From: Bacteroidia bacterium
GTDB lineage: Bacteria; Bacteroidota; Bacteroidia; UBA4408
DNA length: 64,000 bases
Assembly (NCBI GenBank): GCA_020845635.1
Contig: JADLFI010000006.1
Span: 1 to 64,000 of the forward strand
Direction of reading: 5' to 3'
Shown here: one piece after another, positions 1 through 64,000 of the stretch
How the letters are laid out: every line of letters begins with the position of its first letter
Numbering within the stretch: position 1 is the first letter of the stretch
The notes under the pieces: model-generated
Database searches by the model: none
What the model was told of the DNA's origin: nothing
The model's input: only the letters and a program-made list of their open reading frames with translations
Position numbers and translations under genes: made by a program

Positions 1-505
1 GGTGTTTATTGGTTTTTGTTCTTTTTCTTTTTTCTTGATAAAAAAGAAACAAAAAATCAAGACTGCTGAAAAATAGCTTAAAATCTACCTGAATTTTTTT
101 TCATCGTAACCCAAGTCGCTTCGCTTAGGATTACTTACCTAAAGCCCCGCACAAAAAATTCACTTGATTTTTTGCGCTATTTTTCAAAGGTCATTTTAAA
201 GTTGGTTTTCAATTATTAATTTGTTTTTAAAGAGGGTGTTTATTGGTTTTGTTCTTTTTCTTTTTTCTTGATAAAAAAGAAACAAAAAATCAAGACTGCT
301 GAAAAATAGCTTAAAATCTACTTGAATTTTTTTTTCATCGTAACCCAAGTCGCTTCGCTTAGGATTACTTACCTAAAGCCCCGCACAAAAAATTCACTTG
401 ATTTTTTACTCTATTTTTCAAAGGTCATTTTATTTTGGTTTTCAATTATTGTTTTTGTTTGTAAAGTGGGTGTTTATTGGTTTTTGTTCTTTTTCTTTTT
501 TCTTT
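1..505. repeat. Tandem 234-bp non-coding repeat, about 2.15 copies
   Basis: Two near-identical 234-bp units (1-234 and 235-468) are followed by a partial third copy (469 to about 505) that ends where the sequence diverges. Each unit starts GGTGTTTATTGG, runs through a T-rich tract and contains a module beginning TCGTAACCCAAGTCGC. Within each unit, CAAAAAATCAAG (50-61 in copy 1) has a reverse-complement partner at 163-174, and TGAAAAATAGC (67-77) has one at 176-186. A shorter local hairpin is also possible around 152-174. The array may extend left of the window. No credible protein is encoded here; the open frame at 322-582 merely runs through the repeat. Confidence 0.85.
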
Positions 506-599
506 ATGAAATTTGTTTCGGGAAATTATATTTAGTATTTATAGATATTCGTGATGATGGCATTAATAAAAATTTAGAATAAGCTATAATATTCTTTAC

Positions 600-607
600 T
601 ACCTTTG
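600..607 (+). promoter_or_regulatory. -7 promoter element of the TonB-dependent receptor gene
   Basis: TACCTTTG is a perfect match to the Bacteroidota -7 consensus TAnnTTTG. Only six bases separate it from the ATG at 614, so the transcript would be leaderless or nearly so. No TTG -33 element is visible at the usual spacing. Confidence 0.5.
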
Positions 608-613
608 TAGTTT

Positions 614-2968
614 ATGGCTTTCAGAAACTTAATTTTATTATTATTATTCGTTTCGCTACAAAGCATAGCACAAAACAAATATACCTTAAGCGGCTATGTA
701 AAAGATGCAGAAACAGGAGAAGACCTGATTGGCGCTGCCGTAATTATTAAGGAAAATAACAGTAGCACCGCCACCAATGTGTATGGGTTTTATTCCATAA
801 CCTTAGCACCGGGCCAATATACCTTGCAGTTTAGCAGTTTGGGTTATCAAACTTATGTGCAACCCATTAATTTGAATAAAGATATGAGCCTGCAGGTTAA
901 GTTGCAAACCAAAAGTCAGGAGTTGAAAGCGGTAGAAATAAGCTCTGAAAAATCTGATGCCAATGTTAAGGACATACAAATGAGTGTTGCCAAGCTTGAA
1001 ATAAAAACGATTCAAAAGATACCGGCATTTTTGGGCGAAATAGATTTGGTAAAAGTTGTTCAGTTGCTGCCGGGAGTTACCACCGTAGGCGAAGGAGCCA
1101 CAGGCTTTAATGTTCGTGGCGGTAGTATTGACCAAAATATGGTACTGATGGACGAAGCCCCGGTATATAATGCATCGCATTTGTTTGGCTTTTTCTCGGT
1201 ATTTAACCCCGATGCGGTAAAAGATGTGAAACTATACAAGGGCGGTATTCCTGCACAATATGGAGGCCGCTTGTCCTCTATATTAGATGTTCGGCTAAAA
1301 GACGGCAATAATCAAAGCTATCATGCCGATGGCGGAGTGGGCTTACTGTTTAGCCGTTTGAGTGTTGAAGGGCCTTTGGTAAAAGATAAATCGTCATTTA
1401 TAGTAGCTGCCCGAAGGAGTTATTTTGATATTTTTTTTCCTTTTGCGCGCAACAAAAATATAAGGCAGGCACAAGCTTATTTTTATGACTTAACCGTAAA
1501 AATGAATTATAGCTTGAACCCTAATAACAGAATTTATTTATCAGGCTATTTTGGTCGTGATGCCTTTGGTGTTGGCAAACCACGCTTTGGTTTTGATTTT
1601 GGGAATGCTACCGGAACCTTTAGGTGGAATCATATTTATAACAGCCGCTTGTTTAGCAATGTATCTTTAATTTACAGCAATTACGATTATTTAATAGGAG
1701 TAGGCGATGATTATGATGGCTTTAACTGGCAATCAAGGATTATTAATTATAGTATTAAACCCGAGTTTACCTACTATCATAACCCGAAAAATACTATAGT
1801 TTTTGGAGGAACATCAACTTTTTACGATTTTGATCCCGGAAGACTTAAATTCTATAGTAAGGGCGAGAAACGCGAAATGGGCGACAAGTCGAAATATACT
1901 ATTGAGAATGCTTTATATGCCGGCAATGAGCAAAGAATAAACGGACGTGTTTCTATACAGTATGGCTTACGTTACACTAATTTTAACTATATAGGGAAAG
2001 GCACCGCCTATTATTTTAAAAGTGCTGAGCCAAACATACGCAAAGATACCATAGGGCATCAAGATTTTGATTCATTTGAGTTAATAAAGTCATACCATCA
2101 GCTAGAGCCACGCTTTAGTTTTAAGTTTGAAATCAGCGATCAATCATCTATTAAAGCCGGATATAACCGTACAACTCAGAACTTACATTTAATATCTAAT
2201 ACTGCCGCCAGTACGCCTTTAGATGTATGGGTTCCCAGTACCAATAACATTAAACCACAACTCAGCGATCAGGTAGCTTTGGGTTATTTCAGAAATTTTA
2301 CAGAAAATAATACCTACGAAACTTCGTTGGAGGTTTACTATAAAAATATGCAAAACCAAATTGATTATATTGACGGGGCAGAGCTGCTCTTGAATAAACT
2401 TTTGGAAGGAGAGTTGATGAATGGTATAGGCCGGGCTTACGGTATGGAACTGTTTTTAAAGAAAGCCAAAGGCAATTTCAACGGGTGGATAAGCTATACC
2501 CTTGCCCGCTCAGAACGAAAGGTAAAAGGGATTAATAATGATGAGTGGTATCCCAACCGATTTGATAGAGCGCATAATTTGAATCTAGTAGCCATGTACA
2601 CCCTGAATGAGAAAATAGAGTTTGGAGGCACCTTCATATTCAGCACCGGTACACCAACCACATTTCCAACCAATCGCATAGAGTTTCAAGGCTATGTTAT
2701 TCCGCATAATGTTTACGGAAGCCGCAATAATACACGTATTCCGGTATATCACCGATTAGATGTTTCGGCAACCATACATCTTAAAGACAAGTGGCAAGGT
2801 AAGTATAAGCACAATATTGTGCTTTCGGCATATAATGTGTATGCTCGTAAAAACCCGTTCAGCATTTACTTTAGAGGAAATCCTTCCAATCCAACTATTA
2901 CTGAAGCAATACAGTTTTCGGTTATTGGAAATATAGTTCCGTCCATTGCTTATAATTTTAAATTTTAG
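614..2968 (+). CDS. TonB-dependent outer-membrane receptor with carboxypeptidase-regulatory-like N-terminal domain
   Basis: A 784-residue outer-membrane active transporter, presumably for uptake of an organic ligand or metal complex energised by TonB-ExbBD. Residues 1-19 form a signal peptide ending SIAQ. Residues about 23-110 form a carboxypeptidase-regulatory-like beta-sandwich (GEDLIGAAVIIKENN, YTLQFSSLGYQT). A plug domain follows at about 125-235 (VVQLLPGVTTVGEGATGFNV, then RGGS and QYGGRLSSILDVRL), then a beta-barrel ending in the aromatic-rich YNFKF typical of barrel insertion. The gene lies five bases upstream of a DUF4249 lipoprotein, a common Bacteroidota pairing that suggests a two-component outer-membrane uptake complex. 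The substrate cannot be read from the sequence. The start follows a -7 element almost directly. Confidence 0.92.
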   Translation: MAFRNLILLLLFVSLQSIAQNKYTLSGYVKDAETGEDLIGAAVIIKENNSSTATNVYGFYSITLAPGQYTLQFSSLGYQTYVQPINLNKDMSLQVKLQTKSQELKAVEISSEKSDANVKDIQMSVAKLEIKTIQKIPAFLGEIDLVKVVQLLPGVTTVGEGATGFNVRGGSIDQNMVLMDEAPVYNASHLFGFFSVFNPDAVKDVKLYKGGIPAQYGGRLSSILDVRLKDGNNQSYHADGGVGLLFSRLSVEGPLVKDKSSFIVAARRSYFDIFFPFARNKNIRQAQAYFYDLTVKMNYSLNPNNRIYLSGYFGRDAFGVGKPRFGFDFGNATGTFRWNHIYNSRLFSNVSLIYSNYDYLIGVGDDYDGFNWQSRIINYSIKPEFTYYHNPKNTIVFGGTSTFYDFDPGRLKFYSKGEKREMGDKSKYTIENALYAGNEQRINGRVSIQYGLRYTNFNYIGKGTAYYFKSAEPNIRKDTIGHQDFDSFELIKSYHQLEPRFSFKFEISDQSSIKAGYNRTTQNLHLISNTAASTPLDVWVPSTNNIKPQLSDQVALGYFRNFTENNTYETSLEVYYKNMQNQIDYIDGAELLLNKLLEGELMNGIGRAYGMELFLKKAKGNFNGWISYTLARSERKVKGINNDEWYPNRFDRAHNLNLVAMYTLNEKIEFGGTFIFSTGTPTTFPTNRIEFQGYVIPHNVYGSRNNTRIPVYHRLDVSATIHLKDKWQGKYKHNIVLSAYNVYARKNPFSIYFRGNPSNPTITEAIQFSVIGNIVPSIAYNFKF

Positions 2969-2973
2969 AGTGC

Positions 2974-3930
2974 ATGAAAAAAGCAGTGTTTTCTTTTGTT
3001 TCTTTAATTATGTTAGCCATGTTGCTGAGTGCTTGCGAAGACCGTATAGACTTGAGTTTGGAAGAAGGAGAGTCACAGTTAACAGTAGATGGTTTTATTA
3101 CTTTTTATTTAGACAGTGAAGCCTTAAACAGTGGTATAGAGAAGCAAATGATAAAGTTACGTAAAACCAGCGGATATTTTAATAATGCACCGGCACCGCC
3201 CGCATTAGGAGCTACCGTGCAAGTTACCGATGCTTTAGGGCGCACTTTTAATTTTATCGATATCCATAATACCGGCAATTACGAATATAGCGGACCTTTT
3301 GAAATAAGCCTTACCAATCCCCCTATGGGTTTTCCGGGTAATTTCTATAAATTATATATTAAATATAATGGTGAGGAGTATAATGCTATGGCCTATATGG
3401 ATTCGGTTCCTAAAATAGACAGTTTGAAATTTGTGCATAGAGATGCTGCCATACTTGGCTCCGATACTTTAAAAGCAGGCTATATTATTGAACAAATTTT
3501 TACCCGCCAATCTGACGGAAGTTTAACACCCACTAAAGATATAAAAGGCGAGGGGACATGTTACTGGTTTAAGACCTTTAAAAATGATGTTTTTTACAAT
3601 AATCCTTTTGATATGAATTTGGCTTATGATGCATCATACGGGCCCGGCAGCGATCATGTGGCTTTTATCCCAATGGTGGTATATGCCTTAAATCCGGAGA
3701 GGTTTAATAAAGGCGACAAAGTAAGAATAGAGTGTTGGTCAATAGGTTTGCCAAGTTATTATTTCCTGAATATGGCTCGTTTACAAATGACTAATGAAGG
3801 GATGTTTGCTAGTCCTGCTTCTAATGTTCCAACTAATATTGTCAATGCTGATAAAGATTCTAAAGCTAAGGCCGTAGGCTGGTTTGGGGCTGCTTCTATA
3901 TCACGAATTACGCAAGAGGTAAAAGAGTAG
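2974..3930 (+). CDS. DUF4249 family outer-membrane lipoprotein
   Basis: A 318-residue lipoprotein. The N-terminal hydrophobic stretch ends in a lipobox LLSAC (Cys about residue 21), so the mature protein is lipid-anchored. The rest matches the DUF4249 pattern: an N-terminal beta-sandwich (LTVDGFITFYLDSE) with a segment describing an ornamented strand (GATVQVTDALGRTFNF), then a longer C-terminal part. Proteins of this family are encoded next to TonB-dependent receptors, as here with a five-base gap, and probably act as the surface-exposed partner of the receptor. The molecular function of DUF4249 is not established. Family assignment is from pattern recognition. Confidence 0.8.
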   Translation: MKKAVFSFVSLIMLAMLLSACEDRIDLSLEEGESQLTVDGFITFYLDSEALNSGIEKQMIKLRKTSGYFNNAPAPPALGATVQVTDALGRTFNFIDIHNTGNYEYSGPFEISLTNPPMGFPGNFYKLYIKYNGEEYNAMAYMDSVPKIDSLKFVHRDAAILGSDTLKAGYIIEQIFTRQSDGSLTPTKDIKGEGTCYWFKTFKNDVFYNNPFDMNLAYDASYGPGSDHVAFIPMVVYALNPERFNKGDKVRIECWSIGLPSYYFLNMARLQMTNEGMFASPASNVPTNIVNADKDSKAKAVGWFGAASISRITQEVKE

Positions 3931-4240
3931 GTTTTAAACTGCTGTGCCACAAAGCGTGACCTTATTGATGGCAAAATTTTTTTTACTGAACTTATTGCCT
4001 ATAAAAAATGTTTTTTTAGCCAAAGGCCGTTGGGGCTTTATATTGATTCAGCGTAGAAAAAATGCTTGCTCACAAAATAGAAATATGAAATTATTTGAGG
4101 CGAGGAGCGAAGCGTAATTTTATCCAAACACTTAAATATAAAGATAATTCTTAAATGTTTATAGGGCTTTGGTACCGTATAATGTTAAAAAAAAATGATA
4201 TAAAAGCTTGTAATGATAACTCTAAAAATGCATTTTAGCT
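3931..4240. other. Intergenic region upstream of mutS, no gene seen
   Basis: About 310 bases without a convincing open frame on either strand. It holds a GAGGCGAGGAGCGAAGCG stretch at about 4097-4114 that resembles the GC-richer islands of intergenic repeats in this phylum and faintly recalls the CGCTTCGCTT motif of the repeats at 1-505. No clear terminator for the upstream receptor operon was found. Confidence 0.5.
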
Positions 4241-4248
4241 TACCTTTG
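4241..4248 (+). promoter_or_regulatory. -7 promoter element of mutS
   Basis: TACCTTTG matches TAnnTTTG exactly and lies seven bases before ATG 4256. The in-frame GTG at 4250 lies immediately after the element and so is probably at or before the transcription start. This supports ATG 4256 as the translated start on a nearly leaderless mRNA. Confidence 0.5.
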
Positions 4249-4255
4249 AGTGTTC

Positions 4256-6910
4256 ATGGCAAAGCAAAAAGAGAAAATAGTTAATGGAGTAGTGGAAACC
4301 CCTTTAATGAAACAATATAACAGTATTAAGGCCAAGTATCCTGATGCGCTGTTGCTGTTTCGGGTGGGCGATTTTTACGAAACTTTTGGAGAAGATGCCG
4401 TAAAAGCCTCCTCCATTTTGGGTATTGTGCTTACTAAGCGGGCTAATGGGGCTGCTTCGTTTATTGATTTAGCCGGATTCCCTCATCACTCGCTCGATGC
4501 TTATTTGCCCAAGCTGGTACGTGCCGGTCATCGTGTAGCTATTTGCGATCAGTTGGAAGATCCAAAGATGACTAAAACCATTGTAAAGAGAGGCGTTACA
4601 GAGTTAGTTACTCCGGGAGTATCATACAATGATAAGGTGTTGGATCATAGCAGCAACAACTTTTTAGCTGCCCTGTTTCTGCAAAATAATAAGGCAGGGA
4701 TGGCTTTTCTAGATATATCAACAGGCGAATTTCTTATTGCTGAAGGCTCTTTAGACTATGCCGAAAAATTATTGCAAAGCTTTAAGCCCGGTGAAGTGCT
4801 GTATCAAAAAAGTATGCGAAAAGAATTTACCGAGAAATTCGGTCCCGATTTTTATTCTTTTGCGCTTGACGAATGGGTTTTTACCATTGATTATGCGCAA
4901 GACATATTATTAAAACATTTTGATATTGCATCGCTGAAAGGCTTTGGCGTGGAAGGCTTGCATACTGCTATTATTGCTGCCGGTGCAGCCATACACTATT
5001 TGGCCGAAACCCAACACGATAAAGTTAGGCATATTAATAAAATTACTCGTATTGATGAAGAGCATTATGTATGGCTCGACCAGTTTACGATTAGAAATTT
5101 AGAACTATTTCATACTACCGGAACAGCCGATAATCGCAAAGCAAAAACCTTAATAGAGGTAATAGATTATACCGTGTCGCCTATGGGAGCACGTTTGCTA
5201 AAACGCTGGTTGGCTATGCCGCTAAAAGATTTACAACCCATACGTGAACGATTAGAACTGGTATCATATTTTATGCATCATACCGAGCTGTCGGCAGCCA
5301 TGCATTCTTCTATCAAATCCATGGGAGATATAGAAAGATTGATTGCAAAGGTGGCAGTAAACCGCATATTGCCTCGCGAAATGGTTCAGTTGAAGAATGC
5401 TTTGTTTGAGATAAAAAACCTGAAAGAACTATGCTTGCAAAGCAGTTGTTTGCCTTTACAGAAAATAGCCGAGCAACTTAATCCTTGTACTATTATTGCC
5501 CAGCGTATTGACAAGGAAATTAATCACCAACCGCCCACCTTAATTAATAAAGGAGATATTATTAATAGCGGAGTTGACGAGCAATTAGATGAGCTAAGAA
5601 CATTTGCCTTTAAAGGCAAAGATTATTTGTCAAAACTTCAACAAAAGGAAGCCGAAGCCACCGGAATTCCATCTTTAAAAATAGCTTTCAATAATGTTTT
5701 CGGTTATTATTTGGAGGTAACCAATACACATAAAAATAAAGTTCCCGAACACTGGGTAAGAAAACAAACTTTAACCAATGCCGAGCGTTATATAACCCCC
5801 GAACTAAAAGAATATGAGGAAAAAATTTTGGGTGCCGAAGAAAAAATATTAGCTATAGAAACCAAGCTGTACAATGATTTGGTGCTTAGTTTAATGGATT
5901 ATATTCAGCCTGTACAATTAAATGCTTCTTTAATAGCTCGTATTGATTGCCTGCTGGGCTTTATGCAATGCGCACTTGAAAACAATTACGTGAAGCCCGA
6001 AATTAACGACAGCTATGTGCTGAGTATTAGCGAGGGGCGTCATCCGGTAATTGAGAAATTGATGAAACCCGGTGAAAGCTATGTGAGTAATGATATTTAT
6101 TTAGATAATGAAGTGCAGCAAATCATGATTATTACCGGTCCCAATATGTCGGGAAAATCGGCTGTACTACGCCAAACGGCACTTATTGTTATGATGGCAC
6201 AAATGGGAAGTTACGTGCCCGCCAAACATGCTCAAATAGGAATTATAGATAAAATATTTACACGAGTAGGGGCTTCTGATAACATATCTTCGGGCGAAAG
6301 TACTTTTATGGTTGAGATGAATGAAACAGCCAGTATTTTGAATAACCTATCGGCACGCAGCTTAGTATTGTTAGACGAAATAGGGCGCGGCACAAGTACT
6401 TATGATGGTATTTCTATTGCACAAAGCATTGCAGAGTATATACACGATCATAAACAAGGGCGAGCTAAAACCCTGTTTGCCACTCACTATCACGAGCTTA
6501 ATGATTTGGCAGAACATTTTAAAAGAATAAAAAACTTTAATGTTGCCGTTAAAGAATTAGATAATAAGGTATTGTTTTTGCGGAAACTTGTTCCCGGAGG
6601 CAGTGAGCACAGCTTTGGTATTTATGTAGCCCGCATGGCCGGCATGCCACGCAAAATAACCGATAGAGCAAATGAAATATTGCAACATTTAGAAAGCTTA
6701 CATAAGCCAAATAATGCCGAAAAAAGGAATCAATTACCTGCCGGTAAAAGCCCTTCATCGGGAGAGTATCAGTTAAGTTTTTTTCAATTAGACGACCCCG
6801 TATTAAGTGAAATTAAGGAAGAATTACTAAAAACCGACATCAATACTTTAACTCCTGTGGAAGCCTTGATGAAACTTAATGAAATTAAAAAAATGGTTGG
6901 AGGTAAGTAA
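4256..6910 (+). CDS. mutS: DNA mismatch repair protein MutS
   Basis: An 884-residue mismatch-recognition ATPase that starts methyl-independent repair with MutL. The N-terminal mismatch-binding domain carries the signature Phe-X-Glu in VGDFYETFG (about residues 35-43), which stacks on the mispair. The connector, lever and clamp domains follow. The C-terminal ABC-type ATPase has Walker A GPNMSGKS (about residue 627), a signature-like [13 protein letters not shown] and Walker [17 protein letters not shown], then the FATHYHEL switch. A GTG six bases upstream is an alternative start, but ATG 4256 fits the promoter better. It converges with kdsB 26 bases away. Length and motifs fit MutS1 rather than MutS2. 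Confidence 0.97.
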
Positions 6911-6936
6911 TACTTATTAATTTGCCAATAAAAACA

Positions 6937-7704
6937 TTATTCTTCAACATCTGTGGTATTGTTTTCAAGCCATTGAATGGCTTGTGCCAGGTCGGCAGGG
7001 GTGTCAATAGCAATAGTTTGCAAAGAGGTTTGAACGGTTTTTATAGGGTATCCGTTTTCAATCCAACGCAGTTGCTCCAACGACTCGGCTTGCTCTAAGA
7101 AAGAGGGCTTGAGAGAAGCTATTTCACGAAGTGTTTTTACACGATAGGCATAAATACCTATGTGCTTATAATATTGCTTTTGAGAAAGTATTTGTTGTGC
7201 TTTTTCGGCATTGGCAAAAGGAATGATACTACGACTAAAATAAATGGCATTTTGGTCTTTATTGATAACTACTTTAGGAATAGTTACATTTTGTAATTCG
7301 TGCAGCTCATTAATGGATTTTATTAATGTGGCAATATGGGTATGAATATCTTCAAAGCATGAGCATAGTAATTGTATTTGCTCAGGATGAATAAATGGTT
7401 CATCGCCCTGTATATTTATTATTACATCTTCAGGCCGAAGGTTCAGCAATGAAGCCGACTCGTTGCATCGGTCGGTACCACTGCCATGAGAGGCAGAAGT
7501 AAGCAAACACTTTCCGCCAAAATCAACCACATGCTTAAATATACTATCATTATCTGTAGCCACATATAAATCATTAAGGCCGGCTTTTGCAGCTCTTAGG
7601 TAAACCCTTTGTATCATTGATTTTCCTTTAATATCGGCCAAAGGCTTACCGGGGAATCTTGTTGAAGCGTAACGTGCAGGAATTATTCCAATAAAATGGG
7701 GCAT
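6937..7704 (-). CDS. kdsB: 3-deoxy-manno-octulosonate cytidylyltransferase
   Basis: A 255-residue cytoplasmic enzyme that activates Kdo to CMP-Kdo for lipopolysaccharide inner-core synthesis. The N-terminus IGIIPARYASTRFPGKPL holds the nucleotide-binding loop and Lys of the family. The central INIQGDEPFI gives the metal- and CTP-binding aspartate, and the C-terminal segment AESLEQLRWIENGYPI is characteristic of KdsB. Its presence with lpxK at 27497 shows a normal Gram-negative outer membrane. It is transcribed from its own promoter at 7729-7759 and converges on mutS. Confidence 0.96.
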   Translation of the reverse strand: MPHFIGIIPARYASTRFPGKPLADIKGKSMIQRVYLRAAKAGLNDLYVATDNDSIFKHVVDFGGKCLLTSASHGSGTDRCNESASLLNLRPEDVIINIQGDEPFIHPEQIQLLCSCFEDIHTHIATLIKSINELHELQNVTIPKVVINKDQNAIYFSRSIIPFANAEKAQQILSQKQYYKHIGIYAYRVKTLREIASLKPSFLEQAESLEQLRWIENGYPIKTVQTSLQTIAIDTPADLAQAIQWLENNTTDVEE

Positions 7705-7728
7705 ATTGTTTTTAATACATATTATTTA

Positions 7729-7759
7729 CAAAAGTAAATTAAAATTACGGCTATTTCAA
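7729..7759 (-). promoter_or_regulatory. kdsB promoter (TTG-N20-TACTTTTG)
   Basis: On the minus strand a -33 TTG (7757-7759) is separated by 20 bases from a perfect -7 element TACTTTTG (7729-7736). The -7 element ends 24 bases before the kdsB ATG at 7704. Both elements and the spacing fit the Bacteroidota housekeeping sigma factor pattern. Confidence 0.65.
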
Positions 7760-8397
7760 CCATTAATTAAATATACTTCAATTTACGTTTAGCCTTCATA
7801 CATTTACGGTTAAGGAGGTAAAATCATGTTTTTAGGAGCATTATTTTATTGAAAAAAACAAAAATGAGATACTATACATCCTGTATTTTTGTAAGATACG
7901 GAAACAATCATAAAGCCAACAAAAATATTCATTCGATTTTAATACATTTGTTCAGCATTTGAGGCAGGTAAAAAAACAATAATTAGGTAGAAAAATATTT
8001 GCTGAAATGCTCAAAACGTAAATTAGGTTGTTATTTTACCCTTTGTTTGAGTATTCTGAATTTTTTTGAATGATGCCGGACGAGTAATGCAAATAACCGA
8101 AAAGAAACACCAATACAGAATGAAAATGAGAAATACTGATATAAACGAAAAGATGTTGCAAATGAAAATGGGTTTAACTTTAACCTTTGCGAATGGAAAA
8201 GCTGCTTTGTTGGCCGTATTAGCACAGTTTTTTGATACTTGTAGTAAGTGCTTGCGGTTTTTATTAGAAGGAGCAGAGCTTTCGGGTCTTGAAGCTTTAC
8301 CTGTTCAGTCCGGGAGCCAACAAGAAAAAATATGGAAGAATGACTGCCATGTCAAGAGAGTTTATGTTGTTATTTAATATCCAATTCTACTGCTTAG
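7760..8397. other. Gene-poor region between kdsB and recF
   Basis: About 640 bases with no recognisable gene. A strong AAGGAGG (7812-7818) precedes an eight-residue open frame at 7826-7852 that stops at once. A 103-codon frame beginning with TTG at 8066 ends 20 bases before recF but has a low-complexity Lys/Met-rich start and no recognisable domain, so it is not called as a gene. No TAnnTTTG element was seen directly before recF. Confidence 0.5.
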
Positions 8398-9522
8398 ATG
8401 ATTTTACAGAAGATTCATTTGTTGGGATTTAAAAACTACGAACAAGCAGAAGTAGTTTTTTCAGAGAAATTTAATTGTTTCACGGGTAATAACGGAATGG
8501 GTAAAACAAATATGCTTGATGCCATTTATTATCTGTCGTTTTGCAAAAGTTATTACAACCAAATTGACAGTCAGAATATCAAAAAAGATGCTCCGTTTTT
8601 TATGATACAAGGCTATTACCTTACAGATAGCAAGGAAGAAATAAATGTATATTGCGGATTAAAACGAGGCGAAAAAAAGCAATTTAAACTGAATAAAAAA
8701 GAGTATCAACGATTGAGCGATCACATAGGATTAATACCTTTGGTAATGATAGCCCCCGAAGATGTTGAATTAATATTAGGAGGGAGTGAAATACGCAGAA
8801 AATTTGTTGATGGGGTAATAGCTCAATACAACAAAAGTTACTTAGAGCAATTAATAAAATACAATAAGGTATTAACACAGCGCAATGCATTACTCAAGAC
8901 CTTTCACGAGAAGGGAAATTTTGATATTACCGCCCTTGAAATATATGATGAGCAGCTTAGCAGAAGCGGTGATTACATTGCCGTACAACGACAGCAGTTT
9001 TTCGAAAAATTTAACCCTATTTTTGAGTCGGTTTATGAAAAAATAAGCGGACAGCGAGAGCAAGTAAGCATAGTGTTGCAAAGCAGCAGCGATGGCGAAA
9101 AAATGGAACAGGTTTTAACCCGTAATTTAGAAAAAGACAAAGTAATGTTATACACCACTGCCGGTATTCATAAAGACGATTTAGGATTTGAAATGAATGG
9201 GAATAGTGTAAAAAAGATGGCATCGCAAGGACAGCAAAAATCTTTCTTAATGGCGCTTAAACTGGCTCAATATTGCTTTATAGCCAATACTACCGGCACT
9301 AAGCCTTTATTGCTCCTTGACGATGTTTATGACCGATTAGATGAATTGCGTTTGAATAATATTATGCAATATATTAGTCAGCCCGATTTTGGTCAAGTAT
9401 TTATTACCGATACGCATCCACAAAGAATCATACCTGCCATTGAATCAACAAAGCAGGAGGTTTGTTTTTTTTCTATTGAGCAAGGTATCATTAAAGGGTT
9501 TAATAATATAGAAACCTTGTAG
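8398..9522 (+). CDS. recF: DNA replication and repair protein RecF
   Basis: A 374-residue SMC-like ATPase that helps RecOR load RecA at gapped DNA. The N-terminus LQKIHLLGFKNYEQ is typical, followed by Walker A TGNNGMGKTNMLDA (about residues 30-43) and YYLSFCKSY. The C-terminal half contains the RecF signature TAGIHKDDLGFEMNG, the ABC signature-like SQGQQKSFLMALKLAQ and Walker B LLLLDDVYDRLD. The length is normal. In many Bacteroidota recF is followed by a small DUF721 gene; here the next gene is rpe, so that arrangement is absent. Confidence 0.95.
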   Translation: MILQKIHLLGFKNYEQAEVVFSEKFNCFTGNNGMGKTNMLDAIYYLSFCKSYYNQIDSQNIKKDAPFFMIQGYYLTDSKEEINVYCGLKRGEKKQFKLNKKEYQRLSDHIGLIPLVMIAPEDVELILGGSEIRRKFVDGVIAQYNKSYLEQLIKYNKVLTQRNALLKTFHEKGNFDITALEIYDEQLSRSGDYIAVQRQQFFEKFNPIFESVYEKISGQREQVSIVLQSSSDGEKMEQVLTRNLEKDKVMLYTTAGIHKDDLGFEMNGNSVKKMASQGQQKSFLMALKLAQYCFIANTTGTKPLLLLDDVYDRLDELRLNNIMQYISQPDFGQVFITDTHPQRIIPAIESTKQEVCFFSIEQGIIKGFNNIETL

Positions 9523-9593
9523 TAGATTAGTATTTAAACTGCGCGTAAAACAAAAATTTGCAATTTCATCAAGGTAAGCATCCTGTTTTTATG

Positions 9594-9601
9594 TATATTT
9601 G
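9594..9601 (+). promoter_or_regulatory. -7 promoter element of rpe
   Basis: TATATTTG matches TAnnTTTG exactly and ends 19 bases before the rpe ATG at 9621. A -33 TTG at the right spacing was not found. Confidence 0.45.
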
Positions 9602-9620
9602 AACTTAAAATCATTGTAGA

Positions 9621-10265
9621 ATGCTTATTGCCCCATCTGTATTATCGGCCAACTTTGGTCAACTTGATCAAGAAATTGAAATGATTAATTCTTCATCGGC
9701 CGACTGGTTTCATGTTGATGTTATGGACGGAGTTTTTGTTCCGAATATATCATTTGGTTTTCCGGTATTAAAACAAATTAAAAAACGTGCCCACAAACCC
9801 ATTGATGTACATTTGATGATTGTTGAGCCACAGCGTTATATTGATGAATTTTGCATTCAAGGAGCCGATAGTATTTCGGTGCATTTAGAGGCTTGCACGC
9901 ATTTGCATCGCACCATACAACAAATAAAATCATTAAATATAAAAGCGGGAGTAGCTATTAATCCACACACCCCAATTCATTCTTTAATAGATATTATCAG
10001 CGATATAGATTTAGTTTGCTTAATGTCGGTAAACCCCGGATTTGGCGGACAAAAGTTTATTGCAAATACTTATAAAAAGGTTAAGGAGTTAAAAGAGTTA
10101 ATCATAAAAAGCAGTTCAAAAGCATTGATTGAAATTGATGGGGGAGTTGACTTTGAGAATGCTCCATTGTTGAAAGAAGCAGGAGCCGATGTGCTGGTGG
10201 CAGGCAATACCGTGTTTTCTCATCCTCAGCCCTCAGAGGCAATTGCACGATTAAAGAATACTTGA
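9621..10265 (+). CDS. rpe: Ribulose-phosphate 3-epimerase
   Basis: A 214-residue TIM-barrel enzyme of the non-oxidative pentose phosphate pathway that interconverts D-ribulose 5-phosphate and D-xylulose 5-phosphate. The N-terminus IAPSVLSANFGQL and the metal-binding HVDVMDGVFVPNISFG are diagnostic. VHLMIVEPQRYI, LMSVNPGFGGQKFI and the late EIDGGVDFENAP complete the catalytic and phosphate-binding set (Asp in DGG acts in proton transfer). It converges with asnB 15 bases away. Length is normal. Confidence 0.97.
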   Translation: MLIAPSVLSANFGQLDQEIEMINSSSADWFHVDVMDGVFVPNISFGFPVLKQIKKRAHKPIDVHLMIVEPQRYIDEFCIQGADSISVHLEACTHLHRTIQQIKSLNIKAGVAINPHTPIHSLIDIISDIDLVCLMSVNPGFGGQKFIANTYKKVKELKELIIKSSSKALIEIDGGVDFENAPLLKEAGADVLVAGNTVFSHPQPSEAIARLKNT

Positions 10266-10280
10266 TGTTCAATATTTAAT

Positions 10281-12272
10281 TTACAAGCCAAATGTTTTTT
10301 TCCAAACAGCAAAGGCTATAAACTTAAAAGTACGCGTGTCGGTGGCATCAGCAGTTTTGGTGTCAAACAACCGGTTGTAGTCTCTATTTAACTTATTCAT
10401 GTCAAAATAATCTTTAAGCTCATTGTTAAAATAAGGTCTTACGGCTTCTTTGATAGCATTTATCCATTGAGCGTTAGGTGTGGTAAAGCCCATTTTATCT
10501 TTACGATTCAATATAATATCAGGCACTTTGTTACGCATAGATTGGCGCAAAATATATTTATTTATGCCTTTATGTATTTTGAATGAAGAAGGTAGCTGAA
10601 AAGCATATTCAATGAGATGTATATCGTCTGCAAAAGGAGTTCTCGACTCAACACTATGCCACATACTGCAACGATCTTCGCATTTTAAATAAGCTTTAAG
10701 ACGTGTACTGTTAAAGTCGGTATGCAGCATTTGATTTAGGTTGCCCGGAGCCGGAGGAGTTTGTAATCTCTTTTTGTATTGATTTAAAAATACAGGGTTG
10801 AGGTAATATAAATCGCCAAAATAATTACGGTTAATTTGAAACTGTACAAAGCTTGGCATTTTATGTATTGTTGAATAACGTAAATGTTGTTTCAAAAAGA
10901 ATAACATATTGTGTGGGAAAGGCAAAAAGCCTTTCATTTCAGTGAAAAGGGTTTTAAATTTATAATTTCCCAACAGTTCTCTCCAATAGTTATAATAGTA
11001 ATTATGATAACCGGCAAATAGTTCATCACCCCCTTGACCATCTAATACTACTTTAATGCCTGTTTCCTTAACTTTTTGCATTAAACGGTATTGTGCATAG
11101 GTACTGGTACTCCAAATAGGCACATCTTGACAGTAAATTAAATTTTCAAGGTCATGTAACAGCTCATTGGCTTGCGGAAATACACGGTGAAAAGTTCCAT
11201 TAATATTTTCAGCCATACGCGCTGCAAAGGGACTTTCATCTATTGCAATATCATTATACGAAGCAGTGTATAAGTTGGTTTTATGTTCAGACTTGGTGTT
11301 CTCATTAATAGTATTAATTAGTGCTACAATAGAACTACTGTCAATACCACCACTTAAACAAGCACCTACAGGCACATCGGCTCGCATACGTAATTGTACG
11401 GCTTGAAATAAACGTTGGTATAGCTCTTCTTTGGCTACATTAAATTTATTTTCTTCAAAAGGACGGTAATCGGGATTAGTATATAAACGATAATATTGCT
11501 CAACAGCAAAATAGCCTGTGGCGTGGTTTAGCTCAAAATTGTGTCCCGGAAATAATTCGATAATATGTCTGAAAAAACTTTGAGGTTCGTATTCAATCTC
11601 ATTTTTTACAAAGTAGTCAAATACAGCTTCAGGTCTTATTCCCGAGCTTATGAAAGGCATTTTTATTAAGGCTTTCTGTTCAGAGGCAAAAGCAAAAACA
11701 TCTTTATCATGATAAAAGTAAAATGGTTTAACCCCAAACCTGTCTCGTGCGCCATACAGGGTTTTCTTATTTTTATCAAAGATTACAAATGCCCACATTC
11801 CATTAAATTTATGCAAACATTCTTTACCCCAAACTTTATAGGCCTGCAAAACTACTTCGGTATCACTCTCCGAGCGAAAGGTACAACCTAAGGCCTGTAA
11901 TTCTTTTCGCAACTCAAGATAATTATATATTTCACCGTTAAATACTATCCAGTAATTTCCTTCATCAATACTCATGGGTTGATGGCCTACAGGATTAAGT
12001 TCAATAATACTTAACCTACGGTGTGTAAGCACTATGTCATAGTCATCGTGAGCCTCATTTATATGTAACTTTGGGCTGTAGTCTATCGGGTAATTTATAC
12101 AATCGTTGGGCGTATTTTCGGCATAGGCAGTAATAAGCGTATGGCTATTATAAAGCATATAACCCTCATCATCGGGGCCGCGATGAGCAATTAACCGATT
12201 AAGCAATATGGCTGATTGCTTAATATGATTTGTTTTTTTATTGAATCGTACTATTCCGCCAATTCCACACAT
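10281..12272 (-). CDS. asnB: Asparagine synthase (glutamine-hydrolysing)
   Basis: A 663-residue two-domain amidotransferase. The nucleophile Cys2 is exposed by the start MCGIGGIV. The class II glutaminase domain contains HRGPDDEGY, a short family-unusual insertion at about residues 45-75, and then LTHRRLSIIELNPVGHQPM. The synthetase domain has the PP-loop GACLSGGIDSSSIVAL (about residue 300) and DGQGGDELFAGYHNY. It lies six bases downstream of a polysaccharide flippase, which suggests either normal asparagine synthesis or amidation of a sugar or surface polymer, as for AsnB homologues in polysaccharide clusters. The sequence does not decide between these. Confidence 0.9.
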   Translation of the reverse strand: MCGIGGIVRFNKKTNHIKQSAILLNRLIAHRGPDDEGYMLYNSHTLITAYAENTPNDCINYPIDYSPKLHINEAHDDYDIVLTHRRLSIIELNPVGHQPMSIDEGNYWIVFNGEIYNYLELRKELQALGCTFRSESDTEVVLQAYKVWGKECLHKFNGMWAFVIFDKNKKTLYGARDRFGVKPFYFYHDKDVFAFASEQKALIKMPFISSGIRPEAVFDYFVKNEIEYEPQSFFRHIIELFPGHNFELNHATGYFAVEQYYRLYTNPDYRPFEENKFNVAKEELYQRLFQAVQLRMRADVPVGACLSGGIDSSSIVALINTINENTKSEHKTNLYTASYNDIAIDESPFAARMAENINGTFHRVFPQANELLHDLENLIYCQDVPIWSTSTYAQYRLMQKVKETGIKVVLDGQGGDELFAGYHNYYYNYWRELLGNYKFKTLFTEMKGFLPFPHNMLFFLKQHLRYSTIHKMPSFVQFQINRNYFGDLYYLNPVFLNQYKKRLQTPPAPGNLNQMLHTDFNSTRLKAYLKCEDRCSMWHSVESRTPFADDIHLIEYAFQLPSSFKIHKGINKYILRQSMRNKVPDIILNRKDKMGFTTPNAQWINAIKEAVRPYFNNELKDYFDMNKLNRDYNRLFDTKTADATDTRTFKFIAFAVWKKTFGL

Positions 12273-12278
12273 AATACT

Positions 12279-13538
12279 TTAGCCATTTAATAATCCTTTA
12301 AACTTTAGCATAAAAAATTTAATATCATAAAATGTGGGAATGATAACATTTACCCTAATTTTATTTTCGCTCAAAAATAATTTTAAATAATATATTAATG
12401 CTGCCAATGCTCCTAAACTTATGACTATACCCGGTATCCATTTAGAGGGCCATAAAGTATATAAAGTAAAGGAAGCAAGAGACACCAGCATGGATAAGAT
12501 ACCCGCTTTGGTGTTTACCGCATATCGACCCAAACCCGAATAATAATGACCAATAACCTGACTAATAGAAGTGGCCAATATAGATGGCAGCAAGGTGTAA
12601 ATAATGATTTTTATTTGACTGAATTCTTTTCCGAAAATTAGTGTAAGTAAAGAACTTGGGAAAATTAATAAAAGCACTAAAACCATTAATGCAATTAACA
12701 AAGAGAGTTTAATCAGAGTTAGCGTAGAGGCAATGGTTTTACTATGGTCTTTTTGGTTGGCTACTTCGCTTACGGTAATTAATGCAATACTGTTGCTGAA
12801 TAACATTGCCGCTTCGGTAATTGATACGGCCGTACTTAATACACCCAAAAATGCCAAAGACAAAAAATATTCGGAGAAATAATAGTTAATTCTACTGCTT
12901 AGTAAATGCGTAATGCTGGCCGATTGGGTAAGTAAACCATTGCTGAATAGTTGCTTGAGCGACACGCTAACAGCAGTATGATGTTGTTGCCAAACAAATG
13001 AAGTAAAATAAAAACCTAAAAGCAGAGATAAGATATACGAACACAGCAGTGCGTAAAAATAAATTTCGGTTTTAAGGATATTCATGAAAATAAAAAATAG
13101 GAAAACTCCCATAAGCATTAAACTTTGAATAACCAATAAGGTGTTGAATTGTTTAATTTTTTGATGTCCCAATAAAACAAACTGATGAATAGAACCCACA
13201 CATAAAAAGAAACTACAAAGACTGACCATTAAGAAAAGTGATGAATCATAGAAATTTAAAACAATAAAAAGAGAGTTGCACACTATGCTTGTTATAACAG
13301 CCCAACAATAGGCCATTACAACAATTTTTTTATTGTTATACCTAGGAATTAAATATACTACTGCAGGGCCACCTACAATTTCGTTTACTAAACCGCTTAT
13401 GGCAATAGCAATCATAGCCAAACTAATGGTTCCGCGTGCTTCTGCTCCCAAAAATTTTGCGGTTAAAACAATAATAATAAAATTCAATACAGATACTGTA
13501 AGACGCGAAAAAAAAGTACCTGTAATTTTTTTAAACAT
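12279..13538 (-). CDS. Polysaccharide (O-antigen type) flippase, Wzx-like membrane protein
   Basis: A 419-residue integral membrane protein with about 12 predicted hydrophobic helices. The N-terminus (TFFSRLTVSVLNFIIIVLTA, then KFLGAEARGTISLAMIAIA) matches the first helices of the polysaccharide transporter (PST) branch of the MOP superfamily, which flips lipid-linked glycan units across the inner membrane. It is first in a two-gene unit with asnB on the minus strand. No glycosyltransferase or polymerase genes adjoin, so the glycan it carries is unknown. Divergent from purK with about 180 bases between. Confidence 0.78.
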   Translation of the reverse strand: MFKKITGTFFSRLTVSVLNFIIIVLTAKFLGAEARGTISLAMIAIAISGLVNEIVGGPAVVYLIPRYNNKKIVVMAYCWAVITSIVCNSLFIVLNFYDSSLFLMVSLCSFFLCVGSIHQFVLLGHQKIKQFNTLLVIQSLMLMGVFLFFIFMNILKTEIYFYALLCSYILSLLLGFYFTSFVWQQHHTAVSVSLKQLFSNGLLTQSASITHLLSSRINYYFSEYFLSLAFLGVLSTAVSITEAAMLFSNSIALITVSEVANQKDHSKTIASTLTLIKLSLLIALMVLVLLLIFPSSLLTLIFGKEFSQIKIIIYTLLPSILATSISQVIGHYYSGLGRYAVNTKAGILSMLVSLASFTLYTLWPSKWIPGIVISLGALAALIYYLKLFLSENKIRVNVIIPTFYDIKFFMLKFKGLLNG

Positions 13539-13716
13539 AATTTACTGTTTCAGATAAATTAAATATAACGCAAAAAAACATAAATTCTTTTAAACTGCTG
13601 TATTATTCTTTTATCAATGGTTTTGTAAAAGGGTTGAAACAACTGATATTTCCTGAAAATACAAATAAAATTCAGAAGCAGATGCATAATTGTGCATTAA
13701 CATGAACGAATAATTA

Positions 13717-13724
13717 TAATTTTG
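13717..13724 (+). promoter_or_regulatory. -7 promoter element of purK
   Basis: TAATTTTG matches TAnnTTTG exactly. Its last three bases form the TTG at 13722 that opens the frame in silico, so that TTG cannot be the real start. The ATG at 13746 lies 21 bases downstream. A TTG at 13690-13692 is 24 bases upstream, slightly beyond the usual spacing. Confidence 0.5.
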
Positions 13725-13745
13725 TGCTGTACAATTCATCAGTTT

Positions 13746-14891
13746 ATGAATCACTTTAAAGCGGTAAAGTTAGGAATTATTGGCGGTGGTCAGTTGGGCA
13801 AAATGCTGATACAAGAAGCTGTAAATTTGAATGCCGAAATTTATGTGTTAGACCCCGATAAAGATGCTCCTTGCCGCTATTTGGCTCAACATTTTGAATG
13901 TGGCAGCTTGATGGATTTTGATACAGTATATCATTTTGGCAAACGAACTGAAATATTAACGGTTGAGATTGAACATATCAATACCGATGCTTTACTACAA
14001 CTTCAATCGGAAGGACTTAAAGTATATCCGCAACCGCAAGTGCTTAAAGTAGTACAAGACAAAGGGCTTCAAAAACAGTTTTACCAAGATAACCATATCC
14101 CAACGGCAGCTTTTTCGTTGGTTGAGAATAAACAAGAAGCACGAAAAGTTTGGGAGTCGGGAAAAAAGAAGATGATTCAGAAACTTCGCAAAGGAGGCTA
14201 CGATGGGCGTGGAGTAACTAAGCTTTTTGATGAAAAAGATTTTGAACAAGCCTTTGATGCTCCTTCGGTAATGGAAGAAGCTATTGATTTTAGAAAAGAG
14301 TTATCCGTTATTGTGGCACGCAATGAACAAGGGCAAACTGCTGTTTATGATCCTGTAGAGATGGAATTTAATGCACAGCAAAATTTGGTGGAGTTTTTAC
14401 AAATGCCTGCGGATATTCCTGAAAACATTGTGCAGCAAGCGCGTAACGTAGCCGTACAGGTGGCACAAAGTATCCATATTGTTGGAGTTTTGGCTGTTGA
14501 AATGTTTTTAACCTACGATGATAAAATATTGGTGAATGAAATAGCACCGCGACCACATAATAGCGGGCATCAAACCATTGAGGGCTGTCGCACCTCACAA
14601 TATGCACAACATTTGCGAGCTATTTTGGGTCTGCCTTTAGGCTCTACTTATTGCCATACCCCATCGGTAATGGTGAACCTATTAGGGCAGCCAAACAAAA
14701 CAGGGGTTGCGGTTTACAGCGGATTAGACAATGTATTGTCAATACCCGGAGTTTATGTTCATTTATACGGGAAAAAACTTACCAAACCATTCCGTAAAAT
14801 GGGACACATTACCATACTTCACGAGCGTATGGAAGAAGCCATAAAAAATGCTCGGATAGTACAGCAGAAAATTAAAGCAACAACAGAATAA
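13746..14891 (+). CDS. purK: 5-(carboxyamino)imidazole ribonucleotide synthase
   Basis: A 381-residue ATP-grasp enzyme that carboxylates AIR to N5-CAIR in de novo purine synthesis. The N-terminal fold carries [18 protein letters not shown], the signature of PurK. The ATP-grasp part contains [13 protein letters not shown] and the metal-binding [20 protein letters not shown] with [14 protein letters not shown] 13746 is chosen because the upstream TTG at 13722 lies in the promoter. It precedes purE by four bases, so the two enzymes that replace the class II-type single-step carboxylation are co-transcribed. Confidence 0.96.
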
Positions 14892-14895
14892 AACA

Positions 14896-15402
14896 ATGAA
14901 AGCACAAGTAGGAATAATTATGGGAAGTCGTTCAGACTGGCCGGTAATGGAAGCAGCCGCACAACTTTTAGAAGAGTTGGGGATTTTCTTTGAAGTAAAA
15001 ATTGTATCAGCTCATCGCACTCCCGATTTGTTGATGCAGTATGCCTCTACCGCACACGAAAGAGGCTTGCAAGTTATTATTGCAGGTGCAGGAGGTGCAG
15101 CACATTTGCCCGGAATGGTAGCTTCAAAAAGTCCTCTACCGGTTATTGGCGTTCCGGTAAAATCATCAAACAGCATTGACGGCTGGGATTCTGTTTTGTC
15201 CATACTCCAAATGCCAACGGGAGTTCCGGTAGCTACAGTGGCCTTAAACGGAGCAGCCAATGCCGGAATTTTGGCTGCACAGATTATTGGGTCATCACAA
15301 CCTGAAATTTTAAATAAAATAAAAACATATAAAGAGCAATTAAAGAAGAAAGTACTGGAAAGCGAACTGCCTTCAGGAAATTTTAAATTCAGAGTGCAAT
15401 AA
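14896..15402 (+). CDS. purE: N5-carboxyaminoimidazole ribonucleotide mutase (PurE, class I)
   Basis: A 168-residue octameric mutase that converts N5-CAIR to CAIR, the step after PurK. The N-terminal [17 protein letters not shown], then [10 protein letters not shown] (catalytic His) and [16 protein letters not shown], are the class I PurE motifs. GVPVKSS and [20 protein letters not shown] complete the active site. It follows purK after four bases and converges with the next gene eight bases away. Confidence 0.97.
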
Positions 15403-15410
15403 TTTTGAAA

Positions 15411-16121
15411 TTAGAAGCCTGAGAAACGCATTTGTATAACACCAAGCATAGCTTCTTTAAAAATACCTTTACTCATTTTAGATTCCCCTGCAGTTCTGTC
15501 AATAAAGGTAATGGGAACTTCTTTAATTTTAAATCCTGCTTTCTTTACCATGTATTTCATTTCAATCTGAAAAGCATAACCAATAAACCGTATTTTGCCT
15601 AAATTTATGGTTTGCAGCACCTTTTTACGGTAGCATTTAAAGCCTGCAGTGGTGTCCTTAATATTTACCCATAATATCATACGGACGTAAAGTGAAGCAA
15701 AATAGCTCATTAATATACGACCTAAAGGCCAATTAACCACTTTGCCGCCTTTCACATATCGTGAACCTATGGCCAAATCATATCCCTGATTAGCACATGC
15801 ATCGTACAGTCTAACCAAATCTTTTGGGTTGTGCGAAAAATCACAATCCATTTCAAAAATAAAATCAAAGCCATGTTCAATGGCATATTTAAAACCTGCA
15901 ATATAAGCTGTCCCAAGTCCTAGCTTTCCTTGGCGTTCAAGCAGGTGCAATTGGCCGCTGAATTCTTTCTGAAGTTGTTTTACAATTAAGGCTGTACCAT
16001 CGGGCGAACCATCATCAACAATTAATATGTTAAATGGAACAGACAAAGAGAATACCTCGCGAATCATTCGCTCCACATTTTCTTTCTCATTGTATGTAGG
16101 AATAATAACTAAGTTGCCCAA
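15411..16121 (-). CDS. Polyprenol monophosphomannose synthase-like glycosyltransferase (GT2)
   Basis: A 236-residue family 2 glycosyltransferase close to dolichyl/polyprenyl-phosphate mannosyltransferases. The start NLVIIPTYNEKENVERMI is typical, followed by ILIVDDGSPDGTA (nucleotide-binding Asp) and FIFEMDCDFSHNPKD (DXD-type metal site). Later come GSRYVKGG and TAGFKCYRK. There is no long membrane domain, so this is the soluble or peripheral catalytic type that transfers a sugar from a nucleotide sugar to polyprenyl phosphate. The only available start is TTG 16121, supported by the promoter at 16142-16171. The donor sugar is inferred, not shown. Confidence 0.88.
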   Translation of the reverse strand: MGNLVIIPTYNEKENVERMIREVFSLSVPFNILIVDDGSPDGTALIVKQLQKEFSGQLHLLERQGKLGLGTAYIAGFKYAIEHGFDFIFEMDCDFSHNPKDLVRLYDACANQGYDLAIGSRYVKGGKVVNWPLGRILMSYFASLYVRMILWVNIKDTTAGFKCYRKKVLQTINLGKIRFIGYAFQIEMKYMVKKAGFKIKEVPITFIDRTAGESKMSKGIFKEAMLGVIQMRFSGF

Positions 16122-16141
16122 TGTTTTAATTTTACGTAGTA

Positions 16142-16171
16142 CAAACCTATACTAATTTTAAAAATATACAA
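16142..16171 (-). promoter_or_regulatory. Promoter of the GT2 gene (TTG-N19-TAGGTTTG)
   Basis: On the minus strand TTG (16169-16171) and a perfect -7 element TAGGTTTG (16142-16149) are 19 bases apart. The -7 element ends 20 bases before the TTG start codon at 16121, which supports that start. Confidence 0.65.
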
Positions 16172-16224
16172 TTTTTTTTGTTATATTTTAGGAATATTAA
16201 CGAAGAAATACTAACTTTACTTTA

Positions 16225-16635
16225 ATGAATAATTTTATTAAAGCATTTATAGGCTTACTACTTATTCTTTTCTCCTTTGATTTAAGTGTTAATTCTGCTT
16301 TATCACAACAAAAACTCTATCAGGTAAAAGGTACTGCCAGTTATTATGCTCGTAAATTCCATGGTCGTAAAACTACCAGTGGCGAAATATTTAGCAACGA
16401 CAGTTTAACGGCAGCGCACAAATGGTTGCCTTTTGGTACTTTTGTAAGGGTTACCAATTTACGTAACGATTCTGTAGTAGTGGTTAGAATTAATGACCGT
16501 TTGCCCAAAAAATCAACGCGTATTATTGATTTATCACGAGCGGCTGCCAAACAATTAAACTTTTTGGTGCAGGGGCTTACTAAAGTTTATGTGGAAGAAA
16601 TACCTAAAGACAAAATTATTAACCGGGGCGGTTAA
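16225..16635 (+). CDS. RlpA-like double-psi beta-barrel septal ring protein
   Basis: A 136-residue secreted protein. A signal peptide covers about residues 1-28 (ending ALSQQ). The remainder is one double-psi beta-barrel domain with the RlpA signature: GTASYYARKFHGRKTTSGE, then LPFGTFVRVTNLRND and the catalytic-type VVRINDRLP and RIIDLSRAAAKQL. RlpA homologues bind or cleave glycan strands at the septum in the periplasm. There is no SPOR domain, so this is the short form. TAACTTTA at 16212-16219 is an imperfect -7 element nearby. Confidence 0.88.
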   Translation: MNNFIKAFIGLLLILFSFDLSVNSALSQQKLYQVKGTASYYARKFHGRKTTSGEIFSNDSLTAAHKWLPFGTFVRVTNLRNDSVVVVRINDRLPKKSTRIIDLSRAAAKQLNFLVQGLTKVYVEEIPKDKIINRGG

Positions 16636-16706
16636 TTAAATTTATTATTTTCATCAATTGATTTTAAAAAAATAATGTAACTTGCATTAAATAATTAACA
16701 ATCAAA

Positions 16707-19346
16707 TTGCAACCTTTCTCCACCTCAAAAAACATCTTGCTTTTGTTGCTTGTTATTTGCACAATACTTAGTTGGCAATGCAAAACAACCAAGAAAACAT
16801 CAGAGAACGAATTAGGATATAACGATTCTTTAATGGGTCATTATAAGAATTTCTTAGAGCAGGAGCCTGCCGAATATCAGGCTGCACGTACTAGAGTTAA
16901 CGACCTTATTCATACAAAACTAAATCTCAAATTTGATATCCCAAATGCAACCGTATTTGGAGAAGCAAGTTTAACGTTTAAACCACATTTTTATCCAACC
17001 GGTACTATTGACCTTGATGCTGTTGGTTTTAAGATTAATAAAGCAAGCCTTGAAGAAGGGAAAAAAAGCAAAGAATTAAAATATAATTATGATGGGAAAG
17101 TATTAAGTATTGATTTAGGGAATACCTATTCAAGAAATGATACGGTTCGTATTTCAATAAGTTACGTAGCCTACCCCGATTCGCTTGAGTACGGAGGCAG
17201 TTTGGCTATTATGGGAAATAAAGGTTTATATTTTATCAATAAAGACGGAAAGCAGAAGGGAACGCCTACGCAAGTATGGTCGCAAGGCGAGACACAAGCA
17301 AACAGTAAGTGGTTTCCTACCATTGATGCCCCTAATCAGCGTATGACCCAAGAAATTAGCTTAACCGTTGATAATAAATATACCACACTTTCCAATGGAC
17401 TATTGATTTCACAAAAGAATAATAATGATGGCACACGAACCGATTATTGGAAACAATCGCTGCCGGCTGCCCCATATTTAACTATGATAGCTATTGGCGA
17501 ATTTGTGGTTGTTAAAGATAAATACAAAGATAAAGAAGTATCGTATTACATGGAGCCTGCTTATGCTAAATACGCACGCCATATTTTTGGAATGACACCC
17601 GATATGATTGCTTACTTTGAGAAACTATTAGGATTTCCTTATGTGTGGGAAAAATACTCGCAAGTTGCAGTTCGGGAGTACATCTCGGGAGCTATGGAAA
17701 ATACTACAGCTACCGTGCATGGTGATTTTGTATTAAAAACCGACCGTGAACTGATTGATGAAAATAGTGAAGATGTGATTGCGCACGAATTGTTTCATCA
17801 CTGGTTTGGCGACCTGGTTACCTGCGAAAGTTGGAGCAATTTGGCTTTAAATGAATCGTTTGCTACTTATGCCGAGTATTTGTGGTTTAACCACCGTCAT
17901 GGTGTTGATGCAGCCAATGAATTGTTATTTCAAGATTTGAATTCCTATTTGGCCGAATCAAAATACAAAAAGGAAAAAATAGTAAGATATCATTACAATG
18001 ATAAAGAAGATATGTTCGACTCACACTCCTACGCCAAAGGCGGATTGGTGTTACACATGTTGCGCAACTATGTGGGCGATGATGCTTTTTTTGAAGCCTT
18101 AAATCTTTATTTAAATAAAAGAAAATTTAATACTGCTGAATTGGCCGATCTCCGTATGGCTTTTGAAGAAATTACCGGTGAAGATTTGAATTGGTTCTTT
18201 AACCAATGGTTTCTCGAAGCAGGGCATCCTATGATTAAAGTGGTAACAACTTATAACGATACTACCAAAAAAGTAAACATAAGCATAAATCAATTTCAAA
18301 GCAGTGAGGTTGTTTTTAAACTTCCTGTAGCTGTTGATGTGTACACATCAACAGGGAAGAAGCGCCATAAGATTACACTTGAGAAGGCAGAAGAAACTTT
18401 TAGTTTTGATTGTGAAAGCCGCCCTTATTTAGTGAGCTTTGATGGCGATTATATTATTCTTGGGCAGGTGTTTGAAGAGAAAAGTGAAGATGAGTGGATA
18501 TACCAATTAAAGCATGCCGGACATCTTAGAGCACGTTTAAGTGCTGTCAAAAATCTTAATACATATAAAGATGATAAAGCATTTAACAGCTTGTATGATG
18601 CTGCATTGAACGACAAATACTTTTTAGTGAGAAAGAATGCAGCAGAAGCACTTTTGAGTTTTAAAGGCGATAATAACAGTTTGTATCAGTCGAAATTAAA
18701 GCAATGTTATTACACTCAATTTTCTAAAGACGAAAGTTCAATAGTGCGTGCTAATGCACTCGACTTTTGGTTTGATTTGGTGAAAGATGAAAAAACATTC
18801 AGCAAAGATCCCATTGTGAAAGCCACTAAAGACCAATCCTACTTTGTACAATCTACAGCACTGTCTGTTTTATATGAAGCCGACCAGGATTTAGGATTTG
18901 AAACCGCTAAGAAATTTGAAAATGATTCATCATATCTTCTTGTATCCGAAATTGCTAGGATATATTCACAATTGGGTTCAGAAAATGAAAATACTTTCTT
19001 TGTAAAAAATATTAATCGCATTACGGGCTTCAATAAATATGAGATAATTGATGCTTATGGAAATTATTTATTGCGCAGCAATGAGGAAGTCATTAATCAA
19101 GGAATAGAAATATTGGCTAAAGAGGCCCGCGAAAACAATATTTGGTATATTAAGCTGAATGCTTTTAATAAGCTTAAAGAAATATCTCAGATGTATGCCG
19201 ACCGCGAAGCAGAGTTTGAAAAACAAAGTAATAAACAAGAGCAATACGTTACAGCTAAAAGTCAAAAAGAAAAATTAGAAAAACTGATGGATAGCATCGT
19301 TGAGAATGAAAAAAGTAATAGCTTATTAAGAATGTACAGAAATTAA
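16707..19346 (+). CDS. M1 family zinc aminopeptidase with C-terminal HEAT-like region
   Basis: An 879-residue metallopeptidase. The aminopeptidase motif is SGAMENTTA, and the zinc site is HELFHHWFGD with the third ligand Glu in LNESFATYAEYLW. The domain order is N-terminal beta-domain, thermolysin-like catalytic domain, beta-domain and an alpha-helical C-terminal part (about 600-879) that reads like HEAT repeats. The N-terminus is hydrophobic and ends in SWQC, so it is probably an exported, possibly lipid-anchored protein. The only start that keeps this signal is TTG 16707; the next in-frame ATG lies after it. Its stop overlaps that of the convergent acyltransferase. Confidence 0.92.
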   Translation: MQPFSTSKNILLLLLVICTILSWQCKTTKKTSENELGYNDSLMGHYKNFLEQEPAEYQAARTRVNDLIHTKLNLKFDIPNATVFGEASLTFKPHFYPTGTIDLDAVGFKINKASLEEGKKSKELKYNYDGKVLSIDLGNTYSRNDTVRISISYVAYPDSLEYGGSLAIMGNKGLYFINKDGKQKGTPTQVWSQGETQANSKWFPTIDAPNQRMTQEISLTVDNKYTTLSNGLLISQKNNNDGTRTDYWKQSLPAAPYLTMIAIGEFVVVKDKYKDKEVSYYMEPAYAKYARHIFGMTPDMIAYFEKLLGFPYVWEKYSQVAVREYISGAMENTTATVHGDFVLKTDRELIDENSEDVIAHELFHHWFGDLVTCESWSNLALNESFATYAEYLWFNHRHGVDAANELLFQDLNSYLAESKYKKEKIVRYHYNDKEDMFDSHSYAKGGLVLHMLRNYVGDDAFFEALNLYLNKRKFNTAELADLRMAFEEITGEDLNWFFNQWFLEAGHPMIKVVTTYNDTTKKVNISINQFQSSEVVFKLPVAVDVYTSTGKKRHKITLEKAEETFSFDCESRPYLVSFDGDYIILGQVFEEKSEDEWIYQLKHAGHLRARLSAVKNLNTYKDDKAFNSLYDAALNDKYFLVRKNAAEALLSFKGDNNSLYQSKLKQCYYTQFSKDESSIVRANALDFWFDLVKDEKTFSKDPIVKATKDQSYFVQSTALSVLYEADQDLGFETAKKFENDSSYLLVSEIARIYSQLGSENENTFFVKNINRITGFNKYEIIDAYGNYLLRSNEEVINQGIEILAKEARENNIWYIKLNAFNKLKEISQMYADREAEFEKQSNKQEQYVTAKSQKEKLEKLMDSIVENEKSNSLLRMYRN

Positions 19347-20407
19347 GGCCTTAGCTTTTTTCCTTTTTTTATAAAAAACAACTCAAAATAATGAAACACA
19401 AAATAACTTACTACTAATGTAGTAAGTGATGCAACTGTTATGAACATTAAGTTTGAGCGAGGAAAAAAATATCCGTAATTATCGGCCTGTCTTATGGCCA
19501 TAGCCAGTAAATGATAAATAAAAGGATGTAATAAATATACGGAATAGCTGATTATTCCTAAGGTTGAAAAAGGTTTAGAAATTATATCCGGCAATTTTCC
19601 CGAGAAGCAATAAAAACCTGTGCATATCAACATAACAGCTAAGGTAAAGAGCAAACGGTGATATCCGGCTAATAAAAATATTTCATCATCTCCTGTTTCA
19701 GGAATAAACAAGAGCCATATACCTACTGCAAGCATAAGTATAGCCAATACATTATGCCCTCTAAATTTTTCCAAACCCATGGGAATACACATACCCAAAT
19801 AAAAAAACAGAAAATGATTTAGCGGATTTACGAAACTTGACCATTGATTATGCAAAGTATCAGCCGGATTAAAAACAGAATAAGCAAAGTATATATGAAC
19901 CATAATCAGTACAAAACCTATAGTAAAAAATATACTTTTTCGTTGATAAAACAACCATACTAAAAATGGGAAAAACAAATAATAGAAAAGCTCATTACCT
20001 ATACTCCATACCCCTGTGGCTATTCCCTTATCCCAAGCTACAAACCCGAATAAACCCGAAAAATTTAGAAATAATTTAAACGGGTGTTCGGGTTTTAGAT
20101 GCCAAATTAAACTAGCTAATGTGGCCACCCAAAACAAAGGATAAATACGAAAAAAACGGGTCAGATAAAAAGTATTTACGTTGTTAAGTCTTTCATTGAA
20201 ATTTGATTGATACACGTAAAACAAAGTAATACCACTCAACACATAAAATGTTTCAACCCCATACACACTTACTCTACCAACAGCACTATTAGCACCCTGA
20301 TAAATATATAACCATTTCATGTAATGATAAATCATAATACCAAAAGCTGCTAACCCTCTTAAATAATCAAGAGTTTCTAAACGTATTGTTTTTTGTTCTG
20401 TACCCAT
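19343..20407 (-). CDS. Acyltransferase 3 family membrane protein (OafA-like)
   Basis: A 354-residue integral membrane protein with about ten hydrophobic helices. The N-terminal ETLDYLRGLAAFGIMIYHY carries the Arg and the His that mark the acyltransferase 3 fold. Later segments such as VWSIGNELFYYLFFPFLVW match the family. Members O-acylate polysaccharides, peptidoglycan or lipids on the periplasmic side. There is no SGNH domain. The substrate is not evident from the neighbours. Four bases overlap with the M1 peptidase gene, tail to tail. Confidence 0.88.
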   Translation of the reverse strand: MGTEQKTIRLETLDYLRGLAAFGIMIYHYMKWLYIYQGANSAVGRVSVYGVETFYVLSGITLFYVYQSNFNERLNNVNTFYLTRFFRIYPLFWVATLASLIWHLKPEHPFKLFLNFSGLFGFVAWDKGIATGVWSIGNELFYYLFFPFLVWLFYQRKSIFFTIGFVLIMVHIYFAYSVFNPADTLHNQWSSFVNPLNHFLFFYLGMCIPMGLEKFRGHNVLAILMLAVGIWLLFIPETGDDEIFLLAGYHRLLFTLAVMLICTGFYCFSGKLPDIISKPFSTLGIISYSVYLLHPFIYHLLAMAIRQADNYGYFFPRSNLMFITVASLTTLVVSYFVFHYFELFFIKKGKKLRP

Positions 20408-20418
20408 TATTATAAAAA

Positions 20419-20426
20419 CAAATGTA
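20419..20426 (-). promoter_or_regulatory. -7 promoter element of the acyltransferase gene
   Basis: TACATTTG on the minus strand matches TAnnTTTG exactly and ends 11 bases before the ATG at 20407. No -33 TTG was found at the usual distance. Confidence 0.4.
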
Positions 20427-20547
20427 AGTATTGTAGTGAATAAACTTGTTTAAAACTAAAATTCGGCAACAAAATATATATCATTTACAATAATTATGTT
20501 TATACTGTTCTTTGATGAATTAAATAAATACCAACCATTAATAAACT

Positions 20548-21891
20548 ATGGCAATGGCTAAAAAGAAACAAAAAAACGACAAGAAAATATTTGTTCTTGA
20601 CACCTCCGTATTGTTGTATGACCATAAGGCAATTAAGAATTTTGCCGAACATGATGTGGTAATACCTATTACTGTTTTAGAAGAAGTTGATCGCTTTAAA
20701 AAGGGGAATGATGTTATCAACTTTGAAGCACGTGAGTTTATACGGGTGCTTGATCAGCTTTCTCAGAAAAACTCTTTGCAAGATTGGCTACCCATTAACG
20801 GGCAGGGAAAAGGCAAATTTAAAGTACAGATGAATGAAAAAAGCAAGAAAGATGCCAACGTTATTTTTGGAGAGAAAAAAGCCGACCACAATATCTTAAA
20901 CGTGGCGAGCCAGCTTGCCGATGAAAGACCTGACTCATCTGTAATTTTAGTGACCAAAGATATTAATTTACGACTCAAAGCACGTTCGTTAAATATTAAG
21001 GCCGAAGATTACGAAACCGGTAAAGTAAAAGACATTCATCAGTTGTACAAAGGGCACACTACACTTGAAGTAAGTCAGAATATTATTTCTAAAATTTATA
21101 CTTCAGGATATTGTTTGCCTAAGGACGTAAAGCTTAAAACACCAATTGCCAATCATTATTACATTTTAAAAAATGGTCAAAATTCGGCATTGGTATATTT
21201 TAATAACAATAGCCAACAGCTTGAACGTATCAATCGCGAGAATGCTTATGGGATAAAACCACGTAATGTGGAGCAATCGTTTGCTTTGCATGCAGTTATG
21301 AATCCTAATGTTCAGTTGGTAACTATACAAGGAATTGCAGGTACCGGTAAAACATTAATAGCTTTATCAGGGGCAATGGCTCAAAAGCAAAACTTTCATC
21401 AAATATATATTGCACGCCCTATAGTGCCTTTAAGCAATAAAGATATTGGCTTTTTACCGGGCGATATTAAAGCCAAGATTAATCCTTATATGGAACCACT
21501 TTGGGATAATTTGAAACTAATTCAAAGCCAGTATAAAGAAACCGATCGAGAGTATCAAAAAATTAAAGATATGGTGGACAAAGAGAAAATTTATATTGCC
21601 CCACTGGCTTATATTAGAGGACGTAGCTTAAGCAATATTATTTTTATTGTTGACGAAGCACAGAATCTTACCCCGCATGAGGTAAAAACTATTATTACCA
21701 GAGCAGGGGAGAATACCAAAATAATTTTTACAGGAGATATTTTTCAGATAGACACTCCATATTTGGATACTCACAGTAATGGTCTTTCCTATTTGATTGA
21801 CCGTATGAAAAACCATCCATTATATGCACATATTACACTTGAAAAGGGTGAGCGCTCTGAGTTAGCCAATGTTGCCAGTTTAATGCTTTAA
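20548..21891 (+). CDS. PIN-PhoH fusion (PhoH2-type) RNase/ATPase
   Basis: A 447-residue cytoplasmic protein. The N-terminal PIN nuclease domain (about 10-150) shows KKIFVLDTSVLLYDHKAI with its metal-binding Asp, plus VTVLEEVDRFK and the late acidic VILVTKDINLRLKA. The C-terminal PhoH ATPase (about 240-447) has Walker A GIAGTGKTLIALSGA and Walker B NIIFIVDEAQNLTP. PhoH2 proteins of this layout combine a sequence-dependent RNase with RNA unwinding. The gene stands alone; two in-frame ATGs at 20548 and 20554 could start it. Confidence 0.92.
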   Translation: MAMAKKKQKNDKKIFVLDTSVLLYDHKAIKNFAEHDVVIPITVLEEVDRFKKGNDVINFEAREFIRVLDQLSQKNSLQDWLPINGQGKGKFKVQMNEKSKKDANVIFGEKKADHNILNVASQLADERPDSSVILVTKDINLRLKARSLNIKAEDYETGKVKDIHQLYKGHTTLEVSQNIISKIYTSGYCLPKDVKLKTPIANHYYILKNGQNSALVYFNNNSQQLERINRENAYGIKPRNVEQSFALHAVMNPNVQLVTIQGIAGTGKTLIALSGAMAQKQNFHQIYIARPIVPLSNKDIGFLPGDIKAKINPYMEPLWDNLKLIQSQYKETDREYQKIKDMVDKEKIYIAPLAYIRGRSLSNIIFIVDEAQNLTPHEVKTIITRAGENTKIIFTGDIFQIDTPYLDTHSNGLSYLIDRMKNHPLYAHITLEKGERSELANVASLML

Positions 21892-21956
21892 ATGTGATTT
21901 ATAGTTTCGTATTTGGTGTTATTTTTATAGACGTAAATAGAAATTAAAGCTAGCAG

Positions 21957-22970
21957 CTAATAATTAATCTTTCTCCATAGGTTTCCATTTTTTGTACTAA
22001 TTCTTTGCAGTTTGTGTTGCTTTTCCCAATCGTTTAGCATTTGTTCAGATACCATCTTTGAATAGCCTGAAATTTCTGAAAACTCACGCAGGGTGTATGA
22101 ATCAAACTGTTGAAAAAGATGATCAATTTCATTTGAATATTTAGATTTTGAAATACCCGGTTCAAGTCTTTTTATGGCAGCTTCATATTGTTCGTATGGA
22201 CGTGCTCCGTAAACAATCTCCTTGTTTCCTTTATGGTCTGTAACAAACACAGTTGGGAAACCCCTTACACCATATTGTTTTGATAGTTTTAGGTCATCTT
22301 CAAAATTGTTTCTTGCTTTTCCTGCAAAATCCTGTTTAAGTTGTAATGTATCTAATCCTGCTTGTGAGGCCGCTATAGAAATATGCTCCCATTGGGTAAT
22401 ATTCTTTTTTTGAAGAAAAACCATTTCACGTATTAGTCTTAAAAATATAAGAGCCTTATTTTTGTTTTGTAACTGAGCGGCTTTAAATGCAATAGAGGGA
22501 GGATATGATGAAGGTAAAGGATCTTCCAGCCAAACATCGCCATCAATAGGCATATCGTAATAAGTACTCACTTCATCCCAATGATGGGCAACATCTGAAG
22601 GCTTACTTATACCACCGCTATTATAGCTCCAGTCGGGGAGCAAACCTCCCATGTGGTACTCAATTTCTAATTTCTGACCATATTCAAGTTTTAGTTTCTT
22701 TAGTTGAGGTTCAATACCCCAACAGGAAGAACAAATAGGATCGGTAAAATATATTAGTTTGAGTTGTTGTGTGTTGCCCGGTAGTTCAGCTTTCACATCA
22801 TTAGTGCTATCCGGGACTTCACATGCACCTATTTGCGGATTACAAATTAAAGGATTTTGATTTTCTTTCATTTGATTATGTTGCTTTGTTTGTGCCATTA
22901 ACGAATGAAAATATATGGTCAGTCCAAGAAATATAAAACATGATTTAATGAAGAACCTATCCAACAACAT
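21957..22970 (-). CDS. DsbA/FrnE-like thioredoxin-fold protein with a predicted signal peptide
   Basis: A 337-residue member of the DsbA-like branch that includes FrnE and YjbH/SpxH. The active site is DPICSSCW (Cys80 and Cys83), and GFPTVFV contains the cis-proline. A second cysteine pair, PLICNPQIGACEVP (Cys43 and Cys50), is typical of Bacteroidota homologues. A C-terminal helical segment (about 270-337) resembles the helix-turn-helix-like tail of the family. Residues 1-26 form a signal-like hydrophobic stretch ending LMAQ. Met34 could start a cytosolic form. The role is inferred as disulfide exchange. Confidence 0.8.
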   Translation of the reverse strand: MLLDRFFIKSCFIFLGLTIYFHSLMAQTKQHNQMKENQNPLICNPQIGACEVPDSTNDVKAELPGNTQQLKLIYFTDPICSSCWGIEPQLKKLKLEYGQKLEIEYHMGGLLPDWSYNSGGISKPSDVAHHWDEVSTYYDMPIDGDVWLEDPLPSSYPPSIAFKAAQLQNKNKALIFLRLIREMVFLQKKNITQWEHISIAASQAGLDTLQLKQDFAGKARNNFEDDLKLSKQYGVRGFPTVFVTDHKGNKEIVYGARPYEQYEAAIKRLEPGISKSKYSNEIDHLFQQFDSYTLREFSEISGYSKMVSEQMLNDWEKQHKLQRISTKNGNLWRKINY

Positions 22971-23001
22971 GGTTAAACTATTTTTATAAAAGATATACTC
23001 A

Positions 23002-24051
23002 TTAAATCAAATTATTACTTCGTGCTACAAGATTACAAACACGATATAGCAAGCGACTGCTAACATTGGCATCCCATTCGTTATTTCCTGTTTCGTTCAG
23101 GTCAAAGGCAACAATTTGTTTTCCGCTTTCAACTATTTTTTCTAAAAGGTATAAAACCTGATCGGTTTCAAAACCACCTGCAACCGGTGTTCCCGTATGC
23201 GGACATAATTTGGGATCCAAAGCATCTGCATCAAAACTCAAATATATTTTTTGAGGTAATTCACTGATAATTTCCTCTACTAAGCTGTGATAATGCTTGC
23301 CTTGGTATTGTGCTTGTTTAATGTCACGATCAAAAAAAGTTTTTACACGATTGTTAGAGTTAATTATCACCTGGTATTCTTCTTCGCAATAATCTCTTAT
23401 CCCTACTTGAACCAATTTGCTTACTTGAGGTATTTTTAAGGCATTATACATGATGCTGGCATGTGAGTATTCAAAGCCTTCAAAAGCATCTCTTAAATCG
23501 CTGTGTGCATCTAAATGTAATATGCCAAAACTTTCATATTTATCAGCTACAGCCTGTATAATTCCTAAAGGTGTGCTATGGTCACCACCAACTCCGCCAA
23601 TTATTTTCCCTTGATTGATAATATCGGCAACATATTCTTTAACCTCTTGATTAAATTGCCTGCCCCCTTCATTTATTTCATGATACAGTTTGCCGGCTTT
23701 TTCCTCTACTTTTTCCAACTCATCGTTAATAATAAAGCTTATTATTTGCACGGCTTTGTTGCGTAACTCATCGCTTTTCTTTTTCCAATTGTTATTTATT
23801 TCATCCATATAAATACCAATTTTCCAGGCATCTTTAATATAAGGATCAAACAAATCAACCTGATGCGATGCATCAAAAATTAAATTGGGGGCATTGGCTG
23901 TGCCTGAGTTGTATGAAACTGTTACTTCCCAAGGTAGAGGTAATAAAATAATGGAAGCTTCTTCTTTATTAAAAGGCAATCCAAAAATATTACTATTGGA
24001 CGAAGCCGGATTATTAGGATTAAAGTTTTTTATTTTTTCTTGTTTTGACAT
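23002..24051 (-). CDS. Arginase/agmatinase family (ureohydrolase) metallohydrolase
   Basis: A 349-residue binuclear manganese hydrolase. The metal-binding motifs are in order: GGVGGDHSTPLG (about residue 157), ILHLDAHSDLRD and LSFDADALDP. These match agmatinase, arginase and formimidoylglutamase. SHASIMYNAL after the second motif and GGFETDQVLYLL near the end are also conserved. The substrate (agmatine, arginine or formimidoylglutamate) cannot be assigned, and no neighbouring polyamine or histidine-degradation gene helps. Its own -7 element lies at 24071-24078. Confidence 0.88.
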   Translation of the reverse strand: MSKQEKIKNFNPNNPASSNSNIFGLPFNKEEASIILLPLPWEVTVSYNSGTANAPNLIFDASHQVDLFDPYIKDAWKIGIYMDEINNNWKKKSDELRNKAVQIISFIINDELEKVEEKAGKLYHEINEGGRQFNQEVKEYVADIINQGKIIGGVGGDHSTPLGIIQAVADKYESFGILHLDAHSDLRDAFEGFEYSHASIMYNALKIPQVSKLVQVGIRDYCEEEYQVIINSNNRVKTFFDRDIKQAQYQGKHYHSLVEEIISELPQKIYLSFDADALDPKLCPHTGTPVAGGFETDQVLYLLEKIVESGKQIVAFDLNETGNNEWDANVSSRLLYRVCNLVARSNNLI

Positions 24052-24070
24052 GGTTTAAACATATATATAT

Positions 24071-24078
24071 CAAAGGTA
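24071..24078 (-). promoter_or_regulatory. -7 promoter element of the ureohydrolase gene
   Basis: TACCTTTG on the minus strand, a perfect TAnnTTTG match, ends 19 bases before the ATG at 24051. No TTG at the -33 spacing is visible. Confidence 0.45.
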
Positions 24079-24232
24079 AAACAGCTAAATGAATAATAAA
24101 ATTTATTATATTTTTTTGCATGATTTTTTTTATTAATCCATAGAAGGAACTGATATGATATATTGGATAAAACATTTATAATTATGATTTGATACAGTTG
24201 CTACTGAAGAAATACGATGAATGTATAGCAAT

Positions 24233-24263
24233 AAAAAAGCCCCCCGAGTTGGGAGGCTTTTTC
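24233..24263 (-). terminator. Rho-independent terminator of the HU gene
   Basis: A hairpin with AAAAAGCC-type arms around a CCC/GGG core (24233-24263) lies 19 bases beyond the HU stop codon. On the minus strand it is followed by a T-rich tract, as expected for a terminator. A-rich and T-rich arms on both sides could also make it work for the opposite strand. Confidence 0.75.
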
Positions 24264-24281
24264 TTTTTTCAAAAAGTAAAA

Positions 24282-24566
24282 TTATTTTTTCTTTTTGTTT
24301 ACAGCACCAGCTAACTCAGCACCGGCCTTAAATCTTACTACTTTTTTAGCAGCAATTTTAATTTCTTTTCCTGTTTGAGGATTACGTCCTGTACGAGCAG
24401 CACGATCAGCAACAGAGAAAGAACCAAAACCTACTAAAGCTAATCTGTCACCTTTTTTCAAAGCAGCAGTTGTAGCATCAATAAATGCATCTAAAGCTCT
24501 TTTAGCATCTGCCTTTGTTAGTTGAGCATCTGAAGCAATAGCTTCAATTAATTCTTGTTTGTTCAT
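24282..24566 (-). CDS. HU family DNA-binding protein
   Basis: A 94-residue histone-like nucleoid protein that bends DNA as a dimer. The N-terminus [20 protein letters not shown] forms the helical dimerisation part, LVGFGSFSV the beta-saddle and [16 protein letters not shown] the DNA-binding arm with the intercalating Pro. It ends with a short Lys tail. It is a single-gene unit with a strong promoter (24606-24635) and terminator (24233-24263), consistent with an abundant protein. Confidence 0.97.
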
Positions 24567-24605
24567 GTTTTTAGTTTTTTGGATTAATAAAACGATTTAC
24601 AGCAG

Positions 24606-24635
24606 CAAAAATAATTCAATTCAAATACCCACCAA
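24606..24635 (-). promoter_or_regulatory. HU promoter (TTG-N19-TATTTTTG)
   Basis: On the minus strand TTG (24633-24635) precedes a perfect -7 element TATTTTTG (24606-24613) by 19 bases. The -7 element ends 39 bases before the HU ATG, giving a leader of roughly 33 bases, longer than most in this window. The remaining gene-free sequence up to 24869 holds only a 60-codon open frame (24677-24859) that I do not regard as a gene. Confidence 0.7.
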
Positions 24636-24869
24636 TAGGGAGGTACAGAAAAAATCATTTTTGTTGAAAAAATACCTTGTTTGTTAATAACTATGGTCGA
24701 AAAGCCTCTATTTATTGGTCTTTGACCTCAAATTTCGATAAAAATCAGGTCTCAAGTCAGAAATTTCCTCTTCAAACCCGTATTATACGCACTATTGAGC
24801 ATACGGTAACCCCTATTTATAGGTATAAATATCTTATTTTACAGGAACTTCCGGGTTAAATAAAAAATA

Positions 24870-24898
24870 AGACCAATACTGTTATAACAGATTGGTCT
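24870..24898 (-). terminator. Rho-independent terminator of the lpxK-punA-OMP-TlpA operon
   Basis: AGACCAAT (24870-24877) pairs with ATTGGTCT (24891-24898) and encloses an inner CTGTTATAACAG palindrome. On the minus strand this is followed by a run rich in T. It lies 35 bases after the stop of the TlpA-like gene, the last gene of the operon. Confidence 0.8.
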
Positions 24899-24933
24899 CA
24901 TGAATACCCTATAATATAGGTAATAAAAGTATC

Positions 24934-26064
24934 TTATAATCCTAATGCTTCTTTGATTTTAGCTTCCAGTGCATCGCCTCTTAATCCTTTGGCTATAATC
25001 TTTCCATTTTTATCAATCAGGCATGTAAACGGAATACCTGTTAGGTTATATTGCTTTACTACCGATGACTGCCAATAGCCCAAATCGCTTACATGCGAAG
25101 GCCATACCAAACCGTCAGCCTTGATGGCTTCTTCCCAAGCACCTTTTTCTTTATCTAACGAAACGCTATATATATCAAAGCCTTTGTCTTTATAAGCATT
25201 GTATATTCTAACCACATTAGGGTTTTCCATCCGACAAGGACGACACCAACTTGCCCAAAAATCAATAAGAACAACTTTTCCGCGCAATGAGTTTAAGGAT
25301 ATGCTTTTTCCCTCAGGAGTGTTTAAAGTTATTTCAGGAGCCTCTGAGCCAATCCCTAATTTATTTAATTCGGCTACTTTATCGTGAAAAAGCTTTGTAT
25401 ATGGGAGGTTGGGATATTTCTTTATTAAAGCCTTATCTAACTTATTATAGTATTCTAAATGCTCATCAGAAGATAATTTATCAATTACCGCCAGACAGGC
25501 TAAAGAATTAATGTTTTTATCAATAAAGTCTTTTACAAATACAGTTTCATTATTGATAATTTCCATATATGCTGCTTGCAGGTTGGCAGTTATCTCATCA
25601 ATATTTTCGCTGCCCTGAGCATTTTGGTAAACCGTATTAATAGAGTCTAACCTTTCGGCATTGCTTTGAAGCACGTGTGTGGCTTCAAATAGTTTTGAGG
25701 TTTCTTCTGACCCTTTCACTTTGGCTGTTCCCCCTAAATTGTTTGCATCGCCTGTAAATTCTACCTGTTCTTTTTCATTAAGAATTAATAAAATATAATT
25801 ACTTTCACTTAATCTAATACGAAAAAAGCCGGTTTCTTTAGTATTAAATGTTAACTCAAAATTGCCCGAAGAACCCAGCTTAGAACTGTCTTGTGTAATG
25901 AAGTTATTAGCAGTTATTTCGTCTAAATATACGTAGCCTTCCTTAGCATTGCTAATAGTACCTTTAATAGTGCCCGAATCAGATTTATTACTGCATCCTA
26001 CTACAGAAATATTGAAAATTAGCACAAAGATTTGTGCAACCGATAATCTTTTTAAAATGTTCAT
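24934..26064 (-). CDS. TlpA-like thiol-disulfide lipoprotein with N-terminal DUF4369-type domain
   Basis: A 376-residue exported protein. The signal sequence ends in the lipobox-like SVVGC (Cys about 24). Residues about 30-130 form a beta-rich domain of the DUF4369 type found before redoxin domains in Bacteroidota. A helical linker follows, then a C-terminal AhpC/TSA-TlpA thioredoxin fold with KVVLIDFWASWCRPCRMENP holding the CRPC redox pair and TGIPFTCLID the cis-Pro. It probably reduces or isomerises extracytoplasmic disulfides or serves cytochrome c maturation. Last gene of a four-gene operon. Confidence 0.9.
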   Translation of the reverse strand: MNILKRLSVAQIFVLIFNISVVGCSNKSDSGTIKGTISNAKEGYVYLDEITANNFITQDSSKLGSSGNFELTFNTKETGFFRIRLSESNYILLILNEKEQVEFTGDANNLGGTAKVKGSEETSKLFEATHVLQSNAERLDSINTVYQNAQGSENIDEITANLQAAYMEIINNETVFVKDFIDKNINSLACLAVIDKLSSDEHLEYYNKLDKALIKKYPNLPYTKLFHDKVAELNKLGIGSEAPEITLNTPEGKSISLNSLRGKVVLIDFWASWCRPCRMENPNVVRIYNAYKDKGFDIYSVSLDKEKGAWEEAIKADGLVWPSHVSDLGYWQSSVVKQYNLTGIPFTCLIDKNGKIIAKGLRGDALEAKIKEALGL

Positions 26065-26084
26065 GAATATTTGTTTGTTTGTAA

Positions 26085-26693
26085 TTAAAATAGTAAGCCA
26101 ACCCTCAAAACTAACGGTAATCCACCGTTGTAGTAGGGCGAATAAGGATTGTTAATTAAATCGTATAAGATAGCCAGATATGCGCCTCCAAAATGCCCAC
26201 CGGAGTAATAACCTAGGCCTACGGGAGCACTGCCTATCCAAATTCTTTCAGCATTGTAGGGCGGTAAAGGCTGATAAACCTTTATATTAAAAGCATTAAA
26301 TTCTCCGTGCGCAAAAAGCCCTGAAATTATTCCATATTGGGCAAAAAATGATGGCCCGTAAATGTGTGAAACAAATTTTTGACCATAGCTTTTTACGCTA
26401 AAATACATATAGTTTACTCCGGTACCTACAATAAACCGTTCTTTTAATTTATAACCCACCCTTGGTGATAGCTCAACATAAGTTTGCTGCCCAAAATAAG
26501 CTCCAAAGCTGCCTCCGTAGCGTAGTTTGTCTGTAAAACTATTGTTGTTTGTTTTTCCCTTCTCTTCCGTTTTCTTATTTTGCCTGTCAGTATTTACATA
26601 AGGGTCATTTCCCTCTTGTGCAAAGGCAGTAAAAGAGAAGAAGAAACTCAACAGAATTAAGCCAATGTTATATTTCCAAAAGGTAAGGGTCAT
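26085..26693 (-). CDS. Putative outer-membrane beta-barrel protein
   Basis: A 202-residue protein. A signal peptide of about 25 residues ends TAFAQ. A low-complexity Asn/Lys-rich linker (about 30-52) follows. The rest alternates short strands such as YGGSFGAYFGQQTYVELSPR and LPLVLRVGLLF, ending in Phe, which fits a small eight-stranded outer-membrane barrel. I do not recognise a named family. It lies seven bases after punA and 20 bases before the TlpA-like gene, so it is in their operon, but no shared function is evident. Confidence 0.65.
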   Translation of the reverse strand: MTLTFWKYNIGLILLSFFFSFTAFAQEGNDPYVNTDRQNKKTEEKGKTNNNSFTDKLRYGGSFGAYFGQQTYVELSPRVGYKLKERFIVGTGVNYMYFSVKSYGQKFVSHIYGPSFFAQYGIISGLFAHGEFNAFNIKVYQPLPPYNAERIWIGSAPVGLGYYSGGHFGGAYLAILYDLINNPYSPYYNGGLPLVLRVGLLF

Positions 26694-26700
26694 TAAAATA

Positions 26701-27513
26701 TTATATTTTACTGATAAGCTCTTTCATAATCAAAGTCATCTTAGGCTCGGCCTTTTCTGCCACTCTTTGTACATCTTCATGTGTAACTTTTACTATTCTT
26801 CCGTCAACCCCCATATCGGTAATAATAGATATAGCAAAACATGGTATGCCCATGTGGCGACCCACAATAACTTCAGGAACCGTACTCATACCTACTGCAT
26901 CAGCACCTATGTTACGCATATATCTGTACTCGGCAGGAGTTTCTAAACATGGCCCGCTTACTCCGGCATAAGCACCAACTTGAACTTTAATGTTGTGTTG
27001 GTTGGCAATTTGTTTGGCGGTGGCAATTAGTCCTCTGTCGTATGGCTCGCTCATATCCGGAAAACGAGGACCTAACGATGCATAATTTTTACCAATTAAA
27101 GGGTTGGTAGGAAACAAATTGATGTGATCGTCTAAAATCATTAAATCACCAATTTCAAAATCAGGGTTAACTCCACCGCTGGCATTGCTTACAAAAAGTT
27201 TTTCAATGCCTAAAAACTTCATTACTCTTACCGGAAAAGTAACTTGTTTCATATCATAACCTTCATAATAATGAAAGCGGCCTTGCATGGCTATTACTTT
27301 TTTACCGCCTAAAATTCCGAAAATAAGTTTCCCCGAATGGCCTTCCACTGTACTTACCGGAAAGTTTGGTATTTCTTCATAAGGCAGCACGGTATGTGTT
27401 TCAATTTCTTTTACCAAACCTCCCAAACCGGTACCCAAAATAATACCTATTTGTGGTTTAAAGTTTACTCTTTTTTCAATAAATTCAGTGGTTTCTTTAA
27501 TTTGTTCCAACAT
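26701..27513 (-). CDS. punA: Purine-nucleoside phosphorylase
   Basis: A 270-residue trimeric-type PNP that splits inosine and guanosine (and deoxy forms) with phosphate for purine salvage. IGIILGTGLGGL is the phosphate-binding loop; GHSGKLIFG, GRFHYYEGYDM and SNASGGVNP follow. The base-specificity region YRYMRNIGADAVGMSTVPEV contains the Glu and Met of the active site, and SIITDMGVDG carries the Asn-like specificity position. The gene overlaps the end of lpxK by 17 bases. Confidence 0.95.
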   Translation of the reverse strand: MLEQIKETTEFIEKRVNFKPQIGIILGTGLGGLVKEIETHTVLPYEEIPNFPVSTVEGHSGKLIFGILGGKKVIAMQGRFHYYEGYDMKQVTFPVRVMKFLGIEKLFVSNASGGVNPDFEIGDLMILDDHINLFPTNPLIGKNYASLGPRFPDMSEPYDRGLIATAKQIANQHNIKVQVGAYAGVSGPCLETPAEYRYMRNIGADAVGMSTVPEVIVGRHMGIPCFAISIITDMGVDGRIVKVTHEDVQRVAEKAEPKMTLIMKELISKI

Positions 27514-28570
27514 AGTTTATAATTGTTTGATTAAAATTTTCTTCGTCTTGTTTGTGCAACATTACCTCTATTTTTGCATAGTATAATGGTAATTTTTTCC
27601 ATTCTGAGGGCAAATTTAAGTGTAATAGGCGCATAGCATCTTTTTCAGTTGTTAAAATAATCTTTTTGTTACCTATTAACGCATCAAAACTAGCTTTTAT
27701 TTTTTGCAAATCGTTTAAATTATAATGGTGATGATCGTCAAAAACCATCAGGGTATAACTTCTGCTCTTACTGCGAGCAAAATCCTCCAAAAGTGAAGGA
27801 TTGGCTATTCCGGCAAATACTATTACAGAGGTTTCTTTGGTTAATACCTGATTAAATTCATTTTCAGAATACGCGGCTTTGTCAAAATAATGAACTAATG
27901 AAGTATATTTAATATAACTGAAAAATAATTTTTGATGAGACAGCGGATTTATTCTTGAGGTTATATACCTTCGCTCAATGGGCGAAAATATTGGCGGGGT
28001 TTTGCTTACTATAATAATATCTGCCCTTCTTATTCCTTGTTTAAACTCTCTTAAATTTCCGGTAGGCAACATGGCATCATCGTAATACATTGACGAAAAA
28101 TCGGTCAACACTATTTGCAAGCCCGCCTTTACCGACCTGTGTTGAAACCCATCATCTAACAAAATTAATTGCAAGTCAGGATATAATTTTTGGAGTTTCT
28201 TAATTCCCCGACTTCTGTATTTATCAACAGCTACAATAATATTAATAAAGTTTTGAAAATATTGAAAAGGCTCATCGCCTATCGTTTCTGAGTTATCTTG
28301 TAAAGTTGCGATACGAAATCCTCTTTTTTTGCGCCCATATCCACGCGAAAGTGTAGCCACACGAAATTGATTGGATAATAAACGTATTAAATACTCAATA
28401 TGGGGCGTTTTTCCTGTGCCTCCGGTACTTAAATTTCCCACCAAAATAGTTTTTACTTTTGGATAGGCAATGTATAATAATTTATTATCGTATAAAAAAT
28501 TACGGAATGCAATAATAAGACCGTATAATACAGCAATAGGATAAAGTAATATTCTAAGTATATGTATCAT
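27497..28570 (-). CDS. lpxK: Tetraacyldisaccharide 4'-kinase
   Basis: A 357-residue inner-membrane kinase of lipid A synthesis that phosphorylates the 4' position of the tetraacyldisaccharide 1-phosphate. An N-terminal hydrophobic helix (about 1-25) is followed by Walker A VGNLSTGGTGKTPHIEYL (about residues 43-60). ATLSRGYGRKKRGF and DDGFQHRSV (catalytic Asp and His) are diagnostic. It is first in the minus-strand operon with punA, whose start lies inside it. No clear -7 element was seen in the 140 bases upstream. Confidence 0.95.
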   Translation of the reverse strand: MIHILRILLYPIAVLYGLIIAFRNFLYDNKLLYIAYPKVKTILVGNLSTGGTGKTPHIEYLIRLLSNQFRVATLSRGYGRKKRGFRIATLQDNSETIGDEPFQYFQNFINIIVAVDKYRSRGIKKLQKLYPDLQLILLDDGFQHRSVKAGLQIVLTDFSSMYYDDAMLPTGNLREFKQGIRRADIIIVSKTPPIFSPIERRYITSRINPLSHQKLFFSYIKYTSLVHYFDKAAYSENEFNQVLTKETSVIVFAGIANPSLLEDFARSKSRSYTLMVFDDHHHYNLNDLQKIKASFDALIGNKKIILTTEKDAMRLLHLNLPSEWKKLPLYYAKIEVMLHKQDEENFNQTIINYVGTN

Positions 28571-28711
28571 AAGCTTTTTAAAGCATAAAAATTAAGCACT
28601 TCTATTAGCAGTACCTTTTTTAGCTTTTTCAAGATTACGAAAAATATTTCTTTTTCCCTAATAAATAGTAAATTTGATGTATTGTTTATAGGTTATTCAT
28701 GTAATCAGCAA

Positions 28712-29911
28712 CTAGGCGTAAGCATAGTCAGACAAATAGTTAAACCTCTCGGTTAGCTTGCCATCTTTGGTAATTGAAGCTCGTTCTATTAAATCATTAT
28801 CAAGGTTACGAATGAGAGAAGGCAGGACTTTATCAATCAATTCTTTTCCAAAATCTTCAGAAGCATCTCGCGGCAACTCACACGGGAGGTTGTCAACCGC
28901 CATTACAGTGATAGTATTGTTGTCAAAAGGCATTCCTATTTCTTCAGTAATTGGATTGTAACCATAAAATTTTTCATCAATGGTTGATGGTTTTGAAGTA
29001 GATGGAATAGACCCGTTAATATCACAAGTAATGTCGGCAATTACACTGATGTGAAAATCAGGCGAACGCATTTCTTGTTTGGTAAAGAGCACAGGAGCCG
29101 CAGGATTCCAATAACTACAATGAATTAATAAATCGCAATCTTTTGTAAATTTACTAAATGTAGATCGGAACTTTTCAGGATGCTTATAAAAGTTTTGTGA
29201 GTTCCATCCCGAACCATCTAAAGGCTCGTTATAGTTATTGCTGTGTAACTGAACATAAGTGGGTTCACGAAACGAATAATTAATAAACTCAAAAGGAGTT
29301 ATTCTGCGTATTTGCATAGCTCCAAGTAATTCAACAGCTCCATTTGCTACTCTGCCGTTTCCGGTAACAATTATTTTGATATTGGGTAAACGAACTTTTT
29401 GAAGTTCTTGCATCATTTCTTTCTTATCGTGACACAAATGAGCCGGTTTTAAATTATACAAATTGTATTTTAAACCATAACCCATAAAACCATTATATGT
29501 TCCAACAATACCCGCATAATGACCAAATCCTATAATGCGGTTCATATCATTATCTACCAAACATTCATAATCTATCAATTGTATTTTTTTTCTGATAATT
29601 TCCTGAATAAGCTTTTGGTTGTAGCTTTGTTTTTTGATGGTGTGCGAAAAGAACATGTATTTTTTTCCCTCAATCAAATCCTGTACAGGCACTTCTTTTA
29701 CCCCCAATATTATATCACAATCATTCAATTGTTCCACAACTTCAACTCCTGCCTTTCGATATTCATCATCGGTATAGCTTCTTATAGGGCTGCTTTGAAC
29801 ATAAACTTTTGTACCCGGAAATATTTGTTCTATTGCCTTACATTGATCAGGGGTAAAGGGAACTCTTTTATCCGGGGGAACCTTACCTTCCTTTATTATT
29901 CCAATTTTCAT
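28712..29911 (-). CDS. Saccharopine dehydrogenase (lysine-forming)-like NAD-dependent enzyme
   Basis: A 399-residue protein with an N-terminal alanine dehydrogenase/transhydrogenase-like domain: KIGIIKEGKVPPDKRVPFTP, then FFSHTIKKQSYNQKL with the catalytic-type His and Lys. The Rossmann segment is IKIIVTGNGRVANGAVELLG. The arrangement matches LYS1-type saccharopine dehydrogenases and related lysine oxidoreductases. The exact substrate is uncertain because this fold is shared with alanine dehydrogenase. It stands alone with a -7 element at 29944-29951. Confidence 0.72.
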   Translation of the reverse strand: MKIGIIKEGKVPPDKRVPFTPDQCKAIEQIFPGTKVYVQSSPIRSYTDDEYRKAGVEVVEQLNDCDIILGVKEVPVQDLIEGKKYMFFSHTIKKQSYNQKLIQEIIRKKIQLIDYECLVDNDMNRIIGFGHYAGIVGTYNGFMGYGLKYNLYNLKPAHLCHDKKEMMQELQKVRLPNIKIIVTGNGRVANGAVELLGAMQIRRITPFEFINYSFREPTYVQLHSNNYNEPLDGSGWNSQNFYKHPEKFRSTFSKFTKDCDLLIHCSYWNPAAPVLFTKQEMRSPDFHISVIADITCDINGSIPSTSKPSTIDEKFYGYNPITEEIGMPFDNNTITVMAVDNLPCELPRDASEDFGKELIDKVLPSLIRNLDNDLIERASITKDGKLTERFNYLSDYAYA

Positions 29912-29943
29912 GAAAACGTATATTTTATTTTTATTTTGATGGA

Positions 29944-29951
29944 CAAAATTA
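29944..29951 (-). promoter_or_regulatory. -7 promoter element of the saccharopine dehydrogenase-like gene
   Basis: TAATTTTG on the minus strand matches TAnnTTTG exactly, between the end of mntH and the ATG at 29911. No TTG at -33 is present. Confidence 0.4.
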
Positions 29952-29988
29952 GTAATTGTTTTAAATTATACGGAGTGCCTTATCATAG

Positions 29989-31881
29989 CTATGCCCCAAC
30001 AATAATTATTGGAATGTTTATATTATGACGAACCTTATCAATGGTAGCACCTAAAATATAGTCTTTTAAACCTTTATGCCCATGTGTTGCCATAATGAGT
30101 AGCTCGGCCTTTCTTTCTGCTACAATTTGTGGTATTTGCCTGCGTGGATTACCATAACCCAAAGCTATATCTACTTGAAAACCCATGCCTGAAATATGTT
30201 CTTTATACTTTTCAAGTTGCTGAATGTCGGTGGCACTTTCATGGTCTTTAATTTCGTCACCCATAATGATGGCTCCAGCGGTTTCAACAATATGTATTAA
30301 GGTTAATTTAGTGTCATGGTCAGACTGCATAACAGCTTGCGACAGAGCTGCATTATCTGAAGAAGAGAAATCTACGGTTACTGCAATATGCTTATAATTT
30401 TTGCGGGTAATAGATAAAACCCCTTTTGTATTTTGATGAGGTGTTTCCACCTGTTTATGTTTAATCCGACTAATCATAGGGAAGAAGGTAACATAAAATA
30501 ATACTCCCAAAGAAAATAAGAATATAGGTACTATGGCCAAAATAATGCTAAGAGTATGATGCGGGTAAGTGCCAATTAAACTAATAATCTCATCAACAAT
30601 TAATTTAATATTCAGTATAACAATTATAGATGCGCTTAGCCACGCTAGTATCTTGGTTTTTGTACCAATAACAAAATTACCCATTTTTTGTTTGTCGCTT
30701 ACAAAATGAATTAAAGGAATAATGGCAAAACCCAGTTGCATACTTAAAATTACCTGACTTAGTATTAGTAGTTCACCGGTAGCATTTTCGCCCAGGTAAT
30801 AAATTGCTATTAAGCTAGGTACAACTGCCAGCAAGCGTGTTATAATTCTGCGTACCCAAGGTTGAATTCTTAAATTCAAATATCCTTCCATAACAATTTG
30901 TCCCGCTAAGGTTCCTGTTATGGTTGAGCTTTGTCCGGCAGCAATTAGTGCCACAGCAAATAATATGGGAGCCCATTTTGTTCCAAGCATTGGTTCTAAT
31001 AATTGATGAGCGTCTTGAATTTCGGCAATTTCAAACAACCCATTTTTATAAAAAGCCGCAGCTGCTACTATAAGTATGGCAGCATTTACAAAGAATGCCA
31101 GATTAAGAGCAATGGCCGAATCAATAAAATTATATTTAATGGCGCGTTTTATATCTGCTGCCTGATTCCCTATTTTGCGTGTTTGTACTAAGGCCGAGTG
31201 CAAATACAGGTTGTGTGGCATAACGGTAGCTCCAATAATTCCAATGGCTATGTATAAGGCGTCATTGTCGGGCAGTGAGGGGATAAAGCCCGTCATAACC
31301 TCACTTATTTGAGGTTTTGCAAAAAACATTTCGGCAAAAAACGAAATCCCAATCATGGAAATAAGAGTAACAATAAAGGCTTCCATTTTACGAATCCCGA
31401 AATTAATCAGGAACAACAAAATAAAAGTATCTAAAACACTAATAATAACCCCTGTAAATAGTGGAATATCAAACAATAGCTGTAAGCCTATGGCCATTCC
31501 TAATACTTCGGCCAGGTCGCAGGCGGCTATAGCTATTTCGGCCAAAATGTAAAGGTAAATATTTACAAATTTTGGATACGTTTCGCGCGAGGCTTGAGCT
31601 AAATCTTTTCTGCGTACTATACCCAAACGAGAACTTAAACTTTGCAAGAGCAAGGCAATAAGATTACTCATCAATAATACCCATATTAACTGGTAACCGT
31701 ATTTGCTCCCACCGGCCAAATCGGTAGCCCAATTTCCCGGATCCATATATCCTACACTAATAAGGTAGGCCGGGCCGAGAAATGCAAAAAACTTTTTCCA
31801 AAGTCCTTTTTTCTGCGCTATATCAACACTAGCATGTACTTCCGAAAGTGATTCGGAACTGTGTTTTATTTTTAAAGACAT
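29989..31881 (-). CDS. mntH: Nramp-family Mn(II)/divalent metal transporter fused to a universal stress protein domain
   Basis: A 630-residue proton-coupled metal importer. Residues about 1-450 contain the Nramp core, with MDPGNWATDLAGGSKYGY (the DPGN metal site in TM1) and VMPHNLYLHSALVQT (the MPH motif in TM6). About 11-12 membrane helices are predicted. Residues about 485-630 form a cytoplasmic universal stress protein domain: HIAVTVDFSSSDNAALSQA with its nucleotide-binding start and TLIHIVETAG, then ATHGHKGLKDYILGAT with the glycine-rich ATP loop. The start overlaps mntR by ten bases, so both are co-transcribed and presumably Mn-regulated. Confidence 0.92.
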   Translation of the reverse strand: MSLKIKHSSESLSEVHASVDIAQKKGLWKKFFAFLGPAYLISVGYMDPGNWATDLAGGSKYGYQLIWVLLMSNLIALLLQSLSSRLGIVRRKDLAQASRETYPKFVNIYLYILAEIAIAACDLAEVLGMAIGLQLLFDIPLFTGVIISVLDTFILLFLINFGIRKMEAFIVTLISMIGISFFAEMFFAKPQISEVMTGFIPSLPDNDALYIAIGIIGATVMPHNLYLHSALVQTRKIGNQAADIKRAIKYNFIDSAIALNLAFFVNAAILIVAAAAFYKNGLFEIAEIQDAHQLLEPMLGTKWAPILFAVALIAAGQSSTITGTLAGQIVMEGYLNLRIQPWVRRIITRLLAVVPSLIAIYYLGENATGELLILSQVILSMQLGFAIIPLIHFVSDKQKMGNFVIGTKTKILAWLSASIIVILNIKLIVDEIISLIGTYPHHTLSIILAIVPIFLFSLGVLFYVTFFPMISRIKHKQVETPHQNTKGVLSITRKNYKHIAVTVDFSSSDNAALSQAVMQSDHDTKLTLIHIVETAGAIIMGDEIKDHESATDIQQLEKYKEHISGMGFQVDIALGYGNPRRQIPQIVAERKAELLIMATHGHKGLKDYILGATIDKVRHNINIPIIIVGA

Positions 31882-32531
31882 TTTACTAAAATATTTGATG
31901 CCGTAAGTGAACTGATAAATTGTGTATTACCTTTGAGTATTTCTATTTGCATAGATTGGTCAAAGGGATTAATTTTTTTTATGGTAAATTTTTGATTGGG
32001 TAGTAGGTTAATTTCATTCAGATAATTTAGAAATGAATTGCTGTGCTCAAGCACCCCGGTCATTTGTAGCTTATCTCCGATTTTCGCTTCCGAAAGAGGA
32101 ATTGAACGTGTATCTATCATTTTGCCATGCTTATCGGGAATAGGGTCGCCATGGGGATCAAATTTTGGGTTTCCTAAAAAGTTATTTAAATTTTCAATTA
32201 ACTTTTCGGAATTAATATGCTCTAATTGTTCGGCAACCTCATGTACTTCATCCCATTTAAAGTGGAGTGTGTTAACCAAAAATACTTCCCATAACCGGTG
32301 TCTGCGTATTATTTCCAAAGCCAGTTTATTTCCTTTAACGGTAAGCGATACACTTTTGTATTTTGTGTAATTAATCAGTTTCTTTTCTGCCAGTTTTTTA
32401 AGCATATCGGTTACGGTGGCGGCACGTGCTTGCAGCTCTTTTGCAATGGCATTTGTGCTTGCACCTTCTATATTTTGTGTGCTAAGTTTGTAAATACACT
32501 TTAAATAATTTTCTTGTGTTTGCGTTGACAT
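31872..32531 (-). CDS. mntR: DtxR/MntR family metal-dependent transcriptional repressor
   Basis: A 219-residue regulator that binds DNA when charged with Mn(II) or Fe(II). The N-terminal winged helix reads QENYLKCIYKLS then AKELQARAATVTDMLKKLAE (recognition helix). The dimerisation and metal-binding part includes RHRLWEVFLVNTLHFKWDEV and HEVAEQLEHI. A C-terminal FeoA/SH3-like domain follows (about 150-219), as in long MntR/IdeR proteins. ATG 32531 is chosen because the upstream in-frame TTG at 32549 is part of the -7 element. Its gene precedes and overlaps mntH. Confidence 0.93.
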   Translation of the reverse strand: MSTQTQENYLKCIYKLSTQNIEGASTNAIAKELQARAATVTDMLKKLAEKKLINYTKYKSVSLTVKGNKLALEIIRRHRLWEVFLVNTLHFKWDEVHEVAEQLEHINSEKLIENLNNFLGNPKFDPHGDPIPDKHGKMIDTRSIPLSEAKIGDKLQMTGVLEHSNSFLNYLNEINLLPNQKFTIKKINPFDQSMQIEILKGNTQFISSLTASNILVKCL

Positions 32532-32539
32532 GATTAAAA

Positions 32540-32557
32540 TTTTAGACAAATCTAAAA
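32540..32557. promoter_or_regulatory. Palindromic operator over the mntR -7 element
   Basis: TTTTAGA-CAAA-TCTAAAA is a perfect 7-4-7 inverted repeat. It contains the minus-strand -7 element TAGATTTG (32547-32554), which ends 15 bases before the mntR ATG. DtxR-family proteins bind palindromes of this size and style (TTTAG...CTAAA), so this is a likely site for metal-dependent autorepression of the mntR-mntH operon. Confidence 0.6.
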
Positions 32558-32754
32558 ATAAATTATTATATATCTAAATATTTATTTTATTAATTGTAAA
32601 TATTTTTTCAAATCCTATAAGATTCATTGATGTTTATTGGAGCTTTAAGTATATGATGTGTAAATTGTTTGGGATGTTTTTACAGCTTTAAAAGAATATA
32701 ATTTTTATTTGATTTACAGGCGTTACACAGTTTCAACTATTAAAATAAGTTGGA

Positions 32755-32786
32755 TTTGGTAATAAAAAACAAAATACTTACTTTCG
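32755..32786 (+). promoter_or_regulatory. Promoter of tRNA-Leu
   Basis: TTTG (32755-32758) lies 20 bases before TACTTTCG (32779-32786), a one-mismatch version of TAnnTTTG. This gives a tRNA 5' leader of about 40 bases to be removed by RNase P. Confidence 0.55.
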
Positions 32787-32833
32787 TGCCCCAATTATTT
32801 TAGTATCGGCTATTAAAATAATTATTTATTAAT

Positions 32834-32917
32834 GCCCGGATGGCGGAATTGGTAGACGCGCTGGTCTCAAACACCAGTGGATTCACTTCCATGCCGGTTC
32901 GACCCCGGCTCCGGGTA
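32834..32917 (+). tRNA. tRNA-Leu (anticodon CAA)
   Basis: An 84-base cloverleaf. The acceptor arm GCCCGGA pairs with TCCGGGT (a G-U closes it), the D arm contains GGTAGACGCG, and the anticodon stem CTGGT/ACCAG encloses loop CTCAAAC, giving anticodon CAA for UUG codons. A long variable arm typical of class II leucine tRNAs follows, and then the T arm with GGTTCGACCCC. The discriminator base is A and the CCA end is not encoded. Confidence 0.95.
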
Positions 32918-32925
32918 CATTAGCG

Positions 32926-32960
32926 GAAAAGCTGTCAGAAATGGCGGCTTTTCTTTTTTT
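32926..32960 (+). terminator. Terminator after tRNA-Leu
   Basis: GAAAAGC (32926-32932) pairs with GCTTTTC (32947-32953) around a 14-base loop, followed at once by seven T residues. It sits nine bases after the tRNA. Confidence 0.65.
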
Positions 32961-32974
32961 ACCTAATGTTTGTT

Positions 32975-33763
32975 TTAATTTTTTATAAAATCAGGTTCAA
33001 AAGCACCAATCCCGAACAGGGCATAATCGTATTTAACCGGATCTAAGGAGTCAAATATTCTAAGTTTATCATCTAACTCTTCAACTGCTGTCCAGTCGTT
33101 TTGTTTACGTTGAAGCAAACCAAGCATACGCGCTATTCGTCCGCTATGAACATCTAATGGAATGGAAAGTACAGCCGGGCTTATCTGTTTCCAAATACCA
33201 AAGTCAATCTTGGCCTTATCTTTTCTTACCATCCACCTAAGAAACATATTGATACGTTTGGCAGCCGAGTTTTTTAAAGGCCGAGCCAAATGTTTTGAGG
33301 TACGTGCCGGGCAGTTGTAACTACAAAATGTGTCAGAAAATTGGTTAATAGCAACTTTTAGATTTTTGTCGTTTTGGTTTAAGTGCTGTACAAAAAATTC
33401 TTCAAGGCTATGGTGTTTACTGTATATATGCTTTAGAGTAGTTAGAAAATAATGCAAATCGCTGCTGTTAAAAGTGCGATGCACAAAGGCTTTTTGTTTT
33501 AGTAGTCTAGCTTGTTTTGGCCCATAATCCATCACAAAGTCATAAGGGTTGTAACCCATTAATTGCATAAGCTTAAGTCCATTTTTAATTATTGATTTGC
33601 GATTTCCCCAACTAATAGTGGCTATGATAAAGGCTGAAATTTCAATGTCTTGTTTCAGCCTAAAATTTTTAGGAATTGAAATAGGATCATGTTCAATAAA
33701 ATTTTCATTATTGTACTGCCTATATTTAGCTTCTAAAAAATCGTATAATTCTTCATCTTTCAT
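32975..33763 (-). CDS. TIGR02757 (DUF2400) family protein
   Basis: A 262-residue cytoplasmic protein of unknown function. The sequence reads as the TIGR02757 family known from Bacteroidota and a few other phyla: FIEHDPISIPKNF, IIATISWGNRKSIIKNG, LMQLMGYNPYDF and the C-terminal DVHSGRIARMLGL. The DVHS segment recalls helix-hairpin-helix DNA glycosylase-like folds, but no catalytic assignment is possible. It has a -7 element at 33802-33809 and faces the tRNA terminator. Confidence 0.8.
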   Translation of the reverse strand: MKDEELYDFLEAKYRQYNNENFIEHDPISIPKNFRLKQDIEISAFIIATISWGNRKSIIKNGLKLMQLMGYNPYDFVMDYGPKQARLLKQKAFVHRTFNSSDLHYFLTTLKHIYSKHHSLEEFFVQHLNQNDKNLKVAINQFSDTFCSYNCPARTSKHLARPLKNSAAKRINMFLRWMVRKDKAKIDFGIWKQISPAVLSIPLDVHSGRIARMLGLLQRKQNDWTAVEELDDKLRIFDSLDPVKYDYALFGIGAFEPDFIKN

Positions 33764-33801
33764 AATTGAACAATACTTTGTTTATTGTATTTGAAATAGA
33801 G

Positions 33802-33809
33802 CAAAATTA
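33802..33809 (-). promoter_or_regulatory. -7 promoter element of the TIGR02757 gene
   Basis: TAATTTTG on the minus strand matches TAnnTTTG. The nearest TTG upstream (33834-33836) is 24 bases away, slightly long. The leader would be about 33 bases. Confidence 0.4.
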
Positions 33810-33854
33810 GTTTTAATAATTAAGATATTATTGCAATGTTAAAATAACCCGAAA

Positions 33855-34556
33855 ATGTTTGATTGCTTGACTGAAAACTATGTGTATTATGGTTTGGTGG
33901 TATTATTTTCTATCATAGGGTTAATTCCGGTAATCGGAAAATTTGTAAATGTTATCAATACCCTGATTCATGAAAGCGGGCATGCATTTATTTCATTATT
34001 TAGTGGAGGAGGAGTGGTGCAAATAAAACTGAGTGCCGACACCAGTGGTTCGGCCAGTACCAAATCAAAATATTGGTTAGGCAAAGTGCTTACCTCTTTA
34101 GCCGGTTATCCGTTTTCGTCAGCTATGGCTTGGCTGTTTTTTTATTTAATAGCCAAGCAAAAGGCGTTTGTTGTGGTGTATATCCTATTTTCAATGATAC
34201 TTTTAAATCTTATTCTTTGGGTTCGAAATACATTTGGAGTAATTTGGCTGATAGTAGTTGGCATATTAACAGGTTTTGTTTTATGGCATAATAATGTAGA
34301 TGTGCAATACTATTTTGCCCTAAGTTGTGCCTCTTTGGTTTTGTCCCAATCAGTTTATACTTCATTTGTATTGGTAAGCATTGCACTACAAAACCCCGAT
34401 AAAAGTGGTGATGCTAAAAACTTGCGCGATTTTACCTCTATTCCAGCAATTCTATGGGCAGTTCTGTTTCTGGGCTTTTCGTTATTTATGTTTTTAATGA
34501 CTATCAGGCAAATGCCTTGTGCTGCAAATTTTCTGAACAAATATATCTCATTCTAG
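33855..34556 (+). CDS. M50B-like membrane metallopeptidase
   Basis: A 233-residue membrane protein. The segment VINTLIHESGHAFISLFSGG (about residues 33-52) carries a HExxH zinc-type motif, as in the M50B peptidase-like family. Six or seven hydrophobic helices follow. The fold would be an intramembrane protease, but the third zinc ligand is not obvious, so activity is unproven. It stands alone between TIGR02757 and the secreted protein gene. Confidence 0.7.
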   Translation: MFDCLTENYVYYGLVVLFSIIGLIPVIGKFVNVINTLIHESGHAFISLFSGGGVVQIKLSADTSGSASTKSKYWLGKVLTSLAGYPFSSAMAWLFFYLIAKQKAFVVVYILFSMILLNLILWVRNTFGVIWLIVVGILTGFVLWHNNVDVQYYFALSCASLVLSQSVYTSFVLVSIALQNPDKSGDAKNLRDFTSIPAILWAVLFLGFSLFMFLMTIRQMPCAANFLNKYISF

Positions 34557-34691
34557 ATTTTAATATTTTAACATATCTCTAAGGGGCTGATTTTATTGGA
34601 TTAGCCGTATAAAAAGAAATGTTATACTGTTGGCTAAAAGAGAAAATGTAACCATTGCATCAGCTAATCGTTAAAATTATTAAATTACTTT

Positions 34692-34721
34692 TTGAACTTG
34701 TTTTTGAAATTAGTATTTTTG
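34692..34721 (+). promoter_or_regulatory. Promoter of the T9SS cargo gene (TTG-N19-TATTTTTG)
   Basis: TTG (34692-34694) precedes a perfect -7 element TATTTTTG (34714-34721) by 19 bases. The -7 element ends 40 bases before the ATG at 34762. Confidence 0.65.
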
Positions 34722-34761
34722 TATAAACAAACTTAAAATCACTATATATATCTTAATTACA

Positions 34762-35493
34762 ATGAAGAAAATTTTATCCTTTCTGATTTTTGCTTTTGCC
34801 ATAACATTTTTTGCGAAAGCCCAGGAATTAACAATAACCAAAGATAATGTTGATTATTCAAATGGTACCTATAATGCGTGGTTTGATTTAGCCGACTATC
34901 CGGGCAATAATATTTATTCGCTGGAAGGACTTATTGTAAAAAATATCGGAAGTTCGCCTAAAACACTAAGAATGTTTAGAAGAGAGTTAAGTTTGGTTAG
35001 CGGCACCGAGAATTATTTTTGCTGGGAGTCATGCTACAGTCCTTGGGCCGATACTTCTTTAGGAAATGTTATTTTAAATCCGGGAGCTACCTTTAATACC
35101 ATGTATATGGATTATAAGCCTTTGGGACAAACGGGAGAATCAGTAATTCGTTATGTTATTCAAAACTTGTCTGATAACAACGACACAGTGTCTGTAACCG
35201 TACATTTCAATGCTACTCCAACATCTGTAAAAGAAAATAAAGCAGTATCTAAGTTAACCTCTTTAATGCCTAATCCGGCTACTAGTAATGTTACCATTTA
35301 TCATTCTGTTAATCAAAACCAGGCTCTTGTTGAGGTTAGAAACTTGTTAGGACAAGTTAAGAAAAGTGTATCGGTTTCAACCGGGACAAAAAGTACCGAT
35401 ATTGATGTTTCTGACCTAGCCGGTGGAATTTATTTTGTTACTTTAAAATCAAACGACAAAATTCTTGACACTAAACGTTTGGTAGTAGAATAA
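34762..35493 (+). CDS. Secreted protein with type IX secretion C-terminal sorting domain
   Basis: A 243-residue exported protein. A signal peptide covers about residues 1-20 (ending AKAQ). The middle (about 21-160) is a beta-rich domain with cysteines in FCWESCYSPW that I do not recognise; it resembles an all-beta adhesive or cupredoxin-like fold only in composition. The C-terminal 75 residues are a Por-secretion tail: SLMPNPATSNVTIYH, then VRNLLGQVKK, then DVSDLAGGIYFVTLKSND. The tail directs export through the type IX system and anchoring or release at the cell surface. Confidence 0.85.
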   Translation: MKKILSFLIFAFAITFFAKAQELTITKDNVDYSNGTYNAWFDLADYPGNNIYSLEGLIVKNIGSSPKTLRMFRRELSLVSGTENYFCWESCYSPWADTSLGNVILNPGATFNTMYMDYKPLGQTGESVIRYVIQNLSDNNDTVSVTVHFNATPTSVKENKAVSKLTSLMPNPATSNVTIYHSVNQNQALVEVRNLLGQVKKSVSVSTGTKSTDIDVSDLAGGIYFVTLKSNDKILDTKRLVVE

Positions 35494-35582
35494 TCTTGCG
35501 CCTCATCTTAAAGAAATATACGTAATAGTATATTTATAGTGGATTGTAAAGTTTGTTTTAAGTTCACTTCATTTATTAATTT

Positions 35583-36731
35583 ATGTTGTTTAAGCAGGTT
35601 GCAGGGAATAATAATATTAAAGAAATTCTAATTCAGCAGGTTCAAAAAAATCGTGTAAGTCATGCACAATTATTTTTTGGTCCTGAGGGTTCAGGCTGTT
35701 TGGCCATGGCTCTTGCTTTCGCACGATATATTTGCTGCCATCAAAAGCAAGAGAATGATTCTTGTGGGGCTTGTTCATCATGCATTAAATTTGACAAGTT
35801 GGTTCACCCGGATTTTCACATGGTATTTCCGGTTAATAGCAGAAACTCGGCAAGTAAAATTACTACTTGCGATGAGCTTTTAACAGATTGGCGGAGTATG
35901 CTGCTTAATCATCCTTATTTTAATTTGTTTGATTGGCTAAAGAGTTTGGGGATAGAGAATAAGCAAGGAAATATTAGTGCCGAAGAAGGAACAAACATAA
36001 TAAGGAAGCTTAATTTAACTACTTACGAAGGCGGATATAAAATAATGCTTATATGGCTGCCCGAGTGTATGCACCCAACTACTGCCAACCGATTGCTGAA
36101 GATATTGGAGGAGCCGCCTGAGAAAACTGTATTCATCTTGGTCACCGAATCGCCCGAACAGTTATTATCAACCATTAAGTCGCGCGTGCAAGCCATACGT
36201 TTTAGACCACTATCTCAAAGCGAGATGAGTTTTTTCTTGCAAAATGAGTTAGAACTAAGCCAAGAAAAAAGCGAGGGTGTAGCCGCTTTATCTGATGGAA
36301 ATCTAAATTTGGCCATAAAGTTAGCGCAGGAAGATTCATTCATTAAAAAAGATATTGCTGATTTTTTGGATTGGATGCGAATATGTTATAGTTTAAATAT
36401 TCCTAAACTGTTAGAGTGGGTAAATAATATGTCAGAACTGGGACGTGAAAATCAGAAAAATTTTATATCACGCACTCTTCAATTTCTGCGTCAGGCATTA
36501 TTATTAAATCTAAAATTACCCGGTTTAGTTAATTTATCTGAGGAAGAGAAGGCACAGTTAATTAAATTTTCGCCTTTTGTCCATGCTTTCAATAGTGACG
36601 ATATGTATGAAGCATTGGATAAGGCTTATTACGCATTAGAGCGAAATGCTCATGCAAAAATGCTTTTCTTAAACTTATCGTTTAAGATAGGCCGTTTGTT
36701 AAACAGAAGAGTAAACAAGCAAGTTGCTTAG
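35583..36731 (+). CDS. holB: DNA polymerase III delta' subunit (HolB-like)
   Basis: A 382-residue clamp-loader ATPase-like subunit. HAQLFFGPEGSGCLAMALAF holds a degenerate P-loop, and a zinc cluster of four cysteines spans about residues 50-65 (CCHQK...SCGACSSC). The sensor region IMLIWLPECMHPTTANRLLK and ILEEPPEKTVFILVTESPEQ are typical of delta' proteins. The P-loop lacks a normal GKT, which is usual for delta'. It lies upstream of the ricT gene, a Bacteroidota neighbourhood. Confidence 0.88.
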   Translation: MLFKQVAGNNNIKEILIQQVQKNRVSHAQLFFGPEGSGCLAMALAFARYICCHQKQENDSCGACSSCIKFDKLVHPDFHMVFPVNSRNSASKITTCDELLTDWRSMLLNHPYFNLFDWLKSLGIENKQGNISAEEGTNIIRKLNLTTYEGGYKIMLIWLPECMHPTTANRLLKILEEPPEKTVFILVTESPEQLLSTIKSRVQAIRFRPLSQSEMSFFLQNELELSQEKSEGVAALSDGNLNLAIKLAQEDSFIKKDIADFLDWMRICYSLNIPKLLEWVNNMSELGRENQKNFISRTLQFLRQALLLNLKLPGLVNLSEEEKAQLIKFSPFVHAFNSDDMYEALDKAYYALERNAHAKMLFLNLSFKIGRLLNRRVNKQVA

Positions 36732-36769
36732 CAGTAAATTATTTTTTGCTCTTCTATAATTTTATAAAT

Positions 36770-38056
36770 ATGAGTTGTACAAGTTGTAGTTCAAATAAAA
36801 GTGAGGGAGGGTGCAAGAGCAAAGGTTCGTGTGGGAGCGGAGGATGCGGCAAGCTAAATGTTTTTGATTGGTTGTCTAATATGAGCCCGCCTACCGGTCA
36901 GGAGCCGTTTAAAGTGGTAGAAGTAAGATTTAAAAACGGGCGTAAAGATTTTTTTGTGAATGAAACCGGTTTTGAACTGTTTCAGGGCGATATTGTGGCT
37001 ACCGAGGCCTCTCCCGGACATGATATAGGAGTTGTGTCCTTATCGGGCGAACTGGTTCGCTTACAAATGAAAAAGAAGGGAGTACCCACAGGAAGCCCTG
37101 ATTTGAAGAAAATATACCGTAAAGCCAAGCAAACAGATATTGATAAATGGCATGAAGCCCGCAAGTTGGAAGAGCCTACTATGTTTAAAGCACGCACCTT
37201 AGCGCTTCAACTAAAATTACAAATGAAGATTAGCGATGTTGAATATCAAGGAGATAAAACCAAAGCTATTTTTTATTACACGGCCGATGAACGTGTAGAT
37301 TTTAGAGAACTGATTAAAGTGATGGCCGATGAGTTTAAGGTAAGAATTGAAATGAAACAAATTGGAGCCCGACAGGAAGCCAGCAGATTAGGCGGTATAG
37401 GTTCATGCGGGCGTGAGTTGTGTTGTTCAACCTGGCTAACCGATTTCAGGAGTGTATCTACCAGTGCTGCCCGATATCAGCAGTTATCATTAAATCCACT
37501 AAAACTGGCCGGACAATGTGGTAAATTAAAGTGCTGCTTGAATTATGAATTAGATAGTTATTTGGATGCTTTAAAAGATATTCCGGATTCAAACACCAAG
37601 TTGGAAACAACCAAGGGTATTGCTTTTCATCAAAAGACAGATATTTTTAGGAAAATAATGTGGTATAGTTATGCTGATAATCCTGGAAAATTTTTTCCTG
37701 TAAATGTAAGCAGGGTTAATGAAATTATAGCTTTGAACAAGGAAGGTAAAAAGGTGGAAGATATAAATGAAACGGTAGAGAAAGAGATTACACAAAAACT
37801 TCCTGATTATGAAAATGTAGTAGGGCAAGACAGCTTAACCCGCTTTGACCACATGAAGAAAAAGAAGAAAAAGAAAAAGAAAAAACCAAACCAAGGGTCA
37901 GATAATCAGTCAGGAAATGATAATGGTAAAGCCGAGAACAAAGGTAAAACGGCAGAAGGGAATAACCCTAAGAATAATCAACAAACACCAACAAAGAACA
38001 ACAATAATAACAACAGGCGAGCTAATAAAAACGGTCCGAGAAAAGAACAACAATAA
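36770..38056 (+). CDS. ricT: PSP1 domain protein (RicT-like) with cysteine-rich start and basic low-complexity tail
   Basis: A 428-residue protein. ATG 36770 gives the typical start MSCTSCSSNKSEGGCK, a Cys-rich patch suggestive of an iron-sulfur site. The PSP1 domain (about 40-290) includes VEVRFKNGRKDFF and the late CGRELCCSTWL and LKCCLNYELDSY cysteine motifs. The tail after about residue 355 is a Lys run followed by Asn/Gln/Lys-rich low complexity. In Firmicutes RicT works with RicA and RicF in RNA processing; the role in Bacteroidota is not established. A TTG at 36746 is rejected as start. Confidence 0.88.
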   Translation: MSCTSCSSNKSEGGCKSKGSCGSGGCGKLNVFDWLSNMSPPTGQEPFKVVEVRFKNGRKDFFVNETGFELFQGDIVATEASPGHDIGVVSLSGELVRLQMKKKGVPTGSPDLKKIYRKAKQTDIDKWHEARKLEEPTMFKARTLALQLKLQMKISDVEYQGDKTKAIFYYTADERVDFRELIKVMADEFKVRIEMKQIGARQEASRLGGIGSCGRELCCSTWLTDFRSVSTSAARYQQLSLNPLKLAGQCGKLKCCLNYELDSYLDALKDIPDSNTKLETTKGIAFHQKTDIFRKIMWYSYADNPGKFFPVNVSRVNEIIALNKEGKKVEDINETVEKEITQKLPDYENVVGQDSLTRFDHMKKKKKKKKKKPNQGSDNQSGNDNGKAENKGKTAEGNNPKNNQQTPTKNNNNNNRRANKNGPRKEQQ

Positions 38057-38103
38057 ATCATAAACCATTATTCTGTTTATGAGAAATGATGAGCTAAGCA
38101 GAA

Positions 38104-39930
38104 ATGCAAAACGATGAAATTCTTACAGAAATAATAAAAAATTTACCCGACAAACCCGGAATATATCAATACTATAATTCGGAAGGAGAAATTATTTATA
38201 TTGGTAAGGCTAAGGTTCTGAAAAAACGAGTGTCTTCGTATTTCAATAAAGACAAACATATAGATCGTAAAACCAAAGCTCTGGTAAGAAATATTGCCGA
38301 TATTAAATTTATTATAGTTGAAACCGAACTTGATGCCCTGCTGCTCGAAAATAATCTGATAAAAAAGTATCAACCCCGATACAATGTACTGCTTAAAGAC
38401 GATAAGACTTACCCCTGCATTGTCATAAAAAACGAAGACTTTCCTCGCGTATATGCTACACGACAAATTGTAAAAGATGGCTCAACTTACTTTGGCCCTT
38501 TTGCCTCGGTTAAGATGATGCATATTATGTTGGATTTGATTAAAGAAAACTATAAACTGCGGACTTGCAATTTAAAATTAACGGAAAAGAATATTAAATC
38601 AGGAAAGTTTAAAGTGTGTTTAGAATATCATATTGGAAACTGTCTTGGTTCATGTGAAGGGAAGCAAAGTAAAGAAGATTACGATCATTCCATTAGTGAA
38701 ATCAGGCATATATTAAAAGGAAATATATCGGGTTTGATAAAACAGCTTAAATCAAAGATGCTTGAACACGCTGAATTACTTGAATTTGAAAAGGCACAAG
38801 AAATAAAACAAAAAGTTGACTCGCTCGAAAGATACCAAAGCAGGTCGGTCATTGTGAATTCTTCAATAAGCAATGTTGATGTTGTGACTATTTTAAGCGA
38901 TGATGATTACGGCTATGTTAACTATCTGAAAATTGTAAATGGCGCTATAATTCAGGGGCGTACTATTGAGATGAAGAAGAAGCTGAATGAAACGGAAGAA
39001 GATTTGCTATTGATAGGATTTGCGGAATTGCGAGGACAGTTTGGGAGTGATGCCACAGAAGTAATAGTTCCGTTTAAGCCGGGGTTGGAAGCCGAGGGCA
39101 TTGATTTTGTTGTTCCGGTACGTGGCGATAAAAGAAAATTACTGGAGCTGAGTTTGCAAAATGCAGAACACTACAAAAAAGAAAGGCAAAAACAAATAGA
39201 ACTGATTGACCCTGAAAGGCACACCAAACGCATATTGGCTCAAATGAAAAAGGACTTGCGTTTAAATAACGAGCCGCGTCATATTGAATGTTTTGATAAT
39301 AGCAATATTCAAGGCACATTTGCTGTGGCTGCCATGACTGTTTTTAAAGATTTAAAGCCGAGCAAAAAGGATTACCGACATTTTAATATTAAAACTGTAG
39401 AAGGCCCTGATGACTTTGCTTCTATGCGAGAAATTATTTTCCGCAGATATAAACGAGTTATTGATGAGCAACAAGCCTTGCCCGATTTGATTGTGATTGA
39501 TGGAGGAAAAGGTCAGTTAGGGGCAGCCCTTGAAAGTATTGAACAGCTAGGCCTGCGTGGCAAAATAGCACTTATTGGAATAGCTAAAAGATTAGAAGAA
39601 ATTTATTATCCGGGCGACTCGTTACCTATGTATTTAGATAAAAAGAGCGAAACACTTAAAGTTATTCAACATATAAGAGACGAAGCACATCGTTTTGGGG
39701 TTACGCATCACCGCAATAAAAGATCTAAAGAAACCATTAAAACAAGTCTTACCGATATAAAAGGAATTAGTAAGTTAACGGCCGATAAGCTACTGCAACA
39801 CTTTAAATCGGTCAAAAGAATAGCAGAAAGCACACAAACGGAAATTGCCGAAATTGTTGGAAAAAGTAAAGCTGAACTGGTTATCAAATACTTTGAGCAA
39901 AATTTATCAGACATGAATGATAAGGGTTGA
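38104..39930 (+). CDS. uvrC: UvrABC system protein C
   Basis: A 608-residue excinuclease subunit that makes the two incisions in nucleotide excision repair. The GIY-YIG nuclease domain is at the N-terminus (LPDKPGIYQYYNSEGEIIYI then GKAKVLKKRVSSYF). A UvrB-binding UVR motif follows at about 205-240 (HAELLEFEKAQEIKQKVDSL). The RNase H-like C-terminal nuclease begins near HIECFDNSNIQGTFAVAAM with DLIVIDGGKGQLGAAL, and helix-hairpin-helix motifs end the protein (LTDIKGISKLTADKLLQHF). Normal length. Confidence 0.97.
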   Translation: MQNDEILTEIIKNLPDKPGIYQYYNSEGEIIYIGKAKVLKKRVSSYFNKDKHIDRKTKALVRNIADIKFIIVETELDALLLENNLIKKYQPRYNVLLKDDKTYPCIVIKNEDFPRVYATRQIVKDGSTYFGPFASVKMMHIMLDLIKENYKLRTCNLKLTEKNIKSGKFKVCLEYHIGNCLGSCEGKQSKEDYDHSISEIRHILKGNISGLIKQLKSKMLEHAELLEFEKAQEIKQKVDSLERYQSRSVIVNSSISNVDVVTILSDDDYGYVNYLKIVNGAIIQGRTIEMKKKLNETEEDLLLIGFAELRGQFGSDATEVIVPFKPGLEAEGIDFVVPVRGDKRKLLELSLQNAEHYKKERQKQIELIDPERHTKRILAQMKKDLRLNNEPRHIECFDNSNIQGTFAVAAMTVFKDLKPSKKDYRHFNIKTVEGPDDFASMREIIFRRYKRVIDEQQALPDLIVIDGGKGQLGAALESIEQLGLRGKIALIGIAKRLEEIYYPGDSLPMYLDKKSETLKVIQHIRDEAHRFGVTHHRNKRSKETIKTSLTDIKGISKLTADKLLQHFKSVKRIAESTQTEIAEIVGKSKAELVIKYFEQNLSDMNDKG

Positions 39931-39955
39931 ATAATATAATCTTTTATAAAATCTT

Positions 39956-39988
39956 TTGTTTTAGCTTTTATATATATCCTTAACTTTG
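39956..39988 (+). promoter_or_regulatory. Promoter of ribE (TTG-N22-TAACTTTG)
   Basis: TTG (39956-39958) and a perfect -7 element TAACTTTG (39981-39988) are separated by 22 bases. The -7 element ends 17 bases before the GTG start at 40006. No FMN riboswitch could fit in this leader. Confidence 0.55.
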
Positions 39989-40005
39989 TAGAAAGCTAAA
40001 AATTT

Positions 40006-40608
40006 GTGTTTACCGGAATAATTGAACAAACAGCCATAGTTAATACCCTTGAGCATAAGCAAAACAATTTGGAGATTAGCTTAGCTTGCCCCATTGCCCA
40101 TGAATTACGAGTTGATCAAAGTGTTTCTCATAATGGTGTGTGTTTAACCGTTACTGATATTGACATTAAGCATAATGTTTACAAGGTTACAGCCGTTAAA
40201 GAAACTTTGCTTCGCACTAATTTAGGATTGCTTCGTATAGGCAATAAAGTAAATATTGAACGATGTTTAAAACTAAATAGTTTGCTTGATGGCCATTTGG
40301 TACAGGGCCATGTTGACACTGTTGGGAGGTGTACAAAAGTGGAAGAACTTGGAGGAAGTTATTATTTTCATTTTGAATATGAGCCTACTGATAAGAGTGG
40401 ATATGTTACGGTTGAAAAAGGCTCTGTAACAGTTAATGGGGTTAGCCTTACAGTTGTTAATTCAATGGAAAATGCTTTTAGTGTAGCCATTATTCCATAC
40501 ACTTTTGAGCATACCAATTTTAAGCAACTTAAGGTAAACGATATAGTAAATATAGAGTTCGACATCATAGGGAAGTATATTGCAAAACTGATGTTACAAA
40601 GAAAGTAG
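40006..40608 (+). CDS. ribE: Riboflavin synthase, alpha subunit
   Basis: A 200-residue enzyme of two lumazine-binding domains that dismutates two 6,7-dimethyl-8-ribityllumazine molecules to riboflavin. The start is GTG, giving the diagnostic MFTGIIEQ. The first repeat includes HNGVCLTVTDI and the second VTVNGVSLTVVN, with DGHLVQGHVDTVG between. The stop codon shares its final G with the GTG start of the next gene, so the two are translationally coupled. Confidence 0.96.
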   Translation: MFTGIIEQTAIVNTLEHKQNNLEISLACPIAHELRVDQSVSHNGVCLTVTDIDIKHNVYKVTAVKETLLRTNLGLLRIGNKVNIERCLKLNSLLDGHLVQGHVDTVGRCTKVEELGGSYYFHFEYEPTDKSGYVTVEKGSVTVNGVSLTVVNSMENAFSVAIIPYTFEHTNFKQLKVNDIVNIEFDIIGKYIAKLMLQRK

Positions 40609-41450
40609 TGGTTAGAAAGTATATTATATTATTTGTAATTTTAGTTTGTTCAATTCCTTTAAAAGCGGGAAAAGAAAACATCTGTCATCAAGTACTGCAT
40701 AGAATGTTTGAGAAAGTTGATATGGTTCGTACTGCACAATATTCACTCCATGCCTCAGAGCGTGTTACCAGTAAAATATTGCAGGCTCAATCATTTATAA
40801 AACTCCAAGTAAGCCCTCGTAAAATTTATTTTAGGAATGGAACCGGTATAGAAATTCTTTATAATGAAACCACAGATAAAGCAAATGCTTTAGTTAATCC
40901 TAACAGTTTTCCTTATATGAATTTAAAGCTTGACCCTTATCGCAGTGTAATGCGCAACAACCAACACCATACTATTTTTGAATTGGGTTTTAAGCATATA
41001 GCCGATATTATAAAAAGAGCGGTAGATAATAGTGAAACTAATTTTGAAAAATGGTTTGTGTATATGGGCACTTATCAGTACAATAACCGTGATTGTCATA
41101 AAATATATTTTGAATATCCTCATTTTCGCTATGTAAAATATACAGTAGAAAAAAATGAAACGGTAAGAACTATTGCAAACAAACTAGGAGTGGGAGAGTA
41201 TAGGATTATGCAACATAATACCAATATTTCATATACCGACTATATAAAAGAGGGCCGTGTAATTTCAGTGCCTAATATGTATGCTTCTAAAACCATTTTG
41301 TATATTGATAAAGAATTAGAGTTGCCTGTTTATGTTAAAGCCTTTGATGATAAAGGCTTTTATGAATCGTATGAGTTTCACGATATACAAATCAATCTAA
41401 ATTTTAAATCAAACGAGTTTGATAAAGGATTTAAGGAGTATAAATTTTAA
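40608..41450 (+). CDS. DUF1571-like exported protein with embedded LysM motif
   Basis: A 280-residue exported protein. A signal peptide of about 20 residues ends LKAGK. The body resembles DUF1571 proteins (QYSLHASERVTSKILQAQSF and KLQVSPRKIYFRNGTGIEIL near the start; SYEFHDIQINLNF near the end). Between about residues 180 and 225 lies a LysM-like segment (KYTVEKNETVRTIANKLGVG, then EYRIMQHNTNI), suggesting binding to peptidoglycan. GTG 40608 overlaps the ribE stop. Role unknown; a cell-envelope function is inferred. Confidence 0.75.
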   Translation: MVRKYIILFVILVCSIPLKAGKENICHQVLHRMFEKVDMVRTAQYSLHASERVTSKILQAQSFIKLQVSPRKIYFRNGTGIEILYNETTDKANALVNPNSFPYMNLKLDPYRSVMRNNQHHTIFELGFKHIADIIKRAVDNSETNFEKWFVYMGTYQYNNRDCHKIYFEYPHFRYVKYTVEKNETVRTIANKLGVGEYRIMQHNTNISYTDYIKEGRVISVPNMYASKTILYIDKELELPVYVKAFDDKGFYESYEFHDIQINLNFKSNEFDKGFKEYKF

Positions 41451-41533
41451 TGGATGTCAAATTATTATTAATATAATATACCTTTTAAGCTCTGAAAAAT
41501 TATTACTATGATACCAGAAGACTAAAGTATAAT

Positions 41534-41564
41534 TTGATATTGAAATAGCTTAAATGTATATTTG
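41534..41564 (+). promoter_or_regulatory. Promoter of the cytochrome c gene (TTG-N20-TATATTTG)
   Basis: TTG (41534-41536) is followed after 20 bases by a perfect -7 element TATATTTG (41557-41564). Its final TTG opens the frame in silico, but translation must start at ATG 41583, which lies 18 bases after the element. Confidence 0.6.
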
Positions 41565-41582
41565 CACACAAAACAAACAAAC

Positions 41583-42191
41583 ATGAATTTACTACTTTTA
41601 CACAAAATTTCGGTATGGCTTTTCTTATTAATATATATTATTAAAACCATATTGCTTTTTACTAATAACACTAGTAAACTTGCTTCTTTTAGTAAAGCAA
41701 TAAAAGTTCCTGAAATGATTATCAGTACTTTGTTTTTACTAACCGGAATTTATCAGTTTTATTTATTGGGAGCTATAAAGCTGTTTCAGATATTTAAACT
41801 TGTTGCGATATTTGCGGCAATTCCTTTAGCCATTATCGGATACAAGAAAGCCAATAAGGCTTTAGCCGGCTTAGCTATGTTTTTGCTTTTGATGTCGTAC
41901 GGATTTGCTGAAATGGCACGTAAAAAACCTTATCTAACAAGTAATACTACTTTGATGGTTGATGGTCAACCTGACGGCCAAAGCGTTTATATGAATAACT
42001 GTGCCGTATGCCACGGAACGGATGGGACTAAAGGATATAATGGTTCGGCCGATTTGAAAAAAAGTACTTTGTCGAATGACGAATCAATATCAATTATTTT
42101 AAATGGTAAAAATAACATGATGCCGTTTAAAGGAACGCTGAGCGATGAAGAAATAAAGGCCGTAGCCAATTACATTATAACCTTACGATAA
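41583..42191 (+). CDS. Membrane-anchored monohaem c-type cytochrome
   Basis: A 202-residue protein. The N-terminal 115 residues hold four hydrophobic helices resembling an SirB2-type membrane module. A periplasmic class I cytochrome c domain follows with the haem site NNCAVCHGTDG (Cys-Ala-Val-Cys-His) and the probable Met ligand in NNMMPFKGTLSD. It ends ADNYI-like VANYIITLR. It probably passes electrons within the respiratory chain. Three bases separate its stop from the start of hflX, so they may be co-transcribed. Confidence 0.85.
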   Translation: MNLLLLHKISVWLFLLIYIIKTILLFTNNTSKLASFSKAIKVPEMIISTLFLLTGIYQFYLLGAIKLFQIFKLVAIFAAIPLAIIGYKKANKALAGLAMFLLLMSYGFAEMARKKPYLTSNTTLMVDGQPDGQSVYMNNCAVCHGTDGTKGYNGSADLKKSTLSNDESISIILNGKNNMMPFKGTLSDEEIKAVANYIITLR

Positions 42192-42193
42192 GC

Positions 42194-43390
42194 TTGAAGG
42201 AGCATATTAGTACAGCCATAAAACAGAAAACTGCCATCATGGTGGGTATTATTACCCAACAGCAGGATGAAGAAACCGCCAAGGAATATCTTGACGAGTT
42301 AAAGTTTTTAATTGATACTTGGGGTGCGGTTACTCTAAAAGGCTTTTTGCAACGAGTAAGTAAGCCTGATTCACGTACCTTTGTTGGCTCGGGTAAATTG
42401 CAAGAAATAAAACTCTATATTCAAGAATTTGGAGTAGATGTGGCTGTATTTGATGATGATTTAAGTCCATCGCAATTACGAAATATAGAGAAAGAGCTTG
42501 GGGTGCGGGTATTAGATAGAAGTGATTTAATTATTGATATTTTTGCGGCACGTGCCCAAACTGCACATGCCAAAACACAAGTTGAATTAGCCTATTATCA
42601 ACATATATTGCCACGCTTAACCGGAATGTGGACTCACCTAGAAAGACAAAGAGGAGGTACCGGAACTAGAGGCGGTGCAGGTGAAAAAGAAATAGAAACC
42701 GATAGACGAATTGTAAGAGACAAGATTTCACAACTTAAAAATAAGCTTAAGGAAATAGATGTACAAATGGCAACCCAACGCAAAAGCAGAGGGGAAATGG
42801 TACGTGTGGCTTTGGTAGGTTATACCAATGTGGGCAAAAGTACTATAATGAACTTGTTAAGCAAGAGTGAAGTTTTTGCCGAAAACAAGTTATTTGCTAC
42901 GCTCGATACCACTGTGCGCAAAGTAGTAATTGGTAATTTGCCTTTTTTATTAAGCGATACGGTAGGTTTTATTCGCAAACTCCCAACTCAGTTAATTGAA
43001 GCATTTAAATCAACGCTTGATGAGGTTCGTGAGGCCGATGTATTGATATATGTGGTTGATATTAGCCATCATAACTTTGAGGAACATATACAGGTGGTAA
43101 ATCAAACCTTACAAGATATTGGTGCGGGAAACAAAACAACCATCTTGGTTTTTAATAAAATTGATGCCTTTAGCTTTATCCCTAAAGACGAAGACGACCT
43201 AACTCCTGTAAAGCGTGAAAATTTAAGCCTTGAAGATTTGAAAAATACATGGATGGGCAAAACTAACAACCCTTGTATTTTTATTTCGGCTACCGAAAAA
43301 AATAATATTGAGGAACTTCGCGAATTAATATATCAAACAGTTAAAGAAATTCATGTTAAGCGATATCCGTATAATAATCTATTGTACTAA
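42194..43390 (+). CDS. hflX: GTPase HflX
   Basis: A 398-residue ribosome-associated GTPase that splits stalled or heat-damaged ribosomes. The N-terminal HflX domain contains VGIITQQQDEETAKEYLDEL and LDRSDLIIDIFAARAQTAHA. The linker has the glycine-rich GGTGTRGGAGEKEIETDRR. The G domain shows ALVGYTNVGKSTIMNLL (P-loop), DTTVRK, SDTVGFIRKLP and FNKIDA. The TTG start at 42194 lies two bases after the cytochrome stop; a later ATG at about codon 16 is possible. Confidence 0.94.
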   Translation: MKEHISTAIKQKTAIMVGIITQQQDEETAKEYLDELKFLIDTWGAVTLKGFLQRVSKPDSRTFVGSGKLQEIKLYIQEFGVDVAVFDDDLSPSQLRNIEKELGVRVLDRSDLIIDIFAARAQTAHAKTQVELAYYQHILPRLTGMWTHLERQRGGTGTRGGAGEKEIETDRRIVRDKISQLKNKLKEIDVQMATQRKSRGEMVRVALVGYTNVGKSTIMNLLSKSEVFAENKLFATLDTTVRKVVIGNLPFLLSDTVGFIRKLPTQLIEAFKSTLDEVREADVLIYVVDISHHNFEEHIQVVNQTLQDIGAGNKTTILVFNKIDAFSFIPKDEDDLTPVKRENLSLEDLKNTWMGKTNNPCIFISATEKNNIEELRELIYQTVKEIHVKRYPYNNLLY

Positions 43391-43418
43391 AATATCCGGC
43401 TCAATAATTGGGAAAACC

Positions 43419-43703
43419 TTAACCTGCATTAAACACATCCTTTACATTTTCTGACTTTTCCAAAACACGTTTGGCATAAGGGCAGTAAGAAACTATTTTT
43501 AACTGATGTTTACGGGCATAGTCAATTACGGACTCTACTAATTTTTTGCCTAAACCTTGTCCGTTATAAGCTTCTTTAACTTTGGTATGATGTATCTCAA
43601 CATTGCCCTGATTAAGCTTGGCATTTATTTCTCCGGCAATATCACCATTTATGTTTAATTCAAAATTAATATTATTGCCTTCCATTTTAGTGGTTATTTC
43701 CAT
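43419..43703 (-). CDS. Small GNAT-family N-acetyltransferase (YjdJ-like)
   Basis: A 94-residue single-domain protein. The acetyl-CoA loop is NGQGLGKKLVESVIDYARK, and the C-terminal YCPYAKRVLEK is the typical ending of the small GNAT group (PF14542). Substrate unknown. It converges with hflX; a -7 element TACTTTTG is at 43719-43726. Confidence 0.85.
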   Translation of the reverse strand: MEITTKMEGNNINFELNINGDIAGEINAKLNQGNVEIHHTKVKEAYNGQGLGKKLVESVIDYARKHQLKIVSYCPYAKRVLEKSENVKDVFNAG

Positions 43704-43718
43704 GATAAATGTTTTTTA

Positions 43719-43726
43719 CAAAAGTA
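43719..43726 (-). promoter_or_regulatory. -7 promoter element of the GNAT gene
   Basis: TACTTTTG on the minus strand matches TAnnTTTG and ends 15 bases before the ATG at 43703. No -33 TTG was seen. Confidence 0.4.
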
Positions 43727-43778
43727 ATAAATTGAAAACTATTATTTGGTAACACGGTTTAGTTTATACCCCAAAGTT

Positions 43779-44756
43779 CTAACCCAACATTTCATATATA
43801 ACAGCTCCTGTAAAACAGGCAAATAATAAATCAGCTATAATTTTGCGTTTAGAGCTGATAAAGAAATTTGCTATAAATATAGCTAAGGGTATAGCTGCAA
43901 TTACCAAATACTTTATGTTATATGCAGGAGCCATTAAATACGATAAAACTGATAAAACCAATAACCATAAAATAACAACCAAATAGTTACGGGCAAAAAT
44001 GGTATTTACAGGCCAACCTTTTGTAATTTGTATTAATGAAATTACAGTAAGCAATAAAATAACTGCATTAACTACAATAAATGACAGTTGTTGATACTCC
44101 ATTAAAAACAATGAATCTGTTGATGGATAGAAAATTTTATCATACAGTAAAAAATTTATCTTATTCATCCAAAAGTAATAGGTAAATACAAACAAATAGG
44201 GACTTATCAAACCAATGAATGAAATTATCCACTCACGCCACACAAAAGGTCGTATCACAATAAGTGTTACCCATACCAAAGGGTAAATGACCACTGCGGG
44301 GAAATAAAAAAGAGAAGCTATAGAAATAAAAAAAGAAGCATCAAAAATATGGGAAAATGCCACATCTACTCGGTACGATTGTGCTATTCTGAGTAAGGCC
44401 AGTAAAATAAAAAAATTAGCAAACAAAAGGGGATAAAATTGTAATAAAGGCTTGCTACTGCTCATTAATAAGCAATATATAATACCCGGAAAAATAGTTT
44501 TCTCAACCATTAATTCAAAGGTGTTCAATATAAGGTTTAGTATTGCAGCCTGACTTATAATTAATACCAAAGCAACAATAGGATGAAGGAATGGTGCTTT
44601 ATTTACAATAGTAAGATAAAGCTCATACAAGGGCATAGCATTATTCATTGGAATAGGCGTGCTGTTGCCTAATGACGGAGCCCACACTATAGCCAAAATG
44701 ATAAGCGTAAAAACCCAACCTATAATTTTATTATTTTTAATAATTGTAATTAGCAT
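43779..44756 (-). CDS. DUF6427 family multi-spanning membrane protein
   Basis: A 325-residue inner-membrane protein with about nine hydrophobic helices. Segments such as LLFANFFILLALLRIAQSYR, HIFDASFFISIASLFYFPAV and IRPFVWREWIISFIGLISPY match the DUF6427 family of Bacteroidota. No function is known. It lies 29 bases downstream of the AsmA-GT51 gene, which may indicate a role in the envelope. Confidence 0.75.
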   Translation of the reverse strand: MLITIIKNNKIIGWVFTLIILAIVWAPSLGNSTPIPMNNAMPLYELYLTIVNKAPFLHPIVALVLIISQAAILNLILNTFELMVEKTIFPGIIYCLLMSSSKPLLQFYPLLFANFFILLALLRIAQSYRVDVAFSHIFDASFFISIASLFYFPAVVIYPLVWVTLIVIRPFVWREWIISFIGLISPYLFVFTYYFWMNKINFLLYDKIFYPSTDSLFLMEYQQLSFIVVNAVILLLTVISLIQITKGWPVNTIFARNYLVVILWLLVLSVLSYLMAPAYNIKYLVIAAIPLAIFIANFFISSKRKIIADLLFACFTGAVIYEMLG

Positions 44757-44785
44757 TATCCAAATATAATTTATTATTACCTGTA

Positions 44786-46777
44786 TTAATCGGTATCATC
44801 AATAAAATCAGAATTAACGGGGTTTAAATTATGAAGAGCAGAATCAGGCTTTAATATTAATTCTTTGGCTTTCCCACTAATATGAATGTCGTTATTTAAT
44901 AGTTCTTTTTGTTCTTCACTTATAATCTCCTTTTTTACCAAATGCCCGGCAATAATACGGTAGTAGTCGGCTGTGTGTTCTTTTAGTTTCCCGTTTTCAT
45001 CAAAATTATATTTAAACCACTTTGGTCGAGGAATAATCATGGCTAAATAAATACTCTCAGCCAGACTTAAGTCTGAGGGCTTTTTGTTAAAGTAATAACG
45101 CGATGCTTCACCTATACCGTAAACACCCGGCCCCCACTCAATAATATTTAGATACACTTCTAACATTCTTTCTTTTGAAACTATTCGGTTACTTTCTATA
45201 AGCCAAACAATCAAGGCTTCTTCAATTTTACGTGCAATAGTTTTATTACGGGTTAAAAATACATTCTTAACCAGTTGCATACTGATAGTGCTGCCGCCCC
45301 GTGCAAAACGGCCTTGTTTGTAGTTTTCGGCTATTGATTTCCGAAAAGCTTCTTCGTTAAACCCATTATGCCACATAAAATTTCCATCTTCAGAAGTCAT
45401 AACAGCATATTGTAAGAAAGGACTAATTAAGGATAATGGGGTATAATCTGGGTTTGACGAGCCTACCATAAAGCTTCTTACAGCAATACCTTTCTCGTAA
45501 GCGGTGTATAAAAACTCATCATTTATTTTATTCAGAGGGGTTTCGCCAAAGGCTAATATTTTAAACTTATCTTTAGGCATTTGACAGGTAAACTCTACAC
45601 TGTCGGCAAATTTTGAAATAAAGTAGAAATGCATTTTATAACCCAGTCGGCCTGCTGTTTTTATGCCCTCAATGTTTTGAAATAAGCCTTCTGGAAATGA
45701 CTCAAAAAAGTCTTGTGATTCCATGAGGGGAATATTAATATTTATGGCCATTGTTTTTATGTTATTGACGTTTTCAAAACTGATGTATGGTTTAATAAAC
45801 ATCTTGTTTAAACGGAATACACTGTTGCTGTCAAGACATAAAAATGAATTCTCTACACTGAAATTAAAGTCGGCCTCTAAACGGTGAACGGTAATGTTTT
45901 TGGGTGATATTCGCCAATGGTTAATCAATCCGTTACTTACAGAAGCTTTACCTTGTAATATAAGCTTATTATCTTTAAATGAGCTTTGGCTTAAATTAAT
46001 ATTTAAAGTGTCAAAACCTATGGTTAGGTTAAAAAAACTTTTAAGCCCCGGAATACTTTTTTCTTGTTTTGGATTGGTTGGAGATACTGTAAAGTTTAGA
46101 GTTCTGCTGTTTTTGTATATATTTCCCGTAATTTTATATTCACTTCTTATATTTCTTTCTTGGGATACCATGTGCCCTTGAAATTTTTCATTGATAAACA
46201 CTACACTATCCAGTATTGAGTTAAGAACAACAGTATCTTTTTGGATATTGATATGGGAGTTGTACATCTCAAAACGATTAGGGATAATATCGAAAATAGT
46301 TTCTAAAATACGATTGGCAAAAGCCCCTAAATTATAGGATTGGTAGTTGGTGGTACTATCAGTATTTTCGGCTTTCTTTGATTGTTTAAGTAAAAAAGAT
46401 ATATTATCTTTTTCTTTACTTTTACAGACATTTAACAACACAGAATCAATAAAAACACTATTAAGTCTGATATTCCCAAAGAGTAGAGGCCAAACTTTAA
46501 TACCTGCCTGTACTTCTGCCATGTTTAGTAAGGTGTCTTTTTGTGGAGATTGAACATAAATATTATTAAGCACTACAGTGCTTATTCCGCTAAATGAAGA
46601 TTTTTGTATGCTTAACCTTCCGTGGTATTTGTGTTCAAACTTTTGCTCGGTTTTATGTATAGCCCATTGTAAAATACTGTTTCTGAAAAGAAGCAACAGC
46701 AGCACAATACCAATTAATGATCCGGAAACAACAACAAAATGTTTCCTATACTTTATTAATCGGTAGGGCAGTTTCAA
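44786..46777 (-). CDS. AsmA-like protein fused to a GT51 peptidoglycan transglycosylase domain
   Basis: A 663-residue inner-membrane protein anchored by one helix (about 14-33). Residues about 35-430 resemble the AsmA/TamB-type repeats. The C-terminal domain (about 445-595) is a GT51 lipid II polymerase: SEDGNFMWHNGFNEEAF carries the catalytic Glu, RGGSTISMQLVKNVFL and RKIEEALIVWLIESNRI follow, and then YLNIIEWGPGVYGI. There is no transpeptidase domain, so it would be a monofunctional glycan polymerase. TTG 46777 is the best start. It follows lysS by 24 bases. Confidence 0.85.
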   Translation of the reverse strand: MKLPYRLIKYRKHFVVVSGSLIGIVLLLLLFRNSILQWAIHKTEQKFEHKYHGRLSIQKSSFSGISTVVLNNIYVQSPQKDTLLNMAEVQAGIKVWPLLFGNIRLNSVFIDSVLLNVCKSKEKDNISFLLKQSKKAENTDSTTNYQSYNLGAFANRILETIFDIIPNRFEMYNSHINIQKDTVVLNSILDSVVFINEKFQGHMVSQERNIRSEYKITGNIYKNSRTLNFTVSPTNPKQEKSIPGLKSFFNLTIGFDTLNINLSQSSFKDNKLILQGKASVSNGLINHWRISPKNITVHRLEADFNFSVENSFLCLDSNSVFRLNKMFIKPYISFENVNNIKTMAININIPLMESQDFFESFPEGLFQNIEGIKTAGRLGYKMHFYFISKFADSVEFTCQMPKDKFKILAFGETPLNKINDEFLYTAYEKGIAVRSFMVGSSNPDYTPLSLISPFLQYAVMTSEDGNFMWHNGFNEEAFRKSIAENYKQGRFARGGSTISMQLVKNVFLTRNKTIARKIEEALIVWLIESNRIVSKERMLEVYLNIIEWGPGVYGIGEASRYYFNKKPSDLSLAESIYLAMIIPRPKWFKYNFDENGKLKEHTADYYRIIAGHLVKKEIISEEQKELLNNDIHISGKAKELILKPDSALHNLNPVNSDFIDDTD

Positions 46778-46801
46778 AACCGCAATAATTTATTGGTAAG
46801 A

Positions 46802-48313
46802 TTAATGTTCAGGTCGCATTTGCGGGAAAAATATTACATCCTGAATAGATTTTGAATTAGTCATAATCATTATCAATCGGTCAATTCCAATTCCTAAACC
46901 TGATGTTGGAGGCATCCCAAACTCTATGGCTCTTAAAAAATCTTCATCAAGCATCATGGCTTCTTCGTCTCCTCTTTTGGCCAATGTTAGTTGCTCTTCA
47001 AAACGTTTGCGCTGGTCAATTGGGTCGTTTAGCTCGCTGTAAGCGTTACAAATCTCTTTTCCATTACAAATACCCTCAAACCTTTCTACTAATCCTTTTT
47101 TACTGCGGTGCTTCTTGGCCAGTGGCGACATCTCTTCAGGGTAATCGGTAATAAATGTTGGTTGAATAAGAAAAGGTTCACATTTCTCCCCAAAAATCTC
47201 ATCAATAATTTTTCCTCTACCCATAGTTTCATCTACATGAATTCCCATTGAACGTGCTGTTTGAGCCAATGTGGTCTCGTCCATCTCGCTAATATCTACA
47301 TTAGTATAATGCTGTATGGCTTCATACATGGTATAACGTTTCCATGGTCGCTGAAAACTAATTACATGTTCACCTACTTTTACTTCATTGGTTCCATGTA
47401 AATCTATCGCCACTTTCTCAACCATAGTTTCTACCAAATTCATCATCCAGTTATAATCTTTGTAAGCCACATACAACTCCATTTGTGTAAATTCAGGATT
47501 ATGAAAGCGACTCATTCCTTCATTTCTAAAATCTTTTGCAAATTCATAAACTCCCTCAAAACCGCCAACAATAAGCTTCTTCAGATATAACTCATTGGCT
47601 ATCCGCAAATACAAAGTCATATCAAGTGTGTTATGATGAGTTTTAAAAGGTCGGGCAGCAGCACCCCCGTATATTGGTTGCAATATTGGGGTTTCCACTT
47701 CTAGATATCCTTTTTCGTTTAAAAAACTACGTATAGAGTTGGTAAGTTGAGTGCGTTGAACAAAAACAAATCGTACTTCCGGATTTACAATTAAATCGAG
47801 ATAGCGCATGCGGTAGCGCTGTTCAGGATCTGTAAAGGCATCAAAGGTGTTTCCTTGTTCGTCAGTTTTAACTACGGGCAAAGGTTTTAACGACTTAGTG
47901 AGTAGTTTAAGAGAAGAAACGTGTATTGTGGTTTCACCGGTTTGTGTTGTAAATACGTAACCTTTAATACCAATAATATCACCAATATCAAGTAGTTTTT
48001 TAAACACTACATTGTAAAGAGTTTTATCCTCATCAGGGCAAATTTCATCACGTTTAACATAAATCTGAATTCGTCCTGTATTATCCTGTATTTCGGCAAA
48101 TGAGGCATTCCCCATAATACGTCTTGACATAATACGTCCGGCAATACTAATGTTCTTATAGCTCAGCTTGTCGCGCTCATAATTCTCGTAAATGTCCGAT
48201 ATTCTGGCGTTTACTTCAAATGCATCGGCTGGATAGGGGTTTATCCCTAATTTTATTATCTCTTGTAACGATTGTCTTCGTATTATTTCTTGTTCACTAA
48301 GTTCTGAATTCAT
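46802..48313 (-). CDS. lysS: Lysyl-tRNA synthetase (class II)
   Basis: A 503-residue class II synthetase. The N-terminal OB fold binds the anticodon (ISIAGRIMSRRIMGNASFAE). Catalytic motif 1 is near FLNEKGYLEVETPILQPIYG, motif 2 includes FRNEGMSRFHNPEFTQMELY, and motif 3 is near GLGIGIDRLIMIMTNS. The length and motifs are normal. It has its own promoter at 48332-48362 and may be co-transcribed with the AsmA-GT51 and DUF6427 genes. Confidence 0.97.
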   Translation of the reverse strand: MNSELSEQEIIRRQSLQEIIKLGINPYPADAFEVNARISDIYENYERDKLSYKNISIAGRIMSRRIMGNASFAEIQDNTGRIQIYVKRDEICPDEDKTLYNVVFKKLLDIGDIIGIKGYVFTTQTGETTIHVSSLKLLTKSLKPLPVVKTDEQGNTFDAFTDPEQRYRMRYLDLIVNPEVRFVFVQRTQLTNSIRSFLNEKGYLEVETPILQPIYGGAAARPFKTHHNTLDMTLYLRIANELYLKKLIVGGFEGVYEFAKDFRNEGMSRFHNPEFTQMELYVAYKDYNWMMNLVETMVEKVAIDLHGTNEVKVGEHVISFQRPWKRYTMYEAIQHYTNVDISEMDETTLAQTARSMGIHVDETMGRGKIIDEIFGEKCEPFLIQPTFITDYPEEMSPLAKKHRSKKGLVERFEGICNGKEICNAYSELNDPIDQRKRFEEQLTLAKRGDEEAMMLDEDFLRAIEFGMPPTSGLGIGIDRLIMIMTNSKSIQDVIFFPQMRPEH

Positions 48314-48331
48314 AAAAAATTACCTTTTGTA

Positions 48332-48362
48332 CAAACCTACATTTATTCATTAAATTCTGCAA
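48332..48362 (-). promoter_or_regulatory. lysS promoter (TTG-N20-TAGGTTTG)
   Basis: On the minus strand TTG (48360-48362) and a perfect -7 element TAGGTTTG (48332-48339) are 20 bases apart. The -7 element ends 18 bases before the lysS ATG. Confidence 0.65.
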
Positions 48363-48476
48363 AATTAGTTATCGGAATTTTTTTAACCAATTGTTTAATG
48401 CAAAATAAATTTCTTTCCCTTGTACTTGTTTTTACTGAAATGCTTAATATGATGCTTGCTTAAAATATGACCCAAT

Positions 48477-49169
48477 TTATTGCTGATTTAACCCAAAACG
48501 TATATAGTTTATATCAAAACCCAAAGCCGAGAACTTTTTCTCGTAATGTGTTTTTGTGTTAACGAGCAAGTCGTGATGAGCACCTAAAAATCCTTTAGGT
48601 TCGGCATATAAATTATGGGTGTGTAAATGTATGGGATGTTTCTGCTGCTGCAATAAATTGAGGGTATATTCGTATAACAAAGAGCTGTCGGTTTTTAAGT
48701 GCAATATACCTTCGGGTTTAATAATTTTTTTGTATAATTCTAAGAATCTACCTGAAGTTAATCTTTTTTTGAGTCTTTTTTCTGTTGGTTGAGGGTCCGG
48801 GAAAGTTATCCATATCTCGTCAACTTCATGAGGAGCAAAGGCTGTAACAATATTTTCAATACGCAGGCGTAGAAAAGCCACATTGTTTAGTTTTTGTTCT
48901 AACGAGTTTTTTGCACCGGTCCAGAGTCTATTTCCTTTTAAATCTATACCAATATAATTTTTATCAGGAAATGCTTGCCCCAAGGCAGTGGTATATTCCC
49001 CTTTGCCGCACCCCAGCTCTAATACCAGAGGATTGTTATTTTTAAAATAATTTGTACGCCAAAGTCCTTTTAATGTAAAATCATCAACTTCTTTTTTAGT
49101 TTGTACATGATGAAACACATTTGAAAAAGTTTCAAGTTCGGCAAATTGTTTAAGTTTGTGTTTAGCCAA
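48477..49169 (-). CDS. trmB: tRNA (guanine-N7)-methyltransferase
   Basis: A 230-residue SAM-dependent enzyme that methylates G46 of tRNAs. The SAM-binding motif I is LVLELGCGKGEYTTALGQAF, followed by YIGIDLKGNRL and the family motif EIWITFPDPQPTEKRLKKRL. HLKTDSSLLYEYTL is also typical. TTG 49169 is the only plausible start; it gives MAKHKLKQ. It is divergent from the glycosyltransferase gene. Confidence 0.94.
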   Translation of the reverse strand: MAKHKLKQFAELETFSNVFHHVQTKKEVDDFTLKGLWRTNYFKNNNPLVLELGCGKGEYTTALGQAFPDKNYIGIDLKGNRLWTGAKNSLEQKLNNVAFLRLRIENIVTAFAPHEVDEIWITFPDPQPTEKRLKKRLTSGRFLELYKKIIKPEGILHLKTDSSLLYEYTLNLLQQQKHPIHLHTHNLYAEPKGFLGAHHDLLVNTKTHYEKKFSALGFDINYIRFGLNQQ

Positions 49170-49239
49170 TTTTAAAATATTTTTAGGCGGTAAATTTCTA
49201 TAATGTTTTTTATTTACAAATTAATTTTAGAAAATTATT

Positions 49240-50304
49240 ATTCATAAGCGAATATTATTAAGTCCCTTAAATTGGGGTGTTGGGCATGCTGCACGCATTG
49301 TACCTATAGCTAAACAACTGGAAGCTAATGGTGCCGAGCTGTTTTTTTGTGCCTCAGGCGAAGCTCTACAATTGCTAAAAAAGGAATTTCCTCAAGGCCG
49401 TTTTGTGGAAGATGTTCCGTTTACGGTTAGCTACGGTAAAAATCGACTTTCAAACATTCTTAATCTAATATGGCAATTTCCATGTATGTTACGTCAGCTT
49501 TACAGGGAGCACCAACATTTAAGAAAAGTAATGGAGAAATACCAATTTGATGTAGTTATTGCCGATAGCCGTTATGGAATGTTTCACCGCCATGCCATAT
49601 CCATTTTCATTAGTCATCAGTTAAATATAAAGTTTATTACCGGATCGCGTTTTATCAATTTCTTGAATCATTATTTTATTAATAAGTTTGATGTTTGTTG
49701 GGTTCCTGATTATGAAGATGCTAATCTATCTATAGCCGGAGAGTTAAGTAAAAGAAACACACATACCCAGGTGCAGTATGTAGGCATACTCAGCCGAGCC
49801 AATCAAGTTGAAGTTAAACCTACAGATAAAATTTTATTTTTACTATCAGGAGCTGAACCACAACGTAGTATTTTGGAAAGATTAATTGTTTCCAAAATAA
49901 AACAAGACTCTTTAAAAGCCATATTGGTTAGAGGCTGTAGTATAGGCCGATCAATAAATATGGAAGATTTACCGGACGTGGAATTATATGATTTAGTAGA
50001 TGCCTCACAATTACAAGGTTTGGTTAGTGAGTGTAGTTTTGTGGTTTGTCGTAGTGGATACAGCACCATTATGGATTTAATAGTTTGGAAAAAGAAAGCA
50101 GTGCTTATACCTACACCCGGACAATATGAACAAGAATATTTAGCTGATTATTTAGAGCACAAAAAATGGTTTTGTAAGGTGGAACAGAAAGATTTTTTAC
50201 ATACAAATCTTGAACAAATTAATAACTACACAACACCCGAATTTAAGTTTACTACCGGCAATTTTGCTCAACTTGTTCAACAACTTATTGAAAATAAAAG
50301 ATAG
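49240..50304 (+). CDS. Glycosyltransferase of the MJ1255/VC2487-like family; probable ATT start
   Basis: The open frame is free of stops from 49231. It begins KIIIHKRILLSPLNWGVGHA, and the SPLNWG-x-GHA-x-R motif is the expected N-terminus of this family, close to MurG-like GT-B folds. The best start is ATT 49240, since no ATG, GTG or TTG occurs before TTG 49372, which would delete that motif. The C-terminal half has CRSGYSTIMDLIVWKKKAVL and IPTPGQYEQEYLA, the donor-binding region. Full length is 354 residues. The substrate is unknown. A start-codon loss or sequencing error is also possible. Confidence 0.68.
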   Translation: MHKRILLSPLNWGVGHAARIVPIAKQLEANGAELFFCASGEALQLLKKEFPQGRFVEDVPFTVSYGKNRLSNILNLIWQFPCMLRQLYREHQHLRKVMEKYQFDVVIADSRYGMFHRHAISIFISHQLNIKFITGSRFINFLNHYFINKFDVCWVPDYEDANLSIAGELSKRNTHTQVQYVGILSRANQVEVKPTDKILFLLSGAEPQRSILERLIVSKIKQDSLKAILVRGCSIGRSINMEDLPDVELYDLVDASQLQGLVSECSFVVCRSGYSTIMDLIVWKKKAVLIPTPGQYEQEYLADYLEHKKWFCKVEQKDFLHTNLEQINNYTTPEFKFTTGNFAQLVQQLIENKR

Positions 50305-50986
50305 CTGTTTGCTAATCATATAAATATTGATTTCTTCAATCACAGACTAAGCTTTGCTTTTATCTAATCATTTAAACAAAACACACTAGATTCTACAAGT
50401 TACAGGTATTGTTATAGCTCCATAACAAAACACAAATTGAAGAGTAAATATTTGGTTTAATATTTTTTACTTCATAAAAATACTGTATCTTGAATTGTTT
50501 TTATACTAATTCGGTCACACAACAGCTTTGCACTTGAGTGTTGTAAATCCATTATCTTCTTTCAATAGAGCATCCTATAGCAAACATGCTGTGAACAATT
50601 TCATTGTTTCATACAAAAGTTAATTTAATATCAGCTTGTTTGTTTTAAAGTCCGTAGTGAAATACTTGTAAGAAAGTGTTATCAGACAAAATGAATGTTA
50701 AATACCTCTGAACTCATTAATATATCTAAATTTATTGATAAACCCAAAGGATAAAAAGGAATCCTTCTTACACCACCACTCAATAGTTACAGAATCCAAC
50801 TGCCAAAAAGCCTGAGAATACTTGAAGCATTAGTTTTAAAGCACAATTCCTTATTTTGTAAACGAGGGCGATTACAAAATTAAGCTACAGTTATCTCAAA
50901 CAAGGTTAAAAAATTGTTTTTATGATAAATAGAGAACTTTTTAACCCACAAATTCCCACCATATATTTTTTTTGTTAAAATCATGC
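50305..50986. other. Gene-free region before mraZ, possible non-coding RNA
   Basis: About 680 bases without a convincing open frame. It contains small inverted repeats: AAGGAT (50747-50752) with ATCCTT (50761-50766), and GGTTAAAAA (50904-50912) with TTTTTAACC (50938-50946). A rho-independent terminator follows at 50987-51014. No perfect TAnnTTTG element was seen on the plus strand. It lacks the hallmarks of rnpB, ssrA and the SRP RNA. It could be an unknown RNA, a long 3' UTR of the glycosyltransferase gene, or a decayed gene. Confidence 0.4.
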
Positions 50987-51014
50987 AAAAAGTCCCTTTC
51001 TGTCGGGCTTTTTT
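50987..51014 (+). terminator. Rho-independent terminator upstream of mraZ
   Basis: AAAAAGTCC (50987-50995) pairs with GGGCTTTTT (51005-51013) with one G-U pair, followed by a T run. It separates the upstream transcription unit from the dcw operon. Confidence 0.65.
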
Positions 51015-51078
51015 ATTGCTTTAAGAAGTTAAAAAATTATTTAGAATTAGCTGAAAATCAAAAAGTTTTCAACAAAAG

Positions 51079-51102
51079 TGGGAAATAATGGTAAAATGTG
51101 GA
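51079..51102 (+). promoter_or_regulatory. Candidate MraZ operator (three TGGN repeats, 10-bp period)
   Basis: TGGG (51079), TGGT (51089) and TGGA (51099) are direct repeats spaced exactly 10 bases apart, 40-65 bases before the mraZ start. E. coli MraZ binds TGGG repeats with the same 10-base period upstream of its own operon. An imperfect -7 element TACTTTTA lies at 51114-51121, so bound protein would block the promoter. Confidence 0.6.
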
Positions 51103-51142
51103 AAATTTTTCCATACTTTTACGCAATTAAATATAAATCCCA

Positions 51143-51625
51143 TTGTATCAACTGTTAGGAACATACGAGTGTACTGTAGATAGCAAAGGCAGAGTCATGC
51201 TTCCGGTTGCTTTTAAAAAGGCATTGACTCCTGTTTTGGACAAGGGATTTGTGCTAAAGCGAAGTGTTTTTGGTTCTTGTTTAGAGTTATACACTATGGA
51301 AGACTGGCAGCGAACCAAAAAAGATGTTGACCGGTTAAACCGCTTTAAGAAAGAAAACATTGAGTTTATAAGGGCATTTTCTGCGGGACTAAAAGCTATA
51401 GAAATTGACAGCAGTGGTCGCTTGTTGCTCCCAAAGGACTTAATCAGCTTTGCCGGAATTATCAAGGATGTTGTAATGAGTGTAACCTCAAACAACATTA
51501 TTGAAATATGGGATAAGAAGAAATATGAAGATGTTGTAAATATACCGAATGAAGATTTTGAGAATTTGGCTGAGCGAGTGATGGGAAGTTTAGGCAATAA
51601 GGAGGATAGCAATGATGTATCATAA
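51143..51625 (+). CDS. mraZ: Transcriptional regulator MraZ
   Basis: A 160-residue DNA-binding protein of the AbrB-like double-repeat fold that heads the dcw operon and regulates it. The first repeat reads LLGTYECTVDSKGRVMLPVA and the second IEIDSSGRLLLPKDLI. The start is TTG 51143, since an in-frame stop lies nine bases upstream and no ATG is available. Its end overlaps rsmH by 14 bases. TGG repeats upstream are the likely binding site. Confidence 0.94.
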   Translation: MYQLLGTYECTVDSKGRVMLPVAFKKALTPVLDKGFVLKRSVFGSCLELYTMEDWQRTKKDVDRLNRFKKENIEFIRAFSAGLKAIEIDSSGRLLLPKDLISFAGIIKDVVMSVTSNNIIEIWDKKKYEDVVNIPNEDFENLAERVMGSLGNKEDSNDVS

Positions 51626-52508
51626 GCCGGTATTGCTTCATGAAAGTATAGCAGGATTGAATATTAAAGGCGAAGGTGTTTATGTTGATGTTACTTACGG
51701 AGGAGGCGGACACTCAAAAGAAATATTGAAACATTTAACTACAGGTTGTTTGTTTGCTTTTGATCAGGATGATGAAGCCATAGCCAATAAAGTGGAAGAT
51801 AAAAAATTAGTATTGATAAAACAGAATTTTAAGTATATGAAAAACTTTTTGAGAGTACACAATGCTTTACCGGTAGATGGAATTCTTGCCGATTTAGGAG
51901 TGTCTTCTCATCAGTTTGATACAGGTGAACGAGGTTTTAGTACAAGGTTTGAGGGCACCTTAGATATGCGCATGGATAGAGCTAATAAGCTAACTGCTGC
52001 TGAAGTATTGAACACCTACGAAGAGTCTGAATTAATTCAAATCTTTAAAAACTACGGTGAAGTTGAAAATAGCAGAAAATTGGTTTCGGCCATTATTGTT
52101 GCAAGGCAGCAAAAGAAAATAAAAACTATATCTGAATTTAAACAAGCTATTCAAACTTGTATACCGAGAGGCAAAGAGCATCAGTATTTAGCTAAGGTGT
52201 TTCAGGCTCTGCGCATTGTGGTAAATAATGAGTTAGAAGTGCTTAAAGATTTATTGATTCAAAGTCGTGAAGTATTGAAGCCCGGAGGTCGATTGGTGGT
52301 AATTTCCTATCACTCATTAGAAGATAGATTGGTAAAAAACTTTATGAAGTCGGGCAATTTTGAGGGAAAAGTACAGCAGGATTTTTACGGAAACAAGCTA
52401 GTAGATTTTAGAGTGATAACACGACAAGTGATAACAGCAGGAGAGGAAGAACTATTAGAAAATAGTAGGGCAAGAAGCGCCAAGTTAAGAATAGCCGAAA
52501 AAGTATAA
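51612..52508 (+). CDS. rsmH: 16S rRNA (cytosine(1402)-N(4))-methyltransferase
   Basis: A 298-residue SAM-dependent enzyme modifying C1402 in the ribosomal P site. It starts YHKPVLLHESIAGL, followed by the SAM motif VDVTYGGGGHSKEIL, ILADLGVSSHQFDTGERGFS and YHSLEDRLVKNFMK. Two ATGs, 51612 and 51615, are available. It overlaps the end of mraZ and precedes ftsL by five bases, as in dcw operons. Confidence 0.97.
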   Translation: MMYHKPVLLHESIAGLNIKGEGVYVDVTYGGGGHSKEILKHLTTGCLFAFDQDDEAIANKVEDKKLVLIKQNFKYMKNFLRVHNALPVDGILADLGVSSHQFDTGERGFSTRFEGTLDMRMDRANKLTAAEVLNTYEESELIQIFKNYGEVENSRKLVSAIIVARQQKKIKTISEFKQAIQTCIPRGKEHQYLAKVFQALRIVVNNELEVLKDLLIQSREVLKPGGRLVVISYHSLEDRLVKNFMKSGNFEGKVQQDFYGNKLVDFRVITRQVITAGEEELLENSRARSAKLRIAEKV

Positions 52509-52513
52509 TTAGC

Positions 52514-52930
52514 ATGGGAGGAACTGAAAATATAGATACAGAGTCAAAGTTGGGAAATACACCTCTTGAGAAAAAATCAAGTGGTTCAACAAAGCTTGCC
52601 GGTAAAAAAATTATCCGCACTATGGTTGAGGTTATTAATGGAAATTTCTTAACCAATTCTTATAGTATTAGACAAATTCCTTTCATTCTATTTTTGGCAG
52701 GTGTAGCTATATTTTATATAGCCAACAGCTATTATGCCGAAAAGAAAATAAGGCAAATTAATAGGGTTACTAACGAGTTAAAAGAATTGCGCTCGGAATA
52801 TATTACCTCAAAATCAGAACTCATGTATGTGAGTAGGCAAAGCCAAATAGCAAAATCTGCCCAAAATATGGGTTTACAAATTAAAGAAAGTTTAACTCCT
52901 CCTAATAAATTAAAGCTTGACGAGAAGTAA
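52514..52930 (+). CDS. ftsL: FtsL-like cell division protein
   Basis: A 138-residue bitopic membrane protein. A cytoplasmic tail of about 55 residues rich in polar residues is followed by one membrane helix (about 56-76, IPFILFLAGVAIFYIANSYY) and a periplasmic coiled coil (about 78-125). The layout and its position between rsmH and ftsI identify it as the FtsL component of the FtsQLB complex. Sequence similarity to FtsL is low in general, so the call rests on context and layout. Confidence 0.82.
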   Translation: MGGTENIDTESKLGNTPLEKKSSGSTKLAGKKIIRTMVEVINGNFLTNSYSIRQIPFILFLAGVAIFYIANSYYAEKKIRQINRVTNELKELRSEYITSKSELMYVSRQSQIAKSAQNMGLQIKESLTPPNKLKLDEK

Positions 52931-52933
52931 ACA

Positions 52934-55063
52934 ATGAAGGAAAAAAATAACATAAAAAAAGATTTTTTGTGGCGTATATATATCATGTACTTCCTCATTG
53001 TGCTATTCGCTTTAGCCGTAGTAGGTAAGGTGTTTACTATTCAATTTGTTGAGGGCGATTATTGGAAAGAAAAGAACAGGGAACTTACTATGAAATATGT
53101 AAGTATTGACGCTTCACGAGGAAACATTTTTTCTGCTGATGGTAGTTTGCTGGTAACTTCTGTTCCCATTTTTGAGATTCGAATGGATGTGATGTCTGAC
53201 CCTATTACCGATAAAATTTTTTATGAGGATTTGGATTCTCTGTCTTTAATGTTATCAAAAACGTTTACAGGACGCAGTAAACAAGAATGGTATAACGATT
53301 TAAAAATTGCACGAAAAAACAAGAACCGATATTTCCTTATTGCAAAGAAGGTTAATTATGCTACATTAAAAGAAGTACGTAAGTTCCCCATATTCAGAAT
53401 GGGTAAATATAAAGGCGGTTTATTAATTATTCAGCAAAGTCGCAGGGAGTTGCCATTCAAGAATATGGCTCAACGCACAGTAGGTTATGATAGAAATACT
53501 GATAAACCTTTAGGAATTGAAGGAGCTTTTAATGATGAGTTAAAAGGAGTAAGCGGAAAGAGGCTGATGCAAAAAATATCCGGAGGAGTGTATAAACCAA
53601 TTAATCAAGATAATGAAATTGAACCACAAGATGGTAATGATATTATTACAACAATTGATGCCAATATTCAGGATGTAGCTCATCATGCACTTGAGAAGCA
53701 ATTGGTAGCCAAAAATGCACACCACGGTTGTGCCATTTTAATGGAGGTAAAAACCGGAGCCGTTAAAGCAATGGTTAACTTAAGTAGGATTGATTCCGGC
53801 CAATATGCCGAACGTTATAACTATGCCATAGGAGAGAAATATGAACCCGGTTCTACCTTCAAATTAGCTTCAATTATGGCGGCTATAGATGATGGATATA
53901 CTACTCTTGATGAAATTGTTGATACTGAAGGAGGGAAGAAAACATTGTCCGGAGGACATATAATGAAAGATTCGCACGAAGGAGGTTATGGTAAGATAAC
54001 AATAAAACAAGTGTTTGAAAAGTCATCAAATGTTGGGACAGCAAATTTAGTATTAAAGTACTATAAGAAACAACCCCAAAAATTTATTGACAAGATTCAT
54101 TCGTTTGGGTTAGACAAGCCTTTACAAATTAGTCTTCCGGGCGAAGCTACGCCTTATATAAGAGATCCCAAATCAAAATATTGGAGTGCCATAAGTTTGC
54201 CTTTAATGAGTATTGGTTACGAAGTAGAGTTAACGGCTTTGCAAATACTTAACTTTTATAACACTTTGGCCAATAATGGGAAAATGATGAGACCGCAGTT
54301 TGTAAGCGAAATTCAATCAAAAGGTCAAGTAGTTAAAACTTTTCCACCTGAAGTTATTAACCCTGCTATTTGCAAACAATCAACGGTTGATATGGCTAAA
54401 GAGATGATGGAAGGAGTAGTAAAAGAGGGTACAGCTACTTATCTTAAAACAGCCCCATATCAAATAGCTGCAAAAACCGGAACAGCACAAATTGCACAAG
54501 GAAAAGAAGGATATAATAATAAAGACGGAAAGAAATCGTATGTAGCTTCATTGTGTGGTTATTTCCCTGCTAAAGACCCTATGTATTCTATTATAGTGGT
54601 GGTGTATGCGCCAACCAAGGGATATTATGGAAATGAAATAGCCGGCCCTGTATTTCGAGAAATAGCAGATAAAGTATATAGTAATAGTAAGGATATTAAT
54701 AAGCCATTACAATTTGACACCACCCGATATGTAATACATGTTCCGTTTATTAAGCCAAGCAAGAAAGACGATATAAATACCTTAGCTAAAGCTCTGTCAA
54801 TAAATACAAATGACGTAAACACATATTCTGCTAATTATATACAGCCAAAAGTAGAAAATGAAAGATACTACTTTAAAGAAGTTAAAACTCAAAGTGGGGA
54901 AGTACCCCAACTTATAGGGATGGGATTGCGAGAAGCTATTAGTATTCTTGAAAATCAGAAAATACAAGTAAAAGTTATTGGAAAAGGCGTTGTAAAGAAA
55001 CAATCGTTGCAACCCGGAACTAAGATTGAAAAAGGAAGCATTATAACTATTGAATTGTCATAA
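52934..55063 (+). CDS. ftsI: Division-specific transpeptidase FtsI (PBP3) with C-terminal PASTA domain
   Basis: A 709-residue class B penicillin-binding protein that cross-links septal peptidoglycan. One membrane anchor lies at about 15-35. The non-catalytic domain contains IDASRGNIFSADGSLL. The transpeptidase has the SXXK serine in EPGSTFKLA, the SXN in KSSNVGTAN and the KTG in AAKTGTAQIA. A PASTA domain (about 645-709: VPQLIGMGLREAISILENQK) follows. It starts three bases after ftsL. Confidence 0.96.
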   Translation: MKEKNNIKKDFLWRIYIMYFLIVLFALAVVGKVFTIQFVEGDYWKEKNRELTMKYVSIDASRGNIFSADGSLLVTSVPIFEIRMDVMSDPITDKIFYEDLDSLSLMLSKTFTGRSKQEWYNDLKIARKNKNRYFLIAKKVNYATLKEVRKFPIFRMGKYKGGLLIIQQSRRELPFKNMAQRTVGYDRNTDKPLGIEGAFNDELKGVSGKRLMQKISGGVYKPINQDNEIEPQDGNDIITTIDANIQDVAHHALEKQLVAKNAHHGCAILMEVKTGAVKAMVNLSRIDSGQYAERYNYAIGEKYEPGSTFKLASIMAAIDDGYTTLDEIVDTEGGKKTLSGGHIMKDSHEGGYGKITIKQVFEKSSNVGTANLVLKYYKKQPQKFIDKIHSFGLDKPLQISLPGEATPYIRDPKSKYWSAISLPLMSIGYEVELTALQILNFYNTLANNGKMMRPQFVSEIQSKGQVVKTFPPEVINPAICKQSTVDMAKEMMEGVVKEGTATYLKTAPYQIAAKTGTAQIAQGKEGYNNKDGKKSYVASLCGYFPAKDPMYSIIVVVYAPTKGYYGNEIAGPVFREIADKVYSNSKDINKPLQFDTTRYVIHVPFIKPSKKDDINTLAKALSINTNDVNTYSANYIQPKVENERYYFKEVKTQSGEVPQLIGMGLREAISILENQKIQVKVIGKGVVKKQSLQPGTKIEKGSIITIELS

Positions 55064-55068
55064 TAAAT

Positions 55069-56535
55069 ATGAAAGTACTAAGCGACATATTATATAAAAC
55101 GGGCATTGAAGAGCTTATTGGGAGTACTTTGATGGAGGTTGACAATATTTGTTTCGATTCCCGTAATGTTACTAAAAACAGTGTGTTTGTTGCTATAGTT
55201 GGGGTTAATAGTGATGGTCACTTATTTATTGATAAGGCTATTGAGAAGGGTGCTACCGCAGTGGTATGTCATCATTTTCCTGAAAATATTAATCAATCGG
55301 TTACTTATATAAAAGTTAAAGACAGTGCCTTAGCCCTGTCAATTATGGCTTGTAACTTTTTCGACAACCCATCATCAAAACTTAAATTAGTGGGAGTTAC
55401 AGGTACTAATGGCAAAACTACTACAGTAACATTGTTGTATAAACTGTTTAAAGAGTTAGGATACAAAACCGGATTAATATCAACGGTAAAAAATTACATA
55501 AATGATTTCGAAGTTGAAGCTACACACACTACTCCGGAGCCAATACAGTTGAACAGTTTGTTAACACGTATGGTTGAAAGCGGTGTTACACATTGCTTTA
55601 TGGAAGTAAGTTCTCATAGCATTGTTCAACATCGTGTTAGTGGTTTACAATTTGCCGGGGGGGCTTTCTCCAATATAACTCACGATCACCTTGACTATCA
55701 TAAAACCTTTGATAACTACTTGGCTGCAAAGAAAGGTTTCTTTGATATGTTGCCTGCTACTGCATTTGCAATTGCAAATAAAGATGATAGGCATTATGCA
55801 GTAATGTTACAGAATACAAGGGCTGTCAAAAAAACTTGTTCGTTAGGTAAGCCGGCCGATTTTAAAGGCAAAATTATAGAAAATAATTTTGAGGGTCTCG
55901 ATTTGGTAATTGAAGGGACAGAGTTTTTCTCAAAATTGATTGGTCATTTCAACGCCCAAAATATATTAATGGTATATGCCATTGCTATAATGCTGAACGA
56001 AGATAAAACTAATGTACTAACAGCTTTGAGTAACTTGAATCCTGTTGATGGCAGGTTTCAGTTTATACGTTCGACCAATAAAATTACCGGTATAGTTGAT
56101 TACGCACACACACCGGATGCCTTGACCAATGTTTTAAAAACCATACAAGATATACGTAGCGGCAAAGAAAATATAATTACAGTAGTAGGGTGTGGTGGAA
56201 ACCGAGATGCAGCCAAACGACCCCTGATGGCTGAAATTGCCTGTAAATGGAGTAACCGGGTTATTATCACTTCTGATAATCCAAGAAATGAAGAGCCTGA
56301 TGAAATTATTAATCAGATGATGCAGGGGGTTGATATTATAAATAAAAGAAAAGTGTTGTGCATAAATGATAGGAAAGAAGCTATTAAAGCAGCTTGTGCC
56401 TTGGCTAATACAGGCGATATAATTTTAATAGCAGGTAAAGGACACGAGAAGTATCAGGAAATTAAAGGGGTAAAATATCCATTTGACGATATGAAAGAAT
56501 TGAGTGAACAATTTCAATTAATTAATAATAACTAA
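55069..56535 (+). CDS. murE: UDP-N-acetylmuramoyl-L-alanyl-D-glutamate--2,6-diaminopimelate ligase
   Basis: A 488-residue Mur ligase adding the third amino acid of the peptide stem. The ATP site is [16 protein letters not shown], with [13 protein letters not shown] and [13 protein letters not shown] further on. The C-terminal SDNPRNEEP holds the DNPR motif that selects meso-diaminopimelate, so the peptidoglycan is predicted to be of the DAP type. It is five bases after ftsI and precedes mraY. No separate murF was seen; murF may lie elsewhere. Confidence 0.95.
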
Positions 56536-56545
56536 TGCTCGAAAT

Positions 56546-57811
56546 ATGCTTTATTATTTTTTCGATTTCTTAGACAAGCGTTTTGATTTACCCGGCACAG
56601 GAGTATTTCAGTATATCTCATTCAGAGCAGCATTGGCTATTATTACCTCGCTCATTATCTCAATGGTTTTTGGCAAAAGAATAATTCAGTTTCTGAGAAA
56701 GAAACAAGTTGGTGAAACTGTACGTGACTTAGGTTTAGAAGGACAACTTCAAAAACAAGGAACACCAACTATGGGAGGTTTAATTATTCTGTCAGCTATT
56801 TTGATTCCTACCTTATTGTTTGCCAAACTACATAATATTTATATTGTACTCATAATTGCTTCTACAATATGGCTTGGCTTAATAGGCTTTTTAGATGATT
56901 ATATAAAAGTATTTAGAAAAAACAAGCAGGGTTTACAAGGTAAATTTAAAGTTATAGGACAAGTTGGTTTGGGCTTGATAGTTGGTACAACCTTATATTA
57001 TAATGATAATGTTGTGATAAAGGAAAAAATTGCAAACCATCAGGAAGTTGTTTTTGATAGCCATGTTTTTGAAGATAATGTTGACTCCGATAATTTACCT
57101 AAGTATTCCACCCAACATAAGTCAACTAAAACCACTATTCCTTTCATAAAAAATAATGAGTTTGATTATGCCTCTGTTTTGAAGTTTTTGGGAAATAACT
57201 ATACCGATTGGGCGTGGTTGGTATATATCCCAATGGTGATATTAATTATTACAGCAGTTTCTAATGGAGCTAATATGACTGATGGTCTGGATGGATTAGC
57301 TACCGGGACCTCAGCTATTATTGGTGCTACTTTAGGAGTTTTTGCTTATGTATCGGGCAATACTGTTTTTGCAAATTATTTAAATATTATGTATATCCCT
57401 AATTCGGGCGAGCTGGTAATTTATATCAGTGCCTTTGTGGGAGCCTGTGTTGGTTTTATGTGGTACAACTCTTTCCCTGCACAAGTTTTCATGGGCGATA
57501 CAGGAAGCCTTGCTTTGGGTGGAATTATAGCAGTATTTGCTTTAGCTATTCGTAAAGAGTTATTGATACCTATTCTGTGCGGAATATTCTTGGTGGAGAA
57601 TTTATCGGTAATGATGCAGGTAGCTTATTTCAAATATCAGAAAAGAAAACATGGGATAGAATATGCCAGAGCTAATAGATTGCTTAGAATGGCTCCTTTG
57701 CACCATCACTACCAAAAGGGCGGAATGCATGAAGCCAAAATTGTAACGCGATTTTGGATTGTGGGCGTATTGCTGGCAATACTAACTATTGTAACTCTAA
57801 AACTAAGATAA
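56546..57811 (+). CDS. mraY: Phospho-N-acetylmuramoyl-pentapeptide-transferase
   Basis: A 421-residue integral membrane enzyme that makes lipid I from UDP-MurNAc-pentapeptide and undecaprenyl phosphate. The signature [17 protein letters not shown] is followed by [17 protein letters not shown] (catalytic Asp pair), [13 protein letters not shown] and [15 protein letters not shown]. An insertion at about 150-220 (longer than in E. coli) lies in the region usual for Bacteroidota. Ten membrane helices fit the family. Confidence 0.96.
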
Positions 57812-57815
57812 GAGA

Positions 57816-59162
57816 ATGACAAATATTAATACTAAAATAGCTATACTGGGTGCCGGAGAAAGCGGTGTTGGGAGTGCTGTGCTTGCCAAGCAAAAGGGCT
57901 ATGATGTATTAGTAAGTGATAAAGGGAATATTAAGGATAAATACAAACAAATACTTGAAAAGTATCAAATAAAATATGAAGAAAATAACCATGATGAGGC
58001 ATGGATTTTGTCTGCGTCAGAAGTGATTAAAAGTCCCGGTATTCCGGATAAATCCCCATTAATTGAACTACTACATCAAAAACAAATTTCGGTAATTTCA
58101 GAGATAGAATTTGCTGCCCGTTACACCGGTGCCAAATTAATTGGAATTAGCGGGACAAATGGAAAAACAACAACAACTTTACTAACTTATCATATACTTA
58201 AAAAGGCTGGTTACAATGTTGGGTTAGCCGGTAATGTAGGTAAGAGTTTTGCATTTCAGGTTGCCACAGAAAATTTTGATTATTATGTAATAGAACTGAG
58301 TAGTTTTCAACTTGACGGGATGTTTAAAACCAGACTCAACATTGCCGTATTATTAAATATTACACCCGACCATTTAGATAGGTATCAGTACAATTTTCAA
58401 AACTACATTGACTCTAAGTTTCGCATTATTCAAAATCAAACAGCCAATGACTTTTTTATTTACAGCTATGATGATGAATGGATAAGCAAGAACTTGGAAA
58501 CACATAAAACTCCGGCAAAACATCTTCCTATTTCATTACAACAAACGTTTGAAGATGGAGCCTATATCAAAGAAAAAAATTTAATTATTAACCTAAACCA
58601 TAATATATTCTCTATGTCAATCCACGAATTAGCCCTACAAGGTAAACACAATCAGTACAACTCTATGGCAGCTGCTCTTTCTGCCAGATCCCTAGAAGTT
58701 CGTAATGAAAATATTCGCGAGAGTCTTGAAGATTTCGTTAATATTGAACATCGCTTAGAACTCGTTACCAAGGTTCATGGTATTGAATTTATCAATGATT
58801 CAAAAGCTACCAATGTTAACTCTACATGGTATGCCCTTGAAAGTATGAATAATCCTGTAATATGGATTGTTGGAGGGCAAGATAAGGGCAACGATTATAG
58901 CATGCTGATAGAATTAGTAAAGGATAAAGTAAAGGCTATTGTTTGTCTGGGATTAAATAACACAAAAATAATTGAGGCTTTTAAAAGTATTGTACCGGTT
59001 ATAGAAGAAGCCCGTACTGCCGAAGAAGCGGTGAAAAAATCGTACCGTTTGGGTAAAAAAGGCGATATAGTTTTATTATCTCCGGCTTGCGCTAGTTTCG
59101 ATTTATTTGAGAACTATGAAGACCGAGGACATCAATTTAAACAAGCAGTAAGGGCACTTTAA
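57816..59162 (+). CDS. murD: UDP-N-acetylmuramoyl-L-alanine--D-glutamate ligase
   Basis: A 448-residue Mur ligase adding D-glutamate. The N-terminal UMAG-binding domain begins KIAILGAGESGVGSAVLA. The central ATPase has [16 protein letters not shown], and the C-terminal D-Glu-binding domain shows EHRLELV, INDSKATN, IWIVGGQDKGNDY and LSPACASFDLFENYEDRG. All expected binding residues (Arg of HR, Asp and Lys of NDSKATN, Ser and Phe of the last motif) are present, so it is the active copy. It ends 13 bases before a C-terminal-domain paralogue. Confidence 0.96.
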   Translation: MTNINTKIAILGAGESGVGSAVLAKQKGYDVLVSDKGNIKDKYKQILEKYQIKYEENNHDEAWILSASEVIKSPGIPDKSPLIELLHQKQISVISEIEFAARYTGAKLIGISGTNGKTTTTLLTYHILKKAGYNVGLAGNVGKSFAFQVATENFDYYVIELSSFQLDGMFKTRLNIAVLLNITPDHLDRYQYNFQNYIDSKFRIIQNQTANDFFIYSYDDEWISKNLETHKTPAKHLPISLQQTFEDGAYIKEKNLIINLNHNIFSMSIHELALQGKHNQYNSMAAALSARSLEVRNENIRESLEDFVNIEHRLELVTKVHGIEFINDSKATNVNSTWYALESMNNPVIWIVGGQDKGNDYSMLIELVKDKVKAIVCLGLNNTKIIEAFKSIVPVIEEARTAEEAVKKSYRLGKKGDIVLLSPACASFDLFENYEDRGHQFKQAVRAL

Positions 59163-59175
59163 TACATTCAATAAC

Positions 59176-59739
59176 ATGAAACCACAGAGTAATATCAGCA
59201 CATTAAAGGCTACCTCAGCAGACAGATTAATAAAAATCAGAAAGGACTTTATTAAAGATCGTCTTATTAATTCTCTAAATGAAGAGCATAACTATGAAAT
59301 TGTAAGAGTAATCAATGGAGTAACCTATATCAATAATTCAGCTTCTACAGATGTAGATAGTACCTGGCTGGCTCTAGAGAAAACAGAAGGTAATATAATT
59401 TGGATTGTTGGTGGAGTTGACCGTGGAAATGACTATGCGATGCTTAAAGAATTGGTAAATGATAAAGTAGTACATATTATTTGTTTAGGAGCTTATGTAA
59501 CTAAAATTTATAAAGAATTTTTCTTTAGCAATAGCCGAATAATTATAAACTCGTTAAGCACCGATGAAGCTGTTCATCATGCTTCAATATTGGCTAAGAG
59601 CGGTGATACTGTTCTGTTCTCACCTGCCTGTGCCAGTTACGATTTATTTGAAAATATTGAAGACCGAGGATTAAAGTTTAAAAAATCGGTGAATGATTTG
59701 GAAAGCGGTTTACTTTTTAAAAACTATCCTAATAAATAG
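59176..59739 (+). CDS. Stand-alone MurD C-terminal-domain paralogue
   Basis: A 187-residue protein that aligns without large gaps to the C-terminal domain of the adjacent MurD, beginning in its linker helix. By eye about half of the aligned residues are identical, including IWIVGG, GNDY, DKV, LSPACAS-type FSPACAS, DLFEN and EDRG. The P-loop and UDP-MurNAc domains are missing. The HR motif is EHN, and NDSKATN is NNSASTD, so the Arg, Asp and Lys that contact substrate or phosphate are lost. It cannot ligate alone. The intact frame and tight spacing (13 bases after murD, 16 before ftsW) suggest it is maintained; a regulatory or structural role is possible. Confidence 0.8.
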   Translation: MKPQSNISTLKATSADRLIKIRKDFIKDRLINSLNEEHNYEIVRVINGVTYINNSASTDVDSTWLALEKTEGNIIWIVGGVDRGNDYAMLKELVNDKVVHIICLGAYVTKIYKEFFFSNSRIIINSLSTDEAVHHASILAKSGDTVLFSPACASYDLFENIEDRGLKFKKSVNDLESGLLFKNYPNK

Positions 59740-59755
59740 ATAAAGCTTTAGTACA

Positions 59756-60940
59756 ATGAGCGAATTATTTAATATAAAGATAAAAGGCGATAAAGTTATA
59801 TGGATGATGGTTTGTGCTTTGTCTATTATCTCATTATTGGTGGTATATAGTTCTACCGGTACTTTGGCGTACAAGTTTCAATCAGGTAATACGGAGTATT
59901 ACTTGATAAAGCATGCCTTTATATTAATTTTCGGTCTCACTTTAATGTATGCAACTCATAAAATTAAATATACTTATTTTTCCGGAATTTCAATAATTGC
60001 AATCATTATAGCAATTCCACTATTGGCGCTTACCCTCTTAAAGGGAAGTAACCTTAATGAAGCAAGCCGTTGGTTGTCTGTTCCTGGTACCTCTCTTACT
60101 TTTCAAACTTCCGATTTTGCCAAATTAGCTTTAATAATGTATGTTTCACGAGTACTTTCACATAAGCAAGATAAAATAACAAGTTTCAAAGAGGCTTTTA
60201 TTCCAGTGGTAATTCCTGTAATTATAGTATGCGGATTAATTTTACCGGCTAATTTTTCAACCGCAGCAGTACTGTTTGTTACCTGTTTTGTAATGATGTT
60301 TATTGGACGTATCAGCTATAAACATTTAGGTGCGTTGCTAGGTGCCGGAATCATTGCCGGATTATTGATATTAAGTGTTGGTAAATATGCCCCAAAAGTA
60401 TTTCCACGTTTTGGCACATGGATGAAAAGAATAGAAAATTTCAGTAGCAATGACAAAGATAATAAGGGCAACTTTCAGGTAGAGCAATCAAAAATAGCTA
60501 TTGCCACCGGTGGCGTATTAGGAAAAGGACCCGGTAATAGTTCACAACGAAATTTTTTACCACATCCTTATTCTGATTTTATTTATGCTGTAATTATCGA
60601 AGAATATGGTTTGTTCTTTGGGGTGCTTATAGTGCTGCTCTATTTAATATTACTCTTTAGAGGAACAAAGATTGCCACACAAAGCCCTCGCATGTTTGGG
60701 TCATTGCTTGCCTTTGGATGTGCATTTAGTTTGACTTTTCAAGCAATGATTAATATGGCCGTAGCCACCAACTTGTTCCCGGTAACAGGTCAGCCACTAC
60801 CTATGCTTAGTATGGGAGGTACATCTATATGGTTTACAAGTATTGGAATAGGAGTAATTTTAAGCGTAAGTGTTGGTGTAAAATCCGAATTGGAAAAAAA
60901 TAAAACACAAGCATTAGAAAAGGAGGTAGAACTTGCTTAA
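59756..60940 (+). CDS. ftsW: Septal peptidoglycan polymerase FtsW
   Basis: A 394-residue SEDS-family membrane protein with ten helices that polymerises lipid II together with FtsI. The N-terminal LLVVYSSTGTLAY, the central LNEASRWLSVPGTSLTFQTS and the C-terminal NLFPVTGQPLPMLSMGGTSI (with the conserved Pro and Ser-Xaa-Gly-Gly) identify the family. Context in the dcw operon makes it FtsW rather than RodA. It overlaps murG by eight bases. Confidence 0.95.
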   Translation: MSELFNIKIKGDKVIWMMVCALSIISLLVVYSSTGTLAYKFQSGNTEYYLIKHAFILIFGLTLMYATHKIKYTYFSGISIIAIIIAIPLLALTLLKGSNLNEASRWLSVPGTSLTFQTSDFAKLALIMYVSRVLSHKQDKITSFKEAFIPVVIPVIIVCGLILPANFSTAAVLFVTCFVMMFIGRISYKHLGALLGAGIIAGLLILSVGKYAPKVFPRFGTWMKRIENFSSNDKDNKGNFQVEQSKIAIATGGVLGKGPGNSSQRNFLPHPYSDFIYAVIIEEYGLFFGVLIVLLYLILLFRGTKIATQSPRMFGSLLAFGCAFSLTFQAMINMAVATNLFPVTGQPLPMLSMGGTSIWFTSIGIGVILSVSVGVKSELEKNKTQALEKEVELA

Positions 60941-62039
60941 AGTAATTATCAGCGGAGGAGGCACAGGTGGGCATATTTTCCCGGCTATAGCTATTGCCAA
61001 TGCCTTAACAAGCAAATACAACCAAGTAGATATTTTGTTTGTAGGCGCTTTAGGTAAAATGGAAATGGAAAAGGTACCTGCAGCAGGGTATCGAATTGAG
61101 GGCTTAAATATTACAGGTATTAAGCGAAGCCTTTCATTAAGTAACCTAGTATTCCCGTTTAAGCTATGGCAGAGCATTAGAAAAGCAAGAAAAATTATTA
61201 AACAGTTTAAGCCCGATGTTGTTGTGGGGGTTGGAGGCTTTGCCAGTGGTCCTTTATTGTATGCTGCTGCACAACTAAATATACCGTCTCTTATTCAAGA
61301 GCAAAATTCATATCCGGGCATCACTAATAAGTTATTGGCTAAAAAGGCTTCAGTTATTTGTGTTGGGTACGACAATATGGATAAATACTTTCCAAAAGAA
61401 AAAATTATTCTTACGGGTAATCCGGTAAGAAATGATATTATAAGTATGAGCGGAAAGCGAGAAAGAGGTATTGAACATTTTAAATTAAAGGAAGGTGTAA
61501 AAACGGTATTGGCTGTTGGGGGGAGCTTAGGTTCAAAAACCATCAATGAAAGTATTATAAATAACCTGAATAAATTTGCAGATAATAATATTCAATTAAT
61601 TTGGCAAACCGGAAAAACATTCTTTGAAACAGCACAAAATGCAGTAGAAAAATATAACAATAAGGGGATATACGCATTTGATTTTATATCAAAAATGGAC
61701 TATGCTTATGCCGCTGCCGATATTGTGGTTTCACGTGCCGGAGCCAGTTCTGTTTCAGAATTGGCTATTGTTGGTAAGGCTGCTATACTAATACCTTATC
61801 CTTTTGCAGCCGAAGATCATCAAACAAAAAATGCACAAGCTTTAGTAAGTCACCATGCGGCTATCTTATTGCCTGACCGAGAAGCACCGGAAAAGTTAGG
61901 AAATACAATATTCAATTTAATAGATAATGACGAGCAAAGAGAAAAGTTAGAAAGAAATATACATCAATTTGCAATAACTAACTCGGCAGAAATAATAGCT
62001 ACCGAAATTTTTCATTTAGGAAATAAAAATAAAGAGTAA
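60933..62039 (+). CDS. murG: UDP-GlcNAc--undecaprenyl-PP-MurNAc-pentapeptide GlcNAc transferase
   Basis: A 368-residue peripheral GT-B enzyme that turns lipid I into lipid II. The N-terminal ISGGGTGGHIFPAIAIANAL is the acceptor-binding glycine loop, VGVGGFASGPLLYAA follows, and the donor site is VVSRAGASSVSELAIVGKAA with PYPFAAEDHQTKNA. The start is TTG 60933, inside the ftsW end, and is preceded by AAAGGAGG (60919-60926), a rare good Shine-Dalgarno match in this window. Standard length. Confidence 0.96.
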   Translation: MLKVIISGGGTGGHIFPAIAIANALTSKYNQVDILFVGALGKMEMEKVPAAGYRIEGLNITGIKRSLSLSNLVFPFKLWQSIRKARKIIKQFKPDVVVGVGGFASGPLLYAAAQLNIPSLIQEQNSYPGITNKLLAKKASVICVGYDNMDKYFPKEKIILTGNPVRNDIISMSGKRERGIEHFKLKEGVKTVLAVGGSLGSKTINESIINNLNKFADNNIQLIWQTGKTFFETAQNAVEKYNNKGIYAFDFISKMDYAYAAADIVVSRAGASSVSELAIVGKAAILIPYPFAAEDHQTKNAQALVSHHAAILLPDREAPEKLGNTIFNLIDNDEQREKLERNIHQFAITNSAEIIATEIFHLGNKNKE

Positions 62040-62043
62040 GAAA

Positions 62044-63486
62044 GTGATAGAACAAATAAAACAGGCATATTTTATTGGTATTGGTGGCATTGGAATGAGT
62101 GCTATTGCCCGTTTCTTTAAAATGGTGGGGATTCATGTATCGGGCTATGATAAAACTCCTTCGAGTCTTACAGATGAACTAATTAAGGAAGGTATTGATA
62201 TTCACTTTGAAGATAATATATCGCTTGTAAATGAACGTATTATTAACCAAAATAATAATCAAACCCTTATTGTTGTAACACCTGCTATCCCGGCTAATCA
62301 TAAGGAGTATCAGTATTTTCAGATGCATCACTATATGATCAAAAAAAGAGCTGAAGTATTAGGACTAATAACTGCCAAAACATTTACTGCTGCTATAGCA
62401 GGAACTCACGGAAAAACCACCACCACCACCATGTTGTCGCACATCTTAAAATCATCAGGTTACAGTGTAACTTCATTTATGGGTGGAATAGCCAAAAACT
62501 ATAAGACTAACTTTTTGGCCGGAAACGAATATTCAGAAAAGGATGAAAAGGAAAATAGTGTGTGTTTGCTCATGGATGTTCTATCACCTACGGTTGTTGA
62601 GGCTGACGAGTATGATCGATCATTCCTGACTTTGCACCCTGATGTAGCTATTGTAACTTCGGTAGATGCCGACCACCTTGATATATATGGCAGTAGAGAA
62701 CAAATGAGTGAATCTTTTAGCCTTTTTACATCACAGATAAAACAATTTGGTACACTCATAACAAAACTGGGCTTAGCCTATACACCACAACCTAATAATA
62801 ATGTTAAGGTTTATAATTACTCTTTAAATACTCGAACCAATTTCTATACTACTAATATTCGAATACAGGAAGGTAAGTATATATTCGATTACATTAGTGA
62901 TATAGAGAATATTGCGGATATTACACTTGATCTCCCTGGATTACATAATGTTGAAAATGCCGTTGCGGCTATTGCCGTGGCTCAAATTATGGGAGTGTTG
63001 CCTTTAGATATTAAAAAATCATTAATGAACTTTAAAGGCGTAGAAAGAAGATTTGATGTAAGAATATCACAAAAAGATTTTGTATATATTGATGATTATG
63101 CACACCACCCTGAAGAAATAAAAACTTTTGTCAGTTCCGTTAAATTATTGTACCCGAATAAAAAAATTACAGGTATTTTTCAGCCTCACTTATATACCCG
63201 TACACGTGATTTTGCTGAAGAATTTTCATTAAGTTTATCTCTATTAGATGAGGTTATTTTATTGGAAATTTATCCGGCACGCGAGCTTCCTATTGAAGGG
63301 GTAAGTTCTGAAATGTTACTTCAGAAAATTACATGCCCAAAAAAGAGTGTAATGTCAGTAAATGAAGTGCTTGAATATTTAAAACAAAACCCAATGCAAG
63401 TGTTGCTTACTATTGGAGCAGGTGATATTGATAGGTTAGTAAAACAAATCGAAAATCTATATATCAATAGCCATGAAACTAAATAA
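62044..63486 (+). CDS. murC: UDP-N-acetylmuramate--L-alanine ligase
   Basis: A 480-residue Mur ligase adding the first amino acid, L-alanine. The N-terminal YFIGIGGIGMSAIARFFKM binds UDP-MurNAc, AIAGTHGKTTTTTMLSHIL is the P-loop, and VVEADEYDRSFL and VEADEYDRS-type acidic residues coordinate Mg. The end of the protein has DDYAHHPEEIKTFV and IFQPHLYTRTRDF. The start is GTG 62044. It overlaps ftsQ by 14 bases. Confidence 0.96.
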   Translation: MIEQIKQAYFIGIGGIGMSAIARFFKMVGIHVSGYDKTPSSLTDELIKEGIDIHFEDNISLVNERIINQNNNQTLIVVTPAIPANHKEYQYFQMHHYMIKKRAEVLGLITAKTFTAAIAGTHGKTTTTTMLSHILKSSGYSVTSFMGGIAKNYKTNFLAGNEYSEKDEKENSVCLLMDVLSPTVVEADEYDRSFLTLHPDVAIVTSVDADHLDIYGSREQMSESFSLFTSQIKQFGTLITKLGLAYTPQPNNNVKVYNYSLNTRTNFYTTNIRIQEGKYIFDYISDIENIADITLDLPGLHNVENAVAAIAVAQIMGVLPLDIKKSLMNFKGVERRFDVRISQKDFVYIDDYAHHPEEIKTFVSSVKLLYPNKKITGIFQPHLYTRTRDFAEEFSLSLSLLDEVILLEIYPARELPIEGVSSEMLLQKITCPKKSVMSVNEVLEYLKQNPMQVLLTIGAGDIDRLVKQIENLYINSHETK

Positions 63487-64000
63487 AAAGATACAAAATA
63501 TACTTGTTTTCTCCCTGTGGTCTTTGGCTGTCATTGGGCTACTTGTTGTTTTGGGTTTTACTTCAAAGGCCCTTGACCATCGCTCGGTTTCAAAAGTTGA
63601 TATTGAAATAAAAAATATTGACGAACATCAATTTATAACTAATGAAAATGTTCTTGCCTTGTTACACGAAAATAACCCTGAACTTATAGGCAGCAACATG
63701 GAAAATGTTGATATAGCCCGTATTGAACGTATGTACAACACTAACCCTTATATTGCCAATGCCGAAGTTTTTAAGAAAATAAATGGAGAATTGCAGATTG
63801 AAATAACTACCAAAAGACCTATTGCCCGTATTATAAATTTTAATAATGAAAGTTTTTATTTAGACGAAGATGGTTACTTAATGCCTTGGTCAAGTCAATA
63901 CACTGCCGATTTGCCTGTATTTACCGGAAATATTTATGAAAGCTATGATTTATGTAATAGCATTAATTACAGCAAGATTGATATTAACGACTCGGTGTTA
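63473..64000 (+). CDS. ftsQ: Cell division protein FtsQ (partial, runs off the window)
   Basis: An open frame of 176 codons from ATG 63473 to the end of the window. It has a short cytoplasmic start, one membrane helix (about 10-32), then a POTRA-like region: VDIEIKNIDEHQFITNENVL and IARIERMYNTNPYIANAEVF. Residues TKRPIARIINFNNESFYLDE and GYLMPWSS are the FtsQ/DivIB beta-domain. It begins inside the end of murC, the usual order (murC-ftsQ) of dcw operons, and its C-terminus lies outside the window. Confidence 0.9.
   Translation, partial: MKLNKKIQNILVFSLWSLAVIGLLVVLGFTSKALDHRSVSKVDIEIKNIDEHQFITNENVLALLHENNPELIGSNMENVDIARIERMYNTNPYIANAEVFKKINGELQIEITTKRPIARIINFNNESFYLDEDGYLMPWSSQYTADLPVFTGNIYESYDLCNSINYSKIDINDSVL

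Follow-up and report, generated by a model that had tools for sequence, protein, structure and literature searches.

The 64,000-nucleotide stretch analyzed here (the window) carries a dcw operon with the gene order mraZ, rsmH, a small open reading frame (ORF) in the ftsL position, ftsI, murE, mraY, murD, S, ftsW, murG, murC, and ftsQ, with dcw gene names given from position and similarity. This order is ordinary apart from S, an intact ORF (ATG to TAG) with a gap of 13 nt to the murD stop and of 16 nt to the start of ftsW, coordinates that confirm the initial annotation, which was made from the sequence alone. The genome of the window holds one S and one MurD. The genes in question, and one segment of S, are as follows.

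57816..59162, + strand: murD, full length, with every catalytic residue present (ORF, NCBIfam, residue alignment)
59176..59739, + strand: S, a free-standing paralogue of the MurD C-terminal domain, 187 amino acids (ORF, BLASTP, NCBIfam, AlphaFold2, Foldseek)
59194..59268, + strand: predicted N-terminal helix, S residues 7-31, corresponding to the last MurD central-domain helix plus hinge (AlphaFold2 secondary structure, MurD alignment)
59756..60940, + strand: ftsW, the next operon gene (length, position, similarity of orthologues)

S was aligned with the adjacent MurD by BLASTP over 167 columns (48% identity; E value, 3e-49), covering MurD residues 283-448 only. The Pfam model Mur_ligase_C (PF02875) scored window S at 26.9 bits, a failed test just under the gathering cut-off of 28.4, and a diverged S from family f41 cleared the same cut-off with 29.9 bits. 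The NCBIfam murD model (TIGR01087) gave 130.4 bits, below the curated cut-off of 211.95 for a whole-protein MurD ligase, and only model positions 278-440 of 441 were matched. Because S scores below both cut-offs, it could go unnamed in automated annotation. An AlphaFold2 model of S, built on a shallow alignment (23 homologues), reached a pLDDT of 85 and a pTM of 0.79, and the top Foldseek matches of this model were the C-terminal parts of MurD structures (7u35: 1.8 Å, 143 columns, 34% identity); together the two place the fold of the Mur ligase C-terminal domain in S. The protein starts upstream of that domain and retains the last central-domain helix (MurD about 283-308), so the earlier description of S as a copy of the third MurD domain only was right about the matched region and too narrow by this helix. 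Both the UDP-binding N-domain and the ATP-binding central domain (GKT motif) are absent from the 187-residue frame, as had been claimed; BLASTP, Pfam, and the ORF content agree on this. S cannot make the MurD product alone without ATPase and UDP-sugar domains, and on its domain content MurD ligase activity by S alone is excluded.

Relatives were searched for the short gene in two class surveys (60 and 247 genomes), with the region behind murD read in about 97 genomes. This yielded 51 S proteins (155-193 amino acids, all open frames) from 17 sampled families of Bacteroidia, a sample in which fragmented assemblies may conceal further copies. S lay directly behind murD in 50 of the 51, the exception (G048) being upstream of ftsW and away from murD, and the murD-to-S spacing was between -20 and 45 nt in 48 of 49 measured cases and 84 nt in the other. 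Within the order of the window, seven of eight genomes carried S (G005 showed MurD only). A chance origin of window S is excluded, because three congeneric species and many other families have this gene in the corresponding slot. A scan of 75 genomes from the phylum's other classes turned up no S, the one double match being a MurD split over two contigs. More than 20 families include genomes in which murD and ftsW nearly abut with nothing between them, and families f21 and f41 each include genomes with and without S; S was thus lost repeatedly or moved. Carriers of S include metagenome-assembled genomes labelled Chitinophaga pinensis MiH-14oct19-135 and Bacteroidota bacterium KLAP123. Second, unlinked, and more diverged S-like copies were seen at L153:8283-8822 (G010), L054:2902-3444 (G056), L154:9195-9833 (G052), and L050:2671-3288 (G048), those of G010 and G052 both adjoining an aldehyde dehydrogenase gene.

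Three segments of S carry the residues compared with MurD (MurD numbering).

59287..59298, + strand: H-N-Y-E, S residues 38-41, corresponding to the MurD hinge motif HRxE; His301 and Glu304 kept, Arg302 lost (alignment)
59329..59352, + strand: INNSASTD, S residues 52-59, corresponding to INDSKATN; Asn316, Ser318, and Thr321 kept, Asp317, Lys319, and Asn322 lost (alignment)
59617..59670, + strand: D-Glu-side loop, S residues 148-165 (FSPACASYDLFENIEDRG); Ser415, Arg425, and Gly426 kept (alignment)

At the equivalents of Arg302, Asp317, Lys319, and Lys348, window S has N, N, A, and R. The alignment agrees with the changes read initially (HR to HN and NDSKATN to NNSASTD, with SPACAS, DLFEN, and EDRG kept) and adds the replacement of Lys348 by Arg. 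Asp317 and Lys319 are catalytic contacts of MurD, and the contacts made by Arg302 and Lys319 are on the nucleotide side. Arg302 is a handle for rotation of the MurD C-domain, whose hinge loop is Thr294-Glu304 (PMC4816537), and the carboxylates of D-Glu-type ligands are held by Lys348, Thr321, and Ser415 (PMC3527612). These positions were compared in the 51 S and in 96 MurD proteins of Bacteroidia. Practically every catalytic position was intact in the MurD proteins. His301, Glu304, Asn316, the Pro of SPAC, and Gly426 were invariant in S (51/51), and Ser318 (50/51), Arg425 (50/51), and Ser415 (47/51) nearly so; variable positions were Arg302 (retained in 30/51), Asp317 (40/51), Lys319 (28/51), Thr321 (39/51), and Lys348 (13/51). 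At least one of Arg302, Asp317, Lys319, and Lys348 was lost in 42 S proteins, and the nine with all four comprised eight f12 proteins and that of G004. The full trio Thr321/Lys348/Ser415 was present in 10. The residue pattern says that S needs the fold and the hinge face, not the reaction.

Estimates of dN/dS in the genus of the window, which are rough because synonymous sites are near saturation, were 0.11-0.17 for S and 0.05-0.11 for MurD. Where dS was measurable, S had values of 0.01-0.06 in families f4, f10, and f12; in f9, the values were 0.21-0.46 for S and 0.25-0.40 for MurD. In f12, S (0.013-0.039) evolved about five- to tenfold slower than MurD (0.11-0.18), with every pocket residue tested retained. 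The MurD C-domain showed no relaxation in S carriers. S thus combines homology to MurD, purifying selection, and catalytic residue loss, the sequence marks of a pseudoenzyme paralogue. That S is a decaying duplicate without function, which its patchy presence and the mostly longer branches of S than of MurD in C-domain trees might suggest, is very improbable: all 51 frames are open in 17 families, and dN/dS is well below 1 (in f12 much lower for S than for MurD), which refutes decay for the groups measured. Dismissal of a decaying fragment by the initial annotation was well founded, since relatives carry S in place and under selection, and a pseudogene is ruled out by dN/dS and the open frames.

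In the C-domain trees, where long branches leave the placement of S unsure, S and MurD were separated by two label changes. A tree in which all S were held together had a likelihood 12 units above the free search result (AU p 0.75), and the simplest reading is accordingly that S would have a single origin in one old duplication of murD near the base of Bacteroidia. A separate origin of S in f12 is possible, with the constraint of f12 S and MurD as one clade not rejected (AU p 0.56). A recent duplication confined to the lineage of the window was rejected, since S occurs in many families and the trees separate it from MurD.

In families f20 and f33 the murD-ftsW slot is often filled by ORFs (about 157 and 121 amino acids, respectively) from which the MurD motifs are gone. 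In HHalign the f20 form matched S with a probability of 95.7 (E value, 9e-9; 142 collinear columns) and the f33 form with 89.9 (E value, 2e-6; 73 columns), and controls with reversed or column-shuffled S reached at most 3.8. Both forms scored higher to S than to MurD, in a comparison in which the S profile was also the more diverse. One representative of each form gave no Pfam or NCBIfam match. Close pairs had dN/dS values of 0.10-0.29. The f20 form (L155-L174) retains an N-terminal "LLxAR" helix and has a conserved motif of its own, R.HGKLWGMD.F.W. We infer from weak homology and from place that the two forms descend from S. The ORFs of the f33 form (L175-L194) start M.KLI.I.GQ.FYYSTI and match the S profile less strongly, over its second half.

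These data bear on whether S binds a ligand. As a sensor, S would bind D-glutamate or UDP-MurNAc-Ala-Glu in its residual pocket and signal precursor supply to a partner, a role for which the near-constant Ser415 and the complete pocket and slow evolution in f12 speak. However, the losses of Lys348 and Thr321, the scarcity of the full trio, and the f20 and f33 forms without any of the motifs weigh against it. With pocket residues lost in most families, D-Glu sensing is unlikely as the general function of S. The earlier proposal of a domain binding a MurD ligand fares likewise: it is weakened for most members, in which Lys348, Thr321, Arg302, and Lys319 vary freely, and still suits f12 well.

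For a test of contact with MurD, naturally adjacent, in-frame murD and S from 16 genomes were read through their stop codons as a joined AlphaFold2 input. The resulting model (pTM, 0.60) had both parts folded and no confident interface, which, given 16 alignment rows and the tether, is weak negative evidence. No MurD column was significantly associated with the presence of S after correction. S as a regulator or scaffold of MurD in particular, proposed in the initial annotation, was not borne out by these two results. Another reading is a domain swap, in which S would replace or compete with the mobile C-domain on the MurD core and so alter MurD activity. Such a swap would fit the retention in S of the central-domain helix and of His301 and Glu304 at the hinge, together with the known rotation of the C-domain on its hinge (PMC4816537), but 21 of the 51 S proteins lack the rotation handle Arg302, the MurD C-domain shows no relaxation where S is present, and the joined model has no confident contact; we regard it as improbable.

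The reading we prefer, to which we give a nearly even chance, is that S arose by an old partial duplication of murD and became a non-catalytic adaptor or scaffold of cytoplasmic wall enzymes. The duplicated part, the last central-domain helix and the C-terminal domain, would have become a free-standing protein without catalysis that the dcw operon expresses along with MurD, FtsW, and MurG. Produced in step with these neighbors, S would then work by binding other proteins, as a regulatory subunit or adaptor for the enzymes of wall-precursor synthesis in the cytoplasm (MurD, or the MurG/FtsW end). In favor of this are the constant slot and strand in 17 families, purifying selection, the kept fold and hinge or packing residues, and the f20 and f33 forms, which keep the place and not the pocket. 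Mur enzymes have been reported to form complexes elsewhere (PMC6420597). Place, selection, kept residues, and such complexes make contact with a co-expressed neighbor the best reading of S. Against it we count the two results with MurD given above, the fact that many families and some species within carrier genera lack S, and the unlinked copies outside dcw. Such copies in f4, f42, and f46 (two beside an aldehyde dehydrogenase gene) indicate that the domain can leave dcw and, with the motif-free remote forms, would suit recruitment of S to a task outside wall synthesis, with the operon serving for expression only. This seems rather unlikely to us, given that one family after another has its linked copy between murD and ftsW. 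A broader form of the adaptor reading, put forward tentatively, is that S may belong to an undescribed, fast-changing, MurD-derived, non-catalytic family that is a standing part of dcw in Bacteroidia and couples precursor synthesis by MurD to the machinery of membrane and division (MurG/FtsW), some families having shed the MurD motifs and become invisible to domain databases.

No described system of this type was known to the initial annotation, and a search of the open-access literature, covering dead Mur ligases and genes lying between murD and ftsW, likewise found nothing relevant. The closest known protein is MurD itself (TIGR01087; C-terminal domain, PF02875), with which S shares third-domain sequence, fold, motif order, and operon; unlike MurD, S has no UDP-MurNAc or ATPase domain, and most S lack at least one catalytic contact. 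PAP11, the MurE-like subunit of the plastid-encoded RNA polymerase, is a Mur-ligase relative reused as a subunit of another complex, and the polymerase entry 8r6s_Q was among the weak Foldseek matches of S; PAP11 is, however, a full-length MurE-like plant protein in a complex unrelated to S. MurT keeps the central ATPase domain and is an enzyme, whereas S is one domain without ATPase. MurT (with GatD; PDB 6gs2, 7q8e; PMC6085368) is nonetheless, like S, a Mur-ligase relative, and it serves another wall-synthesis step with a partner protein. The MurG oligomer of Bordetella pertussis, a scaffold of Mur enzymes (PMC6420597), is comparable in concept, as a complex of cytoplasmic Mur proteins specified by dcw genes; that scaffold is an active enzyme with no dead domain, and S is a non-catalytic domain.

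Many Bacteroidia actively maintain this small and so far overlooked gene, which points to a helper protein of wall synthesis without catalytic activity. Few bacterial gene clusters have been studied as well as dcw, and antibiotics target its products; a further gene kept in this cluster across a large bacterial class would add a component that wall synthesis as now understood lacks. The family also forms a graded natural series, from pocket-complete f12 to motif-poor f20 and f33, in which to ask what a Mur-ligase domain is capable of without catalysis and if the Mur enzymes of the cytoplasm assemble into complexes.

Other murD-ftsW gaps had features of their own. The gap in G225 (L125) holds a 99-amino-acid ORF with no significant match to S. 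In G242 (L132), the gap at about 1730-2140 on the murD strand holds a degenerate repeat of (F)GxxRxHFGxx units, and the ORF there was left uncounted as S because of this low-complexity repeat. In f12 (L077-L083, L041), 120-290 nt separate S from ftsW.
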